IMG/VR virus record: IMGVR_UViG_3300035438_001498
Coordinates: 1 to 35,559 of that record
Strand: one strand, 5' to 3'
From: a virus
Length of the DNA stretch: 35,559 bases
Below the pieces are notes generated by a model. The model ran no database searches, was not told the DNA's origin, and saw nothing but the letters and a program-made list of their open reading frames with translations. Positions 1-35,559 of the stretch are shown here, piece by piece; position 1 is the first letter of the stretch; every line of letters starts with the position of its first letter. The position numbers and the translations under genes were made by a program.

Positions 1-1
1 C

Positions 2-52
2 CAGACTTATGGTGCGTTTTTCCTTGGGAAAAATGGTGGAATTAATGATTGA
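2..52 (+). CDS. 3' end of an unidentified upstream gene (partial)
   Basis: The frame starting at base 2 is open to a TGA at 50-52 and gives QTYGAFFLGKNGGIND. This Gly/Phe-rich ending reads like a real C-terminus. The stop overlaps the ATG at 45 of the next gene, the same close packing seen elsewhere on this strand. Only 16 residues lie inside the window, so no function can be given. The alternative is that this frame is open by chance. Confidence 0.4.
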   Translation, partial: QTYGAFFLGKNGGIND

Positions 53-281
53 CTGGGACAATACTGCATTTCTAAAAAAGTTTCACAAAAACAAGTGGCC
101 TTGTGTTAGTATACAATTGTCAAAAAATAATTCAATGCGCAGATGGACCGACATGTTGGATTGGTTGGAAAGTGAAATAAATGCAAAACATTATTCTTGC
201 GTGTTGGATAATGATCTTGCATTTCACGCAAAGTTCAGATATGATGAAGATCGTTTAAGATTCATCTTAGCTTGGTCATAA
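45..281 (+). CDS. small phage protein, unknown function (78 aa)
   Basis: I do not recognise this protein. It is a soluble 78-residue product rich in Trp, Lys and Asp (MIDWDNTAFL...), with a likely helix around WTDMLDWLESEI. The frame is also open upstream to an ATG at 9, but the ATG at 45 overlaps the stop of the preceding reading frame (ATGATTGA) and follows a GGTGGA-like ribosome site, so I prefer it. No signal peptide or membrane segment is visible. If the upstream fragment is not a gene, the longer 90-aa form starting at 9 is possible. Confidence 0.6.
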   Translation: MIDWDNTAFLKKFHKNKWPCVSIQLSKNNSMRRWTDMLDWLESEINAKHYSCVLDNDLAFHAKFRYDEDRLRFILAWS

Positions 282-283
282 AA

Positions 284-556
284 ATGTACACGCCGAAAAA
301 AATGAAATGGAATTGCCTGGTAGATTTTCGCGATCACCTCGTAACAGAGACTCAAGAAAAAATTGTGTCTTTCGATGGATGGCGATTGATTACTGAGAAC
401 GCTCAGTATACCATGTCAGATGGCAAACTGTTTGTTGACGCGCCATCAAAACCTGAACCATTGCCGGAATCAAAGCCTGAACCAAAGTCTGCTGCGAAAT
501 TGCCGGAATCAAAGCCTGAACCAAAGTCTGCTGCGAAGAAGAAACGCCGATCTTAA
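284..556 (+). CDS. conserved phage protein with Pro/Glu/Lys repeat tail (90 aa)
   Basis: The first ~60 residues (MYTPKKMKWN ... GWRLITENAQYTMSDGKLFV) have the look of a compact beta-rich domain that I associate with conserved phage proteins of unknown function. The rest is low complexity: two copies of LPESKPEPKSAAK followed by the basic end KKKRRS. Such a tail could bind nucleic acid or be a flexible linker; this is inference. The start is taken as ATG 284, three bases after the upstream stop; a TTG at 272 would add four residues. The gene converges on the minus-strand gene ending at 570. Confidence 0.7.
   Translation: MYTPKKMKWNCLVDFRDHLVTETQEKIVSFDGWRLITENAQYTMSDGKLFVDAPSKPEPLPESKPEPKSAAKLPESKPEPKSAAKKKRRS
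461..538 (+). repeat. 39-bp tandem direct repeat, two copies, in frame
   Basis: Bases 461-499 and 500-538 are near-identical 39-bp units beginning TTGCCGGAATCAAAGCCTGA. Each encodes LPESKPEPKSAAK at the C-terminus of the 284-556 gene. The unit length is a multiple of three, so a change in copy number would keep the frame. Confidence 0.9.
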
Positions 557-564
557 AGAAGATC
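549..564. terminator. possible weak bidirectional terminator
   Basis: GATCTT-AAAG-AAGATC forms a 6-bp perfect stem with a 4-base loop between two convergent genes, and is followed on the plus strand by TACTTTTAC. It overlaps the stop of the plus-strand gene. The stem is short and the U tract poor, so the call is tentative. Confidence 0.3.
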
Positions 565-569
565 TACTT

Positions 570-2099
570 TTACATCACGAAAACTTGCCCAGTCGCCTCG
601 TTTAAAACGTCGTTGAACAAAATTTCCATGTCTAGGGCAAGAGTTTCCGTAACCTGCTTTCTAGTTTGATCATCGCGATCTTCTCTATTGAGAGTGAGCC
701 AACGTGTGGGGTTTCCCCAAGCTTTTTTCCCATAAGGTAATCGAATGGGTAGAGGATTCAATTGAACTTTTCCAGTTGCAAGATACTGAGCAAACAATTC
801 ATAAAGAAACTCGTATGGTCGATTAATTAAATTTTGACGACTGCTTCGCTGCGTTCCAATTGCATTAAATAGCGAGTTGTATTCGGAACGCTGAGAGAAT
901 TCCATTCTGTTAGTCATGTCGATAGGTTTATTATACATATCTCTCAAAATGTTATTAATCTGAAGAAAGAAATGATTTTCGATTTCTTTCCACGAATAAG
1001 CACGCCCACGCGATTGTATGGCATGGCCAATTCTATGAGCCATCGTCCACGGAGTCATAACTACATGCTCTGCGCCTGCATTACTCACAAACACGACAGT
1101 TATGGCATCTTCCGTGTTTGATAGTATTTTGTCCGCATCTTGCGGAAACATTCGTTCTATCTGAGTCGAGTCTGTTCGTCCCATTTCTCGATATTTTCCA
1201 GAACCTGGTCTATTACTGAAGAACAATCTAAAATTTACTGGAGTGTTTCTGAAAAACTTTACGGTCTTTAGTTGACTAACTCTGCTTGAAACTAATCTAC
1301 GATCTGGTTGCCTAAATGATCCAGTTTTCGTGAAATCTCCCACAGTCTGGTAGTCACTGAGTGGCATTTCTGTGACGATAGATTCATTATTTTTTTGACG
1401 TTTTTGTTCGTAGTAATAAAGTGGATCATTGAAAACGATTGTTCCATCTGATCTTTTCATTATGTTCGAAAGCGAGTAGTCAAATAGCCAACTACCTTTA
1501 CTTTTTGGAAGTTTTTCTGCGTATGACTGGAGATTTAAGGCAGTTTCGTAGAAGTTTTTCCAATTCTTGCGGTCTTCGCGAATAGCTTTGTCAGTTAATT
1601 GTAAAGCATGTAAGTACCTTAAAGTTCCAGACGTTAGTTTATTAACAGGAGTATCGTCAGATTTTACTACTGGTTCAATTGCTGGTCGTGCTGCTATTTC
1701 TTCTTTAACTTTTGCTTCTACTTCTCGCCACGATAGTCTGTTATACAGGTACTCTTGTAGGAGTTTAGCAATTTCTTTTTGATCTGCATTCATGTGATCA
1801 AGTTTTTCCAATTCAACTACCAATATACGATCTTGATCTCGTTGAACTATTTCGCTACGCAAAATTTTTGGTAATGCTGGATTATCGGGATTCGCTCTTA
1901 CATATCTAAGAAATCCAAAAAAACTACGAATAGCTTGATTGGTTCTAACGTCAGGTTGCCCGATCACATATTTGGTCACACGGTCATCGTGGATAACGAC
2001 CAGAGAATCTACACCACGTTCAATTCTTTTGCCAGGATATTCATCACGAATGTCATGTGCGAGCGTCCATGAGCGTTCGAATAGAACATGAAGCTTCAT
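570..2099 (-). CDS. large phage protein with kinase-like N-half and degenerate zincin-like C-half (509 aa)
   Basis: No close named homologue comes to mind. The N-terminal half has spacing reminiscent of a divergent protein kinase fold: a possible Lys in VTKYV (K43), a hinge-like ILVVELEKLDHM (~92-103), a catalytic-loop-like DYSLSNIM (D207, N212) and a metal-binding-like VFNDP (D225). The C-terminal half contains AHRIGHA (H355, H359) and, 75 residues on, YELFAQYL (E434). This resembles the H-x-x-x-H...E zinc site of zincin peptidases, but the catalytic Glu of HExxH is Arg, so it may be inactive. It begins MKLHVLFE, ending in L-F-E like a T4 prohead-protease site. It sits one base after the stop of the GP88-like gene, probably co-transcribed. 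Both domain calls are inference from motifs. Confidence 0.8.
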   Translation of the reverse strand: MKLHVLFERSWTLAHDIRDEYPGKRIERGVDSLVVIHDDRVTKYVIGQPDVRTNQAIRSFFGFLRYVRANPDNPALPKILRSEIVQRDQDRILVVELEKLDHMNADQKEIAKLLQEYLYNRLSWREVEAKVKEEIAARPAIEPVVKSDDTPVNKLTSGTLRYLHALQLTDKAIREDRKNWKNFYETALNLQSYAEKLPKSKGSWLFDYSLSNIMKRSDGTIVFNDPLYYYEQKRQKNNESIVTEMPLSDYQTVGDFTKTGSFRQPDRRLVSSRVSQLKTVKFFRNTPVNFRLFFSNRPGSGKYREMGRTDSTQIERMFPQDADKILSNTEDAITVVFVSNAGAEHVVMTPWTMAHRIGHAIQSRGRAYSWKEIENHFFLQINNILRDMYNKPIDMTNRMEFSQRSEYNSLFNAIGTQRSSRQNLINRPYEFLYELFAQYLATGKVQLNPLPIRLPYGKKAWGNPTRWLTLNREDRDDQTRKQVTETLALDMEILFNDVLNEATGQVFVM

Positions 2100-2100
2100 T

Positions 2101-3312
2101 CTAGTGCTCTAGAAGATACGTACCAAGTACGTCTCTGCGAGTGGCAGAGATATCACCGTCTCCCGGTTTTACTATGACATTATACTGATTCGTAGAACCT
2201 TTAGAAGCCTTCAACATTTCGTCATAGGTCAAAATACTAGCTACATCAATGTCATATGTGCCAGCGATTTTCTGCTTCAGATCTTTTATTGCCTGTGCGG
2301 ATTTGTAAATCATCTTTGAGGCAGTCTTTGGCTTGCCATCTTTGTCCTTTTTGCCAGTTGGCATCTCTTTGCGAGTGACGTAATCCATATACAATTCTTT
2401 TGGCACAATGACTGAGTGCTTGTCCTTCTTGAAGTCAACTTTCTTTTCTTCTCTACCCTTGGCACCCATGCTAAAGTTAATAACAAAGTTGTCAGGTTTA
2501 GTTGACTTGACTACGTCCGCTATCTTGGTATAAGCGTAGAATGTGGCATCGGGTATTTCTCTAGCTAAGTCGAATGCTTTGTTCACGTATGCTGGTGAGA
2601 AGAAATCTCCTGCATCATGCCATCTGATGTACACATCATTCTTTTTCTTGGTATTCTTTTCCACAGCTTGTTTTACTTCCTTTTTAAGCTGACTCATAAA
2701 TCCATCTGGGTCATTAAGCAAGTAGTTCAATAGACGAGTTTGAGAAAGAGAACTGGCTTCCCATTGAACATAACCGCCTTTTTTAGCAAAGCAAACAATC
2801 TTGCAACTGCCGGCGCCAGGACAGGTGTCAACTACGTAAAATTCACCAGATTTTTCATCAACTGCCAGCCCTAGTAATGCAGGCAGTCCAACATTATAGA
2901 AAACGCTGGTAGAACCATCGCTGTGCTTCATCTTTTCGTTTTGTTTTAGGATCTTATCTGGACGTTGGGTAAACAATCTTCTCAATGCGTCTAAATCGTA
3001 CTCATTATTATTCTTATCGACTATGGGAATTACCGAGCCACGATGAATATAGGGAAGCTTATATTTGTCAGTGGGCTCTTTTTCTTTTGTAATAACTCTG
3101 TCAAGATAGCTTTTAAGCTCATCGTTGGAAAGCTTTCGTAGGGAAGCGCCTAAAAATTTGTCAGGATCCTCGGTTATTGCGTCCGTCTCAACTGTTTCGT
3201 CTTGAACAAAGTCTTGAAGAGACATGACTTTTATCTTAGGAGGAAGATTGCCATTAAATGGGTCATCACTCACATCTTCAAAAAGCTTGTTAATTAATGT
3301 TCTAAAATCCAT
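2101..3312 (-). CDS. GP88-family phage protein (403 aa)
   Basis: Residues ~136-400 match the GP88 family first described from mycobacteriophages and plasmids, whose function is not established. The marks are the Cys cluster CPGAGSCKIVC (C164, C170, C174), the core RWHDAGDFFS (230-239), the downstream FYAYTK (258-263), and a basic C-terminal part. The Cys cluster suggests metal or cofactor binding, but that is inference. The first ~130 residues are an acidic extension, beginning with a leader (MDFRTLINKLFED) that contains L-F-E, similar in style to T4 capsid-targeting leaders. ATG 3312 is preceded by AAGGA with 7-base spacing. The gene is first of the minus-strand pair and divergent from uvdE. 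Confidence 0.85.
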   Translation of the reverse strand: MDFRTLINKLFEDVSDDPFNGNLPPKIKVMSLQDFVQDETVETDAITEDPDKFLGASLRKLSNDELKSYLDRVITKEKEPTDKYKLPYIHRGSVIPIVDKNNNEYDLDALRRLFTQRPDKILKQNEKMKHSDGSTSVFYNVGLPALLGLAVDEKSGEFYVVDTCPGAGSCKIVCFAKKGGYVQWEASSLSQTRLLNYLLNDPDGFMSQLKKEVKQAVEKNTKKKNDVYIRWHDAGDFFSPAYVNKAFDLAREIPDATFYAYTKIADVVKSTKPDNFVINFSMGAKGREEKKVDFKKDKHSVIVPKELYMDYVTRKEMPTGKKDKDGKPKTASKMIYKSAQAIKDLKQKIAGTYDIDVASILTYDEMLKASKGSTNQYNVIVKPGDGDISATRRDVLGTYLLEH

Positions 3313-3322
3313 AATAAAGTCC

Positions 3323-3351
3323 TTGACAAACGATAAAAATTGTTCTATTGT
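3323..3351 (+). promoter_or_regulatory. sigma70-like promoter for the uvdE gene
   Basis: TTGACA at 3323-3328, a 17-bp spacer, and TATTGT at 3346-3351. The -35 is perfect; the -10 matches at the key T, A and T positions. It lies in the divergent gap and points at the ATG at 3381. Confidence 0.6.
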
Positions 3352-3360
3352 ATTTATCTT
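3350..3360 (-). promoter_or_regulatory. possible T4-type late promoter element (AAGATAAATAC)
   Basis: Read on the minus strand the bases are AAGATAAATAC, one mismatch from the T4 late core TATAAATA, about 38 bases upstream of the GP88-like start. The same AAGATAAATA occurs on the minus strand at 31701-31710 ahead of the fibre gene. The match is short and could be chance. Confidence 0.35.
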
Positions 3361-3380
3361 ATCGTCACTATTAACTATTT

Positions 3381-4412
3381 ATGTCAAATATCAAACGAAT
3401 TGGCTTTGCTTGTAAGTTTTCCGAGCTGGACTCGAAAGGGCAAGTTGCCTCAGTACCAGAACTGAATACTAAAACCACCACTGTCGCTTGGCTGAATCGA
3501 CAGTCTAAAGCGGTGGCAGAACAGCGTCTGTGGGATATTATGGTTCACAATATTGAATCTGCTCGCAGACTTATCGAAAGGATAGGAGAAGAAAACGATC
3601 ACCGTAGAATGGTTCGTCTGTCAAGCGATCTTTTACCTGTCTATACTGAGTCTAGTTGGTGTTATTTTTGGCAGTTATCTGATGTACGACAGTATGCAGA
3701 GAAGCATTTTGCCGATGTGGGAAGACTGGCTCGTAATAGGGATGTGCGCCTTAGTTTTCATCCTGGTGGGTTTACCGTTCTTGCTAGCGATAGTCCCGAT
3801 ATCGTGAACAAAAGCATCGAGGAATTTGAGTATCATGTAAACATGGCTCGCTGGATGGGCTACGGCATGCAATTTCAAGATCTTAAGCTCAATGTACACG
3901 TTTCAGGTAGGCGGGGTGCGCAAGGCATGCGTGAGATGTGGGGCAGGCTCTCACCCGAAGCCAGGAATATGATTACCTTGGAAAATGACGAGATCTCTCA
4001 CGGGCTGGATGTTTGTTTGGAGCTTGCTGATCTTGCGCCAACAGTCTTGGACATTCATCATCATTTCGTGAAGACTGGCGAATATATTCAGTCTACTGAT
4101 CCCAGAATTACCCAGATTGTGGACAGCTGGCGCGGTGTACGTCCAGTTGTTCACTTCAGTGTTACTCGCGAGGATGTGCTGCCAGATCACTGCCCGAATA
4201 CGCTGCCCTGCCACGCAACTCTGACCGGTCGAGGAATTAACAAACAAAAGCTGCGAGCGCATAGCAATTACATGTGGAACAACGCAGTTAATAACTGGGC
4301 CTACACTCATTGGCAGTGGGCTGATTTGATGGTAGAGTCAAAAGCTAAAAATCTGGCAAGTTTTCCGCTGGCAGATATGTATAAAAATTTAGACAGCAAG
4401 AATTCAGCATAA
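3381..4412 (+). CDS. uvdE: UV damage endonuclease UvdE/UvsE (343 aa)
   Basis: This is a TIM-barrel UV-damage endonuclease, which nicks DNA immediately 5' of cyclobutane dimers and other lesions to start alternative excision repair. Family landmarks occur in order: RIGFACK near the N-terminus, VRLSFHPGGFTVL (H127), NVHVSGRRG (H173), ITLENDE (E201), VLDIHHHF (D224, H226), VHFSV (H258), RAHSNYMW and the late DLMVESKAKNLA. These histidines and acids supply the metal cluster in known enzymes. The length is normal for the family. The ribosome site before ATG 3381 is weak. It is transcribed away from the GP88-like gene and heads the repair/replication stretch. Phage copies presumably repair sunlight damage; that role is inferred. 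Confidence 0.93.
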   Translation: MSNIKRIGFACKFSELDSKGQVASVPELNTKTTTVAWLNRQSKAVAEQRLWDIMVHNIESARRLIERIGEENDHRRMVRLSSDLLPVYTESSWCYFWQLSDVRQYAEKHFADVGRLARNRDVRLSFHPGGFTVLASDSPDIVNKSIEEFEYHVNMARWMGYGMQFQDLKLNVHVSGRRGAQGMREMWGRLSPEARNMITLENDEISHGLDVCLELADLAPTVLDIHHHFVKTGEYIQSTDPRITQIVDSWRGVRPVVHFSVTREDVLPDHCPNTLPCHATLTGRGINKQKLRAHSNYMWNNAVNNWAYTHWQWADLMVESKAKNLASFPLADMYKNLDSKNSA

Positions 4413-4420
4413 TTAGCTAT

Positions 4421-4924
4421 ATGCTCAATAATCTTAAAAACTGGCTAAAATCATCTACTAAAGCGGTTGAACCTCCTGTTTCAGACACTGCCGTTACAGA
4501 ATCTGAAGTAAAGGCCGCGCCCGTAAAAAAGCGAAAGCGTTCATCTAATACTGACAAAAAGTCGAAGAAAAACAAAAAATCCAAAACTACTGAACTGTCT
4601 GTCAAAGAACAAGCTACCGCGAATGGCGACCCATATATTGCTATTCTAAAAGTAGACATAGATACTCAGGATCCTAGCATGGCAAGCGGTTCCTTCGAAA
4701 TGGATTGGAATGAAAAATTCGTAGTAAATCTAATCAAAGCTGGCTATAAAATTAGATCAGACGATACTGATCAAGATATTGTAGAACGCTGGTATCAGAC
4801 TATCTGCCGTAACGTAGCACTTGAATTGTACGAACAACAGCAAGCAGACCCGGAAAATAGAGCATCTGATATGCGAGTAATTAGATCCAAAGATATTGGA
4901 AACGGCCGTACTGAAGTAAGCTAA
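4421..4924 (+). CDS. conserved phage protein with Lys-rich N-terminus (167 aa)
   Basis: Residues ~30-60 are extremely basic (KKRKRSSNTDKKSKKNKKSK) and presumably disordered or nucleic-acid binding. Residues ~70-150 form a compact domain (PYIAILKVDID ... FEMDWNEKFVVNLIKAGY ... IVERWYQTICRNVALELY) that I associate with conserved proteins in environmental myophages, without a known function. It follows uvdE by eight bases. The ribosome site is weak, so read-through from the uvdE promoter or coupling is likely. The placement between uvdE and the RNase H gene suggests a DNA-related job, but this is context only. Confidence 0.75.
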   Translation: MLNNLKNWLKSSTKAVEPPVSDTAVTESEVKAAPVKKRKRSSNTDKKSKKNKKSKTTELSVKEQATANGDPYIAILKVDIDTQDPSMASGSFEMDWNEKFVVNLIKAGYKIRSDDTDQDIVERWYQTICRNVALELYEQQQADPENRASDMRVIRSKDIGNGRTEVS

Positions 4925-4931
4925 GTTTAGC

Positions 4932-4959
4932 TTGACACCAATAATAGTTGTGTTATACT
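4932..4959 (+). promoter_or_regulatory. sigma70-like promoter for the RNase H gene
   Basis: TTGACA at 4932-4937, a 16-bp spacer and TATACT at 4954-4959. It ends 28 bases before the ATG at 4988. Confidence 0.7.
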
Positions 4960-4987
4960 ATGCTGATAAACACAGTATAGGTAAATT

Positions 4988-5989
4988 ATGCAATACGCAT
5001 TAATCGATCTCGCAAACACGTTTTTTAGAGCCAGACATATCGCAAGCAAGAACTCTACTGCTTGGGAAAAGGTTGGGATGGCCCTTCATTTGACCATGTC
5101 TTCTGTAAATTTCGTAGTTCGAAATTTCAAGATCGATCACGTTGTTTTTTGTCTGGAAGGCCGAAGCTGGCGCAAGGACATTTATACACCGTACAAAGCC
5201 CATCGCAAACTTGCGGAGGCTGCAATGACTGAGGAAGAAGCAGAAGAAAACAAACTCTTCTGGGAAACGTATGATGCCTTTGCTGAGTATCTACGTGAAC
5301 GCACCAATTGCTCGATTCTGCAATATCAGAAGGCTGAGGCAGATGATTTGATTGCCAGATTTATTCATCTTCATCCAGGTGATCATCACTATATTATTTC
5401 TAGCGACACTGACTTTGTTCAGTTGATTGCTCCAAATGTGCAACAATATAACGGCATCACCAATCAGTTAATTACCCTTGATGGATATTTTGACGATAAG
5501 GGTAAGTCAGTTATTGATAAGAAAACTAACGAGCACAAAAAACTAAACGATCCTCAATTTATTCTGTTCGAAAAGTGCATGCGCGGGGACAGCGGGGATA
5601 ATGTATTTTCTGCTTATCCTGGCGTTCGAACAAAGGGAACTAAAAACAAAGTAGGGCTAATTGAAGCCTGGGAAGATCGCGAAAAGCAAGGTTTCAATTG
5701 GAACAATCTAATGCTTCAGAAATGGTTAGATCATGAAGGCAAAGAACACAAAGTCAAAGAAGATTACGAACGTAATCGAAAACTGATTGATCTGAGCGCA
5801 CAACCAGATGATATTAAAAGTGAGATAGATCAATCTATCAGAGATAAACTTAGAGTAGCAATTATACCTCAAGTAGGTATTCATTTGATGCGTTTTTGTG
5901 CAAAATATGAACTGAACAAGATCAACGAACAAGCAGAATACTATGGACGATGGTTAAATTCCCGTTATGCTGGAGTTCTTAAAGAATGA
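4988..5989 (+). CDS. T4-type RNase H / 5'-3' exonuclease, FEN family (333 aa)
   Basis: The enzyme would remove RNA primers and adjacent DNA from lagging-strand fragments, leaving nicks for the ligase at 9035. FEN/PIN-like acidic motifs are clear: ALIDLANTFFRA (D7), QKAEADDLIARF (E117, D119, D120), IISSDTDFVQL (D140, D142) and the helix-hairpin-helix-side motif MRGDSGDN (D201, D204). Its length is close to T4 Rnh (about 305 residues), with a Lys-rich insertion around 170-185. An AGG precedes the ATG at moderate spacing, and it has its own promoter. A host Pol I-like 5' nuclease domain is the alternative, but the sequence looks phage-type. Confidence 0.9.
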   Translation: MQYALIDLANTFFRARHIASKNSTAWEKVGMALHLTMSSVNFVVRNFKIDHVVFCLEGRSWRKDIYTPYKAHRKLAEAAMTEEEAEENKLFWETYDAFAEYLRERTNCSILQYQKAEADDLIARFIHLHPGDHHYIISSDTDFVQLIAPNVQQYNGITNQLITLDGYFDDKGKSVIDKKTNEHKKLNDPQFILFEKCMRGDSGDNVFSAYPGVRTKGTKNKVGLIEAWEDREKQGFNWNNLMLQKWLDHEGKEHKVKEDYERNRKLIDLSAQPDDIKSEIDQSIRDKLRVAIIPQVGIHLMRFCAKYELNKINEQAEYYGRWLNSRYAGVLKE

Positions 5990-6043
5990 AACGACTCTTC
6001 AACATAAGAAAGATTTATTCAAAATATTTTTAAAGGAGAACAC

Positions 6044-6496
6044 ATGACACTTATTGCCAAACCAATTATTAAAGATCAATATTGGGTAGTTACAGACGGC
6101 GTAAATAAAGTAGGCAACGTGATTGCCGACGGATCTGGGTTTGAAGTAAAATTACACGGTGAGTTGACACACTTTACCAAAGTAGATGAAATTCAGACCA
6201 AGACCAAAATTAGATTTGAACCTATCAAAACTAATAAGAAACCTCTTTCTTTACCTTACCTTGAATATCCTACCCCAGAAAATGTTTACAATTCAGTTTT
6301 AGACGTACCACGGAAATTGCATCTATTCACTCAGACCGAAAAAAGCAAGTGTTATCATGTTGCTGGCTGGTTTGTGATTAATCAATCTGGTACAGACATC
6401 GTTGAATTTTGTCCTAAGTATATTTTCATTCAACGTTATTCCTATCGAGGTCCATTTAAAACTGAAGAAGAGGCTAAAACTGCTATAAATACTTGA
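6044..6496 (+). CDS. conserved phage protein, unknown function (150 aa)
   Basis: Strong AAAGGAG ribosome site before ATG 6044. It has an N-terminal beta-rich part (YWVVTDGVNKVGNV ... GFEVKL) and a conserved C-terminal block containing KLHLFTQTEKSKCYHVAGW and FCPKYIFIQRYSYRGPF. I associate this pattern with proteins shared by T4-like cyano- and pelagiphages that have no assigned role. No signal peptide or membrane segment. The fragment PFKTEEEAKTAI near the end looks like a common C-terminal helix. It starts a run of four overlapping or abutting genes up to 7418. Confidence 0.78.
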   Translation: MTLIAKPIIKDQYWVVTDGVNKVGNVIADGSGFEVKLHGELTHFTKVDEIQTKTKIRFEPIKTNKKPLSLPYLEYPTPENVYNSVLDVPRKLHLFTQTEKSKCYHVAGWFVINQSGTDIVEFCPKYIFIQRYSYRGPFKTEEEAKTAINT

Positions 6497-6497
6497 T

Positions 6498-6701
6498 ATG
6501 ATTCATATCAAGAAATTTATCGACCGAGTTTCATTATTAGAAAGCAGAAACACTAAAGATCTGGTAATGCCTCTGAGCGAAGCTAGAGGTTTGCGAGATG
6601 AAATTACTAAATTGATATCAGATTTATACGATAACAATAGAAAAAAAGACTCGGAAGAAAAGATTATTCAAATACAACTTAAGGGTGGCAATTTTAAGTG
6701 A
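6498..6701 (+). CDS. small helical phage protein (67 aa)
   Basis: Begins one base after the preceding stop and overlaps the next start by four bases (GTGA). It is almost entirely helical: IKKFIDRVSLLES, then MPLSEARGLRDEITKLISDLY. This looks like a small dimerising or adaptor protein, and similar sequences occur in environmental myophages without known function. The N-terminus (MIHIKKFIDRVSLLES) contains an L-L-E site in the style of T4 capsid-targeting leaders, but it lies among plus-strand genes, so this may be coincidence. Confidence 0.7.
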   Translation: MIHIKKFIDRVSLLESRNTKDLVMPLSEARGLRDEITKLISDLYDNNRKKDSEEKIIQIQLKGGNFK

Positions 6702-6991
6702 GTCGAACTCAGCCAAAACTGATACTTGAACACGTAGACAAGAATACCTACAAAGCTGTACAAGTAGTGGAAGCTAGTGGCATATGGGCTATATTCTATG
6801 ATGATCAACCTATTAATCTTAAGTCTCAGCACTATCTGACAAATGATGCTGCCCCTAAGTACAAAAAGACTAGTTTCTCAAATCCTGGTCACGCAAGAAA
6901 CTTGTGCAGAAAGTTGAACGCTCAGTTCAAAACTGGCAAGTTTACCGTCGTTTTCATGAACACTGGTCGCAAAGTCTATCCAGATGACTGA
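6698..6991 (+). CDS. conserved phage protein (97 aa), GTG start
   Basis: GTG at 6698 overlaps the upstream TGA; AAGGGTGG lies upstream as ribosome site. Conserved features are SGIWAIFYDDQPINL and the block PKYKKTSFSNPGHARNLCRKLN, in which the S-N-P-x-H-A-x-N-L helix looks typical of a protein recurrent next to the following gene in marine and freshwater myophages. No catalytic motif is obvious. It is soluble and strongly basic. Function unknown. Confidence 0.72.
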   Translation: MSRTQPKLILEHVDKNTYKAVQVVEASGIWAIFYDDQPINLKSQHYLTNDAAPKYKKTSFSNPGHARNLCRKLNAQFKTGKFTVVFMNTGRKVYPDD

Positions 6992-7418
6992 TCGAACCAA
7001 GCAGAAATATCAAATTACAGATCTACTAATAACTACTCTGAAGGCAAAAGGATTGCCTTTAAAGTCAGAAGTAGTTGATATTATGATACCAGTTTACTGG
7101 CATGCTGGCCGTTCTGGACGTAGTCTAAGACTGACAACTTGGGGTAGATCAGCATTCACTGCTGCGGAAATCAAAGGCTATGACTTTCCCATCAGTAACG
7201 TACAATACATTGACAAGACAAGTATGAATATCTTGAATGAGTCCAGTAAAAAAATCAGTTGTCCTTACTATTTTTGGTTAAAAACTGCTGCTGCTTCCAA
7301 CATAGCAGCAAAGCATGTGGCATGCGTTACCGTTTATGACGAGAAAATTGCAATTATGATAAGTATATATGGATGTCTTTTACAATTTCTAGAAAATTCA
7401 GGAGTCATTGATGAGTAA
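6984..7418 (+). CDS. conserved phage protein (144 aa)
   Basis: ATG 6984 lies inside the end of the preceding gene, an 8-base overlap, implying translational coupling. The protein has MIPVYWHAGRSGRSLRLTTWGRSAF, then a middle with PYYFWLK, and a hydrophobic C-terminal helix (IAIMISIYGCLLQFLE). That last segment could be a buried helix rather than a membrane span because it is short and followed by acidic residues. No function can be assigned. It overlaps the next small gene by eight bases. Confidence 0.72.
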   Translation: MTDRTKQKYQITDLLITTLKAKGLPLKSEVVDIMIPVYWHAGRSGRSLRLTTWGRSAFTAAEIKGYDFPISNVQYIDKTSMNILNESSKKISCPYYFWLKTAAASNIAAKHVACVTVYDEKIAIMISIYGCLLQFLENSGVIDE

Positions 7419-7569
7419 CGATCAAAAACCAAACCCACTTATCGAAATTTTAAAGCGCAAGAAAATTAACAATCAAGGAAAATTCAATCCCAATCAGGGA
7501 AACTCAGGCAAGCCTCAAAAGGGATTTGGGGGATCTGCGGTGGTTCGCAAAACCGGCAGGGGTCGATAG
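7411..7569 (+). CDS. very small basic protein, Gly/Asn/Gln-rich (52 aa)
   Basis: This 52-residue gene is supported by an ATGAGTAA overlap with the upstream stop and by the GGAG seven bases before it. The product (MSNDQKPNPLIEILKRKKIN ...) has an amphipathic basic helix, then a disordered Asn/Gln/Gly/Lys tail ending RKTGRGR. The charge suggests nucleic-acid contact, which is inference. It closes the operon that started at 6044; the next gene has its own promoter. Confidence 0.65.
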   Translation: MSNDQKPNPLIEILKRKKINNQGKFNPNQGNSGKPQKGFGGSAVVRKTGRGR

Positions 7570-7615
7570 TTCGTATTTAACAATATTATCGTTGTTATAA
7601 AACCTCGATAGAAAC

Positions 7616-7643
7616 TTGACATCAATATTTTTTCGTGTAAACT
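7616..7643 (+). promoter_or_regulatory. sigma70-like promoter
   Basis: TTGACA at 7616-7621, a 16-bp spacer, TAAACT at 7638-7643. It lies in the 108-base gap before the gene at 7678. Confidence 0.6.
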
Positions 7644-7677
7644 AGACCTCATTACCTCCTAGTTACGAGTCATTTAT

Positions 7678-8319
7678 ATGTATCGTGCAGAAGATGTTTG
7701 GGCCGCTGCCTTCGCCGCTTATCGTGTTAACGGACAATATGTTCGTGCTGGCGATGTTGTAATGGGCACCAAAGAAGATAACACCATATACCAAATGCCT
7801 AGCAATCGTAGTCTTATGGCTAAGTTTTTGGAAGCATCAGATATTATTACTGACGAAGATCATATAGAAGGTCAGGCCTGCCGTGCTCACTTTAGGGCGT
7901 TGCCTTTCAGGATGCTTAGTCAGCCAAACGTGAGTCAATTTGAACAGTCTGTTTATTTGGCTAGCGAAATGGAAAGCTTTGAGTCGATGAAGAATTTTGG
8001 ATTGATCGCCTGTTTGCCGAACATTTGGCCCACGATCAAGGCTCGTATTGACGCAGACATGCGATTTGCCTTTTCATCTGGTTATGTTGGCAAGATTGGT
8101 GAAAAGGTAACGATCAGTGGCACCGTTCTTGAATGTGTTTTTTCTAAAGCGTGGGTCACCCATTATGTAAGATTCTTGACTGATGACGAGAAGCCTGTTA
8201 GATTCAGTCTGAAACTTGCACTTGAGATTGGATCAAGGATTACTATTGCAGGTCGAGTAAAGTCTCAGGCAGACAATTGCACTCGTCTTTCAAGAGTGAA
8301 GGTAATCGTGAATGATTGA
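7678..8319 (+). CDS. conserved phage protein with OB-fold-like C-terminus (213 aa)
   Basis: The N-terminal ~110 residues are helical (VWAAAFAAYRVNGQYV ... LMAKFLEAS ... ALPFRMLSQPNVSQFEQ). Residues ~135-210 alternate strands with glycine turns: YVGKIGEKVTISGTVLE, THYVRFLTDDEKPVRFSL, GSRITIAGRVKSQAD and TRLSRVKVIV. That pattern fits an OB-fold as found in single-strand DNA-binding or replication proteins of phages. This assignment is by eye and could be another small beta barrel. It precedes the WGR-like gene with an ATGATTGA overlap and lies between RNase H and ligase, so a DNA-metabolism role is plausible. Confidence 0.75.
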   Translation: MYRAEDVWAAAFAAYRVNGQYVRAGDVVMGTKEDNTIYQMPSNRSLMAKFLEASDIITDEDHIEGQACRAHFRALPFRMLSQPNVSQFEQSVYLASEMESFESMKNFGLIACLPNIWPTIKARIDADMRFAFSSGYVGKIGEKVTISGTVLECVFSKAWVTHYVRFLTDDEKPVRFSLKLALEIGSRITIAGRVKSQADNCTRLSRVKVIVND

Positions 8320-8622
8320 TTATCTCTACATAGGATGGTGCAACGAAGGTAAACACGATAAAGTCTGGATAGCTATCAATTTGTCTACCTCTGATTCAGA
8401 CGATTTATTTTTTAGGCATGGGAAAATTCTGACAATATGGGGTCGCAGGGGAGGAAAGCTCCGCAGCAAAGTGGTAGATGATACGCCAGATATTTGGAGC
8501 ACCATGAGAAAAAACGTAATAAAGGATATAATGATATGTCTATTGAAAAACTCAACTTGGTGTATCCTGAATTTGCGGCAGATTTGGAAAAAGTATACAT
8601 ATTTTCTAAGTTATCGGAATAA
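8312..8622 (+). CDS. WGR-like domain protein, full length only by -1 frameshift (~103 aa)
   Basis: Zero-frame codons 1-68 (8312-8515) encode YIGWCNEGKHDKVWIAI ... ILTIWGRRGGKLRSKV, the signature of small phage WGR-like proteins; WGR modules elsewhere bind nucleic acid. After A-AAA-AAC at 8509-8515 the zero frame turns into implausible Cys/Trp-rich sequence. The -1 frame instead gives RNKGYNDMSIEKLNLVYPEF followed by AADLEKVYIFSKLSE and a stop at 8620-8622, which reads as the natural C-terminus. That stop sits against the AAGGGAG ribosome site of the next gene. The break is therefore either a programmed -1 frameshift, a genuine mutation, or a sequencing or assembly indel in the A6 run. The start overlaps the upstream stop. 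Confidence 0.75.
8509..8515 (+). other. A-AAA-AAC slippery heptamer, possible -1 frameshift site
   Basis: The heptamer is in the correct X-XXY-YYZ phase: zero-frame codons AGA-AAA-AAC become AAA-AAA in the -1 frame. A GGAG at 8496-8499 lies nine bases upstream, the distance at which a Shine-Dalgarno-like sequence stimulates -1 shifting in E. coli dnaX. That GGAG also lies five bases before an in-frame ATG (8504), so it could instead serve an internal start. Confidence 0.5.
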
Positions 8623-8632
8623 GGGAGTAGTT

Positions 8633-8968
8633 ATGAACTGGGACGATGTAAAAAAGATCAAAAAGCTAGAAGCGGATCTTGCTGCGATTGGATTTAAACT
8701 TGCGCCAGGATTATTCAATTCGTCGTATACAGGACTTCGCGCTAACACGGTAGAAGATTTACCAGTATATGCGCGTGATGCTGAGATTCTGTTGTTTTCA
8801 ACTGTTGAAGAAATTTCTCTTTTTATTCGAGGAGTCAAATGGGCACGCGATTATGATAGAATGCTATGGGGCAATAACCACACCGATCAACGAAAAAAGA
8901 AGGAAGTAGCAGTCCATCAAAAAAAGTTAGTAAAACTTATCAAAGGTGAAAAGGAGACAGCCGAATGA
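8633..8968 (+). CDS. small helical phage protein (111 aa)
   Basis: The start is ATG 8633, which follows AAGGGAG with good spacing, rather than the far upstream ATG 8312 of the same open frame. The upstream part belongs to the WGR-like gene. The product begins MNWDDVKKIKKLEADLAAIG, continues with ALFNSS-like loop residues and LPVYARDAEILLFSTVEEISLFIRG, and ends in a basic helix (RKKKEVAVHQKKLVKLIKG). No known domain. The frame stays open across the junction without a stop, so a 218-aa zero-frame fusion is theoretically possible. Confidence 0.72.
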   Translation: MNWDDVKKIKKLEADLAAIGFKLAPGLFNSSYTGLRANTVEDLPVYARDAEILLFSTVEEISLFIRGVKWARDYDRMLWGNNHTDQRKKKEVAVHQKKLVKLIKGEKETAE

Positions 8969-8974
8969 GGACAC

Positions 8975-9003
8975 TTGACATTTGGGCTTACTTTTAGTAG
9001 TAT
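8975..9003 (+). promoter_or_regulatory. sigma70-like promoter for DNA ligase
   Basis: TTGACA at 8975-8980, a 17-bp spacer and TAGTAT at 8998-9003; a TATAGA three bases later is an alternative -10. It ends 31 bases before the ligase ATG. Confidence 0.6.
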
Positions 9004-9034
9004 AGATTGTAGTTATTTTTGACGGAGAAATTCT

Positions 9035-10372
9035 ATGTCTTTTTCTTGGATCGCTAAGTTGAACGAATCTGATAGCAGACTTCACAAGGAAGCAGTGATC
9101 AAGAGTGCGCTTACCGCTGCCAAACTCGACAGTACTAACGCAATCAATTTTCTAAAGCTTGCTCGCGATGCTTATAACCCGTATATCACTTATGGTATCA
9201 AGCAGATTCCTGTCACTGAAGGTTTGACTGATCAGGAAAATCCATGGTCTGATTTCATGGTTCTACTAGATCAGTTGAGTCAGCGTCAGTTGACTGGTAA
9301 TGCTGCTCGTCAAGCGATTGAACTGATGAGTCAGCGATTTGACAGTGAAGAATGGAATGGATTTTGCCGTGCGGTCATCTGCAAGGACCTGCGTGCTGGC
9401 GTGTCCGAGAAGACCATCAATAAAATCTGCAAGAAGACCGCATACGAAATTCCAGTTTTTGGCTGTCAGCTTGCCACCAACAATGAGGGAAGGCCTGAGA
9501 TGCGAGGGCTTAAGCGTCTTGAACCGAAGCTGGACGGCGTGCGTGTGCTGATGTATGTTACTGGAGTCAATAGCTCTGGCCAGTGCGAAGCAACCTGTTT
9601 CAGTAGGAACGGTAAAGTTTTCGAGAACTTTGGCCACATTGAAAATCAGATCAAGGCCAATATTCAACACTTAATGGGACATTATCCCAGGCTGTTTGCA
9701 AATGGTTTTGTACTTGATGGCGAGGTAATTGGCAACACTTTCCAAGAATTGATGCGTCAGGCTCGCCGCAAGGAAAATGTTCAGGCAACTGATAGTGTGT
9801 TTAATATTTTTGATGTGATTCCACTGAATGATTTTATTCGTGGTGGCTGGAACAAGTCCCTGCGTGAGCGAATCGGTATTTTGGAGTCACTGCGTCCTGT
9901 GTTTGATCGAATGCCAAATGTCGAATTGCTTCCGCATATTAATGTTGATCTTGATACTGGCAGTGGTAGAGATCAGTTTCATCGTTATTGTAAGGATGTT
10001 GTTGCTCAGGGATTTGAGGGCGCTATGATCAAGGATCTTGAAGCACCATATGAATGCAAGCGTAATACATTCTGGCTTAAGTACAAGCCGACCATCACTG
10101 TTGATCTCGCAGTAGTTGGAGTCGAAGAAGGTACTGGGCGTAATGAGGGCAGACTTGGTGCTCTGATCTGCTCAGGAATCGATGATGGCAAAGAGATCAC
10201 TGTCAATGTAGGCAGTGGCTTTAGTGATGAAGATCGCGATGATTATTGGCAGAACAGCCCTCAGGTTATCGGTCGCACTGCTGAGATTCTTGCTGATGCT
10301 GTTACACAGAATCAAGATGGTACATATTCGTTGCGCTTCCCGCGCTTCGTTCGTTTTAGGGATGATAAGTAG
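9035..10372 (+). CDS. ATP-dependent DNA ligase, T4 gp30 type (445 aa)
   Basis: Seals nicks left by Okazaki-fragment processing and repair, via adenylated lysine. Motifs occur in order: motif I EPKLDGVR with the adenylated Lys at 165, SRNGK (~190-194), FVLDGEV (225-231) as motif III, EGAMIKD (328-334) as motif IV, WLKYKP (347-352) as motif V, and the C-terminal RFPRFVRFRDDK (434-445) as motif VI. Residues 1-140 are the helical N-terminal domain of T4-like ligases (AVICKDLRAGVSEKTIN). The length is close to T4 ligase (487 aa). GGAG lies before ATG 9035, and there is a dedicated promoter. It functionally pairs with the RNase H at 4988. Confidence 0.95.
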   Translation: MSFSWIAKLNESDSRLHKEAVIKSALTAAKLDSTNAINFLKLARDAYNPYITYGIKQIPVTEGLTDQENPWSDFMVLLDQLSQRQLTGNAARQAIELMSQRFDSEEWNGFCRAVICKDLRAGVSEKTINKICKKTAYEIPVFGCQLATNNEGRPEMRGLKRLEPKLDGVRVLMYVTGVNSSGQCEATCFSRNGKVFENFGHIENQIKANIQHLMGHYPRLFANGFVLDGEVIGNTFQELMRQARRKENVQATDSVFNIFDVIPLNDFIRGGWNKSLRERIGILESLRPVFDRMPNVELLPHINVDLDTGSGRDQFHRYCKDVVAQGFEGAMIKDLEAPYECKRNTFWLKYKPTITVDLAVVGVEEGTGRNEGRLGALICSGIDDGKEITVNVGSGFSDEDRDDYWQNSPQVIGRTAEILADAVTQNQDGTYSLRFPRFVRFRDDK

Positions 10373-10388
10373 TATCAGGAGGCATCCT

Positions 10389-10796
10389 ATGTCTGACGAG
10401 CAAGAAAAAAATAACAAACCTGCGAAAAGTTTTTCAGAAGATCTAGCAGAATTCCGTAAAGTCTGGAATGAAGCTATGAATAAGACAGAACAAGAATCTG
10501 AAGTCAAGTGGAATGCACTAAGCAAAGAGGACCAGCTGGATTATTTCTGTGCGGTCACGCGCAGGATCTATCAAGCTGAGATCGTAGATAAGGGTAGCTA
10601 TCGTCATGCTCTATACAGTGTGTTTGGATTTGGTCCAGAAGCCTATGCCTCCGCCCAACTGGCAGGATATCTAGAGATTCACAACAGCATCTATCCTGGT
10701 AATTATGATGAAAAATTACTAGGTCAGTTTGCGGAGAAGCTGGGTATTGAAGACCGTGAAGAGAAAATTCAGGACTTTTTGATCGGTAAACGCTAA
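10389..10796 (+). CDS. conserved phage protein (135 aa)
   Basis: ATG 10389 is chosen because AGGAGG lies six bases upstream; the frame is open further upstream inside the ligase gene. An acidic/basic helical N-terminus is followed by a strongly conserved-looking core: LSKEDQLDYFCAVTRRIYQAEIVDKGSYRHALY as contiguous helices, then FGFGPEAYASAQLAGYLEIHN. I recall this core from many environmental phages, always without function. Its closeness to the ligase stop (17 bases) suggests co-transcription. Its TAA stop is the first part of the promoter cassette at 10795. Confidence 0.8.
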   Translation: MSDEQEKNNKPAKSFSEDLAEFRKVWNEAMNKTEQESEVKWNALSKEDQLDYFCAVTRRIYQAEIVDKGSYRHALYSVFGFGPEAYASAQLAGYLEIHNSIYPGNYDEKLLGQFAEKLGIEDREEKIQDFLIGKR

Positions 10797-10859
10797 GTCA
10801 TTGATTTTGTTAGAGTTATTTTGGTTGCATTTTGATCTCAAATACCCTATAATGACTGT
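10795..10859 (+). promoter_or_regulatory. promoter cassette copy 1 (AAGTCATTGA ... TTGCAT ... TATAAT)
   Basis: Contains AAGTCATTGATTTTG, TTAGAGTTATTTTGG, then -35 TTGCAT (10825-10830), 17 bp, and -10 TATAAT (10848-10853). The first bases overlap the stop of the preceding gene. Other copies are at 15731, 18085 and 20465, with a partial one at 26851. The -10 is only six bases from the ATG at 10860, unlike the other copies, which have a GGAGACAG leader. Confidence 0.8.
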
Positions 10860-11135
10860 ATGATGAACGAACGTAAACAACAGGTAGAGAAGGAAATATC
10901 CAGTATCCTTGCTCACTACTCTCAACGAGGGCGAAACCTGTTTGCCTACACAAGCTCTGGCGAATGCGTTGGCAGAGCGGGCAATAGCTGGGCGGCTGCC
11001 TTTTGGGCAGGCTACGACGGTCAGACTTGGGGCGCTCGCGTCCCGGCAAGAAACGCAATTTCGCGACCGTGGTACACCGCAGGCAAGCGTGCTGCCAAAA
11101 CTGAGCAAATGAAGAACGCAAATGAACAGTCTTGA
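10860..11135 (+). CDS. small phage protein, N-terminus MNER (91 aa)
   Basis: Starts at ATGATG directly after the cassette's -10, so the mRNA would be almost leaderless, or a start upstream of the predicted +1 is used. The N-terminus (MNERKQQVEKEISSI) carries the MNER tag shared by many genes of this block. The core has NSWAAAFWAGYDGQTWGARVPARNA and PWYTAGKRAAKTE, a compact motif I have seen in phage proteins of unknown function. The last 14 bases overlap the next gene. No membrane segment. Confidence 0.7.
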   Translation: MMNERKQQVEKEISSILAHYSQRGRNLFAYTSSGECVGRAGNSWAAAFWAGYDGQTWGARVPARNAISRPWYTAGKRAAKTEQMKNANEQS

Positions 11136-11451
11136 AAATCAAGAAATCTATTACCTGACAGAATACAACTGGGAACGTGGTGTTCTACTCCGTGAAGGAT
11201 CTAAAAATTACAAGATCAGGACTCTAGCAGCTGGTGGTCTAGTGTCTCGTGAGATTCGTGTTCTCAAAGAAAAGTGCGCATGGCCAGACGAGAAGATTTG
11301 TGTGGTCTGGGAGACTTGGCGAGGCACAAATGGTCAGGGTGGATATCGTGTTGAGCGAGTGTTACACTCCGACAATCGTTTACCTGCGAGTCAAGTAGCT
11401 AGGCAATCTCGCGGACCAGGGAGGGTCACCGAGAAAGAAAAGCATAGTTAG
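11122..11451 (+). CDS. small phage protein, N-terminus MNSLENQE (109 aa)
   Basis: ATG 11122 lies inside the end of the previous gene. The product is soluble: LTEYNWERGVLLREGSKNYK, then ICVVWETWRGTNGQGGYR and a basic tail with RQSRGPGR. Alternating strands suggest a small beta domain. The first eight residues and their DNA are shared with the gene at 11527, although the rest is unrelated. Function unknown. Confidence 0.68.
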   Translation: MNSLENQEIYYLTEYNWERGVLLREGSKNYKIRTLAAGGLVSREIRVLKEKCAWPDEKICVVWETWRGTNGQGGYRVERVLHSDNRLPASQVARQSRGPGRVTEKEKHS

Positions 11452-11465
11452 GAGACAGATTTTTA

Positions 11466-11493
11466 TTGACTTTATTCTGAATTCAGCTATAAT
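11466..11493 (+). promoter_or_regulatory. sigma70-like promoter
   Basis: TTGACT at 11466-11471, a 16-bp spacer, perfect TATAAT at 11488-11493. GGGAG lies further on, before ATG 11527. Confidence 0.75.
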
Positions 11494-11526
11494 ACTTACA
11501 TCATCCACGAGACGGGAGATACTGTA

Positions 11527-11799
11527 ATGAACAGTCTTGAAATTCAAGAATCAGTCTACCAGTTTCTCAAGGAACACGAGCACTATTACAATGCTCCCTA
11601 TGGTGTGTTGACCAGTGCTCACACTAACACCAACGGTCGCCCATACAAGTCAGTGACATTTGGTTGTGCAAGGTCGCTGGACGCTGAAGTGAGGATCTTC
11701 AATCGCAACTTCATCTTGCTGCGAACTAGCAGTAATGGTTCTGAAGTGTTCAAAAACATTGATGATCTTTTGAGTCGTTTGAACCCTAACAATAAGTAG
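11527..11799 (+). CDS. small phage protein, N-terminus MNSLEIQE (90 aa)
   Basis: Strong promoter and GGGAG upstream. After the shared MNSLExQE start it reads FLKEHEHYYNAPYGVLTSAHTN, KSVTFGCARSLDAEVRIFN and FILLRTSSNGSEVFKNIDDLLSRL. This is a short alpha/beta protein ending in a helix. I do not recognise a family. It is followed after ten bases by the next gene, which has its own GGAG, so the pair probably forms one transcript. Confidence 0.68.
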   Translation: MNSLEIQESVYQFLKEHEHYYNAPYGVLTSAHTNTNGRPYKSVTFGCARSLDAEVRIFNRNFILLRTSSNGSEVFKNIDDLLSRLNPNNK

Positions 11800-11809
11800 G
11801 AGCCACAAG

Positions 11810-12118
11810 ATGAACAAACTAATCCGTGATGGCAAGGTTGCTGTTCTCATCAGCCCGGGATTTGGTGCTGGTTGGTATTCTTGGCACTGCAAGGAAGAAC
11901 TGCTGTTTGATCCTGTGGTGGTCGAGATGTTGCTAGAGAGTCAGCACGATGAGATTGAATCCTATGTTGAAAAGACCTACGGAGACGATTTCTATCTTGG
12001 CGGCGTTGATGGTCTGACGGTAGTGTGGGTCTCCGAAGGTGCTGAATTCAGGATCAAGGAATATGATGGTGCTGAGTCGTTGGTTCTCAAAGAAGAAGAC
12101 TATTGGATCAAGGCATGA
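11810..12118 (+). CDS. conserved phage protein, MNKLIRDGKVAVLISPGFGAGW type (102 aa)
   Basis: The opening MNKLIRDGKVAVLISPGFG followed by AGWYSWH is a conserved pattern in many phage proteins of unknown function. The middle holds LFDPVVVEMLLESQHDEIESYV and the end has VVWVSEGAEFRIKEYDG. The Gly-rich loop (SPGFGAGW) resembles a binding loop, but it is not a P-loop because GKS/T is absent. GGAG precedes the ATG. The stop overlaps the next start in an ATGA arrangement. Confidence 0.78.
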   Translation: MNKLIRDGKVAVLISPGFGAGWYSWHCKEELLFDPVVVEMLLESQHDEIESYVEKTYGDDFYLGGVDGLTVVWVSEGAEFRIKEYDGAESLVLKEEDYWIKA

Positions 12119-12558
12119 ACGCTTGGAGTCATCTGCCTAACGCAGAGCACATTGATCGCATTATTGAGTTAATGAAAGCGCATCCAGAGGCTTGGGATGC
12201 GGCTTATACTGCGGCTAGGACTTCTAGGACTTTGACTGCGGCTAGGGATGCGGCTAGGGATGCGGCTAGGGATGCGGCTAGGGATGCGGCATGCGTGGCG
12301 GCATGGGCTGCGGCTTATAATGCGGCATGGGCTGCGGCTAGGGATGCGGCTAGGGATGCGGCATGCGTGGCGGCATGGGCTGCGGCTTATAGTGATTCAA
12401 TCCTAGCTCTCATCGCTTATGATGACGCCGCCAGGTATCTAGAGATGAGCAGCTATGAACTCAAGATTTGGGTAGTACTGAGTGAAGAACCCGCTGCTAT
12501 TCTTCTGTTGCCAACAGTGATTGCGTTTGAACAAATCCGAGAGATGAAAGCAGCATGA
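12115..12558 (+). CDS. Ala-rich tetrapeptide-repeat protein, copy A (147 aa)
   Basis: ATG 12115 (ATGA overlap) is preferred to a TTG at 12103. Three parts are visible. The N-terminus MNAWSHLPNAEHIDRII is followed by ~25-95, made of AARD, AAWA and AAYN-like four-residue repeats. The C-terminus contains SILALIAYDDAARYLEM and LSEEPAAILLLPTVIAFE. The repeat must form a long Ala-rich helix with Arg/Asp spaced every four residues. The neighbour at 12555 has the same ends and a different repeat length, so the two are recent tandem duplicates. Function unknown; a structural or protein-binding rod is inference. Confidence 0.82.
   Translation: MNAWSHLPNAEHIDRIIELMKAHPEAWDAAYTAARTSRTLTAARDAARDAARDAARDAACVAAWAAAYNAAWAAARDAARDAACVAAWAAAYSDSILALIAYDDAARYLEMSSYELKIWVVLSEEPAAILLLPTVIAFEQIREMKAA
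12191..12390 (+). repeat. 12-bp minisatellite (GCGGCTAGGGAT-type) in Ala-rich gene A
   Basis: Tandem 12-bp units with the core GCGGCT plus variable AGGGAT, TGGGCT, TATAAT or CATGCGTG-like halves. A larger duplicated block (AGGGATGCGGCATGCGTGGC and following) occurs twice. Units are in frame. Confidence 0.85.
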
Positions 12559-12995
12559 ACGCTTGGAGTCACCTACCCAATGCAGGGCACATTGACCGCA
12601 TTATTGCATCAGTGAAAGCACATCCAGAGGCTTGGGCTGCGGCTTGGGCTGCGGCTTGGGATGCGGCTAGGGCTGCGGCTAGGGCTGCGGCTTGGGATGC
12701 GGCTAGGAATGCGGCTAGGGCTGCGGCTAGGGATGCGGCTAGGGATGCGGCTTGGGATGCGGCTAGGGATGCGGCTAGGGATGCGGCTTGGGATGCGGCT
12801 AGGGATGCGACTTATAATGCGGCTAGGGATTCAATACTAGCTCTCATCGCCTATGATGACGCTGCCAAGTACCTAGAAATGTCCAGTGACCAAGTCAAAA
12901 TTTGGGCAGAATTGAGTGAAGAACCCGCTGCTGTTCTTCTGTTGCCAGCAGTGATTGCCTTTGAGAAGATCAAAGAGACAGAATTTGTCAGTTGA
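12555..12995 (+). CDS. Ala-rich tetrapeptide-repeat protein, copy B (146 aa)
   Basis: Paralogue of the preceding gene. It has the same start (MNAWSHLPNAGHIDRII), a longer and purer repeat of AAWA, AARA and AARD from ~26 to 93, and the same C-terminal domain (SILALIAYDDAAKYLEM ... LSEEPAAVLLLPAVIAFE). The conserved ends and fast-evolving middle indicate that the ends are functional parts and the middle a spacer or tunable rod. ATG 12555 overlaps the upstream TGA. It has no cleavable signal. The next gene is under a separate promoter. Confidence 0.82.
   Translation: MNAWSHLPNAGHIDRIIASVKAHPEAWAAAWAAAWDAARAAARAAAWDAARNAARAAARDAARDAAWDAARDAARDAAWDAARDATYNAARDSILALIAYDDAAKYLEMSSDQVKIWAELSEEPAAVLLLPAVIAFEKIKETEFVS
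12631..12830 (+). repeat. 12-bp minisatellite in Ala-rich gene B
   Basis: About sixteen consecutive 12-bp units of the type GCGGCTAGGGAT, GCGGCTTGGGAT and GCGGCTAGGGCT, almost uninterrupted, each encoding AARD, AAWD or AARA. Copy-number change would keep the frame. Confidence 0.9.
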
Positions 12996-13020
12996 CATTT
13001 TGATTTGATCTGTGTATAGT
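12992..13020 (+). promoter_or_regulatory. sigma70-like promoter
   Basis: TTGACA at 12992-12997, overlapping the stop of the previous gene, a 17-bp spacer and TATAGT at 13015-13020. AGGAG follows before ATG 13050. Confidence 0.75.
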
Positions 13021-13049
13021 TGATATTGATTTCTTAGGAGTCTATTAGA

Positions 13050-13727
13050 ATGCGTGTGAAAATTGGACCATACCGTAATTCCCCTTTCTCAACCTACGAG
13101 TGGGAGCGAAGCTATCTCTGCTGGCGACACGGCGTTGACGTATACCATGACGAGACCAAGTATAGCAGCCTAGACCGTGCTGTTGTGAAGGTTCTCAACG
13201 CGATGGAACCCCTTGTCACGCCCATCAATAACTGGTGGTGCGCATGCCCTCGCAAGGAAAAGATCCGCATCGACAAGTGGGATACATGGAACATGGATCA
13301 CACACTGGCGCTGATCATTTCCCCCATGCTCAAGCAGTTGCAGGCAACCAAGCACGGTGCTCCCCATGTTGATGATGCGGATGTGCCCGAGGAACTGCGC
13401 TCAACTGCTGCGCCACCAAAACTAAATGAGTGGGACACCGACGCCAACCATTTCAAACGTTGGGACTGGGTTCTTGACGAGATGATCTGGGCATTTGAGC
13501 AGCATGCCAGCGATGATGACAGTGAGCAGTTCCATCACAACTTTGAAAACTCAAAGGTTGAGTTCGTCAACGTTGCGGACAGCGATCATCAGGAACTCAA
13601 AATTGTTACCGTTGATCCCAGCAAGCCAGCGCACCACTATGATCTTGAAGGGCACAAGGCCCACGAAGAACGCAAGCGCCGAGCGTTCACACTGTTTGGC
13701 AAATACTATTCTGGACTCTGGGATTAG
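13050..13727 (+). CDS. conserved phage protein, NHFKRWDWVLDEMIWAFEQ family (225 aa)
   Basis: I recognise the pattern DTWNMDHTLALIISPMLKQL ... HVDDADVPEELRS ... ANHFKRWDWVLDEMIWAFEQ ... EERKRRAFTLFGKYYSGLWD from very many environmental phages, but no function is established. It is acidic and Trp/His-rich, with no membrane span. A WWCACP segment (residues ~62-67) could form a disulphide or metal site. AGGAG lies before the ATG and a strong promoter precedes, so expression is probably high. The next gene begins five bases after its stop. Confidence 0.85.
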   Translation: MRVKIGPYRNSPFSTYEWERSYLCWRHGVDVYHDETKYSSLDRAVVKVLNAMEPLVTPINNWWCACPRKEKIRIDKWDTWNMDHTLALIISPMLKQLQATKHGAPHVDDADVPEELRSTAAPPKLNEWDTDANHFKRWDWVLDEMIWAFEQHASDDDSEQFHHNFENSKVEFVNVADSDHQELKIVTVDPSKPAHHYDLEGHKAHEERKRRAFTLFGKYYSGLWD

Positions 13728-13731
13728 AACC

Positions 13732-14331
13732 GTGAAATTAAGAGAAATTATTACCAATCCACCTAGAGATGAATACCTGGATCAATATCAGCGTAAGTTC
13801 GATGATGCCGAATCATTAGTCACTATTCGCGGTCTTGTCTTGAAAAAGATCAGCACTGCATCAGAGATAGAATATGGTCTTTTTGATGATCTAAATCGCT
13901 TGGTTGGATACATGGCACTCGACTATCGAGGCGACAACATTTGGGAAGTTACTTTAGTCCAGCTGGCGCAAGCATATAAGGGACAGGGTTTTGGTTCATT
14001 TTTCTATGACTATGCAGTGATGAATGATAAATTAAAACTACTGTCCGACGCCACTAACACAGGAGGGCCACACGGATCACGCTCACTGTGGCAGAGACTG
14101 ATCAGCAATGCTAGATATCAAATAGTGGGTTACGATACTCAAACAAAAAGCGTCATATCCGATGCTAGTCCAGATATGATCTACGATAATCAACCTAATA
14201 CACGTTGGTTGGCGATCCCACCCTTTGAAACCATAAATGAATCATTGCAGCGAATCCAAAGCACAATGAAAAATCGCTATGTGGTTTGGTATGGCCCAGG
14301 TACTACCACCGAAGACTATTTCAATTTTTGA
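13732..14331 (+). CDS. putative GNAT-type N-acetyltransferase (199 aa), GTG start
   Basis: The open frame extends upstream inside the previous gene, but the only plausible start is GTG 13732, giving MKLREIITNPPRDEYL. Acetyl-CoA-binding motif A of the GNAT fold is visible as LVQLAQAYKGQGFGSFFYDYAV (Q80, G84-x-G86-x-G88), after a strand pair GLFDDLNRLVGYMALDYRG. Downstream, SDATNTGGPHGSRSLWQRL matches the usual placement of the last helix. The substrate is unknown; phage GNATs can modify host or phage proteins. No clear ribosome site, so coupling to the upstream gene is likely. Confidence 0.75.
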   Translation: MKLREIITNPPRDEYLDQYQRKFDDAESLVTIRGLVLKKISTASEIEYGLFDDLNRLVGYMALDYRGDNIWEVTLVQLAQAYKGQGFGSFFYDYAVMNDKLKLLSDATNTGGPHGSRSLWQRLISNARYQIVGYDTQTKSVISDASPDMIYDNQPNTRWLAIPPFETINESLQRIQSTMKNRYVVWYGPGTTTEDYFNF

Positions 14332-14348
14332 ATCAGAGGATTGATCTC

Positions 14349-14567
14349 ATGCGTTATTTCAGCTATAATGATTACAAGACCGATGCTTCTATTGATCCTT
14401 ATGTTGCTACAGTTAGCGAAGATGATATCCGCAGGGATTACTATCCTCACTGGCATGAAAGAATGTGTAAGAGATTTGGTAAAGAACATGTGGAAAAGAC
14501 CTACTGTTTTGAAGATTGTTTGTACGATTGGATTGTGACCACGTGGGCTTGGGAGAGCAAAGAATGA
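14349..14567 (+). CDS. small conserved phage protein, MRYFSYNDY type (72 aa)
   Basis: ATG 14349 follows AGAGGA; the longer frame to 14286 lies inside the previous gene and is rejected. The sequence MRYFSYNDYKTDASID ... VSEDDIRRDYYPHWHERMCKRFG ... FEDCLYDWIVTTWAWE is a familiar conserved small phage protein of unknown function. It is acidic, with conserved Tyr/Trp. The stop overlaps the next ATG (ATGA). Confidence 0.8.
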   Translation: MRYFSYNDYKTDASIDPYVATVSEDDIRRDYYPHWHERMCKRFGKEHVEKTYCFEDCLYDWIVTTWAWESKE

Positions 14568-14758
14568 ACAATTACATTGATAACAACAAACAATACTGGG
14601 GTCCAGAGTTTGCCGAACTTGCTGAGGTGGAATACAAGCCCGAGCATGATGAGATTGCCGCAATGGGCTGTTATACCATGCTATATCACATTGCTGATAA
14701 CTTTCGCGATGGTGAGTTTCGCGCAGAGATTTTGAAGATGGTGGGAGTTGAACAATGA
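14564..14758 (+). CDS. small phage protein ending VGVEQ (64 aa)
   Basis: Starts MNNYIDNNKQYWGPEFAELA and ends FRAEILKMVGVEQ. The body resembles the MNERI family only at its two ends. The final codons (GTGGGAGTTGAACAA) double as the ribosome site GGGAG for the next gene at 14755. Helical, soluble, unknown function. Confidence 0.72.
   Translation: MNNYIDNNKQYWGPEFAELAEVEYKPEHDEIAAMGCYTMLYHIADNFRDGEFRAEILKMVGVEQ
14743..14757 (+). promoter_or_regulatory. GGGAGTTGA-N4-ATG ribosome-site junction
   Basis: GGGAG (14743-14747), seven bases, ATG 14755. The same bases encode G-V-E at the end of the upstream protein. Confidence 0.7.
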
Positions 14759-15060
14759 ACGAACGAGCTAAAGAACTGTCAGACAGGATTACACAATATC
14801 TGGTAATGGGCGGAATGTTCAATCCTGAACTTGCCAACCACGAAGCGGTGAGAGATTTATTGATAGAATGTAGGAAGGTGTTAGATGATTTGTATCCGCA
14901 TCCCAATGGCATTTGGGTGCTGTACGAGGATTACGAGCGGCTGAAGGCCGAGAACGAAGCCCTGCGGCGGGATGCAGAACTAGGGCGATGGATACGGGAA
15001 GAAACGCCGCCGATTGAAGAAATTGCCGCCCGCGTTGACGGAATGGAGGAAACGGAATGA
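14755..15060 (+). CDS. MNER-type small protein with C-terminal coiled coil (101 aa)
   Basis: The opening MNERAKELSDRITQYLVMGGMFNPELANHEAVRDLLIECRKV is a conserved small-protein domain common in phages. From ~62 on, YEDYERLKAENEALRRDAEL is a clear coiled coil, followed by an acidic end (EETPPIEEIAARVDGMEE). The GC content rises within the gene from about 14,930, suggesting a composite of two pieces. The stop overlaps the next start. Likely oligomeric; function unknown. Confidence 0.75.
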   Translation: MNERAKELSDRITQYLVMGGMFNPELANHEAVRDLLIECRKVLDDLYPHPNGIWVLYEDYERLKAENEALRRDAELGRWIREETPPIEEIAARVDGMEETE

Positions 15061-15512
15061 ACAAACGAATTCAAAAACTTGCTCAGCAGACTGATATTTG
15101 GTGTGATCAAAATCATGCCGGCGATGAGTTTTACCATCTTCGTTGGGAAGAGAAGTTTGCCCTGTTAATTGTTCAAGAATGTATTGATATTATTAGTCCA
15201 TATACCATTAGTATGAGCAGAATCGGTGAAGAATACCTGCATCCTATTCAAGAAATTAAAAACAATTTCGGAGTTGGGGATGAACCAACGAAAATATATT
15301 CACCAGGAGAATCTGTGATGAGCGAGCAAGAAGAACTGAGATATGCGGCTTTTGCGTGGGAAATTAATTATCCACGAGGCGGAGCAATGGACTTTATCGG
15401 ACGTTATGCCACCGTGGAAGATGCTAACGATGCTCTATCTGGTTTGGGATTGAACTGGTATCAAATCGTAGACACCGAGACTTTTCGCGTTGTAGAAGAG
15501 GGCCAGATATGA
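15057..15512 (+). CDS. fusion of an MNERI-family domain and a second small domain (151 aa)
   Basis: Residues 1-75 are the MNERI family (MNKRIQKLAQQTDIW ... KFALLIVQECIDII ... IKNNFGVG). Residues ~88-151 (SEQEELRYAAFAWEINYPRG ... YATVEDANDALS ... WYQIVDTETFRVV) look like a small domain that occurs as a separate protein in other phages. The usual FGVE-stop junction here reads GGAGTTGGGG and has lost its stop. An in-frame ATG at 15318 with AGGAGA seven bases upstream could still start the second domain alone, about 64 aa. Confidence 0.72.
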   Translation: MNKRIQKLAQQTDIWCDQNHAGDEFYHLRWEEKFALLIVQECIDIISPYTISMSRIGEEYLHPIQEIKNNFGVGDEPTKIYSPGESVMSEQEELRYAAFAWEINYPRGGAMDFIGRYATVEDANDALSGLGLNWYQIVDTETFRVVEEGQI

Positions 15513-15724
15513 CCAGCGAACAACCCGAAACCCTGCGCGTAGCTGATGCGCTGGAAGTGAAGCACTCGCCGGGTGTTGTGCTGACTGTCGAGACTGTCCT
15601 CGCCGCCGCCCGTCTGCTGCGCGAGCAGCACGCTGAGATTGTGCGGCTGCGGGAGGAGGTTCTCGCGCTCCGGGGCGAGATTTGGGAGCTGCGTTCCGAC
15701 CTGGAACTATTGAACGACCGCTAA
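15509..15724 (+). CDS. GC-rich coiled-coil small protein (71 aa)
   Basis: The second half, AARLLREQHAEIVRLREEVLALRGEIWELRSDLELLN, is a near-perfect heptad coiled coil. The first half (ADALEVKHSPGVVLTVETVLAA) is common in phage and prophage coiled-coil proteins. Codons are strongly GC-rich, unlike the AT-richer genes before it. This marks the beginning of a GC-rich stretch that runs to 17061. ATG 15509 overlaps the previous stop. Function unknown, probably an oligomeric scaffold-like small protein. Confidence 0.75.
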   Translation: MTSEQPETLRVADALEVKHSPGVVLTVETVLAAARLLREQHAEIVRLREEVLALRGEIWELRSDLELLNDR

Positions 15725-15730
15725 TCCTCT

Positions 15731-15818
15731 AAGTCATTGATTCCATTAGAGTTATTTTGGTTGCGTTTTTCCTGCATTCAAGTATAATACTTGTATAGTA
15801 AATAAACGGAGACAGAAG
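15731..15818 (+). promoter_or_regulatory. promoter cassette copy 2
   Basis: AAGTCATTGATTCCA, TTAGAGTTATTTTGG, -35 TTGCGT (15761-15766), 16 bp, -10 TATAAT (15783-15788), then a leader with CGGAGACAGAAG directly before ATG 15819. Confidence 0.85.
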
Positions 15819-16043
15819 ATGAGCAACTGGAATTTTGAAGGTCTGCGCGTTGAGGGCAAGTATCTAGGCGACTTCCCCGTCGCAGGTCTTGTGCAATCCA
15901 GCCGCGTCAAGTATGGCGGTGGCGTTCAGCATTCCGTTGTCCTTGATGACCGTTTGGACCTCTACGGTCGGGTCCGCGAGGCAGGCGAAGTCGTGCTGCT
16001 GGATCACAAGGACGTTGTCCGCGTCAAGAGTGAGAATGCTTAA
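15819..16043 (+). CDS. small beta-rich conserved phage protein (74 aa)
   Basis: The sequence FEGLRVEGKYLGDFPVAGLVQSSRVKYGGGVQHSVVLD ... LYGRVREAGEVVLLDHKDVVRV is a run of short strands, typical of a small barrel. I recognise the SSRVKYGG-x-VxHxV core from conserved proteins of unknown function in phages and prophages. It follows promoter cassette 2 with GGAG ten bases before the ATG. The stop is followed after 27 bases by the first Ala-rich paralogue. Confidence 0.78.
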   Translation: MSNWNFEGLRVEGKYLGDFPVAGLVQSSRVKYGGGVQHSVVLDDRLDLYGRVREAGEVVLLDHKDVVRVKSENA

Positions 16044-16070
16044 ATGTCTGAGGATTCAAAAGGTGAAGCC

Positions 16071-16376
16071 ATGAACAAAATTGATAAAATGTGGACAGCA
16101 CTTGCCGACCACCAGCCAGCGCCGGAGTACGCCGAAGCGTGGCAGAAAATGATCAAAGAGCGGACGTATGAGGCAGCGTACAAAGCGGCGGATGCGGCGT
16201 GGGCAGCGGCGGAGGCAGCGAATGTAGCGGCGGATGCAGGGGCGTCAGCGTCGTGGGAAGCCGCGGAGGATGCAGCGGCGGGGGCAGCGCGGGCAGCGTG
16301 GGCAGCGGCGGATGCAGCGGAGGAAGCGCGGGCAGCGCAGCGCGCCATCAACGAGATCAAGGAGGTGCAGTCGTGA
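16071..16376 (+). CDS. Ala-rich paralogue 1 of 3 (101 aa)
   Basis: ATG 16071 is chosen over 16044 because the two following paralogues begin at the equivalent position (MN-x-K-[IL]-x-x-MW). N-terminus MNKIDKMWTALADHQPAPEYAEAWQKMIKERT, then an Ala-rich helix with AADAAWAAAEAA-type sequence, then AQRAINEIKEVQS. The 5' part is AT-richer than the GC-rich middle. These proteins should form a single long helix or hairpin; function unknown. The stop overlaps the GTG of the next gene. Confidence 0.75.
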   Translation: MNKIDKMWTALADHQPAPEYAEAWQKMIKERTYEAAYKAADAAWAAAEAANVAADAGASASWEAAEDAAAGAARAAWAAADAAEEARAAQRAINEIKEVQS

Positions 16377-16684
16377 ACGACAAACTTGACGAGATGTGGG
16401 CCGCGCTGTCCGCGCATGAGCCTGCGCCGAGCTACGCCGAGGCATGGGCGACCATGCTCCGCGAGCGGACAGAGGATGCGGCGGAGGCAGCGGCGCGGGA
16501 AGCGACGGCAGCGGCGCGGGCAGCGAGGCGGGCGGCGCTGGCGGGATGGGAGCGGGCAGAGACGGCAGCGACGGCAGCGTGGGCAGCGGCGGATTATGCC
16601 GCGGATGCAGCGGCGTGGGCGGCGGGGGCGGCGGATGCAGCACAGCGCGCCATTGACGCGATCAAGCGGGAGGTGAAGCCGTGA
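16373..16684 (+). CDS. Ala-rich paralogue 2 of 3 (103 aa), GTG start
   Basis: The true start is GTG 16373 in a GTGA overlap; an ATG at 16199 in this frame gives Gly/Ser nonsense inside the previous gene. N-terminus NDKLDEMWAALSAHEPAPSYAEAWATMLRERT, an Ala/Arg/Glu-rich middle, then AQRAIDAIKREVKP. Codons are extremely GC-rich. GGAGGTGC just upstream of the GTG can serve as ribosome site. Confidence 0.78.
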   Translation: MNDKLDEMWAALSAHEPAPSYAEAWATMLRERTEDAAEAAAREATAAARAARRAALAGWERAETAATAAWAAADYAADAAAWAAGAADAAQRAIDAIKREVKP

Positions 16685-17061
16685 ACGACAAACTGAACGA
16701 GATGTGGACGGCACTGGAAGCGCACGAGCCTGCGCCGAGCTATGCCGAGGCTTGGAAGAAAATGCTCAAAGAGCGGACGGCGGAGGCAGCGTACAAGGCG
16801 GCGTGTGTAGCGGCGGATGTAGCGGCGGGGTCACCGCCGCTGTCAGCGGATGCAGTGCGGGCAGCGGCAGCGGAGGCAGCGGCGTATGCAGCGGTGGAGG
16901 TAGCGCGGTCAGCGGAGGCAGAGGAAGACTTGCGGAAGGTGAACGCGGAACTGTTAGAAGCGTTGAAAACAGCGTTACATGCATCGTGGGACGGGCCAAT
17001 GTCAGATTACGCACGGGACAAAGCCTGCGCCGCCATCGCCAAAGCAGAAGGGGTAAAATAA
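16681..17061 (+). CDS. Ala-rich paralogue 3 of 3 (126 aa), GTG start
   Basis: GTG 16681 overlaps the upstream stop and follows GGGAGG. Same N-terminus (NDKLNEMWTALEAHEPAPSYAEAWKKMLKERT). The Ala-rich section is shorter and interrupted by SPPLSADAV. The end differs from its siblings: LRKVNAELLEALKTALHASW and YARDKACAAIAKAEG. That tail resembles a module I know from other phage small proteins, so it may have been swapped in. Confidence 0.75.
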   Translation: MNDKLNEMWTALEAHEPAPSYAEAWKKMLKERTAEAAYKAACVAADVAAGSPPLSADAVRAAAAEAAAYAAVEVARSAEAEEDLRKVNAELLEALKTALHASWDGPMSDYARDKACAAIAKAEGVK

Positions 17062-17062
17062 C

Positions 17063-17440
17063 ATGGGCACTAATTACTACGTTACAGAAAATGTCTGCGA
17101 ATGCTGCAAGCGATACGATAAGAAGTATCACATCGGCAAGGCGTCCTACGGGTGGGCATTCACCTTTCAGGGCTACAAGCATGATGGGCTGACCACTTGG
17201 CAGAAGTGGAAGGAGCACCTCAAGGACAAGATCATCAAAGATGAGTACGGGGACGATGTTCCCTACGAAAAGTTTGTTGAACTTGTGGAAACATACAAAT
17301 CACCTAACTATGTAAATCCTGCAAACGGGCATAAGAATTCTATCCATAATGTTGAAGGGCGCAAGGAAGGTTGGTTCAATCCAGAGTATGACTGGGATGA
17401 TCCCGAAGGATATTCATTCTGTTCTAGGGAATTTTCCTAG
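17063..17440 (+). CDS. conserved phage protein with Cys motif, MGTNYY type (125 aa)
   Basis: MGTNYYVTENVCECCKRYDKKYHIGKASYGWAFTFQGY is a recurrent N-terminus in phage proteins. The CECC and a nearby His could bind zinc in the first 25 residues, though the second Cys pair expected of a full zinc ribbon is missing here. The C-terminal half (EGWFNPEYDWDDPEGYSFCSREFS) is acidic and aromatic. It begins two bases after the Ala-rich gene and returns to moderate GC content. Function unknown. Confidence 0.8.
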   Translation: MGTNYYVTENVCECCKRYDKKYHIGKASYGWAFTFQGYKHDGLTTWQKWKEHLKDKIIKDEYGDDVPYEKFVELVETYKSPNYVNPANGHKNSIHNVEGRKEGWFNPEYDWDDPEGYSFCSREFS

Positions 17441-17453
17441 GAGTTGATTTATG
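17440..17453 (+). promoter_or_regulatory. GGAGTTGA-N3-ATG ribosome-site junction, non-coding
   Basis: GGAG 17440-17443 (its first base is the last base of the TAG stop), then TTGATTT and ATG 17451. The GGAGTTGA word is present without encoding G-V-E. Confidence 0.7.
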
Positions 17454-18086
17454 AGAATGATCAAACAGGACAATCTTCATCGATTCTTTAATAAGCAAGG
17501 AGAAATTGCTTGGATTAAATTTGGCGTTCAAGGATTTAAATTATACATTGAAACCCCATCTGATTGGCATGAACAAAAACGATTTTGGTTCTATTGGTCT
17601 CTAGGATTGATTTCTGGTGGATTTTCTCTGCCTTGGTATGGACAAGTTGTTCCAGACCATTATCAATGCTCTGGTCCTAGATATGGATTCAACTTTTTCT
17701 CAGATCTTTTGTTTGTGTACTATGGCAAAGACACAGGTCGTAGATCTTCTTCCAAATCCAAAGCGTTTTCTATGCCTTGGTCTTGGGGTAGTTGCGTAGA
17801 ACACAAGATTCTTTCTGAAAAAGAGTCTCATCCATTCACCTATGTTCTCAAGAACGGTACTATTCAAAACAGAACAGCAACAATCTACTCTGAGTACGGA
17901 AAGTGGACTAGGTATTGGATTCCGTGGGAACAAGAACATACTACCATTTGGGTAGAGTTTGATGATGAAGTGGGAGAGCGTTCTGGGTCGTGGAAAGGCG
18001 GAATTACTGGTACTGGATACGAAATGCTGCCCAATGAAACTCCTCTTGACGCACTTCGAAGGATGGAAAAAGAGCGAAAGCTGTAA
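17451..18086 (+). CDS. conserved phage protein, EVGERSGSWKGG family (211 aa)
   Basis: The C-terminal third (WTRYWIPWEQEHTTIWVEFD, then EVGERSGSWKGGITGTGYEM and LPNETPLDALRRMEKERK) is a pattern found in a great many phage and prophage proteins of unknown function. The N-terminal two thirds are aromatic-rich (FWFYWSLGLISGGFSLPWYG), with one moderately hydrophobic stretch that is probably not a membrane span because it contains Trp, Ser and Pro. GGAGTTGA precedes the ATG. Its TAA stop is the beginning of promoter cassette 3. Confidence 0.82.
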   Translation: MRMIKQDNLHRFFNKQGEIAWIKFGVQGFKLYIETPSDWHEQKRFWFYWSLGLISGGFSLPWYGQVVPDHYQCSGPRYGFNFFSDLLFVYYGKDTGRRSSSKSKAFSMPWSWGSCVEHKILSEKESHPFTYVLKNGTIQNRTATIYSEYGKWTRYWIPWEQEHTTIWVEFDDEVGERSGSWKGGITGTGYEMLPNETPLDALRRMEKERKL

Positions 18087-18172
18087 GTCATTGATTTTGT
18101 TAGAGTTATTTCGGTTGCGTTTTTCCTGCATTCAAGTATAATACTTGTATAGTGAACGAACGGAGACAGAAG
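18085..18172 (+). promoter_or_regulatory. promoter cassette copy 3
   Basis: AAGTCATTGATTTTG, TTAGAGTTATTTCGG, -35 TTGCGT (18115-18120), 16 bp, -10 TATAAT (18137-18142), then GTGAACGAACGGAGACAG and ATG 18173. Confidence 0.85.
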
Positions 18173-18364
18173 ATGAACTTTAGATTGCAAAACTACAATG
18201 AATTTAAGGATGGAGTTCGTTGGCACGACTATTTTGCTATCGTGATCAATGAATTTCCTGTAATCCTTGTCCGAAAGTATGACTGGCCTCATGAGGGCGA
18301 TCAGTATACTTTCTCTGTCCAAATTTTGGGTTTCCGAGTTTATCAGCATATCGGAGTTGAGTGA
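18173..18364 (+). CDS. small phage protein ending IGVE (63 aa)
   Basis: ATG 18173 is preferred to GTG 18152 because the bases between them are the cassette leader carrying the GGAG ribosome site. The product (MNFRLQNYNEFKDGVRWHDY ... FSVQILGFRVYQHIGVE) is a short mixed alpha/beta protein. It ends in GVE, encoded by the GGAGTTGA junction before the next ATG. Unknown function. Confidence 0.7.
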   Translation: MNFRLQNYNEFKDGVRWHDYFAIVINEFPVILVRKYDWPHEGDQYTFSVQILGFRVYQHIGVE

Positions 18365-18366
18365 TG
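18353..18366 (+). promoter_or_regulatory. GGAGTTGA-N3-ATG ribosome-site junction
   Basis: GGAG 18353-18356, seven bases, ATG 18364; the upstream gene's G-V-E codons. Confidence 0.7.
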
Positions 18367-18597
18367 AACGAAGATAGGTCGGAAATATTTTCGCAACTCG
18401 CATACGATGTAGATAATCGGTATGTGGATTTATACCTTAGAAAAGTTTTTGGTGGTAATGCATTCGTGCTGGAAATATCAGATACTTCCGATATTGAGTC
18501 GCAAGATACTGAGATTGAACTTTATCTCACAAAAGAAAATTTAAAATTGGTTATTGACCGATTGACAAAGGTATTAGAAAATGAACAATCAAATTGA
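18364..18597 (+). CDS. small acidic phage protein (77 aa)
   Basis: ATG 18364 in a TGATG overlap. MNEDRSEIFSQLAYDVDN, RYVDLYLRKVFGGNAFVLEI, then an acidic loop and IELYLTKENLKLVIDRLTKVLEN. The last helix with the preceding strand looks like a small ferredoxin-like or swapped-dimer protein. No known family. It overlaps the next gene by 17 bases. Confidence 0.68.
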   Translation: MNEDRSEIFSQLAYDVDNRYVDLYLRKVFGGNAFVLEISDTSDIESQDTEIELYLTKENLKLVIDRLTKVLENEQSN

Positions 18598-18808
18598 AAA
18601 ACTTGCTGAACAGGCTGGATTTATGGATTCTTGGTTTTCTGAATCCGGTGATGATTGTGAACAAGAACTTAAAAAGTTCGGCGAGTTGCTTATCAAGAAA
18701 TGTGTTCAAGTAATTCAAGACGAGGCTTGCTATACAGGCAACGCCAAGGTTGCTGGTTTGGATATAGCGAAAGAAGCGATTCAAAAGTATTTTGGAGTTG
18801 AACAATGA
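18581..18808 (+). CDS. MNERI-family small protein (75 aa)
   Basis: Typical member: MNNQIEKLAEQAGF, a variable acidic loop (SESGDDCEQEL), KKFGELLIKKCVQVIQDE, a variable loop, and AIQKYFGVEQ. The family has an N-terminal helix, a central F-x-E-L-[IL]-[VIK]-[RK]-[EK]-C helix, and a C-terminal helix. The invariant Cys in the middle helix is notable. The function of this widespread phage family is unknown. Confidence 0.78.
   Translation: MNNQIEKLAEQAGFMDSWFSESGDDCEQELKKFGELLIKKCVQVIQDEACYTGNAKVAGLDIAKEAIQKYFGVEQ
18794..18807 (+). promoter_or_regulatory. GGAGTTGA-N3-ATG ribosome-site junction
   Basis: GGAG 18794-18797, seven bases, ATG 18805. Confidence 0.7.
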
Positions 18809-18984
18809 ACGAACAAATGATTGAGATGCTGAAGAAACTTGCTGGAGAAAACACTCTCGGCGAGAACATGATTTCTGCATACGAAGCCAGTGGTGGGAAC
18901 TATGACGATGCCTATCGTATGGGCAGGGGCGACGGTAAGATTCTTCTTGCTCGCGAACTTCTAGAGATGCTGGAGAATCAGTGA
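18805..18984 (+). CDS. very small MNE-type helical protein (59 aa)
   Basis: This 59-residue gene fills the gap between two overlapping neighbours. MNEQMIEMLKKLAGENTLGE, then ISAYEASGGNYDDAYRMG and DGKILLARELLEMLEN. It starts from the GGAGTTGA junction and its TGA overlaps the next ATG. Probably all-helical. The middle (SGGNYDDAYRMGRGDG) resembles a loop found in several phage small proteins of unknown role. Confidence 0.7.
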   Translation: MNEQMIEMLKKLAGENTLGENMISAYEASGGNYDDAYRMGRGDGKILLARELLEMLENQ

Positions 18985-19166
18985 TGGAACATAAGACAAT
19001 TTGCTGGGAGTGTGAGTTGGTTCTAACCGACAAGAACGGTAGGCACCACAACAGCAATTTTGACAGCAGATTGGTTTCTTTTACTCCCAAAATGACGGTT
19101 GACACTGCGTATGCATTGTGTGATAATTGCTATGATCAAGTGCTCAACAAACTAGGGCTTGAATAA
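18984..19166 (+). CDS. small zinc-ribbon-like protein (60 aa)
   Basis: Two CxxC pairs, CWEC (C7, C10) and CDNC (C46, C49), frame a 35-residue stretch with strands, the layout of a zinc ribbon or treble-clef-like knuckle. ATG 18984 overlaps the upstream TGA; a GTG three bases earlier is less likely. Such phage mini zinc proteins may bind nucleic acid or a host protein; this is inference. The stop TAA overlaps the next ATG. Confidence 0.72.
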   Translation: MEHKTICWECELVLTDKNGRHHNSNFDSRLVSFTPKMTVDTAYALCDNCYDQVLNKLGLE

Positions 19167-19429
19167 TGAACGAACGAATCAGTAAAGCGAAACGCTTAGA
19201 GATTGCCAATGTCTGCTATGCTAATGTAGCAGGGCTTTTTGCTATGTTTCAAAACCCTAGACATCGCGGACCAAACTTTACTTGGAATACTTTTGCTGAT
19301 TATTGCGAAGAAAATTCACAAGACTGGATGGTTATTCATAATGTTCGTGGTCATAAAGAAACGATTTTGGCTGAGGCTAAACTCTTATCTAAAGAGATTG
19401 CACAACGTCTAGTTGAAAGGATGTCATAA
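19166..19429 (+). CDS. MNER-type small protein (87 aa)
   Basis: Begins MNERISKAKRLEIANVCYAN, but the rest (GLFAMFQNPRHRGPNFTWNT, FADYCEENSQDWMVIHNVRG, ETILAEAKLLSKEIAQRLVE) does not follow the MNERI family. The shared start could therefore be a DNA-level tag. Aromatic and Cys-containing, soluble. It overlaps both neighbours by single bases. Function unknown. Confidence 0.68.
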   Translation: MNERISKAKRLEIANVCYANVAGLFAMFQNPRHRGPNFTWNTFADYCEENSQDWMVIHNVRGHKETILAEAKLLSKEIAQRLVERMS

Positions 19430-19650
19430 TGAACGAACGAATTAAAGAACTCGCTAAACAGGCTACTGTCAAAGTGAATAATCCATTTGTTAACAGTGAT
19501 GGAGAAGTAGTCTGCGATAGTTGGGAAGAAGGCATCAGCATTCAAAAGTTTGCCGAGTTGCTCATCAAAGAGTGCGGCGAGATCGCGGTACTTGGCGACC
19601 CGAGGTATTCTGCCCAACACAACATTCATAAGCACTTCCGGGTTGAGTGA
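19429..19650 (+). CDS. MNERI-family small protein ending HFRVE (73 aa)
   Basis: MNERIKELAKQATV, a variable loop, WEEGISIQKFAELLIKECGE, then HNIHKHFRVE. The usual FGVE is FRVE here, and the DNA junction is CCGGGTTGAGTG rather than GGAGTTGA, so the ribosome site is weakened to GGG. The central Cys is kept. Overlaps the next ATG. Confidence 0.77.
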   Translation: MNERIKELAKQATVKVNNPFVNSDGEVVCDSWEEGISIQKFAELLIKECGEIAVLGDPRYSAQHNIHKHFRVE

Positions 19651-20030
19651 TGATTTCTGAAGAATTACGAAAATATATTGATATGGTAAGGCTGGAAGAA
19701 TCCCGAGACTTGATCCATGAAATGGCGAATGTTGGTCCAAAACGACACGGGATTGAAAACGTTTATATTTTCGTAGGGAAAACAAATAAACAACATGGAC
19801 TTAGAGTAAAAGTGTCAAAAGTTCCTGGGAAATATGATCATGATGATAACTTTGTGATTCAAATGCCAAGTTTAGATTATGATCCTACGCAAGTACCAAG
19901 ATGGATTAAACACACGACAATGAAAAAAATCTTAGAATGGATTAAATTGAATCAAGAATTATTGTCTGATTATGAACACGGAAAAATTTGGGACACCGAT
20001 GATTTCCTTAATAACATCTCTAAGGTATAA
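19650..20030 (+). CDS. conserved phage protein, IVIQMPSLDYDP-like (126 aa)
   Basis: ATG 19650 is taken over GTG 19647. A helical start (EELRKYIDMVRLEESRDLIH) is followed by GPKRHGIENVYIFVGKTNKQHGLRVKVSK, DNFVIQMPSLDYDPTQVP and KKILEWIKLNQELLSDYEHG. This resembles a conserved phage protein in which the middle is a beta sheet with a His/Lys-rich loop and the end is helical. I cannot name a function. It is AT-richer than the following gene. SD is weak. Confidence 0.75.
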   Translation: MISEELRKYIDMVRLEESRDLIHEMANVGPKRHGIENVYIFVGKTNKQHGLRVKVSKVPGKYDHDDNFVIQMPSLDYDPTQVPRWIKHTTMKKILEWIKLNQELLSDYEHGKIWDTDDFLNNISKV

Positions 20031-20031
20031 A

Positions 20032-20466
20032 ATGAACATTAACACACCAGATCGCGGATACTACTTCCACGCAGATGCCATCAAGAAGATCCAAGATCAC
20101 TATGGCGCCAAGTACATGGGCTATTGGGCAGTCGAGCGCAAGAATGGTTGGTCGGATGAACCCGTAGATGTGTTCTACCAGCCCACGCCCGACACTGCCA
20201 AGGGGCACAGTCACTACTTTGGCATGTTTGTCGATCCTGCTGGTACCTTGATGATCACGGACGCACAGAGTGCCTTCAGCGAGCCAATCTATGGCCTTTT
20301 GTGCGATGACGGCGAAGTGATTGTAAGTCGCTATCGTCACGATTATGTGACCAAGGATGGCTGCATGGTAGACGGTGGTCGCGACTACTTCAAGCGTAGT
20401 GATCGGGGCAAGACTGTGAAGATCATTGTGGATCGGGATCAGTTTGTGATCACGGAGGAACTCTAA
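20032..20466 (+). CDS. phage protein, unknown function (144 aa)
   Basis: ATG 20032 comes one base after the preceding stop. The product has many short strands: YYFHADAIKKIQDHYGAKYM, VDVFYQPTPDTAKGHSHYFG, MFVDPAGTLMITDAQSAFS, YGLLCDDGEVIVSRYRHDYV. An HSHYF motif and several Asp could bind metal, but there is no recognised signature. The upstream frame to 19972 lies in the previous gene and is rejected. Its TAA is part of promoter cassette 4. Confidence 0.75.
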   Translation: MNINTPDRGYYFHADAIKKIQDHYGAKYMGYWAVERKNGWSDEPVDVFYQPTPDTAKGHSHYFGMFVDPAGTLMITDAQSAFSEPIYGLLCDDGEVIVSRYRHDYVTKDGCMVDGGRDYFKRSDRGKTVKIIVDRDQFVITEEL

Positions 20467-20552
20467 GTCATTGACTTCCTTAGAGTTATTTTGGTTGCGT
20501 TTTTCTTGCGTTCATGTATAATGTATACATGATGAACGAACGGAGACAGAGT
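20465..20552 (+). promoter_or_regulatory. promoter cassette copy 4
   Basis: AAGTCATTGACTTCC, TTAGAGTTATTTTGG, -35 TTGCGT (20495-20500), 16 bp, -10 TATAAT (20517-20522), then ATGATGAACGAACGGAGACA and ATG 20553. The leader here also contains an in-frame ATGATG at 20529-20534. Confidence 0.85.
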
Positions 20553-20837
20553 ATGAAACTCGAACACAGACACAGTTGGCAAAACAGACCTGATGTAGAA
20601 GTTGACACTTTTGGTTTAGTCAGTGGTTACGCTGGTTACGCTGATTATGCTGAGCTGCTGCTGCACCCCTATAGGCCTGGCGATAGTGTAGCTGTTAAAG
20701 TTCGCATCGAACGGTTGGCGACAATCGTTGCTCGTCTGATCGACCACATTGGCTTGACCGATGATGAGAAGCGAGCAATGTTTCGCGATATCTTGGGCGA
20801 TTGGAAGTTTGTGGAGGATAAAAATGACCGACCGTGA
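20553..20837 (+). CDS. small phage protein (94 aa)
   Basis: ATG 20553 follows the GGAG of the cassette; the frame is also open from ATG 20514, which would add 13 residues encoded by the leader. MKLEHRHSWQNRPDVEVDTF, a Gly/Tyr/Ala stretch (SGYAGYADYAELLL), and a helical end (RIERLATIVARLIDHIGLTD then EKRAMFRDILGDW). The C-terminal half looks like a small helical bundle. It overlaps the next gene by 14 bases. Confidence 0.68.
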   Translation: MKLEHRHSWQNRPDVEVDTFGLVSGYAGYADYAELLLHPYRPGDSVAVKVRIERLATIVARLIDHIGLTDDEKRAMFRDILGDWKFVEDKNDRP

Positions 20838-21147
20838 ACTGTTGGAATTGGCCGCGAAGGCGGCGGGGATTAAAATTCCAAAGCCTAACCCATGGTTCAC
20901 ATACGACGAAGCGTATGGCTTCATGTGGATGAACATGGATGGTCGCGCAGTCGAAAAAAAATGGAATCCGCTCGCCGACGATGGCGACGCATTCAGGTTA
21001 GCGGTGCGGTTACGCATGATTGTGACGCCAGGAACCGCACGATTGCTTGATGGGCGAGTCTTTGGGAAAGACATGGATTCCATAGAAGAAACTCGCCGCG
21101 CCATCGTGCGCGCTGCCGCAGAGATTGGGAGGAACATCGATGTTTGA
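20824..21147 (+). CDS. phage ABA-sandwich domain protein (107 aa)
   Basis: The pattern LLELAAKAAGIKI ... WNPLADDGDAFRLAVRLRM ... TRRAIVRAAAEIG matches the 'phage ABA sandwich' domain family, a small alpha-beta-alpha domain of unknown function common in phages and prophages. The length is typical. ATG 20824 lies inside the end of the previous gene. The FMWMNMDGRAVEKKWNPLAD segment is the most conserved. It is GC-richer than its neighbours. Confidence 0.85.
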   Translation: MTDRELLELAAKAAGIKIPKPNPWFTYDEAYGFMWMNMDGRAVEKKWNPLADDGDAFRLAVRLRMIVTPGTARLLDGRVFGKDMDSIEETRRAIVRAAAEIGRNIDV

Positions 21148-21520
21148 TCATTTTTCGCATCATCACAAGTCCGTCAGCATCAACCACACCATAGAGATCA
21201 ACCGCGCACCAACAGATGAATCCGTTCGCTTGCTGCGTGAGATGGAACACAAGGCCAAAGAAGAAATTGTAAAGGCAGTGGCTGTTCAAAACACAGAGTT
21301 TAGCGCAGTCGTTCACACCAGACACGATCACATTTCGTGGCAACTGTTGGTCAAGGTCATTTACTCGTTCAATGGCAAGAAGCTGACAACGGACTTTTCC
21401 GCTAACTATGATGAGCCAAAGGAAGTTTGGATTCCCAAGTTGATCGATGCTCTTGCAAAAGACATCGCATGTCATATTTTGAGTAAGGCTCTCACGCCTG
21501 AATTGTTGAGGAAGATCTAA
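21140..21520 (+). CDS. phage protein with His-rich start (126 aa)
   Basis: ATG 21140 follows GGGAGG. MFDHFSHHHKSVSINHTIEI, then SVRLLREMEHKAKEEIVKAV as a helix, AVVHTRHDHISWQLLVKVIYSFNG as paired strands, and a helical end (IDALAKDIACHILSKALTPE). The N-terminal FDHFSHHHKSV is unusual and might bind metal, which is inference. No family recognised. Single-base-style overlap with the next ATG. Confidence 0.7.
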   Translation: MFDHFSHHHKSVSINHTIEINRAPTDESVRLLREMEHKAKEEIVKAVAVQNTEFSAVVHTRHDHISWQLLVKVIYSFNGKKLTTDFSANYDEPKEVWIPKLIDALAKDIACHILSKALTPELLRKI

Positions 21521-21798
21521 TGAAGCAAGACATTCTAATTCTAGCAACACAGGCATTTGGCGACAAGGCTGCGACTCTTTATATGCGTGAACTGGAAAGT
21601 TCGCAGAGCTTATTTCCGAAGACGAACGCGAGGGGCAAAGCCATGAAAGACGAAACGTGGGAACTGAAAGAACAGATCTGGACCAAAGTTCATGACTTGG
21701 TTGACGAGATGACCAAAAATCTAGACGAAGAAGAAGATGAAATACTTCGTCAGGCGCTGACAGAAGAGTTTAGGTTTTGGCGAAGGAGCGATCCATGA
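21520..21798 (+). CDS. small acidic helical protein (92 aa)
   Basis: Starts MKQDILILATQAFGDKAATL in an ATGA-like overlap and ends EEFRFWRRSDP. The second half, KDETWELKEQIWTKVHDLVD ... DEEEDEILRQALTEEF, is a strongly acidic helix pair. No recognised motif. The last four bases overlap the next start. Confidence 0.66.
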   Translation: MKQDILILATQAFGDKAATLYMRELESSQSLFPKTNARGKAMKDETWELKEQIWTKVHDLVDEMTKNLDEEEDEILRQALTEEFRFWRRSDP

Positions 21799-22025
21799 CC
21801 CGCGAGGACATCGTCCGGATGGCGCGGGAGGCTGGTTATCCTCTAGACGAGGCGCAAAGCGACATCGTTCTGCGATTTCAGGCCGTACTGGCCGATTTTG
21901 CTCAAGCCGCATACGCCGCAGGAGCCGCCGCCGAGCGCGAAACTATAGCAAAGAAGTTTGACGGACCCGTTTGGTCCTATGATTATCGCGAGATTGCCGC
22001 AGCGATCCGCGCAAGAGGAGAATAA
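21795..22025 (+). CDS. MTREDIVRMAREAG-type small protein (76 aa)
   Basis: The opening MTREDIVRMAREAGYP, followed by a helical middle with FAQAAYAAGAAAERE and a C-terminal AAAIRARGE, is a very common phage/prophage pattern (helix - AAERE - short tail) with no assigned function. Codons are GC-rich. AAGGAG lies before ATG 21795. In architecture it is a counterpart of the MNERI family: an N-terminal helix, an 'aelv' helix, then a tail. Confidence 0.78.
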   Translation: MTREDIVRMAREAGYPLDEAQSDIVLRFQAVLADFAQAAYAAGAAAERETIAKKFDGPVWSYDYREIAAAIRARGE

Positions 22026-22026
22026 A

Positions 22027-22347
22027 ATGTCAGGTGGACACTTTCAATACAAGCAGTGGGAAATTCAAAACATTGCCGACGAGGTTGAGCAGCTAATCCT
22101 CACCAACAATGAGGAGTCAGTTGACACTTGGGACAATAAGCGTTATAGTAGAGCTTACTCGCCTGAGACCATTGAGGAGTTCAAGCGAGGGATGATGATT
22201 CTACGCCAAGCCTATGTCTATGCTCAGCGCATTGATTGGCTGGTCAGCGGTGATGATGGTGAAGACAGTTTTCATCGTCGCTTGAAGCTGGAACTGGACA
22301 AACTCAAGGACAACGCAGATGAACGAACGAATTCAAAAACTGATTGA
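22027..22347 (+). CDS. MSGGHFQYKQ-family protein (106 aa)
   Basis: MSGGHFQYKQWEIQNIADEV, YSPETIEEFKRGMMILRQAY and VYAQRIDWLVSGDDGEDSFH form a signature found in many phages and bacteria without a known role. GAGGAG precedes ATG 22027. The last 29 bases overlap the next gene in another frame, so the C-terminal NADERTNSKTD is probably a by-product of that overlap rather than a conserved tail. Confidence 0.85.
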   Translation: MSGGHFQYKQWEIQNIADEVEQLILTNNEESVDTWDNKRYSRAYSPETIEEFKRGMMILRQAYVYAQRIDWLVSGDDGEDSFHRRLKLELDKLKDNADERTNSKTD

Positions 22348-22516
22348 ACAATGCACGATAGAATATCGCGATGGTAATGGTGGATACGTTGATCAAGTAG
22401 ATGCGGAGAAGCTTGCCGAGTTGATCGTGCGGGAATGTAGCAACTTCTTGAAAGATACACTAGACGATCATTTTGCGGCAGAACAGTTAGAAGAACATTT
22501 TGGAGTTGAAGAATGA
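22319..22516 (+). CDS. MNERI-family small protein (65 aa)
   Basis: MNERIQKLIEQCTIEYRDGN, QVDAEKLAELIVRECSNFLK and QLEEHFGVEE: all three family blocks, including the central Cys. The start is inside the previous gene, an unusually long 29-base overlap. The end encodes the GGAGTTGA junction for the following gene. Confidence 0.8.
   Translation: MNERIQKLIEQCTIEYRDGNGGYVDQVDAEKLAELIVRECSNFLKDTLDDHFAAEQLEEHFGVEE
22502..22515 (+). promoter_or_regulatory. GGAGTTGA-N3-ATG ribosome-site junction
   Basis: GGAG 22502-22505, seven bases, ATG 22513. Confidence 0.7.
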
Positions 22517-22755
22517 TTATATATTTGGTATGCAATACCGTCGATCTTGGCTATCATGCTGAGTATGCTTATACTACGCTTGAGCGGGCAGAGGCTAAAA
22601 TGGCTGAGTTAATAGAAGCGGCTAAACAACAATTCATCGAGTCAGCGATGACATCAACGGCTTATTGTGCTGGTAAAACTTATGAAGTGGCTGCTGAAGA
22701 TGCTGAACAATACCATGAAAAATGGGAAATCGCCCAAGTAGAGGTAGAAGAATGA
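22513..22755 (+). CDS. small phage protein (80 aa)
   Basis: MIIYLVCNTVDLGYHAEYAYTTLERAEAKMAELIEAAKQ looks like a strand-helix unit known from phage small proteins. The N-terminus is hydrophobic, but the stretch is too short for a membrane span. An acidic helical end (AAEDAEQYHEKWEIAQVEVEE) follows. The ATG overlaps the upstream TGA; its own end overlaps the next ATG. Confidence 0.72.
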   Translation: MIIYLVCNTVDLGYHAEYAYTTLERAEAKMAELIEAAKQQFIESAMTSTAYCAGKTYEVAAEDAEQYHEKWEIAQVEVEE

Positions 22756-22889
22756 ACAAACAAATTCAAGACGCATTAAAGCAAGTTAAGTTGATGGCAA
22801 AACAATATGGCAGAGACAGTAAGCAATACAAAGATGCCATAAAGCATCAAGCGGAACTCGTATCGAAAATATTTGGAGTTGAAGAATGA
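22752..22889 (+). CDS. truncated MNERI-family mini-protein (45 aa)
   Basis: MNKQIQDALKQVKLMAKQYG, then KDAIKHQAELVSKIFGVEE. It keeps the N-terminal MN-x-x-I helix and the C-terminal FGVE, but lacks the central F-A-E-L-I-V-R-E-C block. It is either a shortened relative or a minimal unit kept for its GGAGTTGA junction. Overlaps both neighbours (ATGA). Confidence 0.68.
   Translation: MNKQIQDALKQVKLMAKQYGRDSKQYKDAIKHQAELVSKIFGVEE
22875..22888 (+). promoter_or_regulatory. GGAGTTGA-N3-ATG ribosome-site junction
   Basis: GGAG 22875-22878, seven bases, ATG 22886. Confidence 0.7.
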
Positions 22890-23194
22890 TTAATCTAAAT
22901 TTGAGTATCAGTAATCCATGGCGTGCATATCAGCATGGGCACAATTATTTTGCCAATGCTTGGCTGTTGAACAAAAACAAGAGCCTTGAAGTGCAGGTTA
23001 GTCACGGCGGTTCGGAACTTTTAGAGTTTCGGTTTTCATGGAGTATGAGAACTGACCATGCTGGCATAAGGATTGTATTAGGTTTGTTCTATAGGTTTAT
23101 CCATGTTAACTTCTACGACATTCGGCACTGGAATGATGAAAAGGGTCGATATGTAGACTATAGTAATCCAGAAGAAGTTAAGGATTGGAGTTGA
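22886..23194 (+). CDS. conserved phage protein, MINLNLSISNPW type (102 aa)
   Basis: The signature is MINLNLSISNPWRAYQHGHN at the start and FSWSMRTDHAGIRIVLGLFY, then INFYDIRHW-like VNFYDIRHWNDEKGRYV near the end. I recognise this as a conserved phage protein of unknown function. The mid-protein hydrophobic stretch (AGIRIVLGLFYRFIHVNFY) is probably a buried strand-helix. It ends D-W-S because the GGAGTTGA junction is read in a different frame here. Confidence 0.78.
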   Translation: MINLNLSISNPWRAYQHGHNYFANAWLLNKNKSLEVQVSHGGSELLEFRFSWSMRTDHAGIRIVLGLFYRFIHVNFYDIRHWNDEKGRYVDYSNPEEVKDWS

Positions 23195-23200
23195 ATGATG
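23187..23200 (+). promoter_or_regulatory. GGAGTTGA-N3-ATG junction read in another frame
   Basis: GGAG 23187-23190, seven bases, ATG 23198. The codons are TGG-AGT-TGA (W-S-stop), not GGA-GTT-GAA. Confidence 0.7.
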
Positions 23201-23458
23201 AACAATTTTCAAGATCGCATTGACAGAAGAATCAAACAACTTGCTGAACAGGCTGGCTACAGCCCACTATCGCCGCCAACTTTTGCCGATGAATTGAATG
23301 AAATTTTTATGCGAAAGTTCGCCGAGGCGATTGTTCGGGAATGTTTGGCACAGGCGGACACTATCCGTGACGGTTGTGAAGCAGATGGCGAAGATGAACA
23401 GGCACTAGGTGCTGACTTGGTAGGATTAGCGATTTCGAGACATTTTGACGTTGAGTGA
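23198..23458 (+). CDS. MNERI-family small protein ending HFDVE (86 aa)
   Basis: ATG 23198 is preferred to ATG 23195 because it has the standard seven-base spacing. RIDRRIKQLAEQAGYSPLSP, FMRKFAEAIVRECLAQADTI, an acidic loop (DGCEADGEDEQ) and LAISRHFDVE. The N-terminus has a short extra (MNNFQD). The terminal junction is GACGTTGA, so this copy's downstream ribosome site has decayed. Confidence 0.8.
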   Translation: MNNFQDRIDRRIKQLAEQAGYSPLSPPTFADELNEIFMRKFAEAIVRECLAQADTIRDGCEADGEDEQALGADLVGLAISRHFDVE

Positions 23459-23739
23459 TGGCCAAGATTTATCAAGACGAAAAAGGTTTGTATTCTAAAG
23501 TTGGAGGCTACATTGTTCGCCCTGAAAATGGAACATCTGTTTTTTCTGTAGGCAACAAGACCGAAGGATTCCATTTTGGCGGATCAACTTTGGTGGGTAT
23601 GGGTAAGATCAAAGGTCGTCAAGGCAAATACCAAGAGTATTGGCGCACTCCAGATTACTTCTACGAACTGATGCAAATGGAAAGAGAAATTGAACTGAAA
23701 AAGCAAACAATAAATCCAAGTATGCCATATTCGTTTTAG
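23458..23739 (+). CDS. small conserved phage protein (93 aa)
   Basis: ATG 23458 in a TGATG overlap; a GTG one codon earlier is less likely. YSKVGGYIVRPENGTSVFSV, then FHFGGSTLVGMGKIKGRQGK and YFYELMQMEREIELKK. The HFGGST-x-x-G-x-G loop is a conserved feature of a phage family of unknown function. After its stop, 83 bases carry no confident gene. Confidence 0.72.
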   Translation: MAKIYQDEKGLYSKVGGYIVRPENGTSVFSVGNKTEGFHFGGSTLVGMGKIKGRQGKYQEYWRTPDYFYELMQMEREIELKKQTINPSMPYSF

Positions 23740-23822
23740 TAATAACAACATTACGATGTATTAATGGCATATTGGAACGATCAGATCAGTACAAAAGAAA
23801 TGGTGATAGGATTAAAAAGTTT

Positions 23823-24038
23823 ATGAACAAACGAATTGGTAACCTTGCTGAACAGGCAGGGTTTAACCTTATACAACACGGTGATCATACTATATATGAC
23901 ATCTCAACAAAAGAGAACTTGAAGGAGTTCGCCGAGTTGATTGTTAGAGAATGTGTTATGATGGCAGATGAGTTTGAATTAGACGTAAATCAGTCGGGGC
24001 TTGTTGATAGAATGAAAAAACATTTTGGAGTTGAATAA
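23823..24038 (+). CDS. MNERI-family small protein (71 aa)
   Basis: MNKRIGNLAEQAGFNLIQHG, ENLKEFAELIVRECVMMADE and DRMKKHFGVE: a canonical member. The frame opens from TTG 23772, but the family start is ATG 23823. A 20-codon reading frame at 23764-23826 (MAYWNDQISTKEMVIGLKSL) overlaps this ATG in an ATGA manner and could be a translated leader; evidence for it is only the overlap. Confidence 0.8.
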   Translation: MNKRIGNLAEQAGFNLIQHGDHTIYDISTKENLKEFAELIVRECVMMADEFELDVNQSGLVDRMKKHFGVE

Positions 24039-24040
24039 TG
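24027..24040 (+). promoter_or_regulatory. GGAGTTGA-N3-ATG ribosome-site junction
   Basis: GGAG 24027-24030, seven bases, ATG 24038. Confidence 0.7.
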
Positions 24041-24490
24041 CTAGATCATCCAGTTAACACTCTTCATCACTGCCTTGCACATGCGGCATATGTGGGGTTT
24101 CCTGATTACGAATATGAACAGATCGATTTGGATGCTACTCGCGACTGGACGATGAATCAGCGCAAAGAAGCTCACAAATTGGGCACCACTCCCATGGCGA
24201 AGAAAACTCGCAAGCATGATGAGTACATCATGGAAGTCTATGCGATGTTCCCTCAGGTTTGGAGCAGCACCGCACTGGGATTTGGTGGTCTGGGTGGCCA
24301 AGCTATCACATCTGCTTACACTGCTGTGATCGAAAGCCAAGTAGGTATGGGCTGTTGTGTATATTTTGGTGGAAGATTCGCATATCGTATTGCAAAACCC
24401 AACGAAACCTTTTATACTGACATTGCTAAACGTGAACTGCACAAAGTACCAGGAGCTAAGGAAAGATATGAGCAATCTGAAAATACCTAA
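24038..24490 (+). CDS. conserved protein, STALGFGGLGGQAIT family (150 aa)
   Basis: The core MFPQVWSSTALGFGGLGGQA plus ITSAYTAVIES, GCCVYFGGRFAYRIAKPNE and FYTDIAKREL is shared by many phage and bacterial proteins of unknown function. The Gly-rich segment is not a nucleotide-binding loop. The N-terminal 60 residues contain several His (NTLHHCLAHAAY). Overlaps upstream TAA by one base and the next gene by 23 bases. Confidence 0.82.
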   Translation: MLDHPVNTLHHCLAHAAYVGFPDYEYEQIDLDATRDWTMNQRKEAHKLGTTPMAKKTRKHDEYIMEVYAMFPQVWSSTALGFGGLGGQAITSAYTAVIESQVGMGCCVYFGGRFAYRIAKPNETFYTDIAKRELHKVPGAKERYEQSENT

Positions 24491-24695
24491 GAGAGAAGTC
24501 ATACTCCAAGCTATGTATGCGATGAAGCAATCTGGTGTAATGCCCTATCCTGAGGTGTTTGAATCAATTCTAGATCGTGTCTACGAATGCGGATATCAAG
24601 AGTGCCTTTACAACATTAGAAATAAAACCGTATCTCAGTATAGTGATCAATACACTGATATTACCAGCGACGGTGGAATGGACCCACGACGATGA
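24468..24695 (+). CDS. small phage protein (75 aa)
   Basis: ATG 24468 follows AAGGAAAG within the end of the previous gene. MSNLKIPKREVILQAMYAMK, SGVMPYPEVFESILDRVYEC, GYQECLYNIRNKT, then a polar tail. Two Cys within a helix-turn region are notable. No known family. The stop overlaps the next ATG. Confidence 0.66.
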   Translation: MSNLKIPKREVILQAMYAMKQSGVMPYPEVFESILDRVYECGYQECLYNIRNKTVSQYSDQYTDITSDGGMDPRR

Positions 24696-24925
24696 ACAGC
24701 ACAATCACTGAACTTGGAAAAACCTGCGATTCTGAATGTAGATTCGTAGAAGAAGGTCCATCACTGTCCACTGATGTGTATTATCCGCCAGTTTATGACA
24801 AACATGGGGTCAATGTTAATCCTGATGGCAATACCACATCAGGGACTATTCGATGCACAGTTTGCAATAAGAGTTGGTCGTATTCATCTCAGTACGGCAA
24901 AACAGAATACAAACAACAGTCTTAA
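24692..24925 (+). CDS. conserved small Cys protein, GKTCDSECRFVEEGP type (77 aa)
   Basis: The signature LGKTCDSECRFVEEGPSLST, VYDKHGVNVNPDGNTTSGTI and RCTVCNKSW is widely conserved in phages and some bacteria, function unknown. C-x-x-x-C at 12/16 and CTVC near the end would make a four-Cys zinc site. The sequence is short and strand-rich, consistent with a zinc ribbon-like fold. Confidence 0.8.
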   Translation: MNSTITELGKTCDSECRFVEEGPSLSTDVYYPPVYDKHGVNVNPDGNTTSGTIRCTVCNKSWSYSSQYGKTEYKQQS

Positions 24926-24939
24926 TCAGGAGAACACAC

Positions 24940-25470
24940 ATGAGTAACAAATTTGACCGTTTTGACTTTGAACAGCAGATCATGAATTGCTGGAACGTGA
25001 CAACTGATCTACGTGATCTACAGGAAGGTGTACTGGAAACCAACATGACCAAGGATCAGATCACCAACGTGCTGATGGGCCTAGAGCAACTTTACCAGCT
25101 GCGGTTTGACAAGCTGTTCCGCATGTTTGAACAGGGTGTGCGCGAGCAAGCTTTTCAAAGCACCAAGACAGAGGATGAGCACTTCTTCAACCAGACTTCT
25201 GATCGGGAATCAAATAATAATCTAAGCGATGCTACAGACAAGATTAATGCAGAGACGACGGATACTCAAAAGAAGTATGTTGAAATGCCCTACGCTCTGA
25301 GTCCAGAGGAAGCAGATGAGATCACTATGGCTAATCTGAGAGCGTATCGCGAGGACCTGACGAGTCAGCTTGATCTTGTGTTCGCAAAGACAGGTGAGGA
25401 ATTCAACTACAACATTATCGCTGCTCTTGATCTTGTACTGAGCAAGTTCAGTGTCACTGAACCTACGTAA
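24940..25470 (+). CDS. conserved phage protein, FDFEQQIMNCW type (176 aa)
   Basis: The N-terminal half (FDRFDFEQQIMNCWNVTTDL, then MGLEQLYQLRFDKLFRMFEQ) matches a conserved protein of T4-like cyano- and other myophages with no known role. A polar linker with NQTSDRESNNNLSDATDKIN separates it from a C-terminal domain (NLRAYREDLTSQLDLVFAKT, then NIIAALDLVLSKF) that resembles a helical module found on its own elsewhere. AGGAG precedes ATG 24940. The linker suggests fusion of two modules. Confidence 0.8.
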   Translation: MSNKFDRFDFEQQIMNCWNVTTDLRDLQEGVLETNMTKDQITNVLMGLEQLYQLRFDKLFRMFEQGVREQAFQSTKTEDEHFFNQTSDRESNNNLSDATDKINAETTDTQKKYVEMPYALSPEEADEITMANLRAYREDLTSQLDLVFAKTGEEFNYNIIAALDLVLSKFSVTEPT

Positions 25471-25475
25471 GTTCA

Positions 25476-25730
25476 GTGTCCGATAAAAAAGAAATCTGGC
25501 AACGGCTCAGAGAGATTGAACGGGCCCGTCGCGATAAACAGCACGAACTCATGGAAGTCTATGATCGCGATGTCTACTATCCTGCCATGAAGCAGCTAAG
25601 AGAAGAATGCTCTAAGCTGGGGCATAGTGGTGGGAAATTTCACAACAATGGATTTGGGTGGACTTGGTTCTACTGTGGTAGTTGCGGTGGTAGATACAAC
25701 ATCGAGGGACCCGATGGCAAAAGCATCTAG
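25476..25730 (+). CDS. small protein with coiled N-terminus and zinc-ribbon end (84 aa), GTG start
   Basis: GTG 25476 begins MSDKKEIWQRLREIERARRD. A long helix runs to ~45, then C-x(2)-LGH, HNNGFGWTWFYCGSCGGRYN: Cys/His pairs suited to one zinc ion. The helix followed by a WxWxYCxxCG end is a conserved small-phage-protein pattern. GTTCAGTGTC repeats the bases at 25447-25456, so the start region looks like a short duplication of the preceding gene's end. Confidence 0.7.
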   Translation: MSDKKEIWQRLREIERARRDKQHELMEVYDRDVYYPAMKQLREECSKLGHSGGKFHNNGFGWTWFYCGSCGGRYNIEGPDGKSI

Positions 25731-25749
25731 GTCCAGGAAATACTGGACA

Positions 25750-26097
25750 ATGAAAATCCGCACTCCAGATACTTGGGTTGTTCTGCGATTTGTTAGCATC
25801 AAAAACAGCGATGAAGTATTCTATCGTTTGCTGTCAGGATGGACGGGTGGCTGGGCGCAGTCTGATGAATGGCGACTAAACAGCGGCATCACCAAGATGG
25901 AAGATGCTGGCACATATTGGATTGTTCGTGGTGGCAGTGGCAGCGTTTATCACTGTCACAAAGAGTGTTACAGACTGACTTCACTGACCTCTGGACTGTA
26001 CGCCGAATGGCAAAATGAGCTTGGCGCGGAGAATATCCAAGTCATGCCAGAAGATACCGATTGGACAAATGTAAATTGGGGGTTGACTGATGCGTAA
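25750..26097 (+). CDS. conserved phage protein, MKIRTPDTWVVL type (115 aa)
   Basis: ATG 25750 is preferred because related phage proteins that I recall begin M-x-IRTPxTWVVx; ATG 25714 with GAGGG upstream would add 12 residues. FYRLLSGWTGGWAQSDEWRL, NSGITKMEDAGTYWIVRGGS, GSVYHCHKECYRLT form a strand-rich, Trp-rich body with an HCHKEC cluster that may bind metal. Function unknown. It overlaps the next gene by eight bases. Confidence 0.75.
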   Translation: MKIRTPDTWVVLRFVSIKNSDEVFYRLLSGWTGGWAQSDEWRLNSGITKMEDAGTYWIVRGGSGSVYHCHKECYRLTSLTSGLYAEWQNELGAENIQVMPEDTDWTNVNWGLTDA

Positions 26098-26686
26098 AGA
26101 ATTAGACGAAGCACTGTGTAAAAAGTATCCCAAGATATTCCGTGATCGCACGGGCAACATGCAAGAAACTGCCATGTGTTGGGGCATGGAACATGGCGAT
26201 GGATGGCACGATATTCTAGATGCTCTTTGCGCCAGCATTCAGTGTCATATTGATAACAATGCCCAAAACCTAAAATGGCACCAACTGTATCTTGCAGATC
26301 GAGAGATGGCTGCTCGGGGCAACTGGGATTTTTTCTATGGCATGTACAAGGGCAAGGAAGATTGGCTCCGCGACAATCCAGACTGGGTTGAAGCACGAAA
26401 GCAAGAATATTTGGGCCCTCTTCCAGAATGGCGCAATAGCATTGAAGAAGTCCCTCAGGTTGTGGCAGTGCAGGTCAAGGAAAAGTATGGAACCCTGCGT
26501 TTCTACTATAATGGCGGGGACGATAAGATTGATGGCATGGTTGCGATGGCAGAAATCATGAGTGCGCGAGTCTGCGAAACCTGTGGTTCACCAGGCAAAC
26601 TGAGAAAGGGTGGCTGGATTCGCACGCTCTGCGATCACCATGCAAAAGAGCAAGGGTATGTGTTAGAAGAAGTCAACCCCCTATAA
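26090..26686 (+). CDS. conserved phage/bacterial protein, QVKEKYGTLRFY family (198 aa)
   Basis: The C-terminal half is unmistakable: VVAVQVKEKYGTLRFYYNGG, DKIDGMVAMAEIMSARVCET, CGSPGKLRKGGWIRTLCDHH. It carries CETC...CDHH, a possible zinc site (two Cys, then Cys and His). The N-terminus (MRKELDEALCKKYPKIFRDR, then MCWGMEHGDGWHDILDALCA) is also typical. The family is very widespread in phages and prophages, but I know of no established function. Usual family length, complete. Confidence 0.87.
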   Translation: MRKELDEALCKKYPKIFRDRTGNMQETAMCWGMEHGDGWHDILDALCASIQCHIDNNAQNLKWHQLYLADREMAARGNWDFFYGMYKGKEDWLRDNPDWVEARKQEYLGPLPEWRNSIEEVPQVVAVQVKEKYGTLRFYYNGGDDKIDGMVAMAEIMSARVCETCGSPGKLRKGGWIRTLCDHHAKEQGYVLEEVNPL

Positions 26687-26705
26687 ATAATAGCTGTTTA
26701 CAAAA

Positions 26706-26846
26706 GTGATTGAAAAAGTAAGTTCCTATGTTATTCCAGTCATCCTCATTATCATAGGAGTTGTATCAGCCTACATCCAAGTCAAAGTATGGGATAATTG
26801 CAGAAAAACTCATAGTTTCTCGTATTGCTATACCATGATTCTGTGA
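26706..26846 (+). CDS. small single-span membrane protein (46 aa), GTG start
   Basis: This GTG-started frame (IEKVSSYVIPVILIIIGVVS, then AYIQVKVWDNCRKTHSFSYC) has a clear hydrophobic segment from ~8 to 24, then a polar tail with two Cys, consistent with one membrane span and a tail that could form a disulphide. Such small membrane proteins are common in phage accessory regions. The ribosome site is poor, which lowers confidence. TATAAATA at 26682-26689 overlaps the end of the previous gene, just upstream. Confidence 0.55.
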   Translation: MIEKVSSYVIPVILIIIGVVSAYIQVKVWDNCRKTHSFSYCYTMIL

Positions 26847-26850
26847 CTCT

Positions 26851-26920
26851 AAGTCATTGATTCTATTACTGTTATTTTTTTTAAAAAACTCTTGACTTTG
26901 GGTAAAAATTGATTTATGAT
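26851..26920 (+). promoter_or_regulatory. partial promoter cassette plus separate sigma70-like promoter
   Basis: AAGTCATTGATTCTATTACT (26851-26870) and GTTATTTTTT match the upstream part of the cassette, but TTGCGT is missing. The active promoter is probably TTGACT (26892-26897), 17 bp, TATGAT (26915-26920). GGAG follows before ATG 26953. This copy is not attached to a stop codon, so the upstream element is not just a coding by-product. Confidence 0.7.
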
Positions 26921-26952
26921 ATCTCTACACTGACTTAGCGGAGATCTCTAAA

Positions 26953-27132
26953 ATGAAGTCCTATCACTTTATTGACGGTCGTAAAGACAAGTTCGGCAAC
27001 TATCAGGTACTCTGGAGTCGGGGTAATTACGTCTACGAGATCGAGGATCGGACAGCAGGCAAGAAGTGTGTGTTCGAGGGCGACTTCGAAGATGCCAAGA
27101 TTCTCTTTCAAGAAGTTTGCGATGGGTACTAA
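26953..27132 (+). CDS. very small phage protein (59 aa)
   Basis: GGAG lies nine bases before ATG 26953, and a dedicated promoter precedes it. MKSYHFIDGRKDKFGNYQVL, WSRGNYVYEIEDRTAGKKCV and FEGDFEDAKILFQEVCDGY make a beta hairpin followed by a helix. Monocistronic by layout, since the next gene has its own promoter. No family recognised. Confidence 0.72.
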   Translation: MKSYHFIDGRKDKFGNYQVLWSRGNYVYEIEDRTAGKKCVFEGDFEDAKILFQEVCDGY

Positions 27133-27159
27133 TATTCAGAACTGCGAGATCGAGCAAGC

Positions 27160-27187
27160 TTGACTTCTAAGTAAAAATTGGTATAAT
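27160..27187 (+). promoter_or_regulatory. sigma70-like promoter
   Basis: TTGACT at 27160-27165, a 16-bp spacer, TATAAT at 27182-27187. GGAG precedes ATG 27219. Confidence 0.78.
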
Positions 27188-27218
27188 ACTTCTACAAGTT
27201 AATCACTGGAGACCTAAA

Positions 27219-27605
27219 ATGGCCTACGTTAATCAGGAAATGAAAAAGCGAGTCGCTGACGCTCTGAAGCCGGTTCTTAAGCGATACGGCGTCAAAGGCA
27301 CGCTTTCGATTCGTAATCATCACGCTCTGACTCTTACTGTTAAGTCTGGTAAGATTGACTTTGTCAGCAATCTTGCAGGGACCAACGATATCAAAGTCAG
27401 GGATAACTATCTGCAAGTTAATCCCTTCTGGTATCAGGAACATTTCAATGGTGAGGCGCGAGATTTTCTGTCTGATGCATTCAAAGCTTTGAAGAGCGCC
27501 GATTGGTACGACCGTACCGATGCCATGGTCGATTACTTCGATACCGCATACTACATTGACCTCAACATCGGTCGCTGGAACAAGCCTTACGAGGTAACTT
27601 CATGA
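27219..27605 (+). CDS. conserved phage protein, VKGTLSIRNHHALTLTVKSGKIDF family (128 aa)
   Basis: The order of blocks is MAYVNQEMKKRVADALKPVL, KRYGVKGTLSIRNHHALTLT, VKSGKIDFVSN, LQVNPFWYQEHFNGEARDFL and YFDTAYYIDLNIGRWNKPY. It is well known to me as a conserved phage and prophage protein, never with a function. An alpha/beta fold of fixed length and a strong promoter suggest an abundant early product. Its stop overlaps the ATG of a mini-gene. Confidence 0.85.
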   Translation: MAYVNQEMKKRVADALKPVLKRYGVKGTLSIRNHHALTLTVKSGKIDFVSNLAGTNDIKVRDNYLQVNPFWYQEHFNGEARDFLSDAFKALKSADWYDRTDAMVDYFDTAYYIDLNIGRWNKPYEVTS

Positions 27606-27727
27606 TCGGCACTCTTGACAAGATTAAATTTTGGGTGTATAGTCACATTTCAAAGTTGAGTTTTTGGTTAGAAGTTAGTTTTGAATTGACTGTTATTACT
27701 TTCACAATTCTTTTTCTTTCTTATTAA
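27602..27727 (+). CDS. mini membrane protein (41 aa)
   Basis: ATG 27602 overlaps the upstream TGA (ATGA), and the frame runs to TAA 27725-27727, just before the AAAGGAG of the next gene. MIGTLDKIKFWVYSHISKLS, then FWLEVSFELTVITFTILFLS: the C-terminal ~20 residues are a membrane span with almost no tail. It would be translationally coupled to the preceding gene. A promoter-like sequence lies inside it. No homologue recognised. Confidence 0.55.
   Translation: MIGTLDKIKFWVYSHISKLSFWLEVSFELTVITFTILFLSY
27615..27643 (+). promoter_or_regulatory. sigma70-like promoter inside the mini membrane gene
   Basis: TTGACA at 27615-27620, a 17-bp spacer, TATAGT at 27638-27643. It could drive the gene at 27739, leaving a leader of about 90 bases. 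Confidence 0.6.
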
Positions 27728-27738
27728 AGGAGATAATC

Positions 27739-28047
27739 ATGCGTAAGTATAGTGCTCGGGTTCTTACTCGTAACGGTAACATGACGGTTTTCACCACTGC
27801 GTATACGCCTTACGAGGCTCGACAGATTTTTGAAGATCAGTACGGACGGGATAACATTATGAGTAATATTAATGATGCCGATCACTTTCATTACGGCGGT
27901 TCTCGCGAAACTTATAGCTGCCGTATCATGGACAGTCGTGGTTATCCGATCACTGCTTTTGTCGAAGCCAACAGTGTTTGGGAAGCTCGCGAGATGTTCG
28001 GCGCAATGTACGGATCGAATGTCATCGGCATTCCGTTGAAGGCTTAA
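27739..28047 (+). CDS. small phage protein made of two copies of one fold (102 aa)
   Basis: Strong AAAGGAG ribosome site. Residues ~4-40 (YSARVLTRNGNMTVFTTAYT, PYEARQIFEDQYG) and ~58-98 (YSCRIMDSRGYPITAFVEAN, SVWEAREMFGAMYG) align as an internal duplication. Each copy is beta-beta-helix ending in EAR-x-[IM]-F-x-x-[QM]-YG, followed by NI or NVIG. The unit resembles small phage proteins that occur singly. A pseudo-twofold dimer in one chain is inferred. The gene ends just before a strong terminator. Confidence 0.78.
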   Translation: MRKYSARVLTRNGNMTVFTTAYTPYEARQIFEDQYGRDNIMSNINDADHFHYGGSRETYSCRIMDSRGYPITAFVEANSVWEAREMFGAMYGSNVIGIPLKA

Positions 28048-28055
28048 CGAATTGA

Positions 28056-28087
28056 GGCACACTCAGATCAAACTGAGTGTGCCTTTT
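28056..28087 (+). terminator. rho-independent terminator
   Basis: Perfect 11-bp stem GGCACACTCAG / CTGAGTGTGCC with loop ATCAAA, followed by TTTTGG. It lies eight bases after the stop at 28047 and ends the 27219-28047 transcript. Confidence 0.9.
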
Positions 28088-28139
28088 GGTGTGTACTACT
28101 ATGGTACATATGTTTTAATCTGTAATATTGAGGTAATTT

Positions 28140-28475
28140 ATGACAAATAAGGTATATGTTTTCGCTGGAATCACTAGTAAGCAGGGCGTGGCTAAGGCAC
28201 GATGGACTAACAATCTCAGCCGCCGAGTCAAGCAGGTTGATAAGCTTGGTCATGATCGTGTAGATTTTGTTCTTCTGCCCCGTCAGATGAACAAGATGGA
28301 CGCTCTTAGGTATCTGCTGGCTCATGAGAGCTTTCAGTCACCGGCTGATCAGGCTACTCTGAGCGAGGCACTGACTGAACGTGAGTGTAAGATTCAGAAG
28401 CTTGCTCTCAAGCTCAGTGCTGCTGCCGCTCTTAATGTCGTTACTACTGAATCTGTTTCTGATTCTTTCGCTTAA
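28140..28475 (+). CDS. phage protein, unknown function (111 aa)
   Basis: GAGGT before ATG 28140. MTNKVYVFAGITSKQGVAKA, RWTNNLSRRVKQVDKLGHDR, VDFVLLPRQMNKMDALRYLL, then two helices with LTERECKIQKLALKLSAAAA and a Thr/Ser-rich end. It looks like an alpha/beta protein with a basic surface. Together with the next gene it forms a pair between two terminators. I see no clear -35/-10 in the 52 bases after the upstream terminator, so read-through may supply it. Confidence 0.72.
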   Translation: MTNKVYVFAGITSKQGVAKARWTNNLSRRVKQVDKLGHDRVDFVLLPRQMNKMDALRYLLAHESFQSPADQATLSEALTERECKIQKLALKLSAAAALNVVTTESVSDSFA

Positions 28476-28497
28476 TTCCTAATAAAGGAGATAAACT

Positions 28498-28830
28498 ATG
28501 ACTACTTCAAATCGTCTTTTCGCTGGGTTTGTTCTTGCTACAGATCCTAGCGGTCGTAATAAGGTTCGTTTTTGCGAATCCATGTCGGTACGTATTCCTA
28601 AGCTGCTTAAGGCTGGGTATGTTGTTCATGAGGAAGTTACGTTCCCTCAGCCAACCACGAAGCTGGACGGCATGACTTGGGCAACTGCACAGAACTATCA
28701 GCATCCAGAGGCTAAGAATCTGGTGTACAGCAAGTATCTGTATCTTAAGAATCGAGTCGAAAAGAATGTGACTAAGGTAATTGTGTCGAAGGCTGAACTT
28801 GTAGAATCTGAGTCTGTTCTTGAAGCCTAA
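28498..28830 (+). CDS. phage protein, unknown function (110 aa)
   Basis: AAAGGAG eight bases before ATG 28498. MTTSNRLFAGFVLATDPSGR, NKVRFCESMSVRIPKLLKAG, YVVHEEVTFPQPTTKLDGMT, then a helical end. The C-terminus (SKAELVESESVLEA) resembles the tail of the preceding protein (TTESVSDSFA) in composition only. It is the last plus-strand gene before the strand switch, and a hairpin follows directly. Confidence 0.74.
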   Translation: MTTSNRLFAGFVLATDPSGRNKVRFCESMSVRIPKLLKAGYVVHEEVTFPQPTTKLDGMTWATAQNYQHPEAKNLVYSKYLYLKNRVEKNVTKVIVSKAELVESESVLEA

Positions 28831-28836
28831 TCGAAC

Positions 28837-28865
28837 GGGGTTCTGTTGCTCTGTGACAGAACCCC
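28837..28865. terminator. hairpin between convergent genes, probable bidirectional terminator
   Basis: 10-bp perfect stem GGGGTTCTGT / ACAGAACCCC with a 9-base loop, midway between the + gene ending 28830 and the - gene ending 28876. The U tract is poor on both strands (TTCGCT on +), so it may be a strong stem that needs help from Rho. Confidence 0.7.
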
Positions 28866-28875
28866 TTCGCTAAAG

Positions 28876-29274
28876 TTAGGGCGCTGCGGTCAGAGCAAGA
28901 TAGTAAGTATTTCCGTTTATCGTGACGGGAATCTTGAATGCTATCGTGGTATCAGTAGCAGCACCAGGATTGGTATTTCCACCAATGATGATGTTAGCTA
29001 GTGTAACGTTGCCTGAAGTGACCAAATTTACTAATGTTCCTACGCTAGTAACGTTAGGTTGTGCTGCATTGACTACTGAGTAGGCAATGTTAGCAATATT
29101 TGCAGGTACGTAGTTTGCACTGCCTGCACCAGCCAGAATGATGTTTCCCATATTCTGAACTGTAGTTTTTTGAGTTTCAGGAGTACCGGTCATATTAACG
29201 ACTGGCAGCACGCTATTAGCAGCAATTTGACCGCCAATGTTAGTTAGTTGTGTGATTTTGATAAGTGTTGACAT
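28876..29274 (-). CDS. phage structural (fibre-associated) protein (132 aa)
   Basis: STLIKITQLTNIGGQIAANS, VLPVVNMTGTPETQKTTVQN, then AAQPNVTSVGTLVNLVTSGN and an end IPVTINGNTYYLALTAAP. The 'VLPVVNxTGTPxTQK' start and the 'NAAQPNVTSVGTL' repeat are typical of fibre and virion surface proteins of environmental T4-like phages. The same AAQPNITSLGTL block occurs in the 796-aa neighbour (residues ~615-635). AAGGAAA lies before the start. Likely a small fibre or adaptor subunit; which one is not decidable. Confidence 0.75.
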   Translation of the reverse strand: MSTLIKITQLTNIGGQIAANSVLPVVNMTGTPETQKTTVQNMGNIILAGAGSANYVPANIANIAYSVVNAAQPNVTSVGTLVNLVTSGNVTLANIIIGGNTNPGAATDTTIAFKIPVTINGNTYYLALTAAP

Positions 29275-29291
29275 TTTTAAATTTCCTTAAA

Positions 29292-31682
29292 TTAAGCTCC
29301 TACTGGAGTAACTGTTACAATGACTGAGGGTACATCGATGCCCATCGTAGTGTTTGCAGAATCGATTGCAATTAACTTTGCAGCGATGTCTGCACTGCCC
29401 CACATTAATCTAAAATAATCTCCAGTATTGGCAGTTTCTACAAAATTCCATGCAGCAATTTCATATTCGTTCGCGGCGTCGAGTTTAAGTCTAGTACTGC
29501 TCCATGGAATTGTGTTGCCATTTTTGTCTAGCCATATCTCAATATAATCTACGCCACTGTCTGTTTTAGTGCATTGAGCACTAAATTGTATGTTGTAAAC
29601 TCCTGTCTTAGGCACAGTGATGTTTGAACTATTATTGATAAACACGCCACTGTTACTTGAGATGTTGTTAAACGTCATTGGAGTTGGAGTGCTTGCTCCA
29701 AGGGTGTTTTGAGTGACGTTGCTATAGAAAGCGCCGTAAATCGGATTGTAGTTGATGTTTCCGCTTACTTGTAGATTGCCTGTTACATTTGCTGAGTTTG
29801 CGGTCAAGCCAGACAATGTTCCTAAACTAGTAATGTTTGGTTGCGCAGCAGTTGTTAGATTACCAGAAATAAGATTGCCGATCAACGTGTTTGATAATCT
29901 GATTGATTGGAAGTCAACTACAGCATTTACACTGGTGCCCAGATTTGAGTTGGCTCTGTCAAAGTAAAAGTCATCGTATGCGACAAATGTAGAAGCACCG
30001 CAATTTATTTTTGCTGGTGTTTGATCGGGGTTGACCGCCAGTGTATTTCTGATATTCAACACGCCGGCAGTAGAGTTTATTGCGTTGAATCCTGAGTTTG
30101 CAGGAGTATATAAGAGTGCATCAAATACGTTGAGAGAACCCAGTGTGAGATTTGCTTGCAGTGTGGTGCTGACATTCAACAGATTTACCACAGCGTTTGC
30201 ACTGTTGATCGTAAGCAACCCTATGCCTGTGTTACTGAATGTGACATTACCGGGACCTGTGATAGATACGGGCGTGATGTTTGCCCCCGCTGTTAAGTTC
30301 AGTTGCACATCTTGTATTGCTAGACCGCCGTTGCCGCTTTTTGATAAAGCGCCCACTATGTTTCCTGTACCTAAATTGAAACCTGTCAAGTATAGCGTAC
30401 CGCTAGAAGTGTGAGAAATAGTATCTCGTACTCCAATTCCTTTGAAACTAATCGAAGTACTATTGCCACTGACAGTCAAGTTACCATAAATCGCAGGAGT
30501 AAACGCTTGTCTTCCGCCTGTTGTGTCACTTGATATCGTGAGTGCAACCTTATTAGTAATAGTAACATCTTCATTGTAGTCGCCCGGACGGACTATGATA
30601 ACTTCCCCATCTCCTGAAACTGTAACTGCTTTGGTAATCGTTTGATAGGGATTGAGTAGTGTTCCATTGCCTGTAGTGTCGTTGCCATTAGTTGAAACAT
30701 AAATCTCATAGGGATCTAGCACCATGCCCGTGACGTTAGCAATGTTTACACTGTTTGCAGTATTAGCAGTATTAGCCGTCGATGCAAACACAGCATTTGA
30801 AACATTGCCAGTGATTGAAGTAAATGTAGCGTTATTGGCAGACACGTTGCCAAACGTTCCATTACCTGTGACAGCTAGGTTACCAGACGCTAAGTTGCCT
30901 GTTATAGAAATACTGTTAGGCAGATTGACTGTAATAGATCCCGCAGAAACTACTGGACTGCCCGATACAGTCAGAGTAGAACTGTTAATACCAACGCTGG
31001 TAACTGTGCCACCAGATACTGGCGAACTGATAGTTACGTTGCCGTTCGGCCCACTTATCGTGATGCCGCTGCCTGCATTGATACGAGTCACACCAGTGTT
31101 GGTAACGATGATAGTCCCATTCGAGGTTATAGGTGACCCAGAAACCTGTATGCCAGTACCTGGTGCGACTGCTACGCTTGTGACTGTTCCAGATGGTGCG
31201 CCATTTGCTGCACTTGTGACGCGACCAAATGAGTCCACCGTAAATGAGGGATTACTATAATTACCAGCAGTAACTCCACTGTTGGCCAGATCAATTCCTA
31301 TGTTACCGGAGCTTGTTATGGGAGAACCAGAGACTGTGAGTCTGGCTGAGGGCAGTAGTCCCACGCTAGTTACTGTTCCGCTACCGCCGTTGCCACTGCC
31401 GTTCGAAGAAATTGTGACTGCACCAGTAGCCTGATCAATAACTATACCAGTGCCAGCAATGATGCTGGTAACGCCAGTATTGGTAATAGTGACTTGGCCA
31501 GCATTTGAATTCTGAGATACACTTATCCCTGTGTTGGCCGAAAAGGTGGTATATTGAGACGCACAAGCAAACAGATTGCTAAAATTATTGTTGATTTTGT
31601 TAAATGCGACGTACAAAGAGTCGCTATTAGCTGCCTCGTTTGGTAAACCTATATTGATTGTCTGTTGCCCTGTGATAGCCAT
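29292..31682 (-). CDS. tail fibre/adhesin with GTVTSVG repeats, beta-helix and C1q-like tip (796 aa)
   Basis: Residues 1-40 are a conserved start (QQTINIGLPNEAANSDSLYV, AFNKINNNFSNLF). Residues ~100-320 carry Ser/Gly/Thr-rich repeats around GTVTSVG and LTVSGSPI. Residues ~322-400 (EIYVSTNGNDTTGNGTLLNP, YQTITKAV, VIIVRPGDYNEDVTI) are typical of the start of a right-handed parallel beta-helix. The last ~130 residues (YNIQFSAQCTKTDSGVDYIE, WLDKNGNTIPWSSTRLKL, ANTGDYFRLMW) look like a trimeric C1q/TNF-type jelly roll. This fits a host-recognition fibre. AAGGATC precedes ATG 31682. Confidence 0.85.
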   Translation of the reverse strand: MAITGQQTINIGLPNEAANSDSLYVAFNKINNNFSNLFACASQYTTFSANTGISVSQNSNAGQVTITNTGVTSIIAGTGIVIDQATGAVTISSNGSGNGGSGTVTSVGLLPSARLTVSGSPITSSGNIGIDLANSGVTAGNYSNPSFTVDSFGRVTSAANGAPSGTVTSVAVAPGTGIQVSGSPITSNGTIIVTNTGVTRINAGSGITISGPNGNVTISSPVSGGTVTSVGINSSTLTVSGSPVVSAGSITVNLPNSISITGNLASGNLAVTGNGTFGNVSANNATFTSITGNVSNAVFASTANTANTANSVNIANVTGMVLDPYEIYVSTNGNDTTGNGTLLNPYQTITKAVTVSGDGEVIIVRPGDYNEDVTITNKVALTISSDTTGGRQAFTPAIYGNLTVSGNSTSISFKGIGVRDTISHTSSGTLYLTGFNLGTGNIVGALSKSGNGGLAIQDVQLNLTAGANITPVSITGPGNVTFSNTGIGLLTINSANAVVNLLNVSTTLQANLTLGSLNVFDALLYTPANSGFNAINSTAGVLNIRNTLAVNPDQTPAKINCGASTFVAYDDFYFDRANSNLGTSVNAVVDFQSIRLSNTLIGNLISGNLTTAAQPNITSLGTLSGLTANSANVTGNLQVSGNINYNPIYGAFYSNVTQNTLGASTPTPMTFNNISSNSGVFINNSSNITVPKTGVYNIQFSAQCTKTDSGVDYIEIWLDKNGNTIPWSSTRLKLDAANEYEIAAWNFVETANTGDYFRLMWGSADIAAKLIAIDSANTTMGIDVPSVIVTVTPVGA

Positions 31683-31699
31683 AAATTGATCCTTATGAT

Positions 31700-33109
31700 C
31701 TATTTATCTTGTATCGTGTTGGGAATAATCATCAAAAAGTTTCCAAAATTATACGCACTAGAATAAGAAGAATTTACACCAGCCAACGCTTTTGCAGCAG
31801 CTAAACCAGCCAACGCTTTTGCAGCAGCTAAAGAAGATTGTTTATATGTATAAATTGAATAAAATTGGCTATTAAGAGTTGTAAAGATTGAATTATACCC
31901 ACGGATTCTAGATCTCAGCCCCCAGATAGTATTTTTGAATACAGATATAACTTCGGGTAACTGGCCGCCAATCTCTTCGTTATTAGATTCAAAATATTGT
32001 TGTAACCATTTAACTGAAATATCAGTTTCGTTAACAATAGTGTCGTATATTCCTTTTAAATCGGGATCCCATCCAAGAGGGCTAGTGTCTATACCATCTT
32101 TAGCCATTCGTTCATAGTCGATGTCACCATCTTCAGTTTGATACTCCGCTTCAGTCTGATAAAGCCATTCTTGATAGCTTGAATTTCGGTCTGCTATGTC
32201 ATCAACTATCTCATTTAACCACATAACAATGTGTTTATGAATAGTATCAAGCAATCTTGCTAATTCTTCTTCTGAGGCAAATGCAATTATATCCTGGGTG
32301 TATTCGGGTTCTGCATTCTTTATTACTGGAATAAGTTGAGGATAGTCTTGAACAAAGTTGCCAAACGAGTATGATCGGTCATTTTCGTCTTTAAACTGTT
32401 GTGATGGAAAATGCAGTTGATATCGTTCATCTTTTCGGCTAGGATTCTTTATAATGAAGGTGTAAAGAGGTCCTTGTTGATTGTAATCATTGAACAGATT
32501 ATGTTGCGGATCTGGACTGGCTGTACACCATTCTTTGCTTCCAAAATTACATGCAGCCTCTTGATTAAGAGGTGTTAACATGGTAATTTCAGCATCATCA
32601 TACAACACTTTGTATTTTGGATCTTTAAACTTACTGGTAACTGACTGCAAAATTTCCTGAGGATCGTAGTTATCCTTCATCATTTGGTCAAAATCTGAAT
32701 ATTTTGCGAACTGGTTGATATCGCGATGCTCTGGCTTTATCATTCTGCGCAGTTTGCCAACATGAAAAGCTTTTAAGCGATCTGCCTTATTGATATCTTC
32801 GATGTGCGTCTTGCCCTGATCTTTGACCAGTGATCTTACTAACCATGGAGTATATTCTTTGTTTTCAGTAGGGTCTTTGTCTTCTACCATTGTAAGGAAT
32901 AAATCGATAAGCTGTTTCTTTAAAACCTCGTCACCCTTTCGAATAGAATTAGACACGAATCTGTTGATCATGCCAGAATACTTGGGCATACTCCCTTCGA
33001 TATTAGTTGCGACTCTATCTTTTTTCAAAACGTGCATCAAAAAAAGATCACCCAGTTTGCTTCTAGTGATGTCTCTGCTGTATTCTGTTAAAAATTCCGT
33101 GCTTTTCAT
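31700..33109 (-). CDS. putative internal virion protein with CNFGSKEWCTA domain (469 aa)
   Basis: ATG 33109 is preferred to GTG 33115, because it yields MKSTEFLTEYSR, matching its neighbours' leaders and ending in the L-T-E of a T4 prohead-protease site. The body contains KVLYDDAEITMLTPLNQEAA, CNFGSKEWCTASPD (187-200) and GPLYTFIIKNPSRKDERYQLHF. That pattern is shared by large viruses and phages ([YF]G-x-x-x-WCTA), with no known function. The C-terminus contains a 9-aa duplication (LAAAKALAG). An internal, injected protein is inferred. Confidence 0.8.
   Translation of the reverse strand: MKSTEFLTEYSRDITRSKLGDLFLMHVLKKDRVATNIEGSMPKYSGMINRFVSNSIRKGDEVLKKQLIDLFLTMVEDKDPTENKEYTPWLVRSLVKDQGKTHIEDINKADRLKAFHVGKLRRMIKPEHRDINQFAKYSDFDQMMKDNYDPQEILQSVTSKFKDPKYKVLYDDAEITMLTPLNQEAACNFGSKEWCTASPDPQHNLFNDYNQQGPLYTFIIKNPSRKDERYQLHFPSQQFKDENDRSYSFGNFVQDYPQLIPVIKNAEPEYTQDIIAFASEEELARLLDTIHKHIVMWLNEIVDDIADRNSSYQEWLYQTEAEYQTEDGDIDYERMAKDGIDTSPLGWDPDLKGIYDTIVNETDISVKWLQQYFESNNEEIGGQLPEVISVFKNTIWGLRSRIRGYNSIFTTLNSQFYSIYTYKQSSLAAAKALAGLAAAKALAGVNSSYSSAYNFGNFLMIIPNTIQDK
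31701..31710 (-). promoter_or_regulatory. possible T4-type late promoter element (AAGATAAATA)
   Basis: Minus-strand AAGATAAATA ends 19 bases upstream of the fibre start and overlaps the stop of the 31700 gene. Identical to the element ahead of the GP88-like gene. Low information content. Confidence 0.35.
31778..31831 (-). repeat. 27-bp perfect tandem repeat, two copies, in frame
   Basis: 31778-31804 and 31805-31831 are identical (ACCAGCCAACGCTTTTGCAG + CAGCTAA). On the coding strand each gives nine residues, LAAAKALAG. It sits near the C-terminus of the 31700 gene. Confidence 0.92.
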
Positions 33110-33115
33110 CTTCAC

Positions 33116-33700
33116 TCAGCCCCAACTTAGATGCACGTTATTTTCTTGAGCAAATTTGACAAGTTCTATGAGTCGATCAACATAGCGATCTACTTGTTCT
33201 TGGCTTCTGCCGAAATCATGCATGGTAGGACCCGTACTGATTCTAGACATTCCCTGTTCATCTTTGGTTGCCCTGGCTGGTCCTCTTGAAGTTGAAGGTT
33301 CAACTGTATATTCTGCGGAACCTTTGTTTTTCAATCTGAGTAATTTACGCATAACTTCTGGCAAATCTTTGTTATCGATCATTCCAGAATAGTCTGGGTC
33401 TAATCCAAGCATCTCTTGTATTGCCGTTCCATTATCATTACTTACTGAGAGTTCAGGAGCAGTGCTGACCATTTCGGTTTCGATGCCTGTTCCTTGGCAG
33501 TAAGGACAAGACGTAGGGTTATTGTTTCTGTCTGTTATCTTGCCTGTACCCGAACACGCCTCGCAGGCTCCCCTGTTCACTTTCTTCCACCATCGCTCGC
33601 CAGTCATTAGTATTCTCTTCTCGCCTTTTTCATCCGTGTAATCTCGCATCTCAGCTGGGCCGAATGTCATGCCTTCGTTTATCAATTCGTTGATTTTCAT
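33116..33700 (-). CDS. DnaJ-type zinc-finger phage protein (194 aa)
   Basis: Two CxxCxGxG motifs, CEACSGTG (C46, C49) and CPYCQGTG (C65, C68), 15 residues apart, form one DnaJ-type zinc centre, without any J domain. After it come APELSVSNDNGTAIQEMLGL, DLPEVMRKLLRLKN and a C-terminal block with SRISTGPTMHDFGRSQEQVD, which recur as a unit in environmental myophages. The N-terminus MKINELINEG matches the leader pattern of its neighbours (I-N-E). It may bind unfolded substrates or be a virion chaperone; inference. Stop followed closely by the next gene. Confidence 0.85.
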   Translation of the reverse strand: MKINELINEGMTFGPAEMRDYTDEKGEKRILMTGERWWKKVNRGACEACSGTGKITDRNNNPTSCPYCQGTGIETEMVSTAPELSVSNDNGTAIQEMLGLDPDYSGMIDNKDLPEVMRKLLRLKNKGSAEYTVEPSTSRGPARATKDEQGMSRISTGPTMHDFGRSQEQVDRYVDRLIELVKFAQENNVHLSWG

Positions 33701-33739
33701 ACAGTTATTCTCTAATTTTTACCAGTTTTAATATTGTTC

Positions 33740-33922
33740 TCATTTCTTGCGACCTCTGAATCCAACTGGCATTTGCATATCGTTTACAGGGAACATTGCT
33801 TTGAACCATTCATCTGTTCCGGGCTTAGCAGTAATCTTGCTGCGATTGACAGGTTCCATCACCGTTGATTTTCCACGATGGTCAGTCACGCCCGCTAATC
33901 TTTTTAGTTCATCTAAGTTCAT
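33740..33922 (-). CDS. small phage protein, MNLDELKRLAGV type (60 aa)
   Basis: MNLDELKRLAGVTDHRGKST is a recurrent start in small virion-region proteins of marine phages. The middle is Lys/Pro-rich, and KPGTDEWFKAMFPVN is the most conserved-looking part. The end is basic (GFRGRKK). No ribosome site is evident. It sits between the zinc-finger gene and the transglutaminase-like gene. Function unknown. Confidence 0.68.
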   Translation of the reverse strand: MNLDELKRLAGVTDHRGKSTVMEPVNRSKITAKPGTDEWFKAMFPVNDMQMPVGFRGRKK

Positions 33923-33967
33923 AGATTACGATACCGCTGCATAGTTATCATCTAAGACTTCCTCTTC

Positions 33968-34330
33968 TCATTTTAAGTCCCGAGGTCCCCAGGTTTCTGT
34001 ATCAAGGAGTTTTTCATCCATTTGTTTTCTATCATAGACAGCATATTGTCCTGGCTGAGTGACAACGTTGCCTAGATCATAGTAGAACTCTTTGCGCAAG
34101 ACGATGTTACGCCCATTGCTTTTGTCGATGACTACGTCACCCACTTCGTTCCAAGCGTGTGTAAATCTCTTTCCTGCTACAGCCCTCTGACCAGTGACGT
34201 AAGCATGAACTAGCTTCATGCCAGGAATGTCAGATTCAATCATGTTACGACCTGCCGCCACAAAGCAGTCCCCACCCTGTGCAGACTTTTTACGTTTAGA
34301 TGCTTCTAGCGTGAACTCTTTTGATTTCAT
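33968..34330 (-). CDS. conserved phage protein with transglutaminase/papain-like Cys-His-Asp pattern (120 aa)
   Basis: GGDCFVAAGRNMI (C22), VHAYVTGQRAVAGKRFTHAW with H58, and NEVGDVVIDKSNGRNIVLRK with D69 are arranged like the Cys, H-A-W and Asp of transglutaminase-like papain folds. The end (TETWGPRDLK) is also conserved in a common marine-phage protein of unknown function. Family membership is by eye. The leader MKSKEFTLEASKRKKS resembles its neighbours, although T-L-E is an imperfect protease site. Its start overlaps the upstream gene's stop (ATGA), so it is coupled. Confidence 0.78.
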   Translation of the reverse strand: MKSKEFTLEASKRKKSAQGGDCFVAAGRNMIESDIPGMKLVHAYVTGQRAVAGKRFTHAWNEVGDVVIDKSNGRNIVLRKEFYYDLGNVVTQPGQYAVYDRKQMDEKLLDTETWGPRDLK

Positions 34331-34809
34331 AGCCCGATTTTCTCAGGGTACATAGGACTATTTTTTACTCTTTCACCGCCATCAAAATATCTAATTTCAA
34401 TTGGCATTGTTTGCCAGTTTAATTTATGAGCAGCCATAATACGATGATTTCCTTCGTTGACCCATGCTTCACCGTTATATGCTACCATTATAAATGGCAA
34501 GTGTTCTTCATCAGGATAGCTACGCATAGATGGTAATTTACCTGTCTTTCCCATGTAATCTATTAAGAACTGTAAGTCATTTTTGCGCACGTTTTGTTGT
34601 TCTCCGCGCAAGCCGGGAAGATGAATTAATTTATCTACACGTACTTTTGGAGGGCTACCTTTAACATAAGCAGTGATACTACCGAAATGAGGAGCGCCAA
34701 AACTATTACGACCTTTGCTTTTAGCATAGTCTATTTTCTCTTGTAACCAATCTTCATTAGGTACGCTTGTTACTAATGTTCCTTCAGTAATAAATTCTTT
34801 TGATTTCAT
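34327..34809 (-). CDS. ParB/sulfiredoxin-like domain protein with virion-type leader (160 aa)
   Basis: MKSKEFITEG at the start, with I-T-E as a possible gp21-type cleavage site. Residues ~55-130 have the ParB-like layout: KVRVDKLIHLPGLRGEQ, DLQFLIDYMGKTGKLPSMRS, a strand FIMVAYNGEAW, and the signature VNEGNHRIMAAHKL (117-130), equivalent to the G-[EN]-[RH]-R-x-x-A loop. It lacks a DNA-binding HTH. Such single-domain proteins can be nucleases, NTPases or kinases; activity not determinable. Start and stop both overlap neighbours. Confidence 0.8.
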   Translation of the reverse strand: MKSKEFITEGTLVTSVPNEDWLQEKIDYAKSKGRNSFGAPHFGSITAYVKGSPPKVRVDKLIHLPGLRGEQQNVRKNDLQFLIDYMGKTGKLPSMRSYPDEEHLPFIMVAYNGEAWVNEGNHRIMAAHKLNWQTMPIEIRYFDGGERVKNSPMYPEKIGL

Positions 34810-35360
34810 AAACTACGGCCCCAGCGGGTATTGATGACGTTCCAGTTTATGATCTTCCACTGTTCTTTCAGATACTTCTTCTTGTCACTGCCGTAATCTA
34901 AGATGAATGCGTGCTCCCACCAATCTACTAGAAGTAAAATGTCGTCACGTACTTGATGATTTTTGATGACCTTGATCTTGCCGTCCCATGCTAGATATAA
35001 CCAGTTGCTTCCTTGCAACTTCATTGCTTCTTCTTGAAAAGCAGCCTGCATTTCAGAATAGCCACCAAAATGCTTTTTGATGAAACCTTCCATGGGCCCA
35101 TTTGGCGGATTATTATTTCGAGGTTCTCTAAACTGCGGGAACAAGGTGTTATGCAAGAAGGCTCCTGCGTAATTGAACTCAGGATCGCCTTCACCTTTAT
35201 TGAAGCGATCTGCGTAACCTTTTGCTAGCTTACCATAGTGCAATTCGATGGTGGGCTTAGAGATGACAGGAGATAATTCCCCTTCTTTGTAATTAAGGGG
35301 AATGATCTCTATGTCTTGTGGCTTAGATTTTTCTTCTAAAAGCGTAATAATTTCTCGCAT
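34806..35360 (-). CDS. Fe/Mn superoxide dismutase (184 aa)
   Basis: Converts superoxide to oxygen and peroxide. The four metal ligands are in place: H41 (ELHYGKLAKGYADRFN), H70 (AGAFLHNTLFP), D146 and H150 (LVDWWEHAFILDYG). The C-terminal YLKEQWKIINWNVI is typical. GSNWLYLAW (~117-125) matches the family's G-S-G-W-x-x-L. It is slightly shorter than bacterial SodB (about 193 aa). It has an N-terminal extra of ~17 residues (MREIITLLEEKSKPQD) with an L-E-E site, like the leaders of its operon partners. Fe versus Mn cannot be decided. Coupled to the downstream ParB-like gene by an ATGA overlap. Confidence 0.93.
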   Translation of the reverse strand: MREIITLLEEKSKPQDIEIIPLNYKEGELSPVISKPTIELHYGKLAKGYADRFNKGEGDPEFNYAGAFLHNTLFPQFREPRNNNPPNGPMEGFIKKHFGGYSEMQAAFQEEAMKLQGSNWLYLAWDGKIKVIKNHQVRDDILLLVDWWEHAFILDYGSDKKKYLKEQWKIINWNVINTRWGRSL

Positions 35361-35379
35361 AAGGTATTTATGCGAGAAA
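35351..35379. repeat. 12-bp perfect inverted repeat over the SOD start codon
   Basis: TTTCTCGCATAA (35351-35362), loop GGTAT, TTATGCGAGAAA (35368-35379). On the minus strand the SOD ATG (35360-35358) lies in the 3' arm. The loop side also gives CATAAATA, similar to a late promoter core. Confidence 0.85.
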
Positions 35380-35387
35380 TGTAGGGT

Positions 35388-35559
35388 TTAATATCCGTAT
35401 CTGCTCTTCAGCGCATCGAAAATATTGGTTGCTTCGGTAGAAGACAGTACTCGGTTGTACACAGAAGTATAAGCTAAATTACCTTCAAATGCACTCTCTG
35501 AACTAGGATTGAACGCCCATGTGCCTATATAAGCATTAGCGTTTGAAGAATAGTCAGAT
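35388..35559 (-). CDS. 3' end of a LamG/concanavalin-like structural protein (partial)
   Basis: The minus-strand frame entering from the window edge gives SDYSSNANAYIGTWAFNPSS, then FEGNLAYTSVYNRVLSSTEA and TNIFDALKSRYGY with TAA at 35390-35388. The pattern G-x-[IL]-A-Y-x-x-[VL]-YNR-x-L-S-x-x-E followed by F-x-A-L-x-x-RY is the usual last strand and helix of LamG/ConA-like domains in phage virion proteins. Only 56 residues are visible. Likely a capsid decoration or tail protein. Confidence 0.75.
   Translation of the reverse strand, partial: SDYSSNANAYIGTWAFNPSSESAFEGNLAYTSVYNRVLSSTEATNIFDALKSRYGY

Follow-up and report, generated by a model that had tools for sequence, protein, structure and literature searches.

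Short N-terminal leaders on unrelated proteins of an uncultured giant phage are probably T4-style capsid-targeting sequences

Several unrelated proteins encoded on a fragment of an uncultured giant phage open with short, similar leaders, which are probably T4-style capsid-targeting sequences (CTS) on a large and varied cargo that would be cut in the prohead and ejected with the DNA. Both the function of the CTS and the cleavage rule L/I-X-E are established for T4 (PMC9026906). During late assembly, the leader would dock each cargo protein on the core of the prohead. A Peptidase_S77 protease of the gp21 type would then cleave behind (L/I)-x-E to leave the mature protein free in the head, and the cargo would be ejected along with the DNA when the next cell is infected. 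The enzymes that bear the tag in this phage group form a large set and are rapidly exchanged. For the phage of the window (the whole stretch of DNA analysed, 35,559 nucleotides), we infer virion location, cleavage and injection of these proteins, and likewise docking, ejection and action in the host.

Five genes on the minus strand at positions 31700-35360 each open with a leader of about nine residues. They encode a 469-aa protein of unknown fold (31700..33109; leader MKSTEFLTE at 33083-33109, then Y), a 194-aa protein whose two CxxCxGxG zinc-finger motifs are of the DnaJ type (33116..33700; MKINELINE at 33674-33700, then G), a 120-aa protein (33968..34330; leader-like start MKSKEFTLE at 34304-34330, then A), a ParB/sulfiredoxin-like protein of 160 aa (34327..34809; MKSKEFITE at 34783-34809, then G) and an Fe/Mn superoxide dismutase (SOD) of 184 aa (34806..35360; MREIITLLE at 35334-35360, then EK). 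Two further candidate leaders, both ending in LFE, lie on the same strand: MKLHVLFE (2076-2099, then R) on a two-domain protein of 509 aa (570..2099) and MDFRTLINKLFE (3277-3312, then D) on a GP88-family protein of 403 aa (2101..3312). All seven starts had been picked out by an earlier sequence-only reading and are present at these positions. That reading had most of them ending in (L/I)-x-E, which holds strictly for four of the five cluster leaders, the exception being MKSKEFTLE with its T-L-E. The strict pattern M[RK]..[EDH][FILV].?.E matches 3 of the 59 ORFs in the window, all three within the cluster. The genes for SOD, the ParB-like protein and the 120-aa protein are joined by successive ATGA overlaps and are therefore probably translationally coupled. 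The 35.6-kb fragment contains no head genes, and megablast of the window against phages gave no match.

In two cases the leader lies outside the folded domain. The SOD is recognised by PF02777 (1.6e-21) and PF00081 (2.3e-6), both above cut-offs, and has invariant H41, H70, D146 and H150, which we take to be the four metal ligands; in alignments with SODs from the PDB the fold begins only at residue 18. Within the first 18 residues of 18 homologues, including that of Pseudomonas phage PA5oct, only M1, I5 and E9 are invariant, and SOD leaders of equal length end in (L/I)-x-E in 39 of 39 cases. In the AlphaFold model of the ParB-like protein, residues 1-18 are unstructured (pLDDT<50). Foldseek against the PDB places sulfiredoxin and ParB-N on top (probability 1.00, E 0.003-0.008); its relatives either stand alone behind a leader or form part of longer proteins that open with one. 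The DnaJ-type zinc-finger protein matches PF00684 (E 1.9e-5) under that family's curated cut-off. The 120-aa protein matches no Pfam family, and its transglutaminase/papain-like character is a judgement by eye only.

The longest ORF of the 469-aa protein is opened by a GTG 6 bases upstream of 33109, but the start is placed at 33109 because homologues begin MKASEFLIE, MKSVEFLFE and MRANEFLIE; with a fourth, MRATHFLTE, these are the leaders of the four relatives found by local BLAST, whereas a pattern search gave zero viral-contig relatives. The 403-aa protein belongs to the GP88 family (PF17338, 7e-33), homologues of which open MNFKELFE, MKIKHLME or MNIIELME, each followed by G. The 509-aa protein consists of a T7 gp0.7-kinase-like part (phrog_15752, 2.3e-8) and a second domain, named here MAHRIGHAI, which has an HRIGH motif yet no Pfam match; its structure model (mean pLDDT 50) was too poor for structure search.

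A scan of related genomes, as suggested by the sequence-only reading, extends the leader well beyond the window. In a set of 1321 distinct N-termini, drawn from the window and 80 loci of related phages, an (L/I)xE ending occurs at residue 9 in 10.6%, compared with about 1% elsewhere, and the residue-9 peak is found in 25 unrelated body families out of 382, where about 4 would be expected. The strict pattern matches 26 of 1485 starts but only 7 of 7096 internal methionines in related genomes, and shuffling of residues 2-12 reduces the 26 to a mean of 0.7 (maximum 3). The bodies behind the leaders include SOD, ParB/Srx, kinase-like proteins, ADP-ribosyltransferase (ART), GNAT, zeta-like kinase and peptidoglycan hydrolases. 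MCP-like text follows leaders in five cases only. The "LAG" start of a 60-aa ORF, considered as a second leader class, was set aside with a single relative in the pool.

A DNA pattern encoding MRANEFIxE is present in at least 120 IMG/VR stretches, and the 82 sites read fall into 27 body clusters. Such shuffling of bodies beside a constant start resembles a recombination joint, and the SOD start is closely preceded by a T4-like ATAAATA; the shared start could on these grounds be a DNA-level element, either a recombination hot spot or a translation enhancer, instead of a targeting peptide. This is very improbable, as the amino acids are kept while synonymous positions are free to vary (24 distinct 27-mers among the 27 clusters), and as E and L/I/V/M are also retained at joints within proteins, which do not call for a start codon. 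Nor is a T4-like late promoter enriched ahead of leader genes, with ATAAATA at 12% vs 15%. TTGACA is rarer ahead of these genes (0.4% vs 5.6%).

The protease that capsid targeting of the T4 kind would employ was sought in relatives, and a T4 gp21-type prohead protease (PF03420) is present in 8 of 8 SOD-bearing contigs longer than 200 kb as well as in PA5oct. In the four contigs checked, the capsid precursor carries the site LLAE followed by S, aligned with FLTE followed by A in T4 gp23. The residue-9 peak, the protease in long relatives, the capsid-precursor site and the late start of the SOD fold lend good support to the original claim of T4-like leaders on unrelated proteins, with MKSKEFTLE remaining off consensus. 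Short amphipathic N-terminal tags can also act in other localisations, so that the leader might be a degron or might direct proteins elsewhere, for instance to the membrane, the nucleoid or the phage replication compartment. The exact E-F-I-x-E match to T4 internal proteins, the co-occurrence of the gp21 protease and the return of the motif in the capsid precursor leave this reading with scarcely any probability.

The PA5oct-like Pseudomonas jumbo phages (Arenbergviridae) share with the window homologues of the SOD (39%) and the 469-aa protein, and with its phage group the gp21 protease and a gp23-like capsid protein, but their leaders are more divergent, for example MNDSIKKYISIAE followed by A on the SOD, and fewer leader proteins are recognisable. 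Both PA5oct homologues carry an ESI-MS/MS note in GenBank, the mass-spectrometry flag used here, and that of the 469-aa protein is annotated as a structural protein. Starts of the form M[KRH]..[DE][FILVM], a motif picked after the list had been seen, occur in 8 of 93 flagged and 2 of 179 unflagged PA5oct proteins (one-sided P 0.0035), while the general pattern [LI]xE is not significantly enriched among flagged proteins (8/93 vs 14/179). The flagged list includes replication enzymes, so contamination is possible.

Presence in the particle would also fit leaders that mark core or shell proteins, that is, structural or maturation factors processed at assembly and retained instead of injected. T4 core proteins are cleaved by the same protease (PMC9026906), the PA5oct head-core protein adjoining the portal opens MKINDIITE followed by G, and the same-strand neighbours of the leader genes are virion or tail-fibre genes. 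On the other hand, most of the bodies that can be recognised (SOD, ART, GNAT, zeta-like kinase, peptidoglycan hydrolases) are enzymes whose substrates lie on the host side, and several proteins have host export signals behind the site, which makes retention unlikely.

Delivered cargo on a T4-style leader may also include polyproteins. In four relatives (L041, L070, L011 and L015), several disparate domains are found in one polypeptide. When distinct internal junctions of fused relatives were tested (strict leader, deduplicated joints, with terminase and QueE-like fragments left out as false leaders), [LIVM]xE stood exactly at 26 of 72, where about 1 would be expected (1.36% per position), and was absent at exact offset 0 from the other 46. 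In the window, a candidate internal cleavage motif, V-T-E then M (1368..1376, minus strand), lies between the domains of the 570-2099 protein; relatives have TVDE, EVNE or PIDE in the same column, each followed by MAL, and in L073 and L021 the MAHRIGHAI domain forms a protein by itself, behind the leader MRANDFISE or MRAIEFIVE. Twin-arginine (Tat) export signals, terminal or internal, are nearly always located directly behind an [LIVMT]xE site. The sequences suggest cargo polyproteins cut inside the prohead, where the same protease would split the multi-domain cargo of some relatives at [LIVM]xE joints. The fuller proposal, to which we give even chances, is that one leader and effector domains joined by prohead-protease sites are cut in the prohead to tail-passable units, with some cuts exposing a Tat signal, which would amount to an address relay from the capsid to the periplasm of the new host.

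The T4 internal proteins IPI-IPIII and Alt likewise share about ten N-terminal residues between unrelated proteins with the core E-F-I-x-E, which the ipII/ipIII leader MKTYQEFIAE has in common with MRAxEFIxE, and an (L/I)-x-E site cut by a gp21-type protease, cutting that is proposed here. Among the relatives with a leader is an ADP-ribosyltransferase like Alt (L070:4186-4788). In contrast to T4, the leaders are mostly 1-2 residues shorter, the cargo families are far more numerous, and multi-domain cargo has internal sites and Tat signals behind the site. SOD and zinc-finger proteins are not known to belong to the T4 cargo. Polyvalent proteins, multi-domain effectors of conjugative elements and phages for which injection alongside the DNA is proposed, include ParB/Srx, kinase, GNAT, ART and peptidoglycan-hydrolase domains as well (PMC5512222), with Kinase-PolyVal matches here below cut-off. 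Their processing is tied to an embedded metallopeptidase domain (DdrB; PMC5512222), whereas here the joints carry sites of the prohead-protease type and a CTS like that of T4 opens the polypeptide. Many proteins of the window have a single domain, the 570-2099 protein having two; the second of these, considered as a possible embedded metallopeptidase, offers the HRIGH motif but no Pfam family. Phage P1 also packages defence proteins (Dar) in the virion, and the N-terminal packaging signal of DarB alone directs a reporter, but this signal lies in the first 30 residues and no short tag common to many proteins is described (PMC9024508). The principle is known; what looks new is its scale, together with the layout as polyproteins and the relay of addresses.

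If this reading is correct, a nine-residue tag reveals, from sequence alone, the likely host-delivered cargo of uncultured giant phages, and the T4 rule extends to a large uncultured phage lineage. Dozens of families, many of them without a known domain, would become candidate injected effectors, with possible roles in anti-defence, redox, transcription takeover and cell-wall entry. An additional role for the prohead protease, the separation of effector domains, would be suggested, and an immediately testable list of candidates would be available in the cultivable PA5oct-like phages.

All leader starts listed in the sequence-only reading are present in the window, and of the five in the minus-strand cluster at 31700-35360, four have the expected (L/I)-x-E end of a capsid-targeting sequence and one, MKSKEFTLE, lacks it. 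With the SOD used to collect 80 IMG/VR loci on contigs of up to 524 kb, (L/I)xE was found to end at residue 9 in 10.6% of 1321 distinct N-termini (80 loci plus the window) versus about 1% at residues 11-59. The same position stands out when bodies are grouped from residue 15 onward and one member is taken per family (25 of 382 families versus about 4 at other positions). On four long contigs covered over their full length, 26 of 1485 starts fit a strict leader pattern, versus a mean of 0.7 and a maximum of 3 over 200 rounds of shuffling residues 2-12, and the pattern fits internal methionines in 7 of 7096 cases; in the window it occurs in three ORFs, each within the cluster. One DNA pattern for MRANEFIxE retrieves at least 120 IMG/VR stretches. 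At 69 of the 82 sites read no in-frame ATG comes before the start, and a Shine-Dalgarno-like stretch accompanies 51% of the sites, compared with 19% of ATGs in general. The bodies behind these sites form 27 clusters, in which 24 distinct 27-mers encode the peptide; as the peptide is kept while its codons vary, selection works on the protein level.

In the SOD and the ParB-like protein the leader lies outside the folded domain. Against solved SOD structures the alignment begins at residue 18, while E. coli-type SODs enter the same alignment at residue 3, and the AlphaFold model of the ParB-like protein has no structure at residues 1-18. Only M1, I5 and E9 are invariant within the first 18 residues of 18 SODs, including that of the related, isolated Pseudomonas jumbo phage PA5oct (39% identity); among 39 phage SODs whose leaders have the same length, E9 is constant, position 7 holds only L or I and residue 10 varies. 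The SOD identity is firm by Pfam, and its invariant columns include the four metal ligands expected of the family. Two CxxCxGxG motifs occur in the zinc-finger protein, whose PF00684 match (1.9e-5) scores below the cut-off, and the ParB-like protein is weak by sequence (phrog_8071, 0.015) while its model matches sulfiredoxin and ParB-N structures in Foldseek (probability 1.00, E 0.003-0.008). The 120-aa protein may be transglutaminase-like, as judged by eye alone.

The window record is a linear fragment of 35,559 bases, for which no near relative was found among annotated phages. On the plus strand are genes of replication type, among them an endonuclease, an exonuclease and a DNA ligase, and an ORF (12115-12558) in which an AARD motif recurs as a low-complexity tract (AARDAARDAARDAAC). 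The leader cluster, in which ATGA overlaps join the SOD, ParB-like and 120-aa genes, adjoins a tail-fibre-like gene (29292-31682) and a truncated ORF (35388-35558) whose C-terminus matches virion structural proteins. Within the operon, a minus-strand gene at 33740-33922 encodes a 60-aa protein, MNLDELKRLAG..., which has an apparent relative in another phage locus (L201:2702-2911, MDIAELQKLAG) and can be set beside the start of a 498-aa structural protein of PA5oct, MFNINDILRLAG. An ATAAATA resembling the T4-type late promoter core lies a few bases 5' of the SOD start codon (35361-35375, minus strand); no enrichment of ATAAATA was found before leader genes in general.

Cargo domains also occur in fusions. 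The ParB-like domain stands alone behind a leader in the window and two related loci (L073, L065) and is also found inside longer proteins, where an unrelated linker takes the leader's place and the site is retained (with / for the predicted cut, GQQGVTE/GTLSVDVPNE in L003, QEQGLIE/STLSVDVPNE in L041, EPGLTE/STLSVDVPNE in L059 and PQNKMTE/GVLSVDVPNE in L040). When all pairs were taken in which the body start of a leader protein aligned 50 or more residues inside another protein, [LIVM]xE ended exactly at the joint in 26 of 72 distinct joints, with about 1 expected (1.36% per position within these proteins). The ten residues on either side hold about 3 per offset, so Glu-rich linkers by themselves do not account for the match at the joint. 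The window's own 509-aa protein has the fused-cargo layout with a candidate internal site: a T7 gp0.7-kinase-like part (phrog_15752, 2.3e-8) is followed by IVTE/MPL and a second domain, which L073 and L021 encode as a separate leader-bearing protein.

The gp21-type protease that the sequence-only reading called for is present in the relatives, as Peptidase_S77 (PF03420, E 1e-24 to 1e-29) in all eight SOD-bearing contigs above 200 kb and in PA5oct; the window is a fragment without head genes. In PA5oct and contig G007 the gene order around the protease is portal (named from the PA5oct annotation), small core protein, further head protein, protease, scaffold and major capsid protein, which resembles that of T4. 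The capsid precursor carries LLAE/SSAG or LLAE/STAG in four contigs and LVE/NASAG in PA5oct, where T4 gp23 has FLTE/AEIG, an established cut. T4 ipII and ipIII start with MKTYQEFIAE/A and, in an alignment anchored on the cut, have E-F-I-x-E in common with MRAxEFIxE. In T4, gp21 cleaves after L/I-X-E, the first ten residues of IPIII suffice for packaging, and targeting depends on residues 4 and 7, processing on residues 8 and 10 (PMC9026906). In a number of leader proteins, some of them small and basic, the leader is directly followed by T(S/T)AG..IATV, like the start of the mature major capsid protein, SSAGTTTAGNIATL (L225:3184-3354, L243:1571-1999, L174:7400-7597, G001 near 202652 and G006 near 290985), and may imitate the site at which the capsid precursor is cleaved.

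GenBank notes for PA5oct carry an ESI-MS/MS flag on the homologues of the SOD (EST35_0261) and of the 469-aa protein (EST35_0205). Starts of the form M[KRH]..[DE][FILVM], derived from metagenomic leaders but picked after the PA5oct list was seen, occur in 8 of 93 flagged versus 2 of 179 unflagged proteins (one-sided P 0.0035; 272 genes entered by hand, with many of the smallest unflagged genes left out), and a broader leader pattern gave no enrichment among the flagged proteins. Since replication enzymes are on the flagged list, this evidence is supportive and not decisive.

Eight twin-arginine (Tat)-type signals lie within about 8 residues after [LIVMT]xE in the collected proteins, a small set that was noticed and not predicted. 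Three directly follow a leader (L038:11994-12638, L188:413-1297, L224:10868-11542), as in MRATEFISE/DISRRGFLGGLAGMAAGSA before a GH19 domain, and five are internal (L206:9338-10531, L215:5172-6263, L228:1235-2539, L132:7939-10983, L038:7475-9514), as at residue 152 of the L215 protein, where DLEE/NITRRGFLGGLAGLAAGAAAA precedes a GH19 domain. GH19, LysM together with SLT, and M48 peptidase domains are the bodies recognised behind several of the eight; L189 has a similar signal, which lies at the protein start and is not preceded by a leader. Exposure by the predicted cut would best explain a Tat signal in the middle of a protein.

Capsid-targeting sequences are already known in T4 (PMC9026906) and P1. 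Among the papers searched, which included few subscription articles and no bioRxiv preprints, none was found that describes them for this lineage, or that describes prohead-protease sites between cargo domains or Tat signals behind such sites. With the leader, its enrichment, the modularity of the cargo, the sites at joints and the protease and capsid site of the relatives evident in sequence, the proposed course is that the leader would dock cargo on the prohead core and that the cargo would be cut inside the prohead, ejected and put to work in the host. The bodies identified behind leaders include SOD, ParB/Srx, kinase-like, GNAT, SLT, NT5C, GP88, zeta-toxin-like kinase, GH19 and M48, as well as an ADP-ribosyltransferase (L070:4186-4788, MRAKEFIPE/G; PF03496, 1e-12) directly adjoining a fused GNAT-ParB-kinase cargo protein, that is, an enzyme like T4 Alt in the same type of operon as fused cargo. 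Apart from this Alt-like enzyme, the cargo is similar in range to the polyvalent proteins, which have been proposed to be injected (PMC5512222). If the SOD is injected, it might dampen an oxidative burst in the host or protect the DNA.
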